DNA from: Bacillota bacterium | GTDB lineage: Bacteria; Bacillota; Limnochordia; DTU087 | Reading direction: 5' to 3' | Assembly (NCBI GenBank): GCA_012839845.1 | Contig: DUMM01000059.1 | Coordinates: 1-52,316 of the forward strand | DNA: 52,316 nt | Position numbers and translations under genes: made by a program | Notes under the pieces: model-generated | Told to the model about the DNA's origin: nothing | The model's database searches: none | Seen by the model: the letters and a program-made list of their open reading frames with translations, nothing else | In this document: piece after piece, positions 1 to 52,316 of the stretch | How the letters are laid out: every line of letters starts with the position of its first letter | Numbering within the stretch: the stretch's first letter is position 1

Positions 1-2
1 GC

Positions 3-563
3 AGCGAGCCGCTGCCTGAAGCCTATCTCAAGACCCCTGTGGGAACCATCTTCCGGAAACGGATCTGGTGGCTGCTTCTGCTTTTCCTGGCTCAGGGTAT
101 TACAGGCTCCATAATGCAAAGGTATTCCGAGGTTCTCAGTCAAGTGATAGCTCTGTCCTTTTTCATCCCTCTCCTCATCGATGCAGGGGGTAATGCCGGT
201 TCCCAGACCGTTGCCACTCTAGTGAGGGCTCTGGCCCTGGGAGAGCTTACCGTGAAGGATACGTGGAGAGCGTTGAGAAAAGAAATGGTGACAGGCATTC
301 TCTTGGGTACTGTGATCGGTGCTGTTGCCTTTTTGCGGACGAAGCTCATGGGAATAACGGGCAGCCTGAGCCAGGTAGTCGCCCTCAGCGCATTTTTCAT
401 CGTCGCATGGGCGTCCACCATCGCTGCCTTGCTGCCCATGCTGCTCTACAAGCTCAGAATCGATCCGGCAATAGTATCGGGGCCCGTTATTACCACGTTG
501 GTAGACGCGGTGGGGATTTTCGGCTATTTCACCATAGCGAGGCTCCTGCTGAAGATTGGATAA
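3..563 (+). CDS. mgtE: Magnesium transporter MgtE, C-terminal part (5' end outside window)
   Basis: The reading frame is open from base 3, so the gene begins upstream of the window. What is visible is the membrane domain of an MgtE-type Mg2+ channel/transporter: several hydrophobic helices, with the family signature around GGNAGSQ in the pore region and a following cytoplasmic stretch ending in the typical segment PAIVSGPVITTLVD. The cytosolic N domain and CBS domains that gate MgtE by Mg2+ would lie upstream. MgtE works as a homodimer in the inner membrane. The stop is TAA at 561-563, followed at once by a small GC-rich hairpin. Identity is confident from the pore motif; only the length is unknown. 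Confidence 0.93.
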   Translation, partial: SEPLPEAYLKTPVGTIFRKRIWWLLLLFLAQGITGSIMQRYSEVLSQVIALSFFIPLLIDAGGNAGSQTVATLVRALALGELTVKDTWRALRKEMVTGILLGTVIGAVAFLRTKLMGITGSLSQVVALSAFFIVAWASTIAALLPMLLYKLRIDPAIVSGPVITTLVDAVGIFGYFTIARLLLKIG

Positions 564-568
564 TTGAC

Positions 569-586
569 GGGCATCTCCGGATGCCC
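569..586 (+). terminator. Hairpin directly after mgtE
   Basis: Seven-base-pair perfect stem (GGGCATC / GATGCCC) with a TCCG tetraloop, five bases after the mgtE stop. There is no T-run after it, so it is a 3'-end hairpin or weak terminator rather than a classical intrinsic terminator. Confidence 0.4.
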
Positions 587-700
587 CAAGTGCTGGGAAC
601 ATTTAGCTGTGCCTTTTCCTTTCACTGAACAAACGCAAAAAGGCCGATGTCTCGGCTGACTGCCCTAAGCCCACGGCCGAAGATGAAAGGAGCAGCGAGG

Positions 701-1831
701 ATGGATAGGATCAACACATTTTCTGCAAGGCAAACCGCAGCTTTAGGGCTGGCAAGACCAGCTGTAGCTCACCTGCAGCCCTTTGAGCCGGAGCTGGCAG
801 ATCTTCCCCTTGAGAAAATGAAAGCAGAGCTGGGGCAGGATCGGGTGATCAAGCTTTCCTTCAATGAAAACCCCTATGGGCCTTCTCCCCGTGCCGTTGA
901 GGCCATGCAGCGGGAGCTGACACAGCTGCATTTGTATCAGGACTCCAAAGGAGACGATTTGCGGAGGGCTATTGCCGCTGACCTTGAGGTTGAGCCGGAG
1001 CAGGTCATTTTGACAAACGGCGCCGATGAGCTGATCTTCCTGACTGCCTTCGCCTTCTTGGAACCTGGTGATGAAGTCATCATCCCGACTCCCACCTTCG
1101 GCCAGTACCGGGCATCAAGCCTTGCCATGGGGGCAAGACCTGTGCCGGTGGCCTTAACCGACTTCCGCATTGATGTTGAAACCATCCTGCAGGCTGTATC
1201 TTCCTGCACGAAAATCGTTTTCTTATGCAATCCCAACAACCCCACAGGGAGCTTTATCTCCCAAGAGGAGCTGGATTACCTCAGCCGGCGGCTGCCGGAA
1301 AACATTGTTCTGGCCATAGATGAGGCGTACATCGATTATGTCACTGATCCTAGCTGTGCCCTGGGACTTCGTTCCCTAGCTCACCGGGAAAATCTCCTCA
1401 TAATCCGGACGTTTTCCAAGATTCACGGCCTGGCGGCGGCCCGGGTTGGTTTCGGTATCAGCCACGTGCCGCTGATTGAAGCCTTGCAGCGAGCCAGGCT
1501 GCCGTTTAATGTCAATCGGATTGGACAAGCCGGGGCTCTGGCCAGCTGGCAAGATAAGGCTTACACAGATACCATGCGGGAACTCAATACCGCCAACCGA
1601 GAGTATCTCTATACGCTGCTGGAGTCTGCAGGCATGTCGTATATCCCCTCCCAGACCAACTTCGTCCTAGCAGATGTCAAGCAAGATGCGGCGGCTGTCT
1701 TTCGCCAGCTGGCAGAGGCGGGAATTATTGTCCGCAGCGGTGCAGGCTATGGGCTTTATCGACACCTCAGGATCACCGTGGGCCGCAAAGAGGATCTCAC
1801 CCGTCTGGGAGAAGTACTCCGTCGCTGCTGA
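701..1831 (+). CDS. hisC: Histidinol-phosphate aminotransferase
   Basis: PLP-dependent class I/II aminotransferase, 376 residues from the ATG at 701. It converts imidazole acetol phosphate plus glutamate to histidinol phosphate in histidine synthesis. Visible motifs are the N-terminal substrate segment NENPYGPSP, the PLP-binding NPNNPTG, DEAYIDY, and the Schiff-base lysine in RTFSKIHGLAAARVG; the C-terminal arginine region LRITVG is also present. The start at 701 has AAAGGAG at 686-692 (8-base spacing); an in-frame ATG at 647 has no such site and would add residues unlike the family. The gene stands alone, with no other his gene nearby. Related aminotransferases (tyrosine/phenylalanine, cobalamin CobD-like) share the fold, so broader substrate use is possible. 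Confidence 0.88.
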   Translation: MDRINTFSARQTAALGLARPAVAHLQPFEPELADLPLEKMKAELGQDRVIKLSFNENPYGPSPRAVEAMQRELTQLHLYQDSKGDDLRRAIAADLEVEPEQVILTNGADELIFLTAFAFLEPGDEVIIPTPTFGQYRASSLAMGARPVPVALTDFRIDVETILQAVSSCTKIVFLCNPNNPTGSFISQEELDYLSRRLPENIVLAIDEAYIDYVTDPSCALGLRSLAHRENLLIIRTFSKIHGLAAARVGFGISHVPLIEALQRARLPFNVNRIGQAGALASWQDKAYTDTMRELNTANREYLYTLLESAGMSYIPSQTNFVLADVKQDAAAVFRQLAEAGIIVRSGAGYGLYRHLRITVGRKEDLTRLGEVLRRC

Positions 1832-1863
1832 CTCCCCGAAAGGAATGATCAATAAATATACAA

Positions 1864-1950
1864 AAATCCCCTCCGAGGGTATTGCATGATTATGTGGTGA
1901 TGGTGTATAATCATTCACAAGATCAATGCAAGCCATTACGGAGGGGATTT
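1864..1950 (+). promoter_or_regulatory. Nested inverted repeats covering promoter and ribosome binding site of the ABC importer
   Basis: A 12-base perfect inverted repeat (AAATCCCCTCCG at 1864-1875, CGGAGGGGATTT at 1939-1950) encloses two further arms: TTGCAT (1882-1887) with ATGCAA (1926-1931), and TGATTAT (1887-1893) with ATAATCA (1907-1913). The right outer arm is itself the Shine-Dalgarno sequence of the gene starting at 1954. If RNA starts upstream of 1864, the left arm would mask the ribosome binding site. The same stretch also contains a promoter-like pair, so the repeats could instead be a protein-binding operator. Confidence 0.6.
1882..1911 (+). promoter_or_regulatory. Candidate sigma-A promoter for the ABC importer operon
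   Basis: TTGCAT at 1882-1887 and a consensus TATAAT at 1906-1911 are separated by 18 bases, giving a likely start near 1918 and a short leader before the ATG at 1954. A transcript from here would lack the left arm of the 12-base inverted repeat. Confidence 0.6.
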
Positions 1951-1953
1951 GTC

Positions 1954-2940
1954 ATGAAAAAGCTCAGCATGTTGTTAACGGCGGTCCTTGTAGTTGTTGT
2001 CAGCCTTGTATCCTTAGTAGGTCCTGTATGGGCAGCGCAATACTCCATGATTATCTCCCTGCCGACCTGGACCGGCTATGCTCCCCTGTTTCTGGCAAAG
2101 GAAAAAGGGTTCTTTGCTAAGTACGGTTTGGACGTGGAGCTGTCGGTGACTCAAGACCTCGGGCCAAGACAGCAGGCCTTCGCTGCTAAGCGAGTAGATG
2201 CCTTGGCTACCGCCCATGACGTGCAAGTGCAGGTGGCAGCAGCAGGGATTCCCCTGAAAATTGTCTGGGCCTTTGACGACTCCTGCGGAGGAGATGGGAT
2301 CCTAGCCAAGCCTGAAATACAGACCATCCAGGATCTAAAGGGCAAGCAGGTTGCCTTCCTGCGGGGTTCCACCAGCCACTTCCTGCTCCTCACAGCTTTG
2401 AAGAGCGTTGGGATGACGGAAAAGGACATAACTGCTGTTAACATGACTGCCGGTGATGCCGGAGCAGCCTTCGTTGCCGGCCGGGTAGACGCTGCAGTTA
2501 CCTGGGAGCCCTGGCTGAGCCAGGGAAGCAAGAGCGGAGGCCATGTGCTGGTGGACACCACAGATTTTCCGGGCGTAATTGGCGACTCCATAGCCTTCCA
2601 CGGCGACTACGTAGCCAAGAACCCCGAGGCTGTCCAGGCTTTTGTCAAAGCCATGAAGGATGCCATGGAGTACTGGCACGCCCATCCAGAGGAAAGCAAT
2701 CAGATTATGGCCAGCGGCATGGGCATCACCCTGGATGAGTTTGTAGCCACTTTGGAGGGACTGAAGCTCATGGATTACCAGGACAACCTGGCGTTCTTCG
2801 GCACGGAGGGCAAAGCCGGCCCGCTGTACGATGTGCTCCAGAATGCAGTCAATTTCTACTACGACCTAAAGATCATTCCAGCTAAAGTCAATGTCGAGGA
2901 CCTGGTGGCTCCTGAATTTCTCTGGGATGCCCAGGACTAA
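1954..2940 (+). CDS. ABC importer substrate-binding protein, NMT1/SsuA/TauA type
   Basis: Exported solute-binding protein of 328 residues that would capture a small solute outside the cytoplasmic membrane. A classical signal peptide (MKK, then a long hydrophobic run, ending near VWAAQ) precedes a type II periplasmic-binding fold with the family's N-terminal motif TGYAPLFLAKEKGFF, then GLDVE and the AAFVAGRVDAAVTWEPW segment typical of sulfonate, nitrate/taurine and thiamine-precursor binders. The ATG at 1954 is chosen for its GGAGGGG site 8 bases upstream. It leads an operon with a permease (14 bases downstream) and an ATPase. No lipoprotein cysteine is visible. Substrate cannot be read from sequence; neighbouring genes give no pathway clue. 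Confidence 0.85.
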   Translation: MKKLSMLLTAVLVVVVSLVSLVGPVWAAQYSMIISLPTWTGYAPLFLAKEKGFFAKYGLDVELSVTQDLGPRQQAFAAKRVDALATAHDVQVQVAAAGIPLKIVWAFDDSCGGDGILAKPEIQTIQDLKGKQVAFLRGSTSHFLLLTALKSVGMTEKDITAVNMTAGDAGAAFVAGRVDAAVTWEPWLSQGSKSGGHVLVDTTDFPGVIGDSIAFHGDYVAKNPEAVQAFVKAMKDAMEYWHAHPEESNQIMASGMGITLDEFVATLEGLKLMDYQDNLAFFGTEGKAGPLYDVLQNAVNFYYDLKIIPAKVNVEDLVAPEFLWDAQD

Positions 2941-2953
2941 TGAGGTGTTATTG

Positions 2954-3754
2954 ATGCGGCTAAGGCAGTATCTTGTCCTCAAAGGTAACATCCCATCTGG
3001 GTTATATATCGGTCTCGGGTGTCTGTCCTTCGCGGTCTTGATGGCAGTCTGGTGCATCCTGACATATGGCGGTGTGGTTCCCGCCCTGTTTCTGCCGTCA
3101 CCGTCGGAGGTAGCTGTTCAGTTCTACCGCATGCTGACTGAGCTGAACCTGGTGGGAGATATTCTGGCCAGTGTTTACCGAGTTTCCGCCGGATTCCTCC
3201 TGGCCTCCTTGATGGGTGTACCGTTGGGGCTGTTGATGGGGTCGTTCAAACTGGCTGAAGGATTGATTGAGCCTCTGGTCGGCTTTGTCCGGTACATGCC
3301 GGCCTCGGCTTTCATCCCCCTCTTGATCCTCTGGATCGGTATCGGTGACCTTGAAAAAATCGCAGTGATTTTCATCGGTACCTTTTTCCAGCAGGTTCTG
3401 ATGATCCGGGATGTGGCCAAGAATATCTCCCAAGAGTTGATCGACACTTCGTATACACTAGGGGCTACTCAAAGGGCTGCTTTTCTCAAGGTGGTTCTGC
3501 CGGCAGCCCTGCCCGGCATTGTAGACACTTTGAGGATTACCCTAGGCTGGGCCTGGACTTACCTGGTAGTTGCGGAGCTGGTAGGTGCCAGCTCCGGTCT
3601 CGGCTACATGATCATGGAAGCACAGCGGTTTCTGCGGACAGCAGGGATTATTGTGGGCATCTTGGTGATCGGGCTGTTGGGGTTAATCACCGATACCCTG
3701 TTCAAAGCCCTCTATCACCGGATGTTTCCCTGGCTAGAGAGGGGGACACAGTGA
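2954..3754 (+). CDS. ABC importer permease, SsuC/TauC type
   Basis: Inner-membrane permease of 266 residues, binding-protein-dependent transport family. About six hydrophobic helices are visible, and the cytoplasmic EAA coupling loop reads IDTSYTLGATQRAAFLKVVL followed by PAALPGI, typical of SsuC/TauC. ATG at 2954 follows GAGGTG. The stop overlaps the start of the ATPase gene, so the two are translationally coupled. It would form the channel of the importer with the binding protein at 1954 and the ATPase at 3754. Confidence 0.87.
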   Translation: MRLRQYLVLKGNIPSGLYIGLGCLSFAVLMAVWCILTYGGVVPALFLPSPSEVAVQFYRMLTELNLVGDILASVYRVSAGFLLASLMGVPLGLLMGSFKLAEGLIEPLVGFVRYMPASAFIPLLILWIGIGDLEKIAVIFIGTFFQQVLMIRDVAKNISQELIDTSYTLGATQRAAFLKVVLPAALPGIVDTLRITLGWAWTYLVVAELVGASSGLGYMIMEAQRFLRTAGIIVGILVIGLLGLITDTLFKALYHRMFPWLERGTQ

Positions 3755-4608
3755 TGACGGCACTGCCTTTAAAGGATCTACCTGAACACGACCGCCAGCC
3801 TGCTGCGCAGGGGGCGAAGCTGCGGATTCATCATGTTTCCAAGGTATTTGAACAAAAGGGTCAGCGGGTTACTGCTTTGGAAGATACCCATTTCGATGTC
3901 CGGGAAGGAGAGTTTGTCACCATTCTAGGACCGTCCGGCTGCGGCAAATCCACCCTCCTCAAGATAATTGCCGGACTCACTGAACCCTCCTCCGGTTATG
4001 TGATGCTCAACAACCGGCGCATCTCTGGACCGGGGGCAGATCGGGGCATGGTTTTCCAGGCCTACACCCTGTTCCCCTGGCTTACGGTGGAGGAGAACAT
4101 CGCCTTTGGGCTGAAGCTGAAGGGGATGCCCAAAACCCAGCGGCAGGAGATAGTCCAGCAGTATCTGCAGCTCATCGGCCTCGACGGGTTTGGCTCTATG
4201 TATCCCAATAGTCTGTCTGGGGGCATGAAGCAGAGGGTTGCCATTGCCAGAGCATTGGCCAATGATCCAGAAGTGCTTCTGATGGATGAACCCTTCGGCG
4301 CCCTGGATGCACAAACCCGTACCGTCATGCAGGAGCTGCTGCTCCAAGTTTGGGAGAAGTCCCACAAGACAATTTTGTTCGTGACCCATGACATAGATGA
4401 GGCCATCTTCATGGGCGACCGGGTGTATGTCATGACGGCTCGCCCTGGGCAGCTCAAAGCAGAAATTCCCATCCCCATTCCAAGGCCCAGGGAATTCTCC
4501 GTGAAGACGACGCGGGAATTCATGCGGCTGAAGGCTGAAATTCTGGACCTTATCCGGGAGGAAAGCTGGAAGGCTGCCAATGAGATCAGGAGTGGAGAGT
4601 GCTTGTAA
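3754..4608 (+). CDS. ABC importer ATPase, SsuB/TauB type
   Basis: Cytoplasmic ATPase of 284 residues powering the importer. The Walker A GPSGCGKST, Q-loop FQAYTLFPW, signature LSGGMKQR, Walker B LLMDEPFGALD and H-loop VTHDIDEA are all intact. About 25 residues precede the nucleotide-binding domain, which is slightly long for the family. A GTG at 3751 could also start the gene; the ATG at 3754 sits 8 bases after AGAGGGGG and overlaps the permease stop. The operon ends at the strong hairpin at 4683-4721. Confidence 0.88.
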   Translation: MTALPLKDLPEHDRQPAAQGAKLRIHHVSKVFEQKGQRVTALEDTHFDVREGEFVTILGPSGCGKSTLLKIIAGLTEPSSGYVMLNNRRISGPGADRGMVFQAYTLFPWLTVEENIAFGLKLKGMPKTQRQEIVQQYLQLIGLDGFGSMYPNSLSGGMKQRVAIARALANDPEVLLMDEPFGALDAQTRTVMQELLLQVWEKSHKTILFVTHDIDEAIFMGDRVYVMTARPGQLKAEIPIPIPRPREFSVKTTREFMRLKAEILDLIREESWKAANEIRSGECL

Positions 4609-4682
4609 GTTGAAAATGCTCTCAAGCAGTCAACAGGCTGAATTCTTGATCCAGCGCCTGCGCCCTCAAAAAACGCCCAATC

Positions 4683-4721
4683 AAAAAGAGCTGGCGGGAC
4701 TTTGTCCCGCCAGCTCTTTTT
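4683..4721. terminator. Bidirectional intrinsic terminator
   Basis: An 18-base perfect inverted repeat with a 3-base loop. It begins with AAAAA and ends with TTTTT, so either strand gives a GC-rich stem followed by a U-run. It lies between the end of the ABC importer operon (plus strand) and the end of nifJ (minus strand) and can serve both. Confidence 0.93.
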
Positions 4722-4821
4722 GTCCTTGACTGCTGACCGCTTCGTCCTATCATCTAGAACAAGGGCTGACCGCCAATCTCTGGAAGCCGATCAGCCCCAT
4801 TTCCTATACAACCGTTAATCG

Positions 4822-8800
<3,979 letters not shown>

Positions 8801-9754
8801 ATGCGTTTAGGTGACCTGTACCAACTGGCCGTCAATTTGGGGATAGACGCCGATCCCCGAGGAAGAGCAGCCGTTGAGAGAAATCTGCAAAGGGTCAGGG
8901 ACCAATTTGAGAAGCTCGATGCCGATGAAAAGGAGGAATTCGATCAGGAGAAGCTGACTAACCCTTACGGCGATACCCGCATCTCCTACGGTGACCCTGA
9001 TCTAGAAATCAACCGGCTGATCGCCGGCGTGGATGTGGATGTTGCCGATCTTATGCTGGCTGACCACCTGCGCCGAAACGGCAACCCCATTGAGCTTGTA
9101 GTTTCCCACCATCCGGCGGGGCTTGCCTCCATTCATTTCCCTGACGTTATGTACATGCAAGCGGACATGATGCAGACAGTGGGTGTACCCATTAACGTGG
9201 CTGAAGGCATCCTGGGAGAGCGCATCGATGAAGTGCGCCGCCGCATACTGCCCAGCAACCATTACCGGGTAGCGGACGCCGCGAGGCTGCTGGATATGCC
9301 CCTGATGTCCATCCATACGCCAGCGGACAACAACGTACAGAAGTTGGTTCAAGCCCACATTGACTCTCGCGGCCCGGAGACTCTGCAGGATCTCATCAAG
9401 GTCCTGAAGGAGATCCCGGAATATAAAGAAGCCGCCAGGCGGAATACCGGACCGACTATCCTAGTAGGCAAGAAGGAAAACCGCTGCGGCAAGATCGCAG
9501 TGGTGATGACCGGCGGTACCGGCGGGCCCAAGGCGGACATCGAGGAGTTTGTCAAGGCTGGAGTCGGTACCGTGGTAGAGATGCACATGAGCGATGAAAA
9601 AGTGGAGGAAGCCAAAAAGCACCATCTCAACGTAGTGATCGCCGGCCATATGGCCAGTGACTCCATCGGTATGAACATCATTCTCGATGAGTTTGAAAAG
9701 CGGGGCGTAGAGGTTTTGACCTTCTCAGGACTTATCCGGCACCGCAGGTTTTAG
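8801..9754 (+). CDS. NIF3/DUF34-family metal-binding protein
   Basis: Cytoplasmic protein of 317 residues in the NIF3 (YbgI-like) dinuclear-metal family, whose biochemical role is debated (a GTP cyclohydrolase I-like fold and metal insertion have been proposed). Likely ligands are visible: VVSHHPAG near residue 104, HTPADNN near 182, and the C-terminal AGHMASDS. The first 60 residues are an acidic/charged helical extension not typical of the short bacterial members. AAAGGAG lies 10 bases before the ATG. The gene is single and ends in a strong terminator. Family call is confident; a function is not assigned. Confidence 0.8.
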   Translation: MRLGDLYQLAVNLGIDADPRGRAAVERNLQRVRDQFEKLDADEKEEFDQEKLTNPYGDTRISYGDPDLEINRLIAGVDVDVADLMLADHLRRNGNPIELVVSHHPAGLASIHFPDVMYMQADMMQTVGVPINVAEGILGERIDEVRRRILPSNHYRVADAARLLDMPLMSIHTPADNNVQKLVQAHIDSRGPETLQDLIKVLKEIPEYKEAARRNTGPTILVGKKENRCGKIAVVMTGGTGGPKADIEEFVKAGVGTVVEMHMSDEKVEEAKKHHLNVVIAGHMASDSIGMNIILDEFEKRGVEVLTFSGLIRHRRF

Positions 9755-9755
9755 A

Positions 9756-9787
9756 GGTTGGGGGATATCCCCCAACCCGTTTTTTTC
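9756..9787 (+). terminator. Intrinsic terminator of the NIF3-family gene
   Basis: Nine-base-pair perfect stem GGTTGGGGG / CCCCCAACC with an ATAT loop, followed by CG and a run of seven T. It starts two bases after the stop codon. Confidence 0.92.
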
Positions 9788-10974
9788 TATACTCCTATCC
9801 CCTCAAAGGTTTGCGGCTTAGGCTTTCGCCTGTTGAGGAACACGGCTAAGGTCACCTGGACGGCACCCATAAGGGGTGCAGCCAGCATCCCAAACCTTAA
9901 GCCCACCAGATCGGAAAAAGCCCCTACCACAAAGGGCACCAGCATGCCTCCCAAGGAGGCAGCGGTAATCAGATACCCGGAGACTGTGCCTATCAGCTGG
10001 GGGAAGAGGCTGGTGCCGCACGCCACCGCTGTGGGAAAGATGGCGGCCAAAAATACCCCGGTCAAGGCCAGGGATGTCCCTATCCGCCACAGGTTTTCAA
10101 CTAATGTCCCGATGGTAACGAATAAGAATCCTCCTAGAGAACAGACCAGCAAAGTGGCAGAGTAGCCGATCCGCTCGGAGATGCTTCCCCAAAACATCCT
10201 TCCGGCAGTGATGCCTACACTGTACAATGTTAAGATCAATGAAGCAGAAAACAGTGAGGCCGCAAGCTCGTTGGATAAGTAGGTGTTAACCCAGCCCATG
10301 ATGGTGTGGCCTACGCCGTTGTAGGTGAACATAATGCCGGCCAGCATCCAAACCTCCTTGGATGCAATGATCCGCCTGTGCCCTGCTTTGAACTCTTCAC
10401 GCCTTACGTCCCGGCCTGCAGCTGGTGCAGGATATACCTGCCGGGCGGCAGCGGCAAAATATCCGGCTGAGAACAGCGCGGCGAACATGAAAAGCAGCCG
10501 CCAAGAGCCTACTACATCGAGGAAGAACGCCGCCACCAAAGGACCGACCAGCGACCCCACTCCGAAAAACACATGGAGCCTACTCAGGGCTAGACCCCGT
10601 TTCTCGGCGTATAGGTCAGAAATAAGGACATTGGAAATCCCATCCAGCATGCCCAAGCCCGAGCCAAAAAGCGCTGCGCCGGCGATCTGCCCCGGCCAGG
10701 AGCTGCTGACCCCATAGAGTGCCGCACCGGCACTGGTCAGCAGCGCTCCCAGAAGAACCGCCGGTTTGCGGCCTACCCGATCAGACCAACTGCCGGTCAA
10801 GAAAACTGACACCAGCCGTCCCACACCCTGGGAGGTGAAGACAACCCCCGCCGCAGCCAGTGTTAAGCCATATTCTTGAATAATAACCGGCATCACCGGT
10901 CCCATGATGTTCACGATGACGCCGTTGAGGATCATACCCAGATAACCAATCCAAGTTAGAGCTTTCACGTTCAC
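9787..10974 (-). CDS. MFS transporter
   Basis: Inner-membrane protein of about 395 residues with some twelve hydrophobic helices, in the major facilitator superfamily. The diagnostic loop 2-3 motif is present as GSWSDRVGRKP, and the first helix pair carries GPVMPVIIQEYGLT as in sugar or aromatic-acid family members. A GTG at 10974 is preferred as start because GGGGAGGGG lies just upstream; an in-frame GTG at 10992 overlaps that site. It converges with the NIF3-family gene across the terminator at 9756-9787. Substrate is not predictable. Confidence 0.85.
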   Translation of the reverse strand: MNVKALTWIGYLGMILNGVIVNIMGPVMPVIIQEYGLTLAAAGVVFTSQGVGRLVSVFLTGSWSDRVGRKPAVLLGALLTSAGAALYGVSSSWPGQIAGAALFGSGLGMLDGISNVLISDLYAEKRGLALSRLHVFFGVGSLVGPLVAAFFLDVVGSWRLLFMFAALFSAGYFAAAARQVYPAPAAGRDVRREEFKAGHRRIIASKEVWMLAGIMFTYNGVGHTIMGWVNTYLSNELAASLFSASLILTLYSVGITAGRMFWGSISERIGYSATLLVCSLGGFLFVTIGTLVENLWRIGTSLALTGVFLAAIFPTAVACGTSLFPQLIGTVSGYLITAASLGGMLVPFVVGAFSDLVGLRFGMLAAPLMGAVQVTLAVFLNRRKPKPQTFEGIGV

Positions 10975-11111
10975 GGATTTGCCCCTCCCCACCCCAGCTG
11001 CCCGTGCCCGGAAGATAGTAGCGAACTACCCATGTGATCTTCTGCTTTCACTTTCTTATTCCTGTGGCCCGCGGGATAATCCGCAAGAAACCAAAGACCC
11101 CCAAAGACGCA

Positions 11112-11136
11112 GAGGTTCCGCCGCCGACGGAACCTC
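11112..11136 (-). terminator. Hairpin at the end of the sugar ABC operon
   Basis: Nine-base-pair perfect stem GAGGTTCCG / CGGAACCTC with a 7-base loop, 67 bases after the last gene on the minus strand. Downstream on that strand is TGCGTCTTTGG, so the U-run is weak. Probable but not strong terminator. Confidence 0.5.
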
Positions 11137-11202
11137 GACAACTGAAACTCGACAGCAGAACCTCCTAAGGAAATCACCCGCAACTGCGACCTGTTCCCTG
11201 TC

Positions 11203-12057
11203 TCATCCTTTAATGCCGGTAATCGCAATGCCTTCAATGAAAGTGCGCTGGGCGAAGAAGAACAGAATTAGGATGGGAATGACAACCAGCGTCGATGCCG
11301 CCATTAACAGCTCCCATTCAACCCAGTTGGTAGTCCTGTACATCTGCAGACCAATGGCCAAAGTGTATTTTTCATTGGATTGCAGGTAGATCAGCGGACC
11401 GAGAAAGTCGTTCCAGCTGCCCAGAAACTGAAATAGGGCTACCACGGCCAATACAGGCTTAGAGAGGGGTAAGATGATGCGGCTGAAGATCCCAAACTCA
11501 GAAGCTCCGTCGATGCGGGCAGCATCGGAAAGCTCTGCCGGAATGGTCATGAAAAACTGGCGGAGGAGAAAGATGTAAAACGCGTTCCCTAGGAAAGCCG
11601 GCACAATCAGAGGCTTAAAGGTGTTGACCCAGCCCAGCTTGGCAAAGGTAATAAAGAGAGGAATCATGGTGACCGGGAAAGGCAGCATCATAGTGCTGAG
11701 AATTAGAATCAGCAGTGCGTTGCGTCCCGGCCAGGGAATCTTGGCCAAACTGTACGCCACCAGGGTGCTGGAGATCAGCGTACCTATAATGGTAAAGAAG
11801 CAGATGGTAACCGTGTTCCTGAGATACAGCAGAAAGGGAATGGCATTTACTGCTATCTCGTAGTTATCCCACTTGGGCGGCCACGGCAGCCACACCGGAG
11901 GATAAGCCATGACCTGTGATGAATCTTTCAGCGATGTTGTCACCATCCAGAAAATCGGCGCCAAAAACAGCAGGCTTACAGCAATCAGCACCACCCGGCC
12001 GAGGATCTGAGTGCGCAGTTCCTGCATACGTTTAGACCCATATCGCGTTCCAGCCAC
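11203..12057 (-). CDS. Sugar ABC importer permease, MalG/UgpE type
   Basis: Inner-membrane permease of 284 residues, family CUT1. Six helices are apparent, and the EAA loop reads DAARIDGASEFGIFSRIILP followed by LSKP. The start is a GTG at 12057 with AGGAG 9 bases upstream, three bases after the stop of the partner permease. It pairs with the permease at 12061 and receives sugar from the binding protein at 13143. No cognate ATPase is encoded here, so a shared MsmK/UgpC-type ATPase elsewhere in the genome is expected, as is common for CUT1 systems. Confidence 0.9.
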   Translation of the reverse strand: MAGTRYGSKRMQELRTQILGRVVLIAVSLLFLAPIFWMVTTSLKDSSQVMAYPPVWLPWPPKWDNYEIAVNAIPFLLYLRNTVTICFFTIIGTLISSTLVAYSLAKIPWPGRNALLILILSTMMLPFPVTMIPLFITFAKLGWVNTFKPLIVPAFLGNAFYIFLLRQFFMTIPAELSDAARIDGASEFGIFSRIILPLSKPVLAVVALFQFLGSWNDFLGPLIYLQSNEKYTLAIGLQMYRTTNWVEWELLMAASTLVVIPILILFFFAQRTFIEGIAITGIKG

Positions 12058-12060
12058 CGC

Positions 12061-12963
12061 CTATCGCTCCTCTCCTTGGTAGTAAACAAATCTTGCCGAA
12101 GTCTTCATGACAACCAAGGTGGTAATCAATGCCAGGATAAACAGCAGCCATGCCATAGCTGAAGCATAGCCCATTTTGCCGTAATTGAAGGCATTGCGGT
12201 AAAGGTACAGCACATAGAAGAGGGTTGAGTTGGCCGGGCCTCCGTTGGTCATGATATAGGCTGGGGTAAAGACCTGGAAGGCGCCAAAAAGCGCCATAAT
12301 TATGTGAAACAGGATCACCGGTGAAATCATCGGCAGTGTAATGTAGCGGAACTTCACCCACGGTGTAGCACCATCGAGATCGGCTACTTCGTAAAGGCTT
12401 CTGGGCACGTCCTGCAGAGAGGCGAGGAAAATCATCGCCGAACCCCCGGCTCCCCACTGGGCCATGAGCACGATGGAAAACTTCGCCCACTTAGGATCGC
12501 TGATCCAAGCAGGCCCCCATATGCCGATTTGCTCCAAGACCAGGTTGACCAAGCCGTATTCCGAATTCAGCAGCCACAGCCAGATAAAGGAAGAAGCGAA
12601 AGCCGGTACTATATTAGGAATGTACACACAAGTCCTGTAGAAAGATATCTCTTTCACCTTAAGATTGAGAGCCAGTGCCAAGCCCATGGCGACGAAGAAC
12701 CCCAGAGGAACCGCCAAGACCAGGTAGTACATGGTGTTGTACAAAGACTTATGAAACAGCTCGTCTTTAGTGATCATGTGAACGTAATTGCCCCAGCCGA
12801 CAAATCCCGTAACATCCAGGCCGGTAAACTCAGTAAAGCTGTAATACAAAGAAGCCAAAATGGGGTAGAGGGTAAACAGTATAAAACCCACCAGCCATGG
12901 GGATGCAAAAGCCAAGCCGAGGAGAATATTACGGCGTTCTTGTTTTGTCCGTCTCAAAGCCAT
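12061..12963 (-). CDS. Sugar ABC importer permease, MalF/UgpA type
   Basis: Inner-membrane permease of 300 residues, CUT1 family, with six to seven helices starting around LLGLAFASPWLVGFILF. The EAA loop is EVADLDGATPWVKFRYITLP. ATG at 12963 follows AAGGGGG. It is the second gene of the operon, 179 bases after the binding-protein gene; that gap contains a strong hairpin. It forms the heterodimeric channel with the permease at 11203. Confidence 0.9.
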   Translation of the reverse strand: MALRRTKQERRNILLGLAFASPWLVGFILFTLYPILASLYYSFTEFTGLDVTGFVGWGNYVHMITKDELFHKSLYNTMYYLVLAVPLGFFVAMGLALALNLKVKEISFYRTCVYIPNIVPAFASSFIWLWLLNSEYGLVNLVLEQIGIWGPAWISDPKWAKFSIVLMAQWGAGGSAMIFLASLQDVPRSLYEVADLDGATPWVKFRYITLPMISPVILFHIIMALFGAFQVFTPAYIMTNGGPANSTLFYVLYLYRNAFNYGKMGYASAMAWLLFILALITTLVVMKTSARFVYYQGEER

Positions 12964-13100
12964 TTCCCCCTTACGATCCTGGCGATGGGACCAGCTTCTT
13001 TCCGCCTGTTGACGGGACCTCCCTTACCGATCTCTGCTGACCCATCATACCGTGTGCATTTCTGCCCTGCCCCCAACACCGTAGGTACACCTGCGATCAC

Positions 13101-13126
13101 AGGTGGGGAGGATACCCTCCCCACCT
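13101..13126 (-). promoter_or_regulatory. Intercistronic hairpin between binding protein and permease genes
   Basis: Eleven-base-pair perfect stem AGGTGGGGAGG / CCTCCCCACCT with an ATAC loop, 16 bases after the stop of the binding-protein gene. It has no U-run on the minus strand. It likely protects the 3' end of the upstream message and lowers expression of the permeases, as known for malE-malF arrangements. Confidence 0.6.
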
Positions 13127-13142
13127 GATAGTCAACTCCACT

Positions 13143-14420
13143 TTAGAACATCTTATCCAGTTCAGGCTGCACCCTGTTGACCACATCGTCCAAGGCCTGC
13201 TGCGGCGTCTTATCCCCATTGATTACATAGTCCCGGGCAGAGGTGAGCTCATCCCACAGCAGAGCTCCCACTGGCAGAGCAGGACGAGACCGGGCGAAGG
13301 GCAGCATGTTCAGGAAGATTTCGTGGAACGAATCTGCAAACAGGTCTTTCCGCTCAAGCATGCTCTTCAGAGTTGGCAGGTGGGAAGTATCCCTGGTGTA
13401 GATCTCCTGACCCACCGGCCCAGTGGCGAACCGGGCAAACTCAAATCCGCCCTCGGGATTCTTGGCTCCTCTCGGAACAGCCATACACCATCCGCCCGCC
13501 CAGGTGGTGGGACCGACACCGGCCTTCACCGGGATATTGGCCACTCCATACTCCACATCCGGACCGAACCGTGCAAGACCGGCGATCTTCCAGTCTCCAT
13601 CTACGATCATACTGATCTTGCCGGAGATGAAGGGGTCTTGAGCTTCAGATCCAAAGGCGCTGGCAAAGCCCTGGATGGCAGCAATCCCGTACTCCTCTGC
13701 GATCTTCTGCTGCCAGGCAAAGGATTCCACGATGCGGGGCTCATTGACCGTCAGCTTGCGGGTCACTGGATCGTAGAACTCGCCGCCGAAGGCCCAACCC
13801 CAGGTATAGTGCCAGCCTTGGCCCAGCCAGGGGATCATGCCGAGCCTCTCAAAGCGGCGCTCGCTGATCCGCTTGGTCAATTTGGCCATGACGACTTCCA
13901 GCTCATCGATGGTGGTCGGAGGTGCCTCGGGATCGAGTCCAACCTCTCTGAAATCGGCCTTCCTGTAATACAAACCCCGGGTGTCTGTATCGAAAGGAAG
14001 CGAATAGATCCTTCCTTGCCAGGTGGATTCCTCAATGGCGAACTCCAGGAACTCATCCTGCGGTCTCCAGCCGGCCCTCTCTATGAAGGGGGTCAGATCG
14101 GTCAATACGCCTGCTGCCGCCCTCTGGGCCGTGGTAAACCGGTCGAGGAGATAAACATCGGGGCCTGTACCGGCCGCGACGGCTGTCATCAGTTTGGCTA
14201 CCTCGGTTTCGCTGCCGGGTACAATGGTCATTTCTACTTCGTATTTATCCTGGCTCTCGTTAAACTTCTGGACAATCAGTTCCAGTGCCTGTCTGTCCGG
14301 CGTGCCGGAGTGGCTGGTCCAGAAAGTAACCTTTTCTCTGGCAGTGGCTGCTCCAGCTAAGGAGACGACTATCCAGATCGCCAAACACAGCGCTAGTCTA
14401 CCTGTCCAACGACCTTTCAT
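13143..14420 (-). CDS. Sugar ABC importer substrate-binding protein, family 1
   Basis: Exported solute-binding protein of 425 residues, extracellular solute-binding family 1 (UgpB/MalE-like). An N-terminal signal peptide ends near GAATA-REK with no lipoprotein cysteine, unusual for a monoderm Gram-positive but consistent with a periplasm. Family features include VTFWTSHSG at the mature N-terminus, AAGTGPDVYLLD and the FISGKISMIVDGDW segment. ATG at 14420 follows AAAGGAGG. First gene of the operon; the ATPase is missing. The sugar is unknown, though glycerol-3-phosphate or oligosaccharide binders are the nearest types. Confidence 0.9.
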   Translation of the reverse strand: MKGRWTGRLALCLAIWIVVSLAGAATAREKVTFWTSHSGTPDRQALELIVQKFNESQDKYEVEMTIVPGSETEVAKLMTAVAAGTGPDVYLLDRFTTAQRAAAGVLTDLTPFIERAGWRPQDEFLEFAIEESTWQGRIYSLPFDTDTRGLYYRKADFREVGLDPEAPPTTIDELEVVMAKLTKRISERRFERLGMIPWLGQGWHYTWGWAFGGEFYDPVTRKLTVNEPRIVESFAWQQKIAEEYGIAAIQGFASAFGSEAQDPFISGKISMIVDGDWKIAGLARFGPDVEYGVANIPVKAGVGPTTWAGGWCMAVPRGAKNPEGGFEFARFATGPVGQEIYTRDTSHLPTLKSMLERKDLFADSFHEIFLNMLPFARSRPALPVGALLWDELTSARDYVINGDKTPQQALDDVVNRVQPELDKMF

Positions 14421-14906
14421 CGCTCTGGTAAACCTCCTTTGAGCCTAAGGTAGTAACAGAGACTTCCATAAGGTGCGTTATGTTTGCTCTAAACTCTCAC
14501 CCCCCATTCCCAACAGTCTGTATTCCATCACGACTGTTCTATTTCCGTATATATTCATTCGATATACACTATTCCTTTCCTCTTTTTTCTTCTATCTTTT
14601 TATAAATACTTGCGCGGTGATCTGTATTTACCCAAAGGATCAGAAAAAGCCGACGGCCCTGCCAAGAGCTTTGGCGGCACAGCAAGACCGCCGCTTCACC
14701 CTTTGGCTGCAGGTTAACCATCGGCTCTCCTCGGTTTGGAGTTTATTCGCTTTTGGCTTTAACGTCCTCAGAAAGCGCTCGGCCCCAGCTCACCGACCTC
14801 TTCTGCTCAATTCTGGCTGGTCAACTTGCCGGATGCCCCGCTGCTTAAAGCACAGCGCTAAGGGCCAGCCTGTAATGTGAACATCAGCGAGCTGTAGGGC
14901 GAAGCC
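14421..14906. other. Intergenic region upstream of the sugar ABC operon
   Basis: About 485 bases without a convincing gene. The part next to the binding-protein gene (14500-14640) is AT-rich and should contain the promoter; GTATAT and ATATAC arms at about 14547-14567 form a possible operator. The part at 14644-14725 is a multi-stem RNA-like structure with a U-run on the minus strand. I see nothing clear in 14740-14906. Confidence 0.5.
14644..14725 (-). ncRNA. Nested stem structure ending in a U-run (terminator, leader or small RNA)
   Basis: Read on the minus strand, three helices nest. GCCGAUGG (14725-14718) pairs with CCGUCGGC (14656-14649). Inside it CCUGC (14713-14709) pairs with GCAGG (14662-14658), extended by CAA (14705-14703) with UUG (14665-14663). 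At the centre GGCGG and CCGCC (14692-14688 and 14677-14673) close a 10-base loop. UUUUU (14648-14644) follows. It lies 180 bases after the HPrK/PEPCK-like gene and 220 before the sugar-binding gene. It matches no riboswitch class I know. Confidence 0.45.
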
Positions 14907-16682
14907 TCACCCCTGTTCCCCGTACTGTCCCTGAATAGCTGCCAGCAAGGCCTTGGCCGCCAGCTCTGGTCCTGCTACTTCAAACCCTTTGATGCCCAGC
15001 TGGGTACGTATCTGGCCTACCTTGACACCCTGACTCATCATAGTCTCCAGATACTTGCGGGCCAGCTTGTGGTGCTGCTCCCGTTTCTGAGGAGCACCGA
15101 AAGGATTAGCGAAATACGTGTAGACAAGTCCCTCCTCGCTGGTGGTCCCTTTGGACATCCTGGCACCCTGGCTGTAGACCTCCAGTGCTTCCTCTACGTC
15201 TGTGAAGAACTGCAGGTACGGCTGCTGCCTGGTGACCCGTTCATAGTTGTTGGCATACAGGAACATATCCACGGGCCAACCTTGTACCACTTTCCCGTAA
15301 GGGGTAATGGGGATAACAATCCTGGCATTGGTCTTATGGGGATTCATGAAGATGCTCCGTTCTACCTCGGCATAGGCATAACCGGGCTGCAGGTCATCGA
15401 GGCGCACGAAGGCTCCGATCTCAGTGCCTACTCCAATTACCTGTCCATTTCTCACCTGCAGCGACCCCATGTCATCGAAGACCACCGTTAGGTCCCGCAG
15501 GTGTTCATCGGCTAATATCCGCAGGGCCTCCAGGGACTCCGATTTCCCCGCCCCGCTGTCCCCGACGAGAATGACATTGGCACAGTGCCCGTCCCGCAGC
15601 ACAATGCTGGCCATGGCACCGTGAATCGGCAAGTTGCCCCTTTCGATTTGCAGCAAATTGTGGAGAGTCAGGGCCATCTTCTTCAGGTATCCGAAGTAGT
15701 CCACCCGTTCCGAGCGGGCAATGACCCCCAGGATCAGCCCATTGGGCTTATCTTCATAGTAAATAGTGTCATCGGAACCCAGTATTTCAGGATCAATTCC
15801 AAAGACCAGAATGGCATCCGGTTTTCTGCCTTCGATTTCCTCCGCTTCCGCCATTTCAAAGAGGTTGGAAAGGCTGGTACCGAGGCTGAGGTACCGCTTG
15901 TGGAAATAGATGAACATCAAGAGCTCGCCCACCTTAGCCGGGTAACAGACCCAATCCTCTGGGTCGAAGGCAGCCCTCTCCAAAGGATTATACTCTACAG
16001 GCTTGAACATTCCGGAACGGTAATTTCGCTTCGGATAATACACCAAAGGCGGCACTATAACCAAAAGCTGAATGAAGGGGATATCTCTGAGGCCGGCATA
16101 CGCTTCACCTGGCACCTGCCACTCTATGCGGGAGGTGAGAATCCCCACCCCAGCACCTGCCGGCAGCTGACGGTAAACCATGGGCACTCTGCCGGTTAAG
16201 TTGGCGCAAATATTTCGATATGCCTCCAGGACCAGATCCTTCATGGTCTCATTGACCTGAATAAAGTGCTGGTGCCGGGTATAGACATCGGTCCTGGGGC
16301 CGTAGGCATCTTCATAGATCAGATAGCGTTCATGGCCCCGCCAAAAGTCATAGAACTCTTCAACGAAATCGTATAACTCCAGGCGCTGGTCAGCCACCGG
16401 CGCCAGCATCGGCAAAGCCTCTATCACTTCATCGAGGGACTGCATGGAAAGGAACATGAAAAATTTGGTTAGGAGTTCTATATCATAAGGACAGTTGCCG
16501 TTTTCTTGATTCTCCCGGCGAAAATGCTTGATAGCCCCCAGGTGAGGCGAATCACGGCGGATCAGCCGAGTGACAAACCCCTTCAGCACCCTGTGGAATA
16601 TATCGCTTTTGAAAAGGTCGGCAGGAACCCGGCAAGGCGTTCGACCGATTATAATCCGGTTCTCATCAACTTCGGACCGCAT
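14907..16682 (-). CDS. HPr kinase/PEP carboxykinase-fold P-loop protein of unknown function
   Basis: Protein of 591 residues with no signal peptide or membrane helix, so cytoplasmic. The C-terminal half carries the HPrK/PEPCK hallmarks: PIHGAMAS near residue 353, a P-loop GDSGAGKSES at 374-383, the metal-binding VVFDDMG near 401, and NARIVIPITPYG near 452. The first 350 residues are unlike HPr kinase or ATP-PEPCK, and total length exceeds both (about 310 and 540). Start at 16682 is set by AGGAGGT upstream; an ATG 37 codons earlier has no site. A role as a protein or small-molecule kinase is inference. It stands between the ttcA terminator and the structure at 14644. Confidence 0.6.
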   Translation of the reverse strand: MRSEVDENRIIIGRTPCRVPADLFKSDIFHRVLKGFVTRLIRRDSPHLGAIKHFRRENQENGNCPYDIELLTKFFMFLSMQSLDEVIEALPMLAPVADQRLELYDFVEEFYDFWRGHERYLIYEDAYGPRTDVYTRHQHFIQVNETMKDLVLEAYRNICANLTGRVPMVYRQLPAGAGVGILTSRIEWQVPGEAYAGLRDIPFIQLLVIVPPLVYYPKRNYRSGMFKPVEYNPLERAAFDPEDWVCYPAKVGELLMFIYFHKRYLSLGTSLSNLFEMAEAEEIEGRKPDAILVFGIDPEILGSDDTIYYEDKPNGLILGVIARSERVDYFGYLKKMALTLHNLLQIERGNLPIHGAMASIVLRDGHCANVILVGDSGAGKSESLEALRILADEHLRDLTVVFDDMGSLQVRNGQVIGVGTEIGAFVRLDDLQPGYAYAEVERSIFMNPHKTNARIVIPITPYGKVVQGWPVDMFLYANNYERVTRQQPYLQFFTDVEEALEVYSQGARMSKGTTSEEGLVYTYFANPFGAPQKREQHHKLARKYLETMMSQGVKVGQIRTQLGIKGFEVAGPELAAKALLAAIQGQYGEQG

Positions 16683-16730
16683 ACTTGTTGTGACCTCCTC
16701 GCTCGACACACAGTATACAAGGGGCCTGAG

Positions 16731-16774
16731 TGCCAAAACTCCGACCAATCTGCAGCCTGCAGAACGGTCGGAGT
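16731..16774 (-). terminator. Probable terminator of ttcA
   Basis: A 9-base perfect repeat, ACTCCGACC (16738-16746) with GGTCGGAGT (16766-16774), encloses an inner CTGCAG repeat. On the minus strand TTTT follows directly. It lies 75 bases after the ttcA stop. Confidence 0.6.
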
Positions 16775-16849
16775 AATCAACAGCTCGCCCCAAAGGTTTG
16801 CTTCATCTTAGCACTATCGCCAAGGAAAGTCAAACCTAATCTTTGGGAA

Positions 16850-17659
16850 TCATTCGCTGTGCACATGATCATCCCCTGCAGCTGGACGCATGGTCCGCTG
16901 ATGTTTTTGCCTCATCTCCTCCCGGCTTGCGGCCGGCGGCCAAAGATCTCCCAATGCATCCCGCCGCATTGCGGCTGCCAGATTAGTATATACAAAGGGG
17001 TTCTCCCTAGTGAGGCTCTCAATCAGCTCCTTCACTTTGTGCCTGTAAGTCTTTCCTTGGAACGGACAGGGGCTGGGCATCGGTGCATACTGCAGCGTCT
17101 GGACAAATTCACTGATCTCTGCCTCTCGCAGATACACCAGGGGGCGGATCACCGTAATGTTGGTCCTGTCCAGATAAGATTTCGGCAGGAATGTCTGTAT
17201 TTTCCCGGAGTACAGCTGACTCATAAGGAACGTCTCCACCGCATCGTCATTGTGATGGGCGTAAGCCACCTTGTTGTACCCCTGCCCAGCGGCAATCTCA
17301 TTAACCACCGCCCTGCGGAAGTAGGCGCAGCTGGCGCACGGGTTGTTTCGGCTTCTGCGCAGGGCGATCTCGGCTATCTGAGTCTTTTGGACAGTTAAAG
17401 GCACATCCAGCTGCCGGCAAAACTCCTCAAGGTGAGGCACATCCGACAGCTGCTCAAATCCCAGATCCACGTGGACTGCTCCCAGATCGAAGCGGAAAGG
17501 AGCGCTGTTCTGAAGTACTTTCAGTGCGTAAAGCAAGAAGGAGCTGTCTTTGCCGCCGGAAAAGCCCACCAGCACCCGGTCTCCCTCTTCCAAAAGATCA
17601 AATTCAACAACTGCCCGCCATACTTTTCTTGCATAATCTCTAGGCAATGCCAGCTTCAT
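16850..17659 (-). CDS. ttcA: TtcA-family tRNA 2-thiocytidine synthetase
   Basis: Cytoplasmic ATP-PPi-loop protein of 269 residues. TtcA adenylates C32 of certain tRNAs and inserts sulfur with a 4Fe-4S cluster. The PP-loop SGGKDSS lies near residue 36; cluster cysteines are in NPCASCAYFRR near 131 and in SPCPFQGKTYR near 220. YAHHNDDAVETF is the family's ATP-site helix. The ATG at 17659 (GGGGG upstream) gives a start at MKLALPRD; an in-frame start 33 codons earlier would overlap gmhA and lacks a site. It lies 62 bases after gmhA and may be cotranscribed. Related CTU1/TtuA members thiolate other positions, so target base is not certain. Confidence 0.82.
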   Translation of the reverse strand: MKLALPRDYARKVWRAVVEFDLLEEGDRVLVGFSGGKDSSFLLYALKVLQNSAPFRFDLGAVHVDLGFEQLSDVPHLEEFCRQLDVPLTVQKTQIAEIALRRSRNNPCASCAYFRRAVVNEIAAGQGYNKVAYAHHNDDAVETFLMSQLYSGKIQTFLPKSYLDRTNITVIRPLVYLREAEISEFVQTLQYAPMPSPCPFQGKTYRHKVKELIESLTRENPFVYTNLAAAMRRDALGDLWPPAASREEMRQKHQRTMRPAAGDDHVHSE

Positions 17660-17721
17660 GTCATTTCCCCCTACATTCCTGCTGCACCAAAAGGATCTGT
17701 TTGCCGCTGCCTCTTGCTTAC

Positions 17722-18366
17722 CTAGACTGCAAAGAACCGTTCCTCCAGCATGGCGCACAGCGCATGGTAAACCGGTAAATGTGCTTCCTGCACCAAATGG
17801 GTCTCGGTATACGGCACATTCAGCAACACATCAGCGTAATCCTTCAGGACTCCTCCCCCCTGCCCAGTGAAAGCAACGACTTTCATATCCCGGGCTTTAG
17901 CCACGATGGCAGCCGCCACTACGTTCCGGGAATTTCCAGAAGTTGAAAGAGCCCAGAGAACATCACCTGCCTGTCCCAGAGCGTTGACCTGCTGGGCAAA
18001 GATCATGTCGCCGGAAATATCATTGGTCACCGCTGTACCAACTGAAGTGTGGGAGACCAGGGAAACAGCCGGCATACCCTGCTGAAGCAGGTGGGCAATT
18101 TTCTTCCCCTCTTCACCTCCCACTGCTGCCAGACGCTCCTTAAGGGCTTCCTCCACCGGCCGCCGCTTCAAGAAACCTTTCAACAGTTCCCCCGCGATGT
18201 GCTCAGCATCAGCGGCACTGCCGCCGTTGCCGCAAAGAAGGAGCTTCTTCCCCGATGCGTAAGCCGCTTCCGTGACAAGGTATGCAGACCAAACAGCTTC
18301 TGCCAGGGATTGCAGATCCTCTCTGCGGGTCAACAGGTTTTCCAGGTGGATCCGGGGATCCGCCAT
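17722..18366 (-). CDS. gmhA: Phosphoheptose isomerase (sedoheptulose-7-phosphate isomerase)
   Basis: Cytoplasmic SIS-domain protein of 214 residues. GmhA makes D-glycero-D-manno-heptose 7-phosphate, the precursor of LPS core and S-layer-glycan heptoses. Motifs are LCGNGGSAADAEH near residue 45, ALSTSGNSRNV near 139, and the C-terminal QEAHLPVYHALC with the catalytic histidine. A segment of about 25 residues between the first two motifs (PVEEALKERL onward) makes it longer than E. coli GmhA (about 190). No hldE, gmhB or heptosyltransferase is nearby. DiaA and other SIS proteins are alternatives, but the motifs fit GmhA better. Confidence 0.82.
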   Translation of the reverse strand: MADPRIHLENLLTRREDLQSLAEAVWSAYLVTEAAYASGKKLLLCGNGGSAADAEHIAGELLKGFLKRRPVEEALKERLAAVGGEEGKKIAHLLQQGMPAVSLVSHTSVGTAVTNDISGDMIFAQQVNALGQAGDVLWALSTSGNSRNVVAAAIVAKARDMKVVAFTGQGGGVLKDYADVLLNVPYTETHLVQEAHLPVYHALCAMLEERFFAV

Positions 18367-18464
18367 GTGCCTTCCCTCCCGTTTAGGTTCTACTGTAGCT
18401 TACGTATAGGTCAAGGATAAGTATACCACAGGGTGTGCCGGCAGCGCAGCGCTGTATAAGTTAA

Positions 18465-18484
18465 GCCGGAGGATTCCCTCCGGC
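18465..18484. terminator. Hairpin between pepV and gmhA
   Basis: Eight-base-pair perfect GC-rich stem GCCGGAGG / CCTCCGGC with an ATTC loop, 95 bases after the pepV stop. Flanks on the minus strand read TTAACTTATAC, so it is a weak intrinsic terminator at best. Confidence 0.45.
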
Positions 18485-18579
18485 TAGTTATCTTTCTCAT
18501 CCGCACTGCGGCCCACTCCACCATTGTCCCTGGGGATGATTGACTGCAAGCCGCCCAAAAGACTACTTGCCAGCGGGTA

Positions 18580-20004
18580 TCACTTCCCCGCCAGCAGTGA
18601 GATAGCATCGGCGAAGATGGCTGTGTTGCGGAGCAGTTCCTCAATGGTGGCGTATTCATCCTCCCGGTGAATATTTCGCTGATCCTCGGGGAACACCGGC
18701 CCGAAGGCCACGGCATTGTCCAGGGCCCGGGCATAGGTACCCCCGCCTATGGCCAAGGGCTTACCCTTTTTGCCCGCATACTTCTCATAGACCTTAAGGA
18801 GCTGCTGAACCAGAAAACTCTCCTCCGGTACGTGGAGACTTCGCTGGCTGTGTCCCGGCTCTGCAGTGATACCGAACCTAGCCGCCGCCGCTTTGATCGG
18901 CTCAACAATCTCCTCCTGCTTCTTTGTTACTGGGTAGCGGATATCTATGTCTATATAGGCCTGATCATTCTGGTAGTTCAGCACCCCGATGTTCAACGTG
19001 AGATGACCTGACACCACATCGCTGAAGCCAATGCCCATGGACTTCCCGTTGGTCTCAAGGCCGATGTGGGCGCTTACCAGCCGGGCCAGCTGAGTTACAG
19101 CTGCAGAATCAAAGCTGTAACCTGCCTCCATAATCTTGCTGAGGGCTTGCAGCATGTAGGCGGCGGCATTGACTGCCGAATCGGGAGTTGATGCATGGCC
19201 GGCGAGGCCCGTGACGGATATGGTCAGTATCCCGCCGGCGATAGATGTTTCGAACCGCGGATAGGGAGCCTCCGACAGTCCCTCGGCAATCTCCGCTGCC
19301 CGCTCCAGGGTACTTTGGTGGCCCTCCAACCGGCAGGTGCATTGGCTGGGAACCATGTTGGGCCGGTGCCCTCCTTGCAGCTCCAGTACCTTGAGCAGTC
19401 TCTCATCTCTGGCAGTCTCTGCCTTACCTCTGCTCAAGAGCCGCAGGTGCACGATGCCTTTCTCCACATTGACCACCGGGTATGTAGCATCGGGAACAAA
19501 GGCCATAGTAGGCATTTCCTCATGCTGGCAGTAGTAATGGATTCCCCGCCAGCCGGATTCCTCGTTGGTTCCGAAAATTACCCGCACCCGCCGCTGCAGC
19601 GGAATTCCGGCGTCCATCACAGTCTTCAAAGCGTAAACGGCGCTGATGGTAGGTCCTTTATTGTCGGTGGCGCCCCGCCCGTAGATCCTGCCGTCTTCTA
19701 CAACTCCTTCAAAGGGGGGTTTAGTCCACCCTTCTCCAGCCGGCACCACATCCAGGTGGCACAGTATCCCCACCAGTTCATCTCCAGAGCCGTATTCGGC
19801 GTAGCCGGCATACCCGTCGAGATTTTTGGTCCTAAGTCCCAGTCTCTCACTCAGCTCCAGCACGTACTCGAGGGCCCTATTGACCCCCTCTCCAAAGGGC
19901 ATTCCAGGCCGCGGCTCTCCCTCGATGCTGGGGATCCGCAGTATCTCCTGGGTACTTCTGACGATTTCTTCCTTATACTTCTCAACACAGCTCATGAAAT
20001 CCAT
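18580..20004 (-). CDS. pepV: M20 family dipeptidase, PepV/Sapep type
   Basis: Cytoplasmic zinc peptidase of about 474 residues cleaving unsupported dipeptides. Two-metal site residues are visible in LCHLDVVPAGEGW, GRGATDNKGP and FGTNEESGWRG, with a fourth ligand in VPDATYPVVNVEKG and the C-terminal GGGTYARA. Length matches PepV (about 470). The ATG at 20004 has GGAAAGGAAG ending seven bases upstream; an ATG at 20010 and GTG at 20025 sit on or before that site. The gene follows thyX by about 60 bases on the same strand. No transporter for peptides is adjacent. Confidence 0.88.
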   Translation of the reverse strand: MDFMSCVEKYKEEIVRSTQEILRIPSIEGEPRPGMPFGEGVNRALEYVLELSERLGLRTKNLDGYAGYAEYGSGDELVGILCHLDVVPAGEGWTKPPFEGVVEDGRIYGRGATDNKGPTISAVYALKTVMDAGIPLQRRVRVIFGTNEESGWRGIHYYCQHEEMPTMAFVPDATYPVVNVEKGIVHLRLLSRGKAETARDERLLKVLELQGGHRPNMVPSQCTCRLEGHQSTLERAAEIAEGLSEAPYPRFETSIAGGILTISVTGLAGHASTPDSAVNAAAYMLQALSKIMEAGYSFDSAAVTQLARLVSAHIGLETNGKSMGIGFSDVVSGHLTLNIGVLNYQNDQAYIDIDIRYPVTKKQEEIVEPIKAAAARFGITAEPGHSQRSLHVPEESFLVQQLLKVYEKYAGKKGKPLAIGGGTYARALDNAVAFGPVFPEDQRNIHREDEYATIEELLRNTAIFADAISLLAGK

Positions 20005-20063
20005 CTCCATCTTCCTTTCCGGCACTAGTATCTGCTCTTCATCCCTACAGCGACCCTTGGCGT

Positions 20064-20702
20064 CTACTCAGCATTTTCAAGGTTTACTCTCCTAGCCACC
20101 ATTCGGTCCTTATCGATGACAAAATCACAGAACACCGTAGGTACTGCCTTTTGAAGCAGCTCCAGCATCTGGATACAGATGGTGCGGATCTCCCACTGGG
20201 CTGCCTGATCGCACCGCACGGTAAATATGTGCCGCCACTCTCTCAAATTGGCGGATATGACGATCTCGCTGCTCACAGCATTGGGCAGGACGAATCGGGC
20301 ATCTTCGTTGGGGATCCCCAGCTCCTGAAGTTCACCGTAAACCTTTCTGATCTCTTCCATCAGACCCTGAAACCGCTCTAAGGCAGCTGGATTAGCCTTA
20401 ATGGTCGGGGGTACCACATACTCAAAATTATCCTCGGAAACATACCGCTGAGACTGCTGCGAATAGGAGGCCAGCCGGTGGCGCACCATTTGGTGGGTAA
20501 AAGCCCTAGAACCTCCCTTGACCCGAAAAGTAGCATAGGCATGCTCCAACACAGACAGATGTTCACGGCGAAGCAGCATGCGGATAAATCTCTCTTCACT
20601 GCCCGGTTGACTTCGATCATGGGACAAATAACAGGTGCGCCCTGCAAGTTCAATCAGCTTTTCTGCATTGGGGGTAATGGCCAAAAGCTCAACTTCTGCC
20701 AT
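20064..20702 (-). CDS. thyX: Flavin-dependent thymidylate synthase
   Basis: Cytoplasmic FAD enzyme of 212 residues making dTMP from dUMP with methylene-tetrahydrofolate and NADPH. The ThyX signature RHRx7S is present in RHRLASYSQQSQRY near residue 79. The C-terminal half contains ANLREWRHIFTVRC, matching the substrate-binding arginine region. ATG at 20702 follows AAAGGAGG at good spacing. Typical of anaerobes lacking ThyA. Confidence 0.95.
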   Translation of the reverse strand: MAEVELLAITPNAEKLIELAGRTCYLSHDRSQPGSEERFIRMLLRREHLSVLEHAYATFRVKGGSRAFTHQMVRHRLASYSQQSQRYVSEDNFEYVVPPTIKANPAALERFQGLMEEIRKVYGELQELGIPNEDARFVLPNAVSSEIVISANLREWRHIFTVRCDQAAQWEIRTICIQMLELLQKAVPTVFCDFVIDKDRMVARRVNLENAE

Positions 20703-20875
20703 CTTGCTGCCCCTCCTTTCTGGACTTCATACAACAAGGCACCGGCCCCGACAGCAAACGGACTGCTGCCGGCAGCATGCATTTCTTACACTATTCCACA
20801 CCGTCGGTGTATATCCTCCGCTGTGTCTCCCGGTGCAGGCGGTACCTGTCCCGCATTCTTTAGTCGCCCAAAAAG

Positions 20876-20912
20876 CAGAAGGTGCAGCCGCTAACTTGCC
20901 AGCTGCACCTTT
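20876..20912 (-). terminator. Probable terminator of the secreted repeat protein gene
   Basis: Stem AAGGTGCAG / CTGCACCTT (20879-20887 and 20903-20911) with a 15-base loop. On the minus strand it is followed by CTGCTTTTTGG. It begins 30 bases after the stop at 20942. Confidence 0.6.
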
Positions 20913-20941
20913 CTAATTCTCTCCAGCTCAGGAATACGGCT

Positions 20942-21868
20942 TTAGGCTCCCGGTATCAAGGAGAGGCCGGATACCCGGGCATCCCGCATTACCTCTACGT
21001 AAAACTCTGTACCGACGGGCAGCACCACATCTTTACCCTTGACAAACCACGCTCCAGCGAGGCCTATGGGACTGCTGAGGATCATTGCTCCGACCATTCC
21101 GGCGCCGGCTGCCAGCTCGAGAGACCTGTTCTTCTCAGTGGCCTTCTCCTCCATAACTAGGGTAACTGGCGTTCCATCGATGGCGGGGAGAGTGCCGAAA
21201 TCTACGACTATGCGCCCATCCTGGCCAAGACGCTTGGCATTGCTGACCTCCCGCACCTTACCGACACCTTCTGTACCTGCTGGGATGACCAGGCGATCTT
21301 TGATGATGACGTCTTCCAGTACCCGGTACCTAACGGGATCCCCCACCTTATTCTTGGAGCTGTCCAGTTCACTAAGCAGCTTAACCTTGACCAAGGTCTC
21401 CTTAGGGACAGTTACTACATCCACATTGAGCTTATCTGTTGCCCACACCATCATCAAAAGCTCATTGGTACGGGCAGCCAATGAACCCGACTGAATCGCG
21501 CCAAACATCGCCGATTCCAGCCGCTCCAACCGCCCGTACAGAGGCTGCCCCACGCTTACTTCCTGATACACCATCCATTCGATGGCGTTCAGCTTCAGAT
21601 TCAAGGAGCTCTCTGTACCCAGCCCACTGGAAAGGTAACTGCTGAGGTTGTCCACCCGAACTAGAATCGGACCCGTCTTGGTTTCACCAAAAACATCCCT
21701 TTCCAACCTTTCCAGACGCTCAATCAACGCTCCGCCCTGTGCTTGTCCGTACAGCATAATCTCCAGCTGTCTGATGTTTTCCAGCGGGGTGTTGGCTTGT
21801 GCCGACACAGGGACGGCAAGAATTACCAGCAAGCAAACCACTAGATTAAGGGCTACTATCTTCTTCAC
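20942..21868 (-). CDS. Secreted repeat protein of unknown function, partner of SLH-barrel gene
   Basis: Exported protein of 308 residues. A signal peptide ends near VPVSAQA. Residues about 30-130 contain a repeated pattern in which RLERLERDVFG and RLERLESAMFG are the clearest copies, each preceded by a Met/Leu-Tyr segment (MLYGQAQGG, MVYQEVSVG) and followed by Gly-x-L-x-x-R. The C-terminal half is beta-rich with an FG-like loop GKVREVSNAKRLGQDG, and a Gly/Ala hydrophobic hairpin near 255. The start is GTG at 21868 with AAGGAG 9 bases upstream. It follows the SLH-barrel gene by 49 bases and is probably in the same operon. I do not recognise the family; an outer-membrane or wall-associated partner is inference. 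Confidence 0.6.
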   Translation of the reverse strand: MKKIVALNLVVCLLVILAVPVSAQANTPLENIRQLEIMLYGQAQGGALIERLERLERDVFGETKTGPILVRVDNLSSYLSSGLGTESSLNLKLNAIEWMVYQEVSVGQPLYGRLERLESAMFGAIQSGSLAARTNELLMMVWATDKLNVDVVTVPKETLVKVKLLSELDSSKNKVGDPVRYRVLEDVIIKDRLVIPAGTEGVGKVREVSNAKRLGQDGRIVVDFGTLPAIDGTPVTLVMEEKATEKNRSLELAAGAGMVGAMILSSPIGLAGAWFVKGKDVVLPVGTEFYVEVMRDARVSGLSLIPGA

Positions 21869-21917
21869 GGACCGACGCTCCTTCCCAAAGCAAGACGGAT
21901 AATCAGCTTTCTCCATC

Positions 21918-23384
21918 CTAGAACTTGATCGACAGCTCTGCAGTAGCGATATTCTCAGTATCTTCTGCATCAGTGAAATCGATCATTTTATACCCCAGAA
22001 CCAATGCTGCCTCCTTCCGGTAGTTGTATCCCAAACTGAAGCTGGTGGTTTTCTGGTTGTCATCGGAATCCTCCAAGGCTACCCCTGCCTGCAGCACTGA
22101 CTCAGAATCCCACGGCGCTTCATGGGCTATGTCCGCACTGGCTCCCCGTGTAAGCAGCCGTCCTGAACCAGGCTGTTGGTCATAGATGAAGCCTAAACTG
22201 ACGCTGCCTCTCGGAATACTAACTCCTACATCTACCCGGCTCCGCCTTGTACTGCTGGCTTCTTCGCTTTCCCCTGCCAGCTGGTCGATATCTACATATT
22301 CATAGTTGGCACGGAGCACCAAGCCCTCACTGAAGCCGTACTGCAAGCCGATAGAGGTGACAGTTTCCGGCTCGCTGTTTTCACCCACAAGCGTTTGCTT
22401 TGCCCTGCCGGTACTCAACATCACATCTCCGTACTGAAGTGATACCTCGTATCCAGTCGATTCTTTTCCCTCAGTTCTGCCCGTGAGCAAGGGATCGAAT
22501 TGCGGCCTCACGGTTCTGTAGCTGGCGCCTACCTCAACATCCCCGAGCCTCATTTCAGCTCCGACCCTCATGGAGCTGGCATCTTCAAAATACGAAGGAT
22601 TGGCAGCGTATTCGCCCAGCACCCTCACCCCAGGGGTAACCTGCAGTCTTCCTTCTAGAGACGTAACAGCCCTGGCTTCCCTGACTTCCCCACCGGTCAC
22701 GGGATCATATCTGTCATCGGTTTCTCCCAACAAGGTACTAATGCTGACGCCGAGCTCCAAGTCACCGCTACGCAGCACAGTACTGTCGGAGCTGACTATA
22801 CTCCGCCGGCTGCTGAGAATGAAAGGATCTTCATCCTCATCCCGGCCAAGGAGGGACCACCAATCCCGCCTGGTCTCATATGGTTTGAGCAGTAGATCGT
22901 AATCGGCAAGGCTGTATCCGGGCTTGATGACCCCTAGGGCTTTGAGTTCGCTGTTAAAGCCCTCCACAAGACGTACAATAAGTTCCAAATGCTCATCAGT
23001 CAGCTTACCTTTTCCTATATCCGACTGCTTGGCTGCTGCAAATAATTCTTGTAGGATCTGCCTTTCGGAACCGCTGACTATGCTGCCGCTGAGGTCCTGA
23101 CCGCTGCCGCCCATGTCGTTCAAGCGAGTCAGCATCTTGGCAATCAGCATTGCCATCTCGTACCGCGTAATGGATGTCTTGCTGTCAAAGAGAACTTCCG
23201 ACTCCAGCACCAGCGGCGTCCGTGCCAGGCTTTCTACCGCCTCATAGCTCCAATGCCCCAAAGGGATGTCTATACTCTGCAGCTCTTCACCATATGCGGG
23301 CGCGCTTAAGCTGACCAGGCCTAAACCAGCAGCCACGACCAGCCACAGAACCACTAGTCTCCGCACATCCAACGCCGCCCGCAT
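21918..23384 (-). CDS. SLH-domain outer-membrane barrel protein
   Basis: Exported protein of 488 residues. A signal peptide ends near APAYG-EE. One SLH domain follows (about residues 37-87, with PLGHWSYEAVESLA and the TRYEMAMLIAKML helix), then a helical linker and a long run of alternating hydrophobic residues from about 190 to the end, closing with ATAELSIKF. An aromatic C-terminal residue and strand pattern fit an outer-membrane beta-barrel anchored to wall polymer through SLH, as in OmpM-type proteins of diderm Bacillota. ATG at 23384 follows GGGAGGG. It precedes the secreted repeat protein by 49 bases. Confidence 0.75.
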   Translation of the reverse strand: MRAALDVRRLVVLWLVVAAGLGLVSLSAPAYGEELQSIDIPLGHWSYEAVESLARTPLVLESEVLFDSKTSITRYEMAMLIAKMLTRLNDMGGSGQDLSGSIVSGSERQILQELFAAAKQSDIGKGKLTDEHLELIVRLVEGFNSELKALGVIKPGYSLADYDLLLKPYETRRDWWSLLGRDEDEDPFILSSRRSIVSSDSTVLRSGDLELGVSISTLLGETDDRYDPVTGGEVREARAVTSLEGRLQVTPGVRVLGEYAANPSYFEDASSMRVGAEMRLGDVEVGASYRTVRPQFDPLLTGRTEGKESTGYEVSLQYGDVMLSTGRAKQTLVGENSEPETVTSIGLQYGFSEGLVLRANYEYVDIDQLAGESEEASSTRRSRVDVGVSIPRGSVSLGFIYDQQPGSGRLLTRGASADIAHEAPWDSESVLQAGVALEDSDDNQKTTSFSLGYNYRKEAALVLGYKMIDFTDAEDTENIATAELSIKF

Positions 23385-23582
23385 CGGATCCCTCCCAAAA
23401 CAACGACACCTGATGGATACCAACAGTACATTCCTGCTTTCCAGCACACATCCCCATTACTATATGATACCCAGTCATACTTCTCTACTTTTGCCAGAAA
23501 ACCCTCTTAGTTCTCGCCCAGACCTTTATTGCCAATTTATACCCAACCTAAACGCACCAATGCATAAGACCTTATCCCCATG

Positions 23583-24023
23583 TCACTGGACCCTCTTGGC
23601 CCGTTCCCGCAGGTAGCGCTCCGCGAGGATAACGGCTACATAATCATCGTAAGGTCTGTCTGGAACCTGCATACCCAGAGGAATGAGGCGGTAAATCAAG
23701 GAACGCTTCCGGCGCCTTTCAAGATAGCGTCTCCGAGCTTCCTCACTGGTGAGATGTTCATCTACTGCCTCGATCTTTTTCACCAGCTGTGTAATACCTT
23801 CCCTACTCAAGACCTCCAGAAACCTTCTTGACCCTGTGCGGTCGCCAACCACCAGCACAGCAGGGGCATACCTTTTCGCCACTTCTGCCACCCGCTGCAC
23901 TGCGCTCTCAGCAGCCACAACCTCCTGCAGACACACCTGCCCATCTCCATCTAGCACAGCAAGCCCGCACTTATCTGTTCCAGGATCTATGGCGATCACA
24001 TTGATATTCCGTCCTTCATCCAT
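23583..24023 (-). CDS. RuvX/RuvC-like RNase H-fold protein
   Basis: Cytoplasmic protein of 146 residues. The acidic site of the YqgF/RuvX-RuvC superfamily is recognisable: IAIDPGTDKCGLAVLD at the N-terminus, DEHLTSEEARRRYL in the middle, and YDDYVAVILAERYL at the C-terminus. The central segment VLVVGDRTGSRRF differs from canonical RuvX, where a G-x-P motif follows. It may therefore be a paralogue rather than the housekeeping pre-16S rRNA nuclease. Start is uncertain: ATG at 24023 with GAGGA 12 bases upstream, or GTG at 24035. Its place between two surface-protein genes is unexplained. Confidence 0.65.
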   Translation of the reverse strand: MDEGRNINVIAIDPGTDKCGLAVLDGDGQVCLQEVVAAESAVQRVAEVAKRYAPAVLVVGDRTGSRRFLEVLSREGITQLVKKIEAVDEHLTSEEARRRYLERRRKRSLIYRLIPLGMQVPDRPYDDYVAVILAERYLRERAKRVQ

Positions 24024-24061
24024 ACATTTCGCCACATCCTCGTTAATCCTAAATACATAAC

Positions 24062-24088
24062 ACCCCCGGGAGAATGCATCCCGGGGGT
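24062..24088 (-). terminator. Hairpin after the OmpM-type gene
   Basis: Ten-base-pair perfect stem ACCCCCGGGA / TCCCGGGGGT with a 7-base loop, 29 bases after the stop of the 997-residue protein gene. The minus-strand 3' flank is GTTATGTATTTAG, moderately T-rich. Probable terminator or transcript-stabilising hairpin. Confidence 0.65.
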
Positions 24089-24117
24089 ATTACTCTCCTA
24101 CCTGTTTAGGCTAAACA

Positions 24118-27111
24118 CTAGAACTCAAACTTGAGTCCAGCGTTCAGCTCGTTCACAGTGTAGTTGTAGTCCTTCTCGTACGCCTCGACATCGACATACC
24201 GATAGCCGAGTACCAGGTCAGCTACGTCATCGATTACCGGATAGGTCAGCTTGACCTCGGCAATCGTATCCTCCTTGGCGTACTTCCCGTCTGCGTCCTC
24301 TGGACCGCCGGTCCGGAGCTGGTAGCTGGCTAACAGGTTAGCAGCGCCAAAATCTCTCTCCGCACTGACCCGATAGGTCATGAGCGGCTCCTGATACTCC
24401 CGACCTTGCTTGCCTTTGAGTTCAGACGTCCTGTTCTCGTAACCGATGAACCCAGTGATAGTAGTATCCCAGATCTCAACAGGATACTCAGCGCTCAATG
24501 CTACTGTGGATTCAGCTACTGCCTTTCCACCATTCTTCTTCGCGACCCAATCACCTACGTCATCGAAATCGTACCCGTCACCTATAGCGTTGGTTGTGTA
24601 CTCATAGCTGGCGCCCAACTTCAGATTTCCGAACGTCGGCTTGTATGCCACACCAAACAAGAAGCTGCTGTTATCCTTGATGTCTTCGTGTTCAATGTTG
24701 GCGTATTTACCGGTGACTGTCAACGGCATTCCGAAGAGATCGCTCTTCGTCGCTTTCAACATCATCGCGGTAAGATCCTTTTCTGGATTGCCTTCCTTGG
24801 TCACATAGGTCACATACCCACCGCCGACCTTGAGACCAAGCAGGTCGAAATTGTCAGCACTCAAGGATAGGCTGGACTTGTAGGCGTCAACATCATCATC
24901 GGCTAGGGAGAATTCATATCCTTCATCTACTGCCTTGTAGGTGACATCCCACTGCGGCCTGAGATCTTCTTCGTCTTCAGCCGGCTCTGGACCATATGCC
25001 TTGCCGACGCTGATCATGTACGCCGACTTCTCATTCTTCGCGCTTGCAAAGGCAACAGAGTAGTCTGCGAAGTTGAGGTCGCCCTTCAGACCGATGCTGT
25101 ATGCCCAGTCATCCTCCCAGACCAGAGGTGTGACCGGAGGTGTACCAGCAGTATCATCGAAAGTGACCCTGCCGTATTGCAGGTCGACGATGAAGGCATC
25201 GCTCAACTTGTACTCTGCGTTCACGAGAGCAGCATAATCTGGCTCGACTCCGGTTCCATGCTTACCTTTCAAGTACCACGGCCGGAACAGCTGGATCTCC
25301 GTGTCGAGGTTGCCCACAACGACGTTAGCCGCAACAACCTCGCCAGCATCGAACCCGTCCCGATCCTGGTCAATCATGAACTCGTTGTACCGCTTTACGA
25401 TATCTTCCTCGTCCCGCTCGCCTACGTACAAGGAGCGCAGAGCTTTATTGGTCTCTAGTTCTAGTGCGATTCCTGTCAAGTCAAGCGTAGACTTCTCGTC
25501 GTCTTTATCTCCTAGGATGTTTGCTGTACTTGCCAGGCTGGCCTTCACGCTGACGCCGTCAGCAGGAGTTGCCTCAAGATCGAGGGTAAACTTCTGCTTC
25601 AGGGTTGACTCGGGAGTATACCACTTGTCGTCATCATCATCGTCTTGATCCCGCGGATCTTTATAGACATGCCACTTCGGATCATCCGGATCACTCGTGT
25701 CTCCTTCATCCGACTCCGGATCACTCTTGTATCCATCGCCAGCAACTACGCCGACATTCGCGAACACCGTCTCAGTCGAGCCGGAAAGCTTCACTTTCTC
25801 GTGCTCTTCCTTGAAGGCGGCGAATTCAGCAGCGGTAGCCTGCTGCTCCTGATCCACGATCCGCAGCAAAGCAGATGTAATAGTCTGTTCGGTCTCCAGA
25901 GCGGTTATCTGAGTTGCCAGGTCCTCGTCAGCAGCCTGCAGAGCAGCTATGTCGGCAGCGTTAGCAGCAATGGCTTCGTCCAGCTGACGGACTTCCCACT
26001 CAAGTAGATCGAGGCGTGCTCCATGGTCAGCCACGATATTCTCCAGATCAGCCACTCTTACACCGAGGCTCTCCAGCTCCGCACCGAACTCCTCGCTCAG
26101 AGCGGCGATCTCGCTCTCCACCGCAGCGGTTGTGCTCTCCAGCAAGGCAGCAACAGCGTTGACATCGCCTTCCAGTGCAGCAATGGTCAGAGCCAGATTG
26201 CGGATCTCCTGGTTGGCCTCCGCGATAGCAGCCTTGTTGGCAGCCGCAGCGGCGCCGGCATCCTCAGCGGCCTTCAGTGCAGCCAGAGCCTGCTCGGTAG
26301 CAGTGTCGGCAGCCTTCTGAGCTGCGTCAGCCTTGTTGTTTGCCATATCTGCCTTGAGCTTAACTACATCAAGAACAGCATCGTTGACTTCTACCGTGAA
26401 TGCCAGCTCATCCAGGAGTTTTCTGGCAGCTGCCACTTCGGCCTTCAATGCAGCAATCTCCTCAGCATTCAGGTCAACGCTGGTCTGTGCGTTGGCTACA
26501 GCGCTGAGCAGACCTGCCAGATCTTTTGCGCTGATCTCGGGCTCGGCCTCGATGATCTTCTCTACAACTTTCGGCTCCAACTTGGCTACGTTCTCAGCTA
26601 CTGCGTCGGCTGCTACTTTCGCGATCACAGCCTTAGCCTCATCGGTGAGCTCAAATGGCATTACCTTTTCAATAGGCTGCTCTACCACTACCCGCTCAAC
26701 GATTTCCGGCGCAGGCAGCTCGATCTTTGCGACTTCATCTTGAATGGCTGCGTTAAGTTCAGCCTTGATCTTGGCCACCTCGTCTACCAGAGCCTGGGCG
26801 ACCTTGGCATAGATCTCGTCCTCCATGCCCTTAACCTCAGCGCCTACCTCAGCGGCAATGAGAGTATCCAAGCGGCCCAGTATTCTGGCAAACACCATGG
26901 CCATCTCGTAACGGGTGAAGGTTCTGTCTCCCTTGAAGGTACCATCCGGATAGCCAATGACCAGCCCTGCTGCAGCCAGCTCGGCGACGCTGTCGTATGC
27001 CCAATGATCTTTGGGAACATCAGCAAAGGGCATATTGGCTGCAAATGCTGGCATGATCATTGTAGCTACCATGATTGTCGCTACTAATAAAGCAAACACC
27101 TTTTTATTCAT
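24118..27111 (-). CDS. OmpM-type SLH-coiled-coil-beta-barrel outer-membrane tether
   Basis: Exported protein of 997 residues. Signal peptide 1-25. SLH domain about 27-78 (FADVPKDHWAYDSVAELA, then TFTRYEMAMVFARIL). Residues about 85-440 are Ala/Glu/Leu-rich heptads with few helix breakers except a Pro-rich stretch near 131-150. A beta-barrel follows to the end, closing with ELNAGLKFEF. An acidic segment at 463-496 (DPESDEGDTSDPDDP and a run of six Asp) lies at the barrel entry. In OmpM proteins SLH binds modified peptidoglycan and the barrel sits in the outer membrane; the coiled coil here is unusually long. RBS AAAGGGGG upstream; a long leader suggests regulated or strong expression. Confidence 0.85.
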   Translation of the reverse strand: MNKKVFALLVATIMVATMIMPAFAANMPFADVPKDHWAYDSVAELAAAGLVIGYPDGTFKGDRTFTRYEMAMVFARILGRLDTLIAAEVGAEVKGMEDEIYAKVAQALVDEVAKIKAELNAAIQDEVAKIELPAPEIVERVVVEQPIEKVMPFELTDEAKAVIAKVAADAVAENVAKLEPKVVEKIIEAEPEISAKDLAGLLSAVANAQTSVDLNAEEIAALKAEVAAARKLLDELAFTVEVNDAVLDVVKLKADMANNKADAAQKAADTATEQALAALKAAEDAGAAAAANKAAIAEANQEIRNLALTIAALEGDVNAVAALLESTTAAVESEIAALSEEFGAELESLGVRVADLENIVADHGARLDLLEWEVRQLDEAIAANAADIAALQAADEDLATQITALETEQTITSALLRIVDQEQQATAAEFAAFKEEHEKVKLSGSTETVFANVGVVAGDGYKSDPESDEGDTSDPDDPKWHVYKDPRDQDDDDDDKWYTPESTLKQKFTLDLEATPADGVSVKASLASTANILGDKDDEKSTLDLTGIALELETNKALRSLYVGERDEEDIVKRYNEFMIDQDRDGFDAGEVVAANVVVGNLDTEIQLFRPWYLKGKHGTGVEPDYAALVNAEYKLSDAFIVDLQYGRVTFDDTAGTPPVTPLVWEDDWAYSIGLKGDLNFADYSVAFASAKNEKSAYMISVGKAYGPEPAEDEEDLRPQWDVTYKAVDEGYEFSLADDDVDAYKSSLSLSADNFDLLGLKVGGGYVTYVTKEGNPEKDLTAMMLKATKSDLFGMPLTVTGKYANIEHEDIKDNSSFLFGVAYKPTFGNLKLGASYEYTTNAIGDGYDFDDVGDWVAKKNGGKAVAESTVALSAEYPVEIWDTTITGFIGYENRTSELKGKQGREYQEPLMTYRVSAERDFGAANLLASYQLRTGGPEDADGKYAKEDTIAEVKLTYPVIDDVADLVLGYRYVDVEAYEKDYNYTVNELNAGLKFEF

Positions 27112-27560
27112 GCTGTTTTTAACCCCCTTTAGTCTTTTTGACTCCTTAGCAACTAGGCTTATCGGCTTGGAGTTCCATTTCAGACCCGGGGTTCTCTAGG
27201 TGAGTGACCTTGTTTCCTCACAGATTACCGCGGATCGCAATTGGAACTCGCTGATGCCCATCCCTGCGAGCAGTCGTGTCCTCCTTTGGGGGTGCACCTC
27301 CTTTCTATGCCACCTGCTCTCGATAGGCACACTTTACCTGTATTACTACTATTTCGTCTACCCGGGTTAAAATCCTTCCTAAACCCGAACAAAAGAACTA
27401 CGTTTTTCTGGAACAAACGGTAGAGTGATGGAAAATATCTAGGAAAACTGATGGTTCCTGGTGGATGATTTTAGACGGTTCGCGACCGAAGACCATAACT
27501 GTGCAAAGTAAATTCTACGATGTACAGTCAGAAATTCCTTCCTGACCCTGGAGTCGACCG
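27112..27560 (-). promoter_or_regulatory. Long 5' region of the OmpM-type gene
   Basis: About 450 bases between the upstream gene's terminator and the start at 27111, with no convincing gene. Two exact AAAGGAGG copies lie on the minus strand (27297-27304 and 27280-27287), 17 bases apart and about 170 bases before the start. They could drive a small leader peptide. I could not place a good promoter. No riboswitch class was recognised. Confidence 0.35.
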
Positions 27561-27588
27561 AAGAAAAAAAAGACCGCTGGCCGCGGTC
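27561..27588 (-). terminator. Intrinsic terminator of the degenerate SLH gene
   Basis: Stem GACCGC / GCGGTC (27572-27577, 27583-27588) with a TGGCC loop, followed on the minus strand by a run of eight T and TCTT. It lies 45 bases after the stop at 27633. Confidence 0.88.
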
Positions 27589-27632
27589 CCCTGTTCACCT
27601 TGCCTGGTCATTGAACTGGATTTGCTGGCACC

Positions 27633-28622
27633 CTAAGGTCTCGGATCGGTTCTATTCAAGAAATAAGAAGTCAAGAGGCCAGCGGGACGGCCATCGGTCA
27701 TGTTGGCACCCAGTCTCAAGCTTCCTTCATCCGGTTCCGCCGGCGCTTGCAGCTCCAAAGCTTCCGGGTCTGCTGCCGGCAGCTCCTGCTTTTCACTGCC
27801 CAGCTTTTCAAACAGAACCGAGACTTCTACGGGGGAATAAGTATCAGACCCCACCGCACCTGATCCGATAGTCTCCCCAAGAGGTAAGGCAGCTGCCTCC
27901 GGTATTGCTGAGCGTACATTGGCCGCACCATTGGCCTGAAAGCTGCCTACCGCATCACTCAGGGCTGCAAGTGGTGTAACTCCAAGGGTCGAAACCTCTA
28001 CAATGAGCTCGCTCGACAGACTAAACCCATTTTTCCCCCGAGAGCCTGCCGTCAGCCGGCCGCATATCTTACCAGCACCCAGCTGCGCTAGAACCATGGC
28101 AGCCCTGTTTTGAGACAGCTGTGAACCCATCGTTCCATCCACTACAGCTAAAGAAAAAAAGCCCTTATCCACGTTACTTGCGGCAATTCCCAAGGCATCT
28201 AGTTCATCGGCTAATTCCTCGGCCAACCTCCCAAGGGATCTAAAAGCAGCCTCTGAGGCCGTGCGGGTTTGGGCGACAATTTCTGACGAGAGCGTGACCG
28301 TGGGATCTGCTCTCCTTTTCGCGAGCATCTTCCACATCAGAGCATCAGCAGATACACCGCTGGAAACGCCCTTCTGACCTGTAGGGATTAGTAAATCCCC
28401 GATGAGAAGCGCTGCCTCGTACCGGGTGAGAGGGTAGACCTCGGCCAGCTCCTGGGCGCTGCTGTAGTCCTTCAAAAGCCCTGCATCGGCTAAGACAGCC
28501 AGCTCAGCATAAGCCCGGTGGCCCTTAAGTAACAGATCAAATGATCCGGCAAGTGCCGATGCTGCCCCAGTTATCAACAAGAGAAAGCATAAAAATATGA
28601 TGCCTGCAGCCCGGCGGTTCAT
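27633..28622 (-). CDS. Secreted protein with degenerate SLH-like domain
   Basis: Exported protein of 329 residues. A signal peptide with hydrophobic core AGIIFLCFLLLITGAASALAG is followed by one SLH-like unit (GHRAYAELAVLADAGLL and YPLTRYEAALLIGDLL). The Trp and Asp-Val-x-x of a standard SLH are missing. The rest is low in aromatic residues and has no barrel signature; a central region with an LGRLAEELADELDALGI helix is visible. ATG at 28622 follows AGGGGG. Weak similarity in layout to the linker region of the SLH-barrel gene at 21918 suggests a shared ancestor. Function unknown. Confidence 0.6.
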   Translation of the reverse strand: MNRRAAGIIFLCFLLLITGAASALAGSFDLLLKGHRAYAELAVLADAGLLKDYSSAQELAEVYPLTRYEAALLIGDLLIPTGQKGVSSGVSADALMWKMLAKRRADPTVTLSSEIVAQTRTASEAAFRSLGRLAEELADELDALGIAASNVDKGFFSLAVVDGTMGSQLSQNRAAMVLAQLGAGKICGRLTAGSRGKNGFSLSSELIVEVSTLGVTPLAALSDAVGSFQANGAANVRSAIPEAAALPLGETIGSGAVGSDTYSPVEVSVLFEKLGSEKQELPAADPEALELQAPAEPDEGSLRLGANMTDGRPAGLLTSYFLNRTDPRP

Positions 28623-28765
28623 TGGATCACTACCCCCTGAACTTCCTGATTGCGCTGCTCCTTCTTCTCTACTTCTTCGGAATGACACAGGATAATCCCT
28701 ATCAGCCGCGGCTTGCAACTTCCGGCAAGGGATAAGCTTTCTACCAGCAGGTGAGCACGGTAAAG

Positions 28766-28789
28766 CGCCCCAGGCATGTGCCTGGGGCG
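28766..28789 (-). terminator. Hairpin after the DUF3084 gene
   Basis: Eleven-base perfect inverted repeat CGCCCCAGGCA / TGCCTGGGGCG with a 2-base centre, 21 bases after the stop at 28811. Minus-strand flank after it is CTTTACC, so the U-run is short. It probably marks the end of the long LPS region. Confidence 0.6.
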
Positions 28790-28810
28790 TGAGAAAAAGC
28801 CCATAAGGCT

Positions 28811-30223
28811 CTAGTTTGCAGTTTCATCTGGCGCGGGCTCTACCGTGAGCCGCACCTTTAAAGGACCGACGGCTGTCCAGATGTTGTTGTCAGCTACTGC
28901 ATTTACCTTAACCGGCCCTCGCATACGGCGGACCTCTGCCATGGCGTTCAGGAAATCATCGACACTCACATCGCCCACCGAGCCGTCGGCCTTGGTGATC
29001 ATCCCCTGCTCTATGCCGATGACGCTGACTTCCTGCAAAAGCTCCAGCAAAGCAGACTCTATGTCGGCCGGAAGTTTGCTGGTCACAATGGTCGAACTTA
29101 CCACATCGCCTTTCCGGTAAAGCAGCCGGTTGGGGAAGTACACCAACCTCACGATTACAGGATCGCCTACCAGGGTATTGCTGATGGATACTGCGCGGAC
29201 GACGTACTTGTCATCCTGCATAGTCAGAGCCTCTACTACCTGGTTGAAGTGTTCCTCGGACTGCACTTTAACGGCACTGGACTTGCCGTCGATGCTGGCA
29301 CCCCGGTCCAGAGCCAACCGGTCCCCCTGCCGCAAGAAGGTCAAAAGCTCAGACCTCACTTGCTCTTGCGGCATCCCAGCATCGATGATAGTAGCCAGCA
29401 GGATCTCACCGCTCTGGAAGGCGAAATCTCCCTGCTGAATCTCCTGCAGCCGCCTGGTTGCCTCCATGAGTATGCTCTCCTGGCGGCGGATATAGCTCTC
29501 ATACTCCTCGGACAAAATGGCCATTTGCTGCCGCATCCGCTCTTCCGTTTCCTGCAGCTCCTTGATCCTGGCGTCCAGCCGCTCGTTGATCTGCTTCATA
29601 CTCTCATACCGCTTCTCTTCCCGAGCAAGCTGAGCGACAGCTTCCTGCAGCTGAGTCCGGGTGGTGTTCAGCTCAGATTTGACCCTTTCCAGATCGTTGA
29701 GCGCCTGTTCATACTGCAGCCTTGTAGCTTCATAACGTTCTGAAATCTCTTCTAATGCAGTGCGGGCATCACTCAGTTCCTGCTGAGCGGCGTCCCGCTG
29801 CAGAACCACCAGCTGCAGCTGCTCATCCAGTTCAGCGTACATCCTGGTCTTCTCTTCAATCTGTATTGTGAGTTCCGCTGCCTGCTTTTCCTGCTCCTTT
29901 AACTGGAGCTCTACCTCATCCAGCTGCGCTTTGGTGCTCTGGTAAAGAGCTTCACTTGTGGCTAATGCTTCTTTGATCTCCTTCATGTGGAACAGGGCGG
30001 TCCGCACATCCTGGGAGGCGATGGTAAGGGCTGCAATAGAGGCGCCTGCAATGATGACCCCGGTACACACTGTGACAATTACCGACGTGTGCTTGGGACG
30101 CAGACCGAATAAGCTCATGCGACTGCGGCCTACTTTCATGCCGATCCTATCGCCTATGTAAGCGATGATGCCGCCTACAAGGCCCAAGACCGCTATCAGT
30201 GTCGCTCCATACATGCCTCTCAC
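28811..30223 (-). CDS. DUF3084-type membrane coiled-coil protein
   Basis: Inner-membrane protein of about 470 residues. Two hydrophobic helices at the N-terminus (GLVGGIIAYIGDRIG near 15-35 and IVTVCTGVIIAGASIAALTI near 50-70) precede a long coiled coil (about residues 80-280) and a beta-rich C-terminal domain. This is the DUF3084 layout, found mainly in diderm Bacillota and cyanobacteria. It follows lptF/G by 46 bases, at the end of the LPS region. Start is GTG at 30223 (AAGGAG 7 bases upstream); ATG at 30214 is possible. Function unknown; a scaffold for LPS export is inference from position. Confidence 0.75.
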   Translation of the reverse strand: MRGMYGATLIAVLGLVGGIIAYIGDRIGMKVGRSRMSLFGLRPKHTSVIVTVCTGVIIAGASIAALTIASQDVRTALFHMKEIKEALATSEALYQSTKAQLDEVELQLKEQEKQAAELTIQIEEKTRMYAELDEQLQLVVLQRDAAQQELSDARTALEEISERYEATRLQYEQALNDLERVKSELNTTRTQLQEAVAQLAREEKRYESMKQINERLDARIKELQETEERMRQQMAILSEEYESYIRRQESILMEATRRLQEIQQGDFAFQSGEILLATIIDAGMPQEQVRSELLTFLRQGDRLALDRGASIDGKSSAVKVQSEEHFNQVVEALTMQDDKYVVRAVSISNTLVGDPVIVRLVYFPNRLLYRKGDVVSSTIVTSKLPADIESALLELLQEVSVIGIEQGMITKADGSVGDVSVDDFLNAMAEVRRMRGPVKVNAVADNNIWTAVGPLKVRLTVEPAPDETAN

Positions 30224-30269
30224 CACCCCTCTCCTTACACCTGCCAAAACCCACAGCGCTCTAGCTTAC

Positions 30270-31358
30270 TCACCGGCTGGCGGCCCGCCTCATCAAATAC
30301 ATACCCACTATTCCCAGAATTATATTCTGCAGCCATGCTCCCAGTATCGGGGGCAAATATCCCCCCTGGGCCAGCGCCGACCCCAAGGTCATGATCATGT
30401 AATAGATAAAAATGACGATAACGCTGAGACCGAAACCAACGGATGAAGCCGATCGATGTGACTGCAGACCCAAGGGAGCACCTACCAGCGCAAACACTAG
30501 ACTTGCTGCCGGAATCGCCCACTTGAGATGCCAATCCACCTCAAGTTTTTGGGTTTCCGCCCCTTGGGACTTCAAGATCTCTATATGACGGGCCAGCTCC
30601 CTGATATTCATCTCATCGGGACTTTTCTGTGAGGCCACGATCTCCCGGGGTTTCTGACCGATATCCACCGGCTGCCGGCCGCCGGCAAAGCGCATAGTGA
30701 CGGTCCTCCCGCTGTCATCGTAAAAATGGCTCACGCCGTCCTCCATGAACCAGCCGGTTTCGTCCCAGATGATTCGGGGAGCGTAGGTAGTCTCCTCGGG
30801 CTTGCCGTTTTTCAACGAGACAATTGTCACATCTTCCATTACTTGAAGCTCGCTGTCAAAGCGCGCTGCGTACAAAAACCAACTGAGAACATTGCCGCTG
30901 TACCTTCTAAGGATAACATTCCTGGTTATCCGGGGCAAGGTTTGTCCCCGCATCTCCATGCGGGTTAGAGTATACTCAGCGTTGGCTGCGGGGACTACCA
31001 GCTCATTGATGGCCAGAGTCAAACAGGTCATCAGGATCCCGATTACCACTGCCGGCAGCGCAATCCTATAAAAGCTCAATCCCCCTGCCTTCATCGCCAC
31101 AATTTCGCTGTTGGCAGAAAGCCTGCTTAAGGTCAGCAGCACCGCCAGCAGCACTGCCATAGGAAAGGTCCATACCACTATCTGGGGCAGCCGAAGAACA
31201 AACAGCTTGCCGACAGTGGTCAGCGGCGCGCCCAGCTCCACCGCCATGGTAACCAGATTAAGAAGATCTGTTCCCACAAACAAGCTGGTAAAGGCACAGA
31301 TGCCGAACAACATCGGGGAAAGCATCTCACGCGCTACATACCCATCGAGAATCCTCAT
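30270..31358 (-). CDS. lptF: LptF/LptG family LPS export permease
   Basis: Inner-membrane permease of 362 residues in the YjgP/YjgQ family. Three helices near the N-terminus, a periplasmic domain of about 170 residues, and three C-terminal helices match LptF/G. It would extract LPS with LptB and pass it to LptC. It overlaps the lptB stop by four bases (ATGA). Only one LptF/G gene is present, where proteobacteria have two, so it may work as a homodimer, as proposed for other diderm Bacillota. F versus G cannot be told from sequence. Confidence 0.9.
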   Translation of the reverse strand: MRILDGYVAREMLSPMLFGICAFTSLFVGTDLLNLVTMAVELGAPLTTVGKLFVLRLPQIVVWTFPMAVLLAVLLTLSRLSANSEIVAMKAGGLSFYRIALPAVVIGILMTCLTLAINELVVPAANAEYTLTRMEMRGQTLPRITRNVILRRYSGNVLSWFLYAARFDSELQVMEDVTIVSLKNGKPEETTYAPRIIWDETGWFMEDGVSHFYDDSGRTVTMRFAGGRQPVDIGQKPREIVASQKSPDEMNIRELARHIEILKSQGAETQKLEVDWHLKWAIPAASLVFALVGAPLGLQSHRSASSVGFGLSVIVIFIYYMIMTLGSALAQGGYLPPILGAWLQNIILGIVGMYLMRRAASR

Positions 31359-32134
31359 AGACTAAACCGCTCTCCCAGGTAGAACTTGCGGGCCGTCTCA
31401 TCATTGGCTATCTCTTCCGAAGAGCCAGACACCAGGATCTTGCCTTCGTGCATGATATACGCCCGATCGGTAATGGACAGGGTTTCCCGGACATTGTGGT
31501 CGGTAATCAAAATTCCTAAGTCCTGGCTCTTCAGATGGGCAATGATGTTTTGCAGCTCCCCTACAGCAATTGGGTCTACTCCTGCAAAGGGCTCATCTAG
31601 CAGCAGCACCGTCGGTTCCGTAGCCAAAGCCCGGGCGATCTCGGTGCGCCGCCGCTCTCCCCCAGACAGCATAAAGGCTTTGCTGTGGCGAACCCGCTCC
31701 AAGTCAAATTCGTAAAGCAGCTGCTCAAGGCGCTGTTTCTGCTCTGCCGGGGTCAGGTTCATCAGCTGCAAGACAGCCTTGATATTCTCCTCCACCGACA
31801 GTTTCCGAAACACCGAAGCTTCCTGGGGAAGGTACCCGAGACCCTTTTGTGCCCGGCGGTGCATGGGCAGAGAGGTTATATCTTCGTCATTGAGGTAGAT
31901 CCGCCCCCCGTCGGGGCGCTCCAAACCGACGATCATATAGAAGGTGGTGGTCTTGCCTGCCCCGTTGGGGCCCAGAAGACCTACTACTTCCCCTTGGTTG
32001 ACCTCTAAACTGACCTTATCTACCACTGTTCTGCCGTGGTATACCTTGACCAGCTCTACAGCCCTTACAGCCACATCTCCCACCTTCTCCCCGCTGGGGA
32101 CGGCAGACCCCCTCTGTGGAATTTCGCCAGACAC
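31355..32134 (-). CDS. lptB: LPS export ATPase LptB
   Basis: Cytoplasmic ABC ATPase of 259 residues. Walker A GPNGAGKTT, Q-loop LPQEASVFRKLSVEEN, signature LSGGERRRTEIARAL, Walker B VLLLDEPFAGVDP and H-loop TDHNVRE match LptB closely, including the ERRR in the signature. It powers LptF/G. The start is a GTG at 32134 overlapping the epimerase stop by one base (TAGTG). About 20 residues precede the usual LptB N-terminus, so an internal GTG near residue 18 is possible. Confidence 0.93.
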   Translation of the reverse strand: MSGEIPQRGSAVPSGEKVGDVAVRAVELVKVYHGRTVVDKVSLEVNQGEVVGLLGPNGAGKTTTFYMIVGLERPDGGRIYLNDEDITSLPMHRRAQKGLGYLPQEASVFRKLSVEENIKAVLQLMNLTPAEQKQRLEQLLYEFDLERVRHSKAFMLSGGERRRTEIARALATEPTVLLLDEPFAGVDPIAVGELQNIIAHLKSQDLGILITDHNVRETLSITDRAYIMHEGKILVSGSSEEIANDETARKFYLGERFSL

Positions 32135-33078
32135 TAACCTTGTCCCTTTGAGAAGCTGCTTCCAGATTTTCTAAATTCCGCCACCGTCTCCCGCAGCCCG
32201 GTTTTTAGATCAACTTCCGGATGCCAGTTGAACGTCCTCACAAGTTCTCTATTAGATAAGAAACTCCGCCGGATTTCCCCTGGCCGTTCCTTCTCATGTA
32301 TAACCTCACCGCTGCCGCCGATCTCCATTTGGATCAACTTGAGAAGCTCATTGACCGATGTCTCTGTTTGGGTACTGACGTTGAAAATCCCCCCGCTGCC
32401 AGCCTTCAGAGCCAGCACATTAACCCGGGCAACATCCTTGACATAGATGAAATCCCTGGTCTGGCCGCCGTCGCCGTAGATCACCGGCGGTTTGCCGGTT
32501 AGCAGTCGGTCTGTGAAAACGGCTACTACTCCCCCTTCGCCGCTGCTGTCCTGCCGGGGACCGTAGACATTGGAATAGCGCAGCACCACATAATCCAGCC
32601 CATAGAGCTCTCGGTACATGTGTAAGTAATGCTCTACTGTATGCTTGCTGATCCCATAGGGGGAAATGGGGTTGAGGGGATGAGCCTCATCGACCGGCAG
32701 GTACTGGGGGTTGCCGTAGACGGCTGCCGAAGAAGAGTAGACGATGCGGCTGCACCGGAACCGGCGGGCCAGCTCCAAGACATGCAGGCTGCCCAGAATG
32801 TTGACCCTCGCATCAATTTGAGGTTTTTCCAAAGAGACTGTGACCCGCACTTGGGCGGCGGCATGGATGATCTTATCCGGTTCAAAATCGGCAAATACCG
32901 CCTCCAGCTCAGGTGAGCAGATATCGCACTGGTAGAATCTCGCTGCCGACGGGACGTTTTCCCGTTTGCCGGTGGAAAGGTCATCGACCACTGCTACCTT
33001 ATACCCTTCTGCCAGCAGCGCTTCGACAATATGCGATCCGATAAACCCCGCCCCGCCTGTGACTAGTATCCTCTCCAT
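32134..33078 (-). CDS. NAD-dependent NDP-sugar epimerase/dehydratase (UDP-glucose 4-epimerase-like)
   Basis: Cytoplasmic extended short-chain dehydrogenase of 314 residues. NAD site GGAGFIGSH at the N-terminus, VYSSSAAVYG near 120, and the catalytic SPYGISKHTVE (YxxxK) near 145, plus RYSNVYGPRQ. It is closest to GalE/WbpP-type 4-epimerases. In this operon it likely makes a sugar nucleotide for an LPS or surface glycan. Substrate is not decided by sequence. Confidence 0.87.
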   Translation of the reverse strand: MERILVTGGAGFIGSHIVEALLAEGYKVAVVDDLSTGKRENVPSAARFYQCDICSPELEAVFADFEPDKIIHAAAQVRVTVSLEKPQIDARVNILGSLHVLELARRFRCSRIVYSSSAAVYGNPQYLPVDEAHPLNPISPYGISKHTVEHYLHMYRELYGLDYVVLRYSNVYGPRQDSSGEGGVVAVFTDRLLTGKPPVIYGDGGQTRDFIYVKDVARVNVLALKAGSGGIFNVSTQTETSVNELLKLIQMEIGGSGEVIHEKERPGEIRRSFLSNRELVRTFNWHPEVDLKTGLRETVAEFRKSGSSFSKGQG

Positions 33079-33116
33079 CCTTCTCTCCTTCTCTCAGCCA
33101 AGCTGTTGAAATACTG

Positions 33117-34037
33117 TCATTTCCTGAAAAGCTTCTGAGCCCGCAAGGCCTCCCGCATACCCTCCATATAATCATGGTGGGTGATCAGTCGGACCAGGAT
33201 TCGGACCAGTAAGTGCCAGCCCCGATCCTCAAAGGTCTTGAGAAGCCGCTGGGTACCCTCCCTATCGGGCCAATTGCCGATGCTGAGAAGCCTGTCCAGT
33301 GCGAACATGACGGGAACCATCTCTACTTGCAGCCGGGTGGCCCAGGTGGGATCCTTCTCCACAAAGACCACCGCCATTCTGCCCCGCTCCCGTTCCCGTC
33401 GGCGGTGTTTGGGCAAAGATGCCACCTGCAGCCGTTCCTTATAGTGATAGCCCACCGCTTGGGGAACCGTGACTTTGCGCAGGCCCAGCTTCCGGAGTCT
33501 GTGACCCAGCTCCAAATCCTCCCATCCGTATTGGTTGAAGGCTTCGTCAAAAAGGCCGGCATCCAAGAGGTGCCGCTTGGCCACTGAAGCATTGCCGGTG
33601 GCAAAGAAAGCCCGGGAAATATCGGTGAGCTTAAACGGTGTCGAATAAGGGTTGTCCAGATTATCGGTGTGGACGACGGGACCCACAGCAATTACATTCG
33701 GCTCTTTGTGAGCGGCAAGGTGAGCACCGATAAACTCCGGTACCACCAAGATATCGCTGTCGATAAAGATCATGATCTCTCCCTTTGCCAGATTGATGGC
33801 CAGATTTCGGGCGCTGGCAGGGCCTTTCCGTTCCTGCCTTTCATACACCAAGTGATAGGGAAGTTCCAGGGAGTCAATCATCTCCTTGGTCCCGTCGGTC
33901 GAGCCGTCATCGACAACTACTACTTCAAACTCATCAAAGGACACAGTGCTTTTGGCTAAAGCCAAGAGGGCCTTGCGCAGTATTTCCCTGCGGTTAAACG
34001 TCGGTATAATGACACTGGCTCTCGGTTTCATCTTCAT
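33117..34037 (-). CDS. Family 2 glycosyltransferase
   Basis: Cytoplasmic or membrane-associated glycosyltransferase of about 306 residues, GT-A fold. SVIIPTFNRREIL starts the domain; VVVDDGSTDGT and FIDSDILVV (the DxD metal site) follow; WEDLELGHRLRKLG is the typical acceptor-side ED motif. A C-terminal basic tail could bind membrane. Start is ATG at 34037 (GAGGTG 6 bases upstream); GTG at 34040 is adjacent. It lies 9 bases after the LpxB-like gene. It probably adds a sugar to lipid A or core; specificity unknown. Confidence 0.85.
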   Translation of the reverse strand: MKMKPRASVIIPTFNRREILRKALLALAKSTVSFDEFEVVVVDDGSTDGTKEMIDSLELPYHLVYERQERKGPASARNLAINLAKGEIMIFIDSDILVVPEFIGAHLAAHKEPNVIAVGPVVHTDNLDNPYSTPFKLTDISRAFFATGNASVAKRHLLDAGLFDEAFNQYGWEDLELGHRLRKLGLRKVTVPQAVGYHYKERLQVASLPKHRRRERERGRMAVVFVEKDPTWATRLQVEMVPVMFALDRLLSIGNWPDREGTQRLLKTFEDRGWHLLVRILVRLITHHDYMEGMREALRAQKLFRK

Positions 34038-34046
34038 CACAACACC

Positions 34047-35258
34047 TCACCGCTGCTCCATTTCCCGGTCCCAAAGTTGGAGAATCTCAGCTGCCATGCG
34101 TTCGGCGCCTCCGGGCTCCCCCATCCGTCGGCGGCCGCAGGCGGCCATTCTCCGGTATTTCTCCTCATCGGCAAGGATGCTCAGGACAGCCTGTCCTGCA
34201 GGTATTGGACCTTCCGCGGCTTCCAGCGCATCTCCCAGAAGGCGCTTCTGAGCGGCTAGGAACCTCTTGGTAAACTGGGAGCCCGGCCCTGGAAAGGCTA
34301 CGACGGGCTTTCCCAAACCGGCAGCCTGTTCATTGGCTGTCCCCGCAAGTCCCAGTACCACCCGGCTGGCAGCAAGAATATCGCCGAACCGGCCCTGGGC
34401 CAGCAGCAAGCAGGCCCTGTTCTTGGCAAGAAACCGCTCCCGCTCTCTGTGTGGCGCTCCAGCCTCGGGCTGCCAATCATTCTGGATCAAGATCTCTGCC
34501 GCTTTCTCCAAAGACAAATTGCCGGCTAAAGCCACAGCGAAATAGGCATCAGGAAGCTCCTCCACGATCGTATCCATTGCCAAAGACAAAAGCGGAAGGT
34601 TAAGATAGGCCTCATTGCGGCTACCCGGGAGAATGCCGATGACCCATTTTCTCTCCTCGGTACCGTACAGTCTTTCACCGGAGGGAAAAATAGCGTCCAT
34701 CATCAGGTTCCCGACGTATTTAGCTGGAATGCCGCTGCGCCGCAGACCCTCGGCAGTCAGCTCATCCCGGGGCAGGACCAACCGGCAGTACTTTTTCATG
34801 AGATGCTTTTCAAGGGCCAGGTGGCCGCGGATATAATCGGATTTGGCCGTGGGCACAAAAACGATGGGCCTTCTTACAAATCGATAGGCCAGAAAAAGGG
34901 CATAAATATCCCCTACGGGAACGGTAAAGGAAACCCGGGCCCTTAAAGCCTTTAGGGCCTGCCACTGCCGCCAAGTCAGCTGGAGGAATCCCGCCCGGAT
35001 GTCCTCCCGCAGCGCTTTCCAGCTCTGCCGCACCCATCCCCCGGATGGCATCTCTTCCTGCACGCCGACGATCTTTACCGGAAAGCGCTGCAAAGCACGG
35101 CCTTCTCCTACAACCGGAAATGCCCACACTTCCAGCTCAGGGCGCTGCCGGTGCAGGGCTTGGGCCAGAACCCCTGCCAGGAGGTCTTCGCCGTATCCGT
35201 TGCTGATCAGCAAAATGGGGCTGGCTTTGCCGCCGCCCTGCTGTACAACTCCCCTCAC
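34047..35258 (-). CDS. LpxB-related glycosyltransferase (lipid-A-disaccharide synthase-related)
   Basis: Protein of 403 residues with the GT-B fold of LpxB but altered motifs. The N-terminus reads LLISNGYGEDLLAGVLAQAL where LpxB has GEASGD. Later are AKYVGNLMMD, GILPGSRNEAY and VLGLAGTANEQAAGLGKPVV (the donor-site Gly-Thr-Ala). This fits the 'lipid-A-disaccharide synthase-related' family known in cyanobacteria and some diderm Bacillota. Start is GTG at 35258 with GAGGG upstream, 20 bases after msbA. The reaction it catalyses is not established. Confidence 0.75.
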   Translation of the reverse strand: MRGVVQQGGGKASPILLISNGYGEDLLAGVLAQALHRQRPELEVWAFPVVGEGRALQRFPVKIVGVQEEMPSGGWVRQSWKALREDIRAGFLQLTWRQWQALKALRARVSFTVPVGDIYALFLAYRFVRRPIVFVPTAKSDYIRGHLALEKHLMKKYCRLVLPRDELTAEGLRRSGIPAKYVGNLMMDAIFPSGERLYGTEERKWVIGILPGSRNEAYLNLPLLSLAMDTIVEELPDAYFAVALAGNLSLEKAAEILIQNDWQPEAGAPHRERERFLAKNRACLLLAQGRFGDILAASRVVLGLAGTANEQAAGLGKPVVAFPGPGSQFTKRFLAAQKRLLGDALEAAEGPIPAGQAVLSILADEEKYRRMAACGRRRMGEPGGAERMAAEILQLWDREMEQR

Positions 35259-35278
35259 GTATCCCTCACCCTAGTACG

Positions 35279-37087
35279 CTAGTTCAGTAGACTCTTGCCG
35301 GCAGTCGACATTTCCCGATCTTCTTTGAGAAACTGCGCCTCGTACAGCCGCCGGTAAAGCCCGTCTTTGGCCATCAGCTCTGCGTGCGACCCGCTCTCCA
35401 CGATTCTGCCCTCGTCCAAGACCAGTATCCTGTGGGCATTGCGGATGGTAGAAAGCCGATGGGCGATAACAAAGGTAGTCCGGCCAGCCATGAGGCGGCT
35501 TAGAGCCTCCTGTACAAGAAGTTCCGACTCGGCATCCAACGCTGATGTAGCTTCATCAAGAATCAAGAGGCGCGGAGACCGCAGCACCGCCCTAGCGATG
35601 GCGATCCTCTGCCGCTGACCGCCGGACAAAGTCGCTCCCCGTTCACCCAAGAGGGTGTCATAGCCGTCGGGAAGGGCGACGATAAAATCATGGGCATTGG
35701 CGATGCGGGCTGCCTCGATCACATCCTCATCAGTAGCATCAGGACGCCCGTAGAGGATATTCTCCCGCACCGACACTCCAAAGAGAATTGTCTCCTGGGG
35801 CACCAGGCCGATATTCTGCCGCAGCTCCCGCAGGGAAAGCTCCCTCAGGTCGATACCATCCAGCCGCACAGTGCCTTCGGTGGGATCATAGAACCTCGGC
35901 AAGAGGTTCACCAGGCTGGTCTTGCCGGCACCGCTGGGACCCACCAATGCCACTATCTCCCCTGGTTCCACTTCCAGATTGATATTCCTCAGCACCGGCT
36001 GCCCCGGGACATAAGCAAAGCTCACGTTTTCAAAGGTTACCCTGCCCTGTACCTTACCCAGAGGTCTGGGCCTTGCCGGCTCCTTAACGGCCGCATCTTC
36101 ATCCAACAGTTCAAAGATGCGGTCTGCCGCGCCCAAGGCCTGCTGCCAGGTGGCGAAGGACCTAATGAGCGAACTTACTGGCTGGGAGACCATGCCGATA
36201 TACCCTAAGAATCCCACCAGCTCACCGGGGGTAAGGCGTCCTGCCACCACTTCTCGGCTGCCGTACCAGACCACAACCAGCATGCCTCCCACCAGCAGCA
36301 GCTCTGACACCGGCCTTACCCAGGCCATGAGGTTGGCGGACTTCATCCCCGCTGCAAAGCTCTGCTCATTTTCTCGGGCAAACCGCTCTTGTTCGTGGTC
36401 TTCCATGGTAAAAGCCTGGATGATCCGGATTCCCATCAGGGATTCCTGCAAGATAGCAGTGAGGTTGGCTACCCGTTCCTGGACCGTCCTGCTTAACCGC
36501 CGCAGCCTGCTGCCGTAGCTGCTCGCGGCCAGCATCAGCAGGGGGAAGGTGACCAAAGTAACCAAGGCCAGTTTCCAGTGGAGCGTAAACAGGGCCGCAA
36601 TAATACCGAGAAGGGTCAGACCGTCCCTCCAGAGGTCCGGCAAGCTGTTGGCTAAGCTGTTTTGGATCAAGCTCACATCACTGGTGACTCGGCTGACTGC
36701 CTCTCCGGTCTTTCTCTCTTGATGGAAGGCCAGAGTCAGGCGGTGTAGCTGTTCGACGATCTCGTTTCTAAGCTGAACTACCACCCGCTGGGAAACAAAG
36801 GCCATACAGTAGACCGCTGTATACGTGAAGGCTCCTTTGAAGACAAACAGCAGCAAGACCAGCAGAATGAAATAATTGAGGTACTGCAGCGATTTCTCCA
36901 GGGTCTCGCCTTGGCTCAACAGATGATCAAACAACCCCCGCCCCAAAAGCAAAGGCAGGACCACCTGCACCAGGGCCAAGATGAGCACACTAATAAGACC
37001 AGCACTCATCTGCAGCCAGTGCGGCCTTACGTAATTAAGCAGGCGCTTAGTGGTATTGATCTTTCCTCTGTCAGCACCTTTGCCCAT
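35279..37087 (-). CDS. msbA: Lipid A flippase, MsbA-type ABC exporter
   Basis: Half-transporter of 602 residues. Six helices in the first 320 residues form an ABC_membrane domain; the ATPase follows with GPSGAGKT at 383-390, signature LSGGQRQR from 487 and LLILDEATSALD at 507-518. It sits between two LpxB-like genes and next to lpxB, so flipping lipid A-core across the inner membrane is the natural role. Other lipid exporters (such as SAV1866/BmrA types) share the architecture. ATG at 37087; 26 bases after the LpxB-like gene. Confidence 0.88.
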   Translation of the reverse strand: MGKGADRGKINTTKRLLNYVRPHWLQMSAGLISVLILALVQVVLPLLLGRGLFDHLLSQGETLEKSLQYLNYFILLVLLLFVFKGAFTYTAVYCMAFVSQRVVVQLRNEIVEQLHRLTLAFHQERKTGEAVSRVTSDVSLIQNSLANSLPDLWRDGLTLLGIIAALFTLHWKLALVTLVTFPLLMLAASSYGSRLRRLSRTVQERVANLTAILQESLMGIRIIQAFTMEDHEQERFARENEQSFAAGMKSANLMAWVRPVSELLLVGGMLVVVWYGSREVVAGRLTPGELVGFLGYIGMVSQPVSSLIRSFATWQQALGAADRIFELLDEDAAVKEPARPRPLGKVQGRVTFENVSFAYVPGQPVLRNINLEVEPGEIVALVGPSGAGKTSLVNLLPRFYDPTEGTVRLDGIDLRELSLRELRQNIGLVPQETILFGVSVRENILYGRPDATDEDVIEAARIANAHDFIVALPDGYDTLLGERGATLSGGQRQRIAIARAVLRSPRLLILDEATSALDAESELLVQEALSRLMAGRTTFVIAHRLSTIRNAHRILVLDEGRIVESGSHAELMAKDGLYRRLYEAQFLKEDREMSTAGKSLLN

Positions 37088-37113
37088 CTGCTTTCCCCTC
37101 TTTTCCCCAAGCC

Positions 37114-38376
37114 CTAGAGACTCAGGGCACCAGCCAGGGTTTCGGCAATCCGTCCGGCAGCTCCCCGGGCACCCATTATCTGCTGCAGTCGGCTGGACAT
37201 GGCCCTCAGTTTTTCTGGGCTGCGAAGCAAACTGCCCACCGCAACGGCAACATCCTCTGGACCGAGGAACCCAATAAGCTCCGGCACGATCTCCTCTTGG
37301 GCCTTCATATTCGGCAGCGCGGCAAACTTGATCCGTTTGGCAGCTGTCAATACCGCTTTACGCTTGAGGTACCTCCCAACCAAGGGGATGCTCCCAATCA
37401 GTCCTGGAATTCCCTCTAGGGGAATCAGCTCCGGCTTGTTCAGTGGAGTTACTACCACCATGGGCAATCCCAACGCGGCCATCTCCGCTGTGTTGCTGCC
37501 GGGAATTGTCACCGCCAGCGCAGCTAAGTGCATAAGATCGTGCTGCCACCCCTGCACTGCCGTTAAGAGCAAGCCCCCCTGCGTCTTGAGCCGCCAAATG
37601 CCAGCAGATCTTTCTTCGATAATCTCCCCTCCGGAACCTTCCAGCAGAGGGCTGGGGCTTGCCAGCACGTCTCTTAAATCGTCCTCCGTTACAAAAGGAG
37701 AAACGCTCAGGGCAAACTGAACTGTCTGCAGGTCCCGACTGATAATCTCCGCACTGCGCAGGAACAGGGGCAGCACGTGGCGGAACTCCCATGGGCGGCT
37801 GCCGGGAAAAAGGCCGATAACGGGCTGTTCCCGGTCAAGCCCGAGTGCCTCGCAAAACTCATCCTCCTGCCAGTGGGTTTCGACTGCATCCAGCATCAAA
37901 TCCCCCACCACAAACAGCTTGTCTGGAGGGGCTCCGGCCTGCAGGGCCTTCACCCTTGCCTGGTCATCGGGCAGCAGGAAGCCTGAGAAACTGCCTGTCC
38001 ACTGGGCTCGGCCGTTGGTGTAAGCATAGGCAGGGTATTTCAAGCGGCGGGCCAGGAGGACAGCGTAGAGCAAGTCTCCGCCAAGAAATAAGACAACTCC
38101 CCGGCCCACCGGCCTAAAGTCGGGAAGCTGTCTCCCCAAGAGGGCGAAGGCAAGGGTCTGCCGGGCATTAAAGACCCGCTTTACCTCCGGCAGGGCAGCG
38201 GCAACCGCGCCCTCCCGTCCCGATGCAAAGGTGCAGGGGGGAGTAAAGACGGTAATCTCAGCCTTGGGCATTCTTTCAGCTATGGCCCTCACTGCCGGTT
38301 TAAGCCAAGTGGCCACCTCGCCGGGGCTGTTGGCGGTAATGACTATGTCTGCCTTATTATCCATCGGTCCCTGCAT
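37114..38376 (-). CDS. Divergent LpxB-like glycosyltransferase
   Basis: Protein of 420 residues with the GT-B fold of the LpxB/GT19 type. In place of GEASGD it has TANSPGEVATWLKP; in place of FVGHPL it has FVVGDLMLDAV. LFPGSRPWEFRHVLP (like LpxB's LPGSR-x-x-E) and TIPGSNTAEMAALGLP are retained. It has about 35 more residues than LpxB, including a GSIPLVGRYLKRKAV segment before the C-terminal helix. ATG at 38376 or 38364 are both possible. It lies 63 bases after lpxB and 26 before msbA. Whether it uses lipid or nucleotide-sugar substrates is unknown. Confidence 0.68.
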   Translation of the reverse strand: MQGPMDNKADIVITANSPGEVATWLKPAVRAIAERMPKAEITVFTPPCTFASGREGAVAAALPEVKRVFNARQTLAFALLGRQLPDFRPVGRGVVLFLGGDLLYAVLLARRLKYPAYAYTNGRAQWTGSFSGFLLPDDQARVKALQAGAPPDKLFVVGDLMLDAVETHWQEDEFCEALGLDREQPVIGLFPGSRPWEFRHVLPLFLRSAEIISRDLQTVQFALSVSPFVTEDDLRDVLASPSPLLEGSGGEIIEERSAGIWRLKTQGGLLLTAVQGWQHDLMHLAALAVTIPGSNTAEMAALGLPMVVVTPLNKPELIPLEGIPGLIGSIPLVGRYLKRKAVLTAAKRIKFAALPNMKAQEEIVPELIGFLGPEDVAVAVGSLLRSPEKLRAMSSRLQQIMGARGAAGRIAETLAGALSL

Positions 38377-38439
38377 AGCCCCTTTTCTTTCCTCCCGCTG
38401 CCCTGCGCCGGGTAATTGCCGGCTTCCAGCCGTTTCCGG

Positions 38440-39597
38440 TCACCGGTTTTCCGCTTTCTGTGCCCGCTCGGCGACTTCCAACACTATCCTCGCCGCTTTA
38501 GCAACGGCTCCGCCCTCTCCCAGCTTCCGTCTTACTTCTGCATAATCGGATGCAATTCGGCGCCGCTCATCCTCCTGCCAGATCCTCTCCAATTGGGCTG
38601 CGATCTTTTCGGGAGTGCTTTCATGTTGTATAAGCTCCGGAATTATCTCCCGCCCCGCCACTATATTGGGCAGCGCTATGTAAGGCGTGCGGACAATCAT
38701 TTTGGCTACATAATAGGTCGATGAAGAGATACGGTAGATGGCTACCTGGGGCACACCCAGGAGGGCTGTCTCCAAAGTAGCAGTGCCGCAAGCAACTACA
38801 GCCAAGTCAGCGGCGCTCAATACCCTGTAAGTCTCTCCCCGGACCAGGTGGAGCCTGTTCCACTGGTCCCCTGCTGCCCTGCGAAAGTCATCATCGGAGA
38901 CTGTCTGGGCGGCAGCCACTGCTGACTCAACACCGGGTATCTTTTGCCGCAGAAGGTCCACCGCCCTGAGCATGATGGGCAGCAGCACCTTGATCTCCTG
39001 GCGGCGGCTTCCCGGAAGCAGGGCCACCAGCGGCTCATCTTTAGGTAACCCCAACACACCACGGGCTTCGTCCTTGGGCAGCGGGTCCGGAACTATGTCC
39101 AGCAGCGGATGGCCTACAAACTCTACATCGGCTCCAGCTTCTTTGTACACGTCATATTCAAAGGGCCAGACTGCTACCACTTTGGTGACAGTCTCCGCCA
39201 CCTTCTCGGCTCTCCCTCGACCCCAGGCCCATGCCGAAGGGCTGAAGTAATAGACCGAAGGGATTCCCTTCCGTTTAAGGATTTCCGCAAACCGCATGTT
39301 GAATCCAGGGAAATCGATCAGCACCACAACATCCGGCTGCTGGCGGTCAACTACATCCCCAAGCTTGAGCAGGACCCGGCGCAGGACTTGCACACCCCGC
39401 AGTGCTTCCAAGAAACCGATAGTACTGATGGATGTGGGGTTAAAGAGCAGCCTTACCCCTGCTTCTTTCATCAGGGGTCCGCCCATGCCGAATAAACGCG
39501 TATCCGGCTCCTGCTCTAAGATCTCCTTGGCAAGATATGAACCATTGAGATCGCCGGAGGCTTCACCCGCCACCAACATCACTTTGAGCCGCCTCAT
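38440..39597 (-). CDS. lpxB: Lipid-A-disaccharide synthase
   Basis: Membrane-associated GT19 enzyme of 385 residues joining UDP-2,3-diacylglucosamine and lipid X to make the lipid A disaccharide. Canonical motifs are all present: GEASGDLNG, LIDFPGFNMRF, YYFSPSAWAWG, VEFVGHPLLD, LLPGSRRQEI and VACGTATLETALLG. ATG at 39597 overlaps the lpxI stop by one base. It is the best LpxB of the three in this operon. Confidence 0.96.
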   Translation of the reverse strand: MRRLKVMLVAGEASGDLNGSYLAKEILEQEPDTRLFGMGGPLMKEAGVRLLFNPTSISTIGFLEALRGVQVLRRVLLKLGDVVDRQQPDVVVLIDFPGFNMRFAEILKRKGIPSVYYFSPSAWAWGRGRAEKVAETVTKVVAVWPFEYDVYKEAGADVEFVGHPLLDIVPDPLPKDEARGVLGLPKDEPLVALLPGSRRQEIKVLLPIMLRAVDLLRQKIPGVESAVAAAQTVSDDDFRRAAGDQWNRLHLVRGETYRVLSAADLAVVACGTATLETALLGVPQVAIYRISSSTYYVAKMIVRTPYIALPNIVAGREIIPELIQHESTPEKIAAQLERIWQEDERRRIASDYAEVRRKLGEGGAVAKAARIVLEVAERAQKAENR

Positions 39598-40463
39598 CAG
39601 TTATCCCGTCCTCTTCCCGAACCGCCTGAGGACTGCTCACAAGTTGGGCTTAGATCTCTCTCATCCACCAAGACCAGGGCGACCCCCACTTCGTCAGCCC
39701 GCTGAATTAAGGCATCTTTATCCATCACCAGTGTCTTGTTGGCTTCCATGGCAATCGCTTCAATCCCGGCCTTTACAGCCGTCTCCAAAGTGCCTAAGCC
39801 TATGGTGGGAAGGTCAAACCGCAGATCTTGGGCCGGCTTAGCCACCTTGACCACAACGCCTCCACCTTGAGCCAGACGGCCTCCCCGGGAGATGGTCGCA
39901 TCGGTACCATCAATGGCCTCCACCGCCAGGATGGCTCCCTCTTTGACAACTACTGTCTGGCCGATATCCAGCCCGGCAATGGCCTTGGCAATCCTCCACC
40001 CGTAGCGGATGTCTGACCAATTCCGACCTGTGGGTTGCCTAGAGGTCAGCACACCTGGCCCCGGCATGATTTCCTCCATCAAGTCAGTCTGCGGCCGCAC
40101 TGTTATGCCTTCTTGAGCTAGATCGTTGACGAAAGCCTCGATCACAGCATTATCGTTCTTCTCACCCAAACCAGCTAACAGCCGCTGGGTTCGCTCATCC
40201 AGCTGCAGGCGGCCAAACAAAAGCCCTTTGGAAACCCCGCCCACCAGATAGGCATCCTGCACCTTTTCCTTCTTAAGGACATCGATAATTAACTGCCACT
40301 GTCCCAGGGGCATTGGGTAGCTGGCATGGGCCGTCTGAGCCAATGCCGGCGCCACTTCTCCCAGGACTCCTACTACTACAACCCGGTAACCTCGGTTCCT
40401 AGCGGCCTTAGCCGCAACCAGCGGTAAGTCTCCTTTACCTGCTAAAATGGCTATGGTGGGCAT
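39597..40463 (-). CDS. lpxI: UDP-2,3-diacylglucosamine pyrophosphatase LpxI
   Basis: Cytoplasmic/peripheral enzyme of 288 residues (DUF1009 family) that makes lipid X from UDP-2,3-diacylglucosamine, replacing LpxH. ILAGKGDLPLVAAKAA at the N-terminus, VGGVSKGLLFG, and the C-terminal LRFDLPTIGLGTLETA are characteristic. ATG at 40463 follows GGGAGG. It is coupled to lpxB. No lpxH or lpxG is seen. Confidence 0.94.
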   Translation of the reverse strand: MPTIAILAGKGDLPLVAAKAARNRGYRVVVVGVLGEVAPALAQTAHASYPMPLGQWQLIIDVLKKEKVQDAYLVGGVSKGLLFGRLQLDERTQRLLAGLGEKNDNAVIEAFVNDLAQEGITVRPQTDLMEEIMPGPGVLTSRQPTGRNWSDIRYGWRIAKAIAGLDIGQTVVVKEGAILAVEAIDGTDATISRGGRLAQGGGVVVKVAKPAQDLRFDLPTIGLGTLETAVKAGIEAIAMEANKTLVMDKDALIQRADEVGVALVLVDERDLSPTCEQSSGGSGRGRDN

Positions 40464-40500
40464 GCATCTTGCCTCCCTGCGCTTAGGTTCAAAAGTAATT

Positions 40501-40546
40501 CAGAAATAAAAGAAAATCCCGCGCTCAAATAAACAGGCAGCGGGAT
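40501..40546 (-). terminator. Intrinsic terminator between the ICMT-like gene and lpxI
   Basis: Stem ATCCCGC / GCGGGAT (40516-40522, 40540-40546) with a 17-base loop, followed on the minus strand by TTTCTTTTATTTC. It sits 8 bases after the stop of the ICMT-like gene. With only 37 bases left before lpxI, either the terminator is partial or lpxI has a promoter here. Confidence 0.75.
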
Positions 40547-40553
40547 AATAGGG

Positions 40554-41192
40554 CTAGAACAGCCATTGAACAAACATGGCGGCCACGACACCTACCAAGA
40601 CCATCATCATCGAGCCTTCAGCCAGGAGGGCATCTCTAGTGCTGAAGCGTTCCTCGACCTCTCTGGGCCGCCGACGGGTCTTTGTATACCACCCCAGGAG
40701 ATGGGAGGCATTGGGAAAGTACTCGGGAACAGCTCGGCAGTAAGCGTCATAGGCTTCGCCGTACTCCCTCCGCAGCTTGGCATCTTCCACCGGGTGCACA
40801 AACCGGACTCTAGCGGCGGCTATGCCGGCCAGCAGCAGGTATGCCGGCCACCATCGGGACATGACAGCTATACCAAGGCCTACCAGCAAGGTCCCCCAGG
40901 CATCGGGCCTGCGGACCAGGCCGTACGGACCTTTGGCAATAAGCCGACCCTGCTCAAGCAGGCTCTCCAATCCAGGTTGATGCCCGGCACTCCACCAGCG
41001 GATGAACTCTCCCAGGACAAGACAAATCCCGCCCCGCCACAGTGAGTCCGCCGCTGGTCGTGACCAAAGCGCGATGATTAGCAGTACAGGCACAGGAAGC
41101 ACATGGCGCAAGCGGTAAATCAAGCCTTCTTGCACAGCACTGTAGGTCTCTACAAAACCCCGGGATCTGAGGACTATGCTTTTTCGCGACAT
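40554..41192 (-). CDS. ICMT/PEMT-like membrane methyltransferase
   Basis: Inner-membrane protein of 212 residues with several helices. The isoprenylcysteine carboxyl methyltransferase/phospholipid methyltransferase pattern is present: KGPYGLVRRPDAWGTLLVG (the GPY-x-x-x-R-x-P motif) and EDAKLRREYGEAYDAYCRAV followed by PEYFP. These proteins methylate lipid or protein C-terminal carboxyls with S-adenosylmethionine, though many bacterial ones are unassigned. ATG at 41192, seven bases after lpxA. A strong terminator follows it. A lipid substrate is inference from place. Confidence 0.75.
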   Translation of the reverse strand: MSRKSIVLRSRGFVETYSAVQEGLIYRLRHVLPVPVLLIIALWSRPAADSLWRGGICLVLGEFIRWWSAGHQPGLESLLEQGRLIAKGPYGLVRRPDAWGTLLVGLGIAVMSRWWPAYLLLAGIAAARVRFVHPVEDAKLRREYGEAYDAYCRAVPEYFPNASHLLGWYTKTRRRPREVEERFSTRDALLAEGSMMMVLVGVVAAMFVQWLF

Positions 41193-41199
41193 GCTATCC

Positions 41200-42021
41200 C
41201 TACCTACAGATCCCCCTGTCGGCGCTGCGTAAGAATCTTAGCAGGTGATCTATTTCTTCATAACCCGCAAGTTCCTGTTCCATCTGCTCGATGGCCTGTG
41301 AGATATTCAGATTGGATCGGTACAAGATCTTATAGGCTCGCTTAATCTCCATCCGCAGCTCCGGACTGAGACCGTTGCGGCGTAGACCGACAATATTGAT
41401 ACCATATGGCTTGGCAGGATTACCGTCGACGATAATATAAGGGGGAACATCTTTAGTTACCATGGTATGGGCACCAACCATGGCCATGCGGCCGATCTTG
41501 GTGAACTGATGGACTCCCACAAGGCCTCCGATGACCACTCGGTCCTCGATCACTACATGCCCACCAATCCCGCTACCATGGGAAATAACCACATTGTTGC
41601 CCACTTGGCAGTCATGACCTACGTGAACATAAGACATAATTAGACAATTATTGCCAATCCTTGTTTCCCCGCCGCCGCCCGCGGTACCTCTGCTGATGGT
41701 AGCATATTCCCGAATGATATTATTGTCCCCGATAAACAGATAAGTCTTCTCGCCTTTGAACTTCAGATCCTGGGGTTCGTTGCCCACGATGGCACCGGCG
41801 TAAATCTTGTTGTTCTTGCCGATAACAGTCCACCCTTCGATAATCACCCTTGGCCCGATCTTGGTGCCGTCTCCGATATCCACATCCGGGCCGATAATGG
41901 CATAAGGCCCTATCTCCACGTCGTTACCAATGATCGCGTCGGGATGCACAATCGCGGTCGGATGAATTTTCCTGCGAATGTGGACTACCTTGCCATCCTT
42001 CGATGTTTCAGTTTGACTCAC
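41200..42021 (-). CDS. lpxA: UDP-N-acetylglucosamine acyltransferase
   Basis: Cytoplasmic left-handed beta-helix enzyme of 273 residues performing the first acylation of UDP-GlcNAc. Hexapeptide repeats run through the first 190 residues; the catalytic histidine is in SYVHVGHDCQVGNNVV and the acyl-site region VHQFTKIGRMAMVGA follows. The C-terminal domain GLRRNGLSPELRMEIKRAYK is typical of LpxA. Start is GTG at 42021 with GGAGGGGGAG upstream. It is downstream of fabZ, the classical order. Confidence 0.95.
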   Translation of the reverse strand: MSQTETSKDGKVVHIRRKIHPTAIVHPDAIIGNDVEIGPYAIIGPDVDIGDGTKIGPRVIIEGWTVIGKNNKIYAGAIVGNEPQDLKFKGEKTYLFIGDNNIIREYATISRGTAGGGGETRIGNNCLIMSYVHVGHDCQVGNNVVISHGSGIGGHVVIEDRVVIGGLVGVHQFTKIGRMAMVGAHTMVTKDVPPYIIVDGNPAKPYGINIVGLRRNGLSPELRMEIKRAYKILYRSNLNISQAIEQMEQELAGYEEIDHLLRFLRSADRGICR

Positions 42022-42106
42022 TGCGTCTCCCCCTCCGGAGTACCAAATCCTGGTGCTCCTATCCCTGTATAAGCCTCATCCGAGCCCGCAAGCACGCAAC
42101 TCGGAA

Positions 42107-42544
42107 CTACTTGTCCATATCAGCAATCATGAACATAAATTCTGCCTCAGCAGCTTTCTCATCGCCGACGTAGGCAGTGCCTTGACACTTGCCCATAGTG
42201 CGCCGCAGCTGAAGCATTTCCACTTCCAATCGGAGCTGATCACCGGGCATCACCGGCCGGCGAAAACGAGCCTTGTCAACACCGGCTAGCAGCGGTATCT
42301 TCTTGCCTGCTCCGTCTTCGGGATCCAATACTACCAACCCACCTACCTGGGCAAGGCTTTCCAAAATCAAAACTCCCGGCATGATGGGCCTTCCTGGGTA
42401 ATGGCCGGTAAAGTGGGGTTCATTGATGGTAACGTTCTTAATCGCCACAGCCCGTTTGCCCGGTACCAACTCCACTACCCGATCGACCATCAGAAACGGA
42501 TATCGGTGGGGCAGACGGTCCTGTATAGCCAAGATATCCAGCAT
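42107..42544 (-). CDS. fabZ: (3R)-hydroxyacyl-ACP dehydratase
   Basis: Cytoplasmic hotdog-fold dehydratase of 145 residues of fatty-acid synthesis. LPHRYPFLMVDRV with the first residues of the family, and the active-site HFTGHYPGRPIMPGVLILE helix, are exact FabZ signatures. It competes with LpxA for hydroxyacyl-ACP, and its place before lpxA is conserved in many diderms. ATG at 42544. 87 bases after the nucleotidyltransferase gene. Confidence 0.96.
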   Translation of the reverse strand: MLDILAIQDRLPHRYPFLMVDRVVELVPGKRAVAIKNVTINEPHFTGHYPGRPIMPGVLILESLAQVGGLVVLDPEDGAGKKIPLLAGVDKARFRRPVMPGDQLRLEVEMLQLRRTMGKCQGTAYVGDEKAAEAEFMFMIADMDK

Positions 42545-42630
42545 AGAGCCCGTCCCCTTTCACTTCTATCCCATTGTAATGCCTGGCCAACTGCCTGTCA
42601 AGGAACCAGCCGCCCGGTAACCGGCCAGGC

Positions 42631-43620
42631 TCAGATCTCGGCTGTGATGATCTGGGAAGAATCGCCAATATTCAGGCGGCTGAACCGCCCCTGGACTACA
42701 GCCTTGTCCCCAATTAAGGAGTGCTCCAGCAGGATATCGGCTACATAGGCCCCTTCATTGATTATGCTGTCCCTGATCAGCGCGTTGGCAACCTGCGCGC
42801 CGCTGGCGATGGACACATACGGACCGATTAAGCAGTTTTCCAAGACAGCAGAGGGATCAATATACACTGGGGGTATAACAATCACATCTGAGCGGTTGGA
42901 AAAGGGAGTATAGCCGTTATTGGAAAGCAAATGGCGGTTGGTGGCAAGTAGTGATTCGGGATTCCCGCAGTCCAGCCAATGCTCAACACCGAAAACCTCC
43001 ATCAGTTCCCCGGCCTCGATCATGCGCTGCAGGCCGTCGGTAAGCTGGAATTCCCCTCCCTTGCGGACATCCCCTTCCATGATTTCAGACAAGCTGCGGT
43101 AAAGCAGTGCACTGTTGGTTATGTAGTAGACGCCCACAACAGCCAGGTTGGTGGGAGGGTCCTCAGGCTTTTCTATCAGCCTGACGATGCGGCTGCCCTC
43201 CAGTTCCACCACACCGAAGCTGCTGGGGTTGTCCACCTCTCTGACGCCGATGGCTGTAACTCCCCGCTGCAGTACAGAGGCCAGATCCGCTTCTACTATA
43301 GTATCTCCTAAAACGATCAAAATAGGCTCACCGGGCTTGACGCAATCCTTGGTCAGCCAGATGGCATGCCCGAGACCCAGCCGCTCCTCCTGCTCCACAA
43401 CTTGAACCTTCAAGTCGTACGTTCCTTGCACGTAATCGACGACCTTTTCCCCTAGGTACCCGACTACCAACACCACTTCATCTATACCGGCGGGCCGCAG
43501 GCTATCCAGAATGTGTCCCAGAATAGGCTTTCCGGCTACATGCACCAGTGCTTTGGGTACTGTGTGGGTATGGGGCCGCAAGCGGCTTCCGACCCCTGCC
43601 ACAGGCAAGATAGCTTTCAC
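42631..43620 (-). CDS. Sugar-phosphate nucleotidyltransferase with C-terminal beta-helix
   Basis: Cytoplasmic enzyme of 329 residues. The nucleotidyl-transfer domain starts ILPVAGVGSRLRPHTHTVPKA, has VVEQEERLGLGHAIW and ILIVLGDTI, and contains a sugar-binding VGVYYI region; residues about 240-329 are hexapeptide-like. Closest families are glucose-1-phosphate thymidylyltransferase (long form) and UDP-sugar pyrophosphorylases. Start is a GTG at 43620 overlapping the lpxC stop by four bases, so lpxC and this gene are coupled. Its place between lpxC and fabZ is not usual. Product nucleotide sugar is unknown. Confidence 0.85.
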   Translation of the reverse strand: MKAILPVAGVGSRLRPHTHTVPKALVHVAGKPILGHILDSLRPAGIDEVVLVVGYLGEKVVDYVQGTYDLKVQVVEQEERLGLGHAIWLTKDCVKPGEPILIVLGDTIVEADLASVLQRGVTAIGVREVDNPSSFGVVELEGSRIVRLIEKPEDPPTNLAVVGVYYITNSALLYRSLSEIMEGDVRKGGEFQLTDGLQRMIEAGELMEVFGVEHWLDCGNPESLLATNRHLLSNNGYTPFSNRSDVIVIPPVYIDPSAVLENCLIGPYVSIASGAQVANALIRDSIINEGAYVADILLEHSLIGDKAVVQGRFSRLNIGDSSQIITAEI

Positions 43621-44465
43621 CGATCTGCACTCCCATCCTCCGAAACCCGTTGTCTTAGTATCTCCTGCATAAGACCCTTATTAAGTTCATGCCCAGACCG
43701 CACCGCGATAATATGGGCATGCAAAAATCCCAACAGGCCCATATCGCCTACTACATCGAGGATTTTGTGTCTTACTATTTCATCCCGGTACCGGAGGGAA
43801 TTCCGGTATCCGTCATCATCCACGATTACGACACAATCCAGGTCGCCGCCCCGGCCTAGACCCTGACTGCGCAGAAACTCGATATCCTTCCCAAAAACTA
43901 AAGTTCGGGCTCCGGCCAGCTCTCGCCCAAATACATCTGCGGTGATGCTGTATTCCCCAAACTGCGTACCTACTACTGGATGGTCCGTTACAAAGGTATA
44001 AGTGATCTTCAGCTCATCGGCCGGCACGGCAATCATGTGGCTTCCGTTGCGGGACACCCATACAGGGTTCTTCAGCCGCAAATACCGCCGAGGTACGCCC
44101 TGTTTGATGATCCCCGCCTTACAGACCAGTTCGACAAAAATCTGCGCGCTGCCGTCGCCCAGGGGAATTTCTCCTGCATCCAGTTCTACGACAGCATTGT
44201 CAATACCCATTCCCCGCAAAGCCGCCATCAGATGCTCCACCGTCATTACCTGCGCCCCACCGTTTCCCAGGGTGGTGTTTCGGTTGGTCGACACGATGTG
44301 CTCGACGGTGGCCGGGATTTCCGGTTTTCCAGGCAAGTCTATCCTCCGGAAGATGATACCGGTGTCGGCAGGAGCTGGCAACAACCGCATAAAAACCGGG
44401 ACCCCCGAGTGTAGCGCCTTGCCTGCATATTCCACGGGCGCCCCCAGCGTTTGCTGCTCTGTCAA
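43617..44465 (-). CDS. lpxC: UDP-3-O-acyl-N-acetylglucosamine deacetylase
   Basis: Cytoplasmic zinc enzyme of 282 residues, the committed step of lipid A synthesis. Zinc ligands are H78 in MTVEHLMAAL, and H233 and D237 in EIVRHKILDVVGD; the general base SGHELNK histidine is at 259. These match E. coli H79, H238, D242 and H265. The start is set at TTG 44465, because it gives the family's N-terminus TEQQTLGAPVEYAGKALHSG and has AAGGTGG upstream; an ATG 32 codons earlier (44561) has no ribosome site. A TTG start fits low, controlled expression. It follows the GlnQ-type ATPase by 127 bases. Confidence 0.93.
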   Translation of the reverse strand: MTEQQTLGAPVEYAGKALHSGVPVFMRLLPAPADTGIIFRRIDLPGKPEIPATVEHIVSTNRNTTLGNGGAQVMTVEHLMAALRGMGIDNAVVELDAGEIPLGDGSAQIFVELVCKAGIIKQGVPRRYLRLKNPVWVSRNGSHMIAVPADELKITYTFVTDHPVVGTQFGEYSITADVFGRELAGARTLVFGKDIEFLRSQGLGRGGDLDCVVIVDDDGYRNSLRYRDEIVRHKILDVVGDMGLLGFLHAHIIAVRSGHELNKGLMQEILRQRVSEDGSADR

Positions 44466-44592
44466 TATTCCACCTTCTCCCTCAACCGCATAATATACCG
44501 GCACGAATTGTACCCAGTGGTTCTTCGTTCGAGATGAAAGGCGTTGTTTCCTTCCTGCCATATGTCCAAAGGGATGGCTTAACGCATCATCC

Positions 44593-45321
44593 TTAGGACA
44601 TCAAGAGCCGCTTGTATTTTTCACCGATTTCCGACTTGGGCTGTGAGAAAATCTCTGCCGGTACACCTTCTTCTACTATTCTACCGTGATCCATCAAGAT
44701 AATACGGTCAGCCACTTTCAGAGCAAAGGACACCTCGTGGGTGACGATAATCATAGTAGCTTTGTGGCCCCGGGCCAGGTCCTCCATAACATCCAAAACC
44801 TCTCCCACCAGAATGGGATCTAGGGAAGCGGTTGGCTCATCCATCAGCATGATCTCCGGATTCAGTGCCAAAGCCCGGGCGATACCTACCCGCTGCTGCT
44901 GGCCGCCGGATAGCTCGCTGGGGCGGCTATCGGCATAAGCCAGCAGCCCCACCTTCCGCAAGGCCTCCAGGGCATTGGCTTCCGCTTGTTCAGGATCCAT
45001 GCCGCTGAGCACCGGACCGAACATCACGTTTTCTTTCACAGTCAAACGCTTGATCAGGTTGAAATGCTGAAACACAAACCCAACCCGGCGGCGGAACTCC
45101 AACAGCTCCTGGGGAGACATGTCCATAACCGATTGGTCCTTGAAGAAGACTTCTCCCCGATCAGGCTCCGTCAAGCGGTTGATGCAGCGGATCAAGGTGG
45201 ACTTGCCGCAGCCGCTGGGGCCCATGACTACCAGGATCTCACCCTGAGAAACGTTCAGACTGACGCCATCGAGGGCTACTTTCTTGCCGTAGCTTTTTTC
45301 CAAACCATATACCTGCAGCAT
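44593..45321 (-). CDS. ABC ATPase of the polar amino acid (GlnQ) type, with no cognate binding protein
   Basis: Cytoplasmic ATPase of 242 residues. Walker A GPSGCGKST, VFQHFNLIKRLTVKENVM, signature LSGGQQQRVGIARAL, Walker B IMLMDEPTASLDP and VTHEVSFAL match the glutamine/histidine/arginine class. ATG at 45321 has GAGG 8 bases upstream. No amino acid permease or binding protein of that class is present; the only membrane protein in place is the 710-residue protein upstream, whose tail has an EAA-like motif of the same class. It precedes lpxC, so a role in envelope traffic is possible but not shown. Confidence 0.85.
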   Translation of the reverse strand: MLQVYGLEKSYGKKVALDGVSLNVSQGEILVVMGPSGCGKSTLIRCINRLTEPDRGEVFFKDQSVMDMSPQELLEFRRRVGFVFQHFNLIKRLTVKENVMFGPVLSGMDPEQAEANALEALRKVGLLAYADSRPSELSGGQQQRVGIARALALNPEIMLMDEPTASLDPILVGEVLDVMEDLARGHKATMIIVTHEVSFALKVADRIILMDHGRIVEEGVPAEIFSQPKSEIGEKYKRLLMS

Positions 45322-45696
45322 ACAATCCACCTCAAATCAGCGAAGGTAGTCCCGCTGCCTCCCAACCCATGTTATCTCCTGCTTCATCTAGCGCTTCAAC
45401 GAAAGGAATCTGCTGCTGTGAAAACTGCTGTCTGTTCTGCTCCAGTAACTGCCGGAATCACTAGTTCTGACACCGCTGCCTCCGGAGTCCCCAACTCCCT
45501 AGGCCTTGCGGAGCCGCCTGCATAGCCTGCACCATCTAGTACTGCTTCCCATCCCTGGTTGGAAGGCAAAGGCACTACCTTCGCCTACCGTTGAGCTTGC
45601 AGCTGAGCTTTCCGCATATATCTTTGCATATAACCCAGCACGTTCAGCTGTGCCCCATCTGGCCGGCAGTTCCGGTTGACGAAAGCTGCCGGCGGC
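45322..45696 (-). other. Gap between the 710-residue protein gene and the ATPase gene
   Basis: About 375 bases without a complete gene. On the minus strand, two short overlapping frames look protein-like: one open from near 45575 to 45405 and a second, in another frame, from about 45465 to 45335, ending shortly before the ATPase start. Neither has a good start site. A decayed or frameshifted small gene is possible; a leader is the alternative. Confidence 0.3.
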
Positions 45697-47829
45697 CTAC
45701 TTAAAGCGCTGCCGCCTGCGGTTCAGCATATACATGAGACCGGGCCGGCCGGAGGGAATCACAATTTCTCGCATGATCTGCACGTAGGGCAGTCCCAAAG
45801 CCTGTCCTGCCATCATCTCATCGACATCAACTGGACTGAACTTCTCACAGAAAGCCGCAGTCATAAGGCCGAGCAGTGCTCCCAAGATCCCGATGTGACC
45901 CAGATTGAGCAGAGGTATCTCGGCTCCCGCAGCCCGGTAGATGGAAAGGAGCAGTACAGTGCCCAAGGCAGTTCCCAGGAGCTTTACCGGGTCAAAGATC
46001 CTTCTCCAGCCCTTGACTGCCCGCTTCTGGGCCAGGATTCTCTTTATGGTGCTGAATACAGATGCGTGATCCAGCACCAGCGAACCCAGGCTAAACACCA
46101 CCGCCAGCAAACCAGCGATAATTGCCCGCACCTCTTGAAGTACTCTGATCAGTTCCGCCCTGGCATCGGGATTGACGACTGCCACCGGCATGGTAAAGGT
46201 GGTTGCATAGCGGTTGTCCAAGGCTTCTTGAATCAGCTTTTCCGCTTCTTTGCTCTTGACAACACCCTTGTCCAGCACCAGCTGGATCTGGTCACCGGGA
46301 ATGACCTCGCCGGCGATATAGCTGTCGATTAAGTTGATGGACTGCCCGATCTCCTCATCCCGCAGGTCCGGGAGGCTGTCCTTTACCTTGCGGATCTGCT
46401 CGATCACCGCCTCGATATCCACCGATTGCACGGCATTGATCCGAGCAGCCACATCGGCCAAGCTTTCCTTCATCGCCTGTATGTCCAGGTTCTGCAGGGA
46501 GGTAAGATCTGTCTCCCCTTCAGTACCTGTCAAGCTTCTAAAAAGCTTGTCCATCAAGAGGGAGATCACAAGACTCCCGGGGACAGATTCGTTTCCTGCT
46601 ATACCGCTGTTCAGCTGCCTGATCTGCTGCTGCAGCTGCTCCAGCTGAATCAGCGCCTGCTCAAAGGTTCTGAGGGTTTCTTCCGCGTTGGCCACAGTCT
46701 CGTTGGCTGAACTGGCCAGCGCCTCCAGCTCATCCAAGAGAACCATGCTTTCATCGATGGTCTGAATCAACTGGTAGCGCTCGTTGGTGATGTTTACCTC
46801 ACCGATGCTGCGCCCCACCCGATTGTCCCCGGTCACCTTGTAGCCGGTCCGCACCATGGTGGGGGTGACATCGGAAATATCCCCCTGGATAATCACTCCT
46901 GAGGCCTCTCCGCCGCCTATGTCGGTGATCTCGACGATGATATTATGGGCACCGACGGGATCCCCTAGATTGAGGGGCTCCTCCGCCGACCCCTGAAGGA
47001 CAATCTTGTTGCCCACATGAAGCGGCTCCAGCCCAGTTATGGGGATGGTAACCTTGGAAGCATAATTGAGCAGAAAAGTCTTCATTTCCGACAAGGTCTT
47101 GATGAAGGACTTGGCGGCATCTCCTGTATTCTCCAGAGTAACGTTTTCGAGCACCCGCGGCTCGTAAGTCTCCCGCAGCACGTCCATAATCTGGTCCGTT
47201 ACTTTGCCGATATCTTCAACTTCGTAGCCAATGGGAAAGCGCACTTCCAAGATTTCGTACCGGTTGATGATCTTTCGCACTGCTTCGCTTACCCGCTGGT
47301 TGTCCTCAACGGAGTTCAAAAGGACGTAGAGGTTATCTGAATCTCGAAAGACTAGACGCACTCCGGGGATTTGTTCTACCTCACTGATGATCTGGCTGCG
47401 AAAACCGGGGTGGACACCTTGGATCACCACGCTGGGCTGGATCATCATGGTCATTCCCGCACTGCCGGGGATGTCGTAGAGAGTGCTCCTGATGCTCTGC
47501 AGCCGTTCTTTGGTTTCCAGCTCCGGGGGCAGGGATATGAAGATGTTGGCCTTACCGGCGATGGTCACACCCTCTTTGTATACAGCACCGGGAAGTTCTT
47601 TGGCGATCAGTTCTTCCAGGGCTTGGATGCCCGCCTCCCGGGCCTCCTCCCGCAGGTGCAGGATCAAGTCATATTCGCCGTACTCGCCGATCAGCCCATC
47701 GATGGTATCACCGAAGTATGAGTCGACGGCCCGGGCCACTCCTGCCGACAGGACAGTACCCACTAAGATGCTGGCGAGGATGAGTATCAACCAATCCTTC
47801 CAAAAGCCGTCACGAAATAAAGCCATCAT
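45697..47829 (-). CDS. Large membrane protein with extracytoplasmic domain and EAA-like coupling motif
   Basis: Protein of 710 residues I cannot assign. One hydrophobic helix at about 11-33 is followed by an exported region of some 530 residues with a beta-rich part, then helical, coiled-coil-prone stretches (about 365-420 and 455-520), and three helices at about 568-590, 617-632 and 642-660. The C-terminal tail, MAGQALGLPYVQIMREIVIP followed by SGRPGL, resembles the EAA loop of amino acid ABC permeases, but the last helix of such permeases is missing. Topology resembles MacB/LolC-type permeases. ATG at 47829; promoter and palindromes lie upstream. The GlnQ-type ATPase follows after 375 bases. 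Confidence 0.6.
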   Translation of the reverse strand: MMALFRDGFWKDWLILILASILVGTVLSAGVARAVDSYFGDTIDGLIGEYGEYDLILHLREEAREAGIQALEELIAKELPGAVYKEGVTIAGKANIFISLPPELETKERLQSIRSTLYDIPGSAGMTMMIQPSVVIQGVHPGFRSQIISEVEQIPGVRLVFRDSDNLYVLLNSVEDNQRVSEAVRKIINRYEILEVRFPIGYEVEDIGKVTDQIMDVLRETYEPRVLENVTLENTGDAAKSFIKTLSEMKTFLLNYASKVTIPITGLEPLHVGNKIVLQGSAEEPLNLGDPVGAHNIIVEITDIGGGEASGVIIQGDISDVTPTMVRTGYKVTGDNRVGRSIGEVNITNERYQLIQTIDESMVLLDELEALASSANETVANAEETLRTFEQALIQLEQLQQQIRQLNSGIAGNESVPGSLVISLLMDKLFRSLTGTEGETDLTSLQNLDIQAMKESLADVAARINAVQSVDIEAVIEQIRKVKDSLPDLRDEEIGQSINLIDSYIAGEVIPGDQIQLVLDKGVVKSKEAEKLIQEALDNRYATTFTMPVAVVNPDARAELIRVLQEVRAIIAGLLAVVFSLGSLVLDHASVFSTIKRILAQKRAVKGWRRIFDPVKLLGTALGTVLLLSIYRAAGAEIPLLNLGHIGILGALLGLMTAAFCEKFSPVDVDEMMAGQALGLPYVQIMREIVIPSGRPGLMYMLNRRRQRFK

Positions 47830-47856
47830 TGCCGCTTGTCCCCCCATCCGAGAGAC

Positions 47857-47908
47857 ATTATAACATGGGGGTGATCGGCCGATCATATGTAATTCCTGCA
47901 GCTGCAGG
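47857..47908 (-). promoter_or_regulatory. Candidate promoter with two palindromes upstream of the 710-residue protein gene
   Basis: A TATAAT lies at 47857-47862 on the minus strand, about 28 bases before the start codon. Just upstream are two perfect 14-base palindromes: TGATCGGCCGATCA (47872-47885), covering the expected -35 region, and CCTGCAGCTGCAGG (47895-47908). The -35 itself is poor, which fits a regulated promoter. The unit starts right after the lptA terminator. Confidence 0.5.
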
Positions 47909-47936
47909 CAGTTATTCTGCTCTTCCACCGATAATT

Positions 47937-47964
47937 ACAAAAGGCGGGTATTACCCCCGCCTTT
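47937..47964 (-). terminator. Intrinsic terminator of the lptDCA group
   Basis: Nine-base-pair stem AAAGGCGGG / CCCGCCTTT (47940-47948, 47956-47964) with a 7-base loop; the minus-strand flank continues with TGTAATTAT after CTTT. It is 50 bases after the lptA stop and separates lptDCA from the 710-residue protein gene. Confidence 0.8.
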
Positions 47965-48013
47965 GGATATGCAGTCGCAGCACGCCGCTGCCTCATTTGC
48001 CGCTGCCCCCGCT

Positions 48014-48733
48014 TTATTCATCCCTGCCGAGGATAAACTCGGCATATGTAGGACCGTATACGGTGGCTTCATCTGTCGAGAGATTGATCACGACTTTGGT
48101 ACCGGTAAGCACACTGCCGTCATCGGTTTCCAGACGCACATTGCCGGTCAGCACTGCCATTTCCTGTTCATCATCGTACTCCAGTTCATCCGCCCATGCT
48201 TTTCGTTCCGGTTCGACAACCCTCACATTTCCCCGGGCATGCAGCCTCTTGCCGTCCTCTTGAACATGCATCCAATCGGACCATACTTCCAGTTTGAGTT
48301 TCCCTTCCTCTTCCGTATCCCACTGTCGAAGATAGACATTACCCTCTAAAGTGTAAGTCTCCTGGGCAAAATCCGCCAGCATATGGTCTGCCTCGGCATC
48401 AAGATCCTCCCGGGCGACGGTGACATTGCCGCTCAATTCACCAGTCTCATCACTTTGGCTGTAAACCAGCTTTGCAGCAGTCAGCCGGCTGTCCTTGGTC
48501 AGAACCTCTACGTAGCCTTGAGCCGGTTCAATGACTGCCACTTTTTTCTCCAACTGGAAGACTCCCACCTCTGCATCGGGCAGCTCAGTATGGATGATGA
48601 CTTTAACCTTATCCTCCTCTTTGCTGTCACCTGCTTCTGCTGCCCAGGTGGGGCTTTGACTTGCAGCTGCCAGGACCAACACCGCCGCTAAAAGCCCGCC
48701 AAACAGCCGGCCCAGTCTCTTTGTCTTTCTCAT
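48014..48733 (-). CDS. lptA: LPS transport periplasmic bridge protein LptA (OstA-like)
   Basis: Exported protein of 239 residues. A signal peptide ends near PTWAAEA. Repeated OstA-type beta-strands are visible: LTAAKLVYSQ, GELSGNVTVARE, YTLEGNVYLRQ, LHARGNVRVVE, MAVLTGNVRLE. It would form the periplasmic LPS bridge between LptC and LptD. ATG at 48733 is chosen because AAGGTG lies just upstream; a GTG at 48742 overlaps that site. It is longer than E. coli LptA (185) by one or two repeats. Confidence 0.85.
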   Translation of the reverse strand: MRKTKRLGRLFGGLLAAVLVLAAASQSPTWAAEAGDSKEEDKVKVIIHTELPDAEVGVFQLEKKVAVIEPAQGYVEVLTKDSRLTAAKLVYSQSDETGELSGNVTVAREDLDAEADHMLADFAQETYTLEGNVYLRQWDTEEEGKLKLEVWSDWMHVQEDGKRLHARGNVRVVEPERKAWADELEYDDEQEMAVLTGNVRLETDDGSVLTGTKVVINLSTDEATVYGPTYAEFILGRDE

Positions 48734-48784
48734 CTCATCCACCTTCTACCATCCCCTTCGCCGCTGGACTTGCCAATCCACTGC

Positions 48785-49474
48785 CTATTTTCCCACAGGT
48801 GCACCGAGGACAAATTCTATCTTGCTGGGGCCTATCAACCGCAGTTCCCCTGCCTGTCGGTCGTAGACGGCCTTTTCGGACCAAATTGTATAACCATCAT
48901 TCCACATAACCACATCTCCCAAGAGGTGGAGTTTGTCGGTCTTCATGTGGGCCTCCAGCTGCCGGCTGGTGGCATTGACTCCATCCAAGCTTATCCTGCT
49001 CGGAGTAGGCGCCGTCAGGATCTCCGACGTGCCGTCCCACTCCAGCTGCTGGCTTTGGAAAACAACCTTTCCCTCCTGGGTAACATTGATGTCACCCTCC
49101 AGCTGAAAAAAATCCTTGGCCTCCAGCCACCGACCGCCCCTGGCGGTAATCCCGTAAGCCGGCTCGTCATCCTGGTAGATGACACCATCCCGAAGCTCTT
49201 CAAAGATCACCAGGCCTTCGTCTTCGGTTTTTTGCACCCTATCAAAGTGAAAGTGGTATTTCTTTTGGCCGTCTTTGCGCCCGATGAATTCTACGCCGGT
49301 AAACTGAGTCGGGGGTTCGCCTTCCGCTGGAGGATTAGCAGGTAGAGGACCGGACGGCACCTTTCGCTGCCCCGGAGGCAGATAACCTAACCAGCACAGG
49401 AGCAAGAGTACCGCTGCCAGCACTCCCGCAACAGCCAAGATGCGCCTTCTTTTTTTCGGCAGCTGCAGCGACAA
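48785..49474 (-). CDS. lptC: LPS transport protein LptC-like
   Basis: Bitopic inner-membrane protein of 229 residues: a basic N-terminus (KKRRRILA), one helix to about residue 30, a Pro-rich linker, then OstA-like strands (FFQLEGDINVTQ, LHLLGDVVMWNDG). It would link LptB-F/G to LptA. The start is TTG at 49474 with GAGAGAAG upstream; this is the weakest start in the region. It lies between lptD and lptA in the order D-C-A. Confidence 0.78.
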   Translation of the reverse strand: MSLQLPKKRRRILAVAGVLAAVLLLLCWLGYLPPGQRKVPSGPLPANPPAEGEPPTQFTGVEFIGRKDGQKKYHFHFDRVQKTEDEGLVIFEELRDGVIYQDDEPAYGITARGGRWLEAKDFFQLEGDINVTQEGKVVFQSQQLEWDGTSEILTAPTPSRISLDGVNATSRQLEAHMKTDKLHLLGDVVMWNDGYTIWSEKAVYDRQAGELRLIGPSKIEFVLGAPVGK

Positions 49475-49627
49475 CTTCTCTCAACCTTCCTCTCACCCAG
49501 ACGCCGACCGGCCACCCAGAGAACTGCCCAGCCCAGGCCGCCGCTTAAGCCCCGCCAAACCGCCGCAAGGCGAGCCCCACAGGCCAAAACCCAGAGGCAC
49601 CCAAAGGCCGGAAACCTCCGGTCCTTC
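49475..49627. other. Intergenic between lptD and lptC
   Basis: About 150 bases, strongly C-rich on the plus strand. A small CCGGA / TCCGG hairpin with GGTT loop sits right after the lptD stop but has no U-run. Nothing else is seen. Confidence 0.4.
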
Positions 49628-51955
49628 CTACTGACCCTGCGTCACCTGGGTCACCAGTTCTGCTAAGCCCTCGACGTTGACGTCAAATTCCTCGCCCCTC
49701 TGCAGCGTCAGCCGAGTCTGGGGCAGGGCATTGATAGAATACTCCAGCCACACTGTCCCGTTAAGCTGATCATAGCGCAGCCGCAGCTCCCGGCAGTGGA
49801 GATCCAAGGCCAGCATAGCGCCGTGCCTTGTCCACTCGTCAGTCACACCGTTGTAGCCCACCACATATTCGAAACGCCATCTATTGGGAAGGGTGATCTG
49901 CAGCTGACCATCTAAGCCTTCCCACTCATTGTAGGTGAAACTGTAGCTGGAGGCTACCCGCAGAAAGATATCATCTCTCGGCATCAAGCTGACTATCCCC
50001 CGGGCGCTCTTCCAGGTATTCTCCTCCAAATCATAGCTTGCCCAAACATTGATCTCGTACTGGTCGTTGGGCCGCAGGTGTACCTGCCCTACCAGATCAT
50101 TAAAGGTGCCGCTCCAAAAATCGTAGCCTGTGGCAAGGCTGGCCCCAAAGGTGGGTGTTCGCCATGAGATGCGGCCGCTTAGAGTCTCGGAGTTGTCGAG
50201 CTTATCAAACAGAAAGGGAGAAGAGCCGAGGATCCACTGATCCTTATACGAGAGATCCAGCGTCAAAGGCTCCAGAGGCTGCATTACCAGCCGGGGTTGG
50301 GAAATAATCACAGCCCGAGACTCATCCTCCATAGGAGCTGCCAGGACAGGTTCACTGTCTCCCATATTCAGATAGGAGGTCAGACTTCGGTAGGTGTCCA
50401 GTTCAATGGAACCGTTATAGACGACATAGGCCTTGGAACTCAAGGGATAGCGCTTGGTAGTAATGCCCCCTTTTACGAAAAGCTTATTGCCCTCCAGGGC
50501 ATCGCCATCGGGATACCGTTCCAGATAACGGCCGGCTCCCGCAGACAGCTGGGCAGGCAGCTTTCCGTCAAACAAGCTCCACCCCCGGGACTGCCAGGTC
50601 AGCTCCGGCATTCGGGTTAGTGTTTTCCAATCATAGGAGCTGTACCGGGTGCTCCCCCGGACAGCAGGATGCACATCCTGTTTCAGCTTGAGAGTAAGCT
50701 GGCTGCTGGATGCCGTCCTCTCGAGAGTATGGTCGTACATTACATAGCTTTCCCTTTCGCCTTCAGGACCCGCAGCTAATGAATGACCTGAACTGGAAAG
50801 CTGCCACAGTCCTCCCAGGCGGCGCCGATACATCCAGTCAACCTCAGTCTCCGCCGTCTGTCCCCCGTCTTGGCTGCGCCAATGGCTGACCTCAAGAGTA
50901 TATGATTCCCCCTGTCCCTTCTTACTCAGCTTGATTCCAGGTTCCAGCTCCCACTCAGAATCCTTGGAACCCTCAGCCGGCTGCAGCCAGTAGTCTGTTC
51001 CCATCTCTATCCTCAGCTCTGGATTGAGCTGCAGGCTCTGCTGCCAGCTGCCCTCCCAAGTAGTTGTACCATCGGCGGGGTTTTGAAGGCGGTAAACCGA
51101 AAGCTCGCCTTTCCCAGCGGAACCCCGGTCATAATAAGTGTGATCAACCCCCGTCCCGATGCCCTTCTTCTGCATGTAGTCTAGATGCACCGTGCCGTAT
51201 GATTCTGCATGCCGGTAATAATCATAGGCTGTTTTCACAAACCAGCCTTCACTCTCGCTGTACCCGATGCGTGGAAGCTCAAAGGAACTCTCACGGCCCA
51301 GGGGCAGCACTAGATATGGCCAGTAGAAAATGGGAATGGAACCTTCCCAATAGGAGACGCGGCGGACGATGAGCTTATCCCCGGGGTATATTTCGATCTC
51401 CCCTGCTTCGAGATGAAAGTGGGGATGCTCAAGATCGCAGGTGGTGACGCTCCCTCCGTGGATGAAAATGTCATCCTCTACAGTATCGATTCTCTCTCCC
51501 CGGACGTAAAGCTCGCCCTTCAACCCAGGGCCGACGACTACCGCGCTGGCTGCATCGATTTTCGCCTGCTGGCGTTCAAAATCATATTCTAGAGCTTCAC
51601 CCTCAAGGTATTGATCACCCTGATGGATCCGGACATTTCCGCTGAACAATGCGGAGTTTTCACTGAGAATATAGTGAAGCCGGTCAGCATAAACCAGCAT
51701 ATCTCGGTATTTTACCTCCACACCACCTTGGGCTGTGATCTCTTCACCGCCGGCCAGGATCTGAATAGAACCTTCTGCTCGCACCACCACCCGCTCATCC
51801 TGCTCAGTCCCGGAAGAACCAGCATCTTCTGCCGCCTCTGCTGCGGCGACAGAACTGCCGCTTGCAGCTGCAGTAAAGGGCACTGCCAAAAGGGCCAGTA
51901 CCCAAATCAAAACAAACAGACATAAGATTGCTGTCCTTTCTCCTCGGCAGACCAA
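49628..51955 (-). CDS. lptD: LPS assembly outer-membrane protein LptD
   Basis: Exported protein of 775 residues, close to E. coli LptD (784). A signal peptide ends near FTAAASG. Residues about 55-200 form an OstA-like periplasmic domain (ITAQGGVEVKYRDM, ALFSGNVRIHQGDQ). A TCDLEHPHFHLEAGEIEIYP segment near 175 and SIPIFYWPYLVLPLGR near 205 are LptD signatures; the rest is a large beta-barrel. Cysteines are few, so the disulfide maturation seen in E. coli is probably absent. No lptE is nearby. Start is TTG at 51955; it is uncertain but gives a good signal peptide. Confidence 0.9.
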   Translation of the reverse strand: MVCRGERTAILCLFVLIWVLALLAVPFTAAASGSSVAAAEAAEDAGSSGTEQDERVVVRAEGSIQILAGGEEITAQGGVEVKYRDMLVYADRLHYILSENSALFSGNVRIHQGDQYLEGEALEYDFERQQAKIDAASAVVVGPGLKGELYVRGERIDTVEDDIFIHGGSVTTCDLEHPHFHLEAGEIEIYPGDKLIVRRVSYWEGSIPIFYWPYLVLPLGRESSFELPRIGYSESEGWFVKTAYDYYRHAESYGTVHLDYMQKKGIGTGVDHTYYDRGSAGKGELSVYRLQNPADGTTTWEGSWQQSLQLNPELRIEMGTDYWLQPAEGSKDSEWELEPGIKLSKKGQGESYTLEVSHWRSQDGGQTAETEVDWMYRRRLGGLWQLSSSGHSLAAGPEGERESYVMYDHTLERTASSSQLTLKLKQDVHPAVRGSTRYSSYDWKTLTRMPELTWQSRGWSLFDGKLPAQLSAGAGRYLERYPDGDALEGNKLFVKGGITTKRYPLSSKAYVVYNGSIELDTYRSLTSYLNMGDSEPVLAAPMEDESRAVIISQPRLVMQPLEPLTLDLSYKDQWILGSSPFLFDKLDNSETLSGRISWRTPTFGASLATGYDFWSGTFNDLVGQVHLRPNDQYEINVWASYDLEENTWKSARGIVSLMPRDDIFLRVASSYSFTYNEWEGLDGQLQITLPNRWRFEYVVGYNGVTDEWTRHGAMLALDLHCRELRLRYDQLNGTVWLEYSINALPQTRLTLQRGEEFDVNVEGLAELVTQVTQGQ

Positions 51956-52060
51956 GCTAGTTCCCCACTTCCTGCCTTGCCTTTATTGCCGTGTTTCGAA
52001 CACTACTTTCTTCGCTTTGGCCCGGTCAATACCTGCTGGTGATTTGCGTCAGAGTCGGCA

Positions 52061-52316
52061 TCAGCCTTCAAGAAACAAGAGAAGCGTATCCAGCACCTCT
52101 TGTCCTTTGGCAGAGACATTCTGGGCTTTCTCTCTTACGATTTGAACAGCTTTAGCCTCCTCACCCGCCTGGAGGTAATAGCCGGCCAAGGCCAACTGCA
52201 AATCGCCTGTGGTCAGCTCCAGGTAGTCTAGCTGCAGGGCTGGTTCTGCCCTCAACGCCTGCTCCAGCTGGTCAGCAGCCTCCCTGTACCCTCCGGCGGC
52301 GGCCTTTACCGCCGCC
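52061..52316 (-). CDS. TPR-like protein, C-terminal fragment (5' end outside window)
   Basis: The minus-strand frame is open to the window edge and stops at 52061-52063. The 84 or so visible residues are helical and Ala/Leu/Glu-rich, with repeat-like units such as YREAADQLEQAL and LQLALAGYYLQAGEEAKAVQ, fitting tetratricopeptide repeats. It precedes lptD by about 105 bases on the same strand. Function unknown. Confidence 0.55.
   Translation of the reverse strand, partial: AAVKAAAGGYREAADQLEQALRAEPALQLDYLELTTGDLQLALAGYYLQAGEEAKAVQIVREKAQNVSAKGQEVLDTLLLFLEG

Follow-up and report, generated by a model that had tools for sequence, protein, structure and literature searches.

Central metabolism has a junction at PEP, pyruvate and oxaloacetate, and the enzymes annotated at this point are what metabolic models use to predict growth. 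In the known phosphoenolpyruvate carboxykinases (PEPCKs), oxaloacetate binds at a metal and is decarboxylated to an enolate under a closing lid, and a phosphoryl group is transferred (PMC8100219, section 10); as phosphoryl donors, the portion of PMC8100219 consulted names ATP and GTP, and beyond these only unrelated PPi-dependent enzymes. Here we describe a gene in a 52,316-nucleotide stretch of bacterial DNA (the window), part of a 2.06-Mb genome, whose product, P0001, is a member of a separate, uncharacterised and widespread branch of the PEPCK superfamily. The gene and its likely translation signal are:

14907 to 16682, minus strand: coding sequence of the PEPCK-like protein, 591 amino acids; an open frame with homologues in many genomes
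16694 to 16698, minus strand: GGAGG, probably the ribosome binding site, 11 bases upstream of the ATG at 16682

The frame consists of 591 codons and a stop. It holds HGAMAS, GDSGAGKSES, FDDMG and NARIVIPITPYG in that order, and the motif series listed by a first-pass annotation is thus borne out within a single minus-strand frame; that annotation gave no strand. Although the open frame extends upstream as far as a TTG at 16793, translation more probably begins with the ATG at 16682, because the GGAGG lies just ahead of it and relatives from the same taxonomic family start at the same position.

No Pfam or NCBIfam model covers P0001, in keeping with the earlier remark that its length and N-terminus match neither HPr kinase nor PEPCK. 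In Pfam no model passes (best E 0.034), and NCBIfam returned nothing at E 0.01. In the proposed HMM comparison with the HPr kinase and PEPCK families, PF01293 (PEPCK_ATP) reached E 0.26 and 10.4 bits, below its curated cut-off of 26.5, and neither PF07475 (Hpr_kinase_C) nor PF00821 (GTP-PEPCK) matched at E 1. PF16260 (DUF4914) likewise gave no match at E 1; PF07475 and PF16260 also have no match in the rest of the genome, and the only weak PF00821 match there lies on a different contig, not in the PEPCK-like gene. Among 57 family members, weak single-sequence matches are seen to the NCBIfam PEPCK model NF006821 in 47 and to PF01293 in 36; Hpr_kinase_C matches, weaker than those to PF01293, occur in 10 (best 0.019), and PF16260 matches at E 0.1 in only seven (best 0.0055). 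Searches of solved structures gave nothing useful with the single sequence and, with a profile, one PEPCK row at E 0.33, ranked under unrelated rows. The family was absent from the literature found by a search limited to titles and abstract openings, and the parts consulted of PMC8100219, PMC9138534, PMC7911632 and PMC5414155 do not describe it.

With hhalign, the family profile matched an alignment of ATP-PEPCKs, E. coli Pck among them, at E 6.1e-7 (residues 263-563 with 140-444); as controls, the reversed profile gave E 0.54, and 20 profiles with shuffled columns lay between 0.061 and 0.63. An AlphaFold model of P0001 (pLDDT 85.8, pTM 0.86) was used for fold searches: PEPCK made up all of the best 50 Foldseek matches listed, and VIA-align superposed model residues 187-591 on residues 2-460 of T. 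thermophilus PEPCK (2pc9) with Z 25.7, 3.1 Å over 356 residues and 16% identity. No other family, HPr kinase included, appeared among the best 50 Foldseek and VIA-align matches listed, an absence that in itself excludes nothing. The placement in the HPr kinase/PEPCK superfamily is therefore upheld by profile alignment and fold, but only its PEPCK side stands: the family belongs to the PEPCK superfamily as a divergent branch and is not one of HPr kinases. The following parts of the protein can be delimited:

16134 to 16682, minus strand: residues 1-183, added helical N-terminal domain; from predicted models, with no PEPCK profile match
15699 to 16133, minus strand: residues 184-328, shortened PEPCK N-domain; within the VIA-align range 187-591
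14910 to 15698, minus strand: residues 329-591, PEPCK-like nucleotide-binding domain; from hhalign and fold
15678 to 15698, minus strand: YFGYLKK, residues 329-335, aligned by hhalign with E. coli YGGEMKK 207-213; Y, G, K and K in 57/57 members
15621 to 15623, minus strand: H354, aligned by hhalign with the metal ligand His232; 57/57
15540 to 15563, minus strand: P-loop GDSGAGKS, residues 374-381; from motif, hhalign and conservation
15465 to 15476, minus strand: DDMG, residues 403-406, putative counterpart of E. coli D268/D269; from motif order, not hhalign
15321 to 15329, minus strand: NAR, residues 452-454, with R454 aligned by hhalign with Arg333; 57/57
15129 to 15152, minus strand: KGTTSEEG, residues 511-518, aligned by hhalign near PEPCK AGTERG

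In the predicted model the two-domain fold of PEPCK is present over residues 187-591. The N-terminus had been described as 350 unassigned residues; the suggested structure prediction of that half resolves it into a PEPCK N-domain at about 184-328 and a separate helical domain at 1-183, so that only some 183 residues are left without assignment.

Correspondence with PEPCK extends to individual active-site residues. hhalign pairs Y329, G331, K334 and K335 with E. coli Y207, G209, K212 and K213, and H354, K380, S381 and R454 with H232, K254, T255 and R333; all eight, together with D403, D404 and R222, are identical in 57/57 members. Thus, for the metal ligands Lys213, His232 and Asp269, K335 and H354 are aligned and invariant and D404 is placed by motif order only, and P-loop Lys254 and Thr255 and the residue Arg333 are matched by K380, S381 and R454, aligned and identical throughout. 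R222 is a candidate for E. coli Arg65, invariant in all 57 members, but the alignment stops short of it. For the P-loop and DDMG, part of this invariance comes from the way members were collected, since both served as search patterns in a scan of GTDB species genomes; A1, a member recruited by whole-protein search, agrees on both. KGTTSEEG falls near AGTERG, which we take to be the lid of E. coli Pck. The listed residues of E. coli Pck are important for its function, and E. coli PEPCK mutant structures are, by title, available for Arg65Gln, Lys213Ser, Lys254Ser, Asp269Asn, Y207F and K212I. The family also has motifs of its own, such as GTEIGAFVRLDDL and YANN.

The added N-terminal domain gave no match to the PEPCK profile (E 0.15 for residues 1-183). 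Modelled separately, residues 1-186 form a helical bundle (pLDDT 81.5), for which the best Foldseek E was 0.98; the best VIA-align matches were globins, the DosC globin domain (Z 5.2) and the RsbR N-domain (Z 5.0), at 4.2-4.5 Å, and such globin-like or RsbR-like matches at Z of about 5 are, for predicted helical models, within chance. C17, Y111, W114, R115, R119, F140, Y155, R156 and Q172 are invariant in a 56-member alignment of the domain, which is therefore under strong constraint.

Homologues with 44-92% identity are present in 17 of 100 related genomes (the gene's own genome included; two are cut by contig ends), and in 15 of 299 genomes sampled across the phylum; each set contains one further fragment, the same in both. 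The motif set is hence more than a chance occurrence. The GTDB scan yielded at least 579 confirmed family loci among at least 595 candidates, of which 80 loci were kept for study. The family is found mainly in Bacillota (including Limnochordia, Moorella, Clostridium, Caloramator and Youngiibacter) and Nitrospirota, with other carriers in Thermosulfurimonas, Fusobacterium, Armatimonadetes and elsewhere; some labels of metagenome-assembled genomes, such as DPANN and Woesearchaeota, may reflect misbinning. In eight members the P-loop reads GDT instead of GDS, and all eight fall within one clade of nine (FastTree support 1.0). Among 72,556 plasmid records a single plasmid, from Limosilactobacillus fermentum, has a family member, a 42% relative annotated as 'phosphoenolpyruvate carboxykinase'. 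This gene (L114, positions 7701-9410) lies on a mobilizable plasmid and is the most divergent sequence of the family tree.

The gene is mostly solitary: a close same-strand neighbour precedes it in 18 of 80 loci and follows it in 16 of 80, which is what a housekeeping enzyme would show. Two genes precede it here:

16853 to 17659, minus strand: TtcA-like PP-loop ATPase gene
17725 to 18366, minus strand: SIS-domain (GmhA/DiaA-like) gene

Both recur ahead of the gene within its own taxonomic family, the PP-loop gene in seven loci and the SIS gene in five. The neighbour survey proposed earlier therefore did find recurring genes, but in that family only; other lineages share neither, and the Clostridium neighbours seem to reflect synteny within the genus. 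Hence no pathway can be inferred, and an assignment of function from neighbours was dropped. Elsewhere in the window, all on the minus strand, 4825-8358 encodes a pyruvate:ferredoxin oxidoreductase (1178 aa) and thus a pyruvate metabolism of the anaerobic type, and a porin-like beta-barrel match (21921-23447) and a 997-aa protein with an SLH domain (24121-27111) suggest a diderm envelope in a Bacillota-type genome. Two long frames, 20945-21970 and 27636-28718, have no Pfam match at E 0.001.

The comparison of gene content covered, as routes between PEP and oxaloacetate, the two PEPCKs and PEP carboxylase, and also HPr kinase and its substrate HPr (PF00381). In the gene's own genome the only ATP-PEPCK match is the sub-threshold one of the gene itself, and none of the other four families was found. 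PF01293 exceeds its cut-off in 16 of 46 carriers (one of them, G369, by a partial match of 42 bits) and PF00821 is present in two; 28 have neither PEPCK, and 27 are without ATP-PEPCK, GTP-PEPCK and PEP carboxylase (PF00311) alike. Within the class, ATP-PEPCK is found in 0/14 GDSG-type carriers versus 19/34 non-carriers (one, G014, at only 30 bits), and in 3/3 GDTG-type carriers. Counting either PEPCK, the contrast is 0/10 versus 17/23 by genus (Fisher p 9e-5) and 0/4 versus 8/11 by lineage (p 0.03). Across the phylum sample, PF01293 occurs in 7/15 carriers and 120/284 non-carriers; there is thus no exclusion of PEPCK at this scale, and the idea of phylum-wide mutual exclusion was rejected. Replacement of PEPCK in place in one genome (G052) was also rejected, as its locus has no site in common with seven related PEPCK loci. 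Moorella, Caloramator and Youngiibacter have both the family gene and ATP-PEPCK; PF01293 does not exceed its cut-off in the seven Clostridium genomes tested (those of loci L074, L080, L089, L102, L110, L112 and L113) or in Fusobacterium mortiferum.

On the strength of the profile match, the fold match, the residues identical in 57/57 members, the absence of the usual PEPCKs and PEP carboxylase from its own genome and from 27 of 46 carriers, the contrast within the class and the solitary gene, we propose the following for the reaction and the way it runs, for phosphoryl donor binding and for the N-terminal domain. The likeliest role is that of a divergent PEPCK converting oxaloacetate to PEP or back, a candidate activity to which, judging from sequence and predicted structure, we would give about an even chance. 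Oxaloacetate (or PEP and CO2) would bind at a metal held by Lys335, His354 and Asp404, and the phosphoryl donor would be bound by the P-loop GDSGAGKS; the lid KGTTxExG would close, decarboxylation would give the enolate, and phosphoryl transfer would turn oxaloacetate into PEP, or the reverse. The N-terminal helical domain could serve as a regulatory or assembly module. Because the C-terminal end of PEPCK is unmatched, no one phosphoryl donor is singled out. Several observations count against a divergent PEPCK: a known type of PEPCK accompanies the family gene in 18 of 46 carriers, the phylum shows no exclusion, all three GDTG-type carriers of the class have ATP-PEPCK, the counterparts of Arg65 and Asp268/269 are putative, the P-loop and DDMG owe some of their invariance to the search patterns, and the C-terminal end and adenine site of PEPCK appear to have no clear counterpart.

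A less probable explanation that still deserves real weight is a small-molecule kinase or carboxykinase that has the PEPCK fold and acts on an acid other than oxaloacetate or PEP. The strong divergence from PEPCK, at 16% identity in the structural alignment, and the motifs of the family's own would suit such an enzyme, as would the 18 carriers with a PEPCK and the member on a Lactobacillaceae plasmid, lactobacilli being, to our knowledge, not known for gluconeogenesis. However, those residues around oxaloacetate in PEPCK that can be placed are invariant, and in many carriers the three families searched supply no other enzyme between PEP and oxaloacetate.

The first-pass annotation had inferred a kinase, or a regulator resembling one, whose target it could not name. 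An HPr-kinase-like protein kinase/phosphorylase with a protein target would have the superfamily P-loop in common with P0001 and could draw on the weak Hpr_kinase_C matches in 10 of 57 members; we nonetheless consider it improbable. P0001 and its genome have no PF07475 match, and HPr is missing not only there but from 16/17 class carriers and 28/46 carriers overall. The protein also possesses a PEPCK-type N-domain and the YxGxxKK and His residues, which, as far as we know, HPr kinase lacks, along with the lid. Membership of the HPr kinase family was rejected on profile and gene content, and the annotation's regulator is probably the wrong reading, given the missing HPr and the invariance, beyond the P-loop, of residues specific to PEPCK. 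It is very unlikely that the protein is a sensor or regulator whose PEPCK fold has lost activity, as the added domain with its weak globin-like and RsbR-like match might suggest, as every catalytic residue that can be placed is invariant and a dead enzyme would not need that.

Returning to a divergent PEPCK, a bolder and decidedly tentative extension is that the family is a third PEPCK class, unnamed in Pfam and NCBIfam, with a regulatory N-terminal domain of its own (perhaps a haem-free, globin-like one) and a phosphoryl donor perhaps different from both ATP and GTP; among the families searched, it would be the sole PEP-oxaloacetate candidate in over half of the carriers studied. A widespread family that has the active site of PEPCK and escapes the standard models would fill gaps that anaerobic Bacillota and Nitrospirota seem to have.

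Other divergent relatives of PEPCK came to light. DUF4914 (PF16260; 612 aa, also in Thermotoga maritima; loci L115-L118, with genes from 1501 onwards) has RRRDPD, YPGPSAKK, HAST, GASGGGKS, TDDM and NPRV in PEPCK order and aligns by hhalign with ATP-PEPCK over its full length (E 3.6e-6) and also with the P0001 family (E 1.2e-6); from these sequence comparisons it looks like another family of the PEPCK superfamily. It is present in 30 of the 299 phylum genomes and in 0/15 carriers of the P0001 family. One further DUF4914 match (L119; G130:C1, about 1076688-1078554) looks like a decayed gene, because it contains a dozen stop codons. Frames of 553-621 aa in four genomes (G262:C29, G307:C36, G309:C10, G267:C6) match most of PF01293 at E 1e-18 to 1e-22, with scores far under those of normal ATP-PEPCKs, and are possibly a further divergent PEPCK branch.

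The closest known system is ATP-PEPCK (PF01293; E. coli Pck, T. thermophilus 2pc9), which has the same fold across model residues 187-591 and with which the family shares counterparts of Y207, G209, K212, K213, H232, K254, T255 and R333. It differs from ATP-PEPCK in its roughly 183 extra N-terminal residues, its shorter N-domain, its longer stretch between the P-loop and the DD motif and its sub-cut-off profile score (10.4 versus 26.5 bits); the alignment ends at about residue 471 of the 540 in E. coli Pck, and the model appears to offer no clear counterpart of the C-terminal end and adenine site. GTP-PEPCK (PF00821) has the same fold at a lower Z, up to 22.5. HPr kinase/phosphorylase (PF07475) is likewise a P-loop kinase of the superfamily, but P0001 has no PF07475 match and its genome no HPr. 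DUF4914 is PEPCK-like as well, but differs in its N-terminal half and has RRRDPD at the position of PEPCK's GRSPKD. Together with DUF4914, the family described here would add branches to a superfamily usually given as ATP-PEPCK, GTP-PEPCK and HPr kinase.
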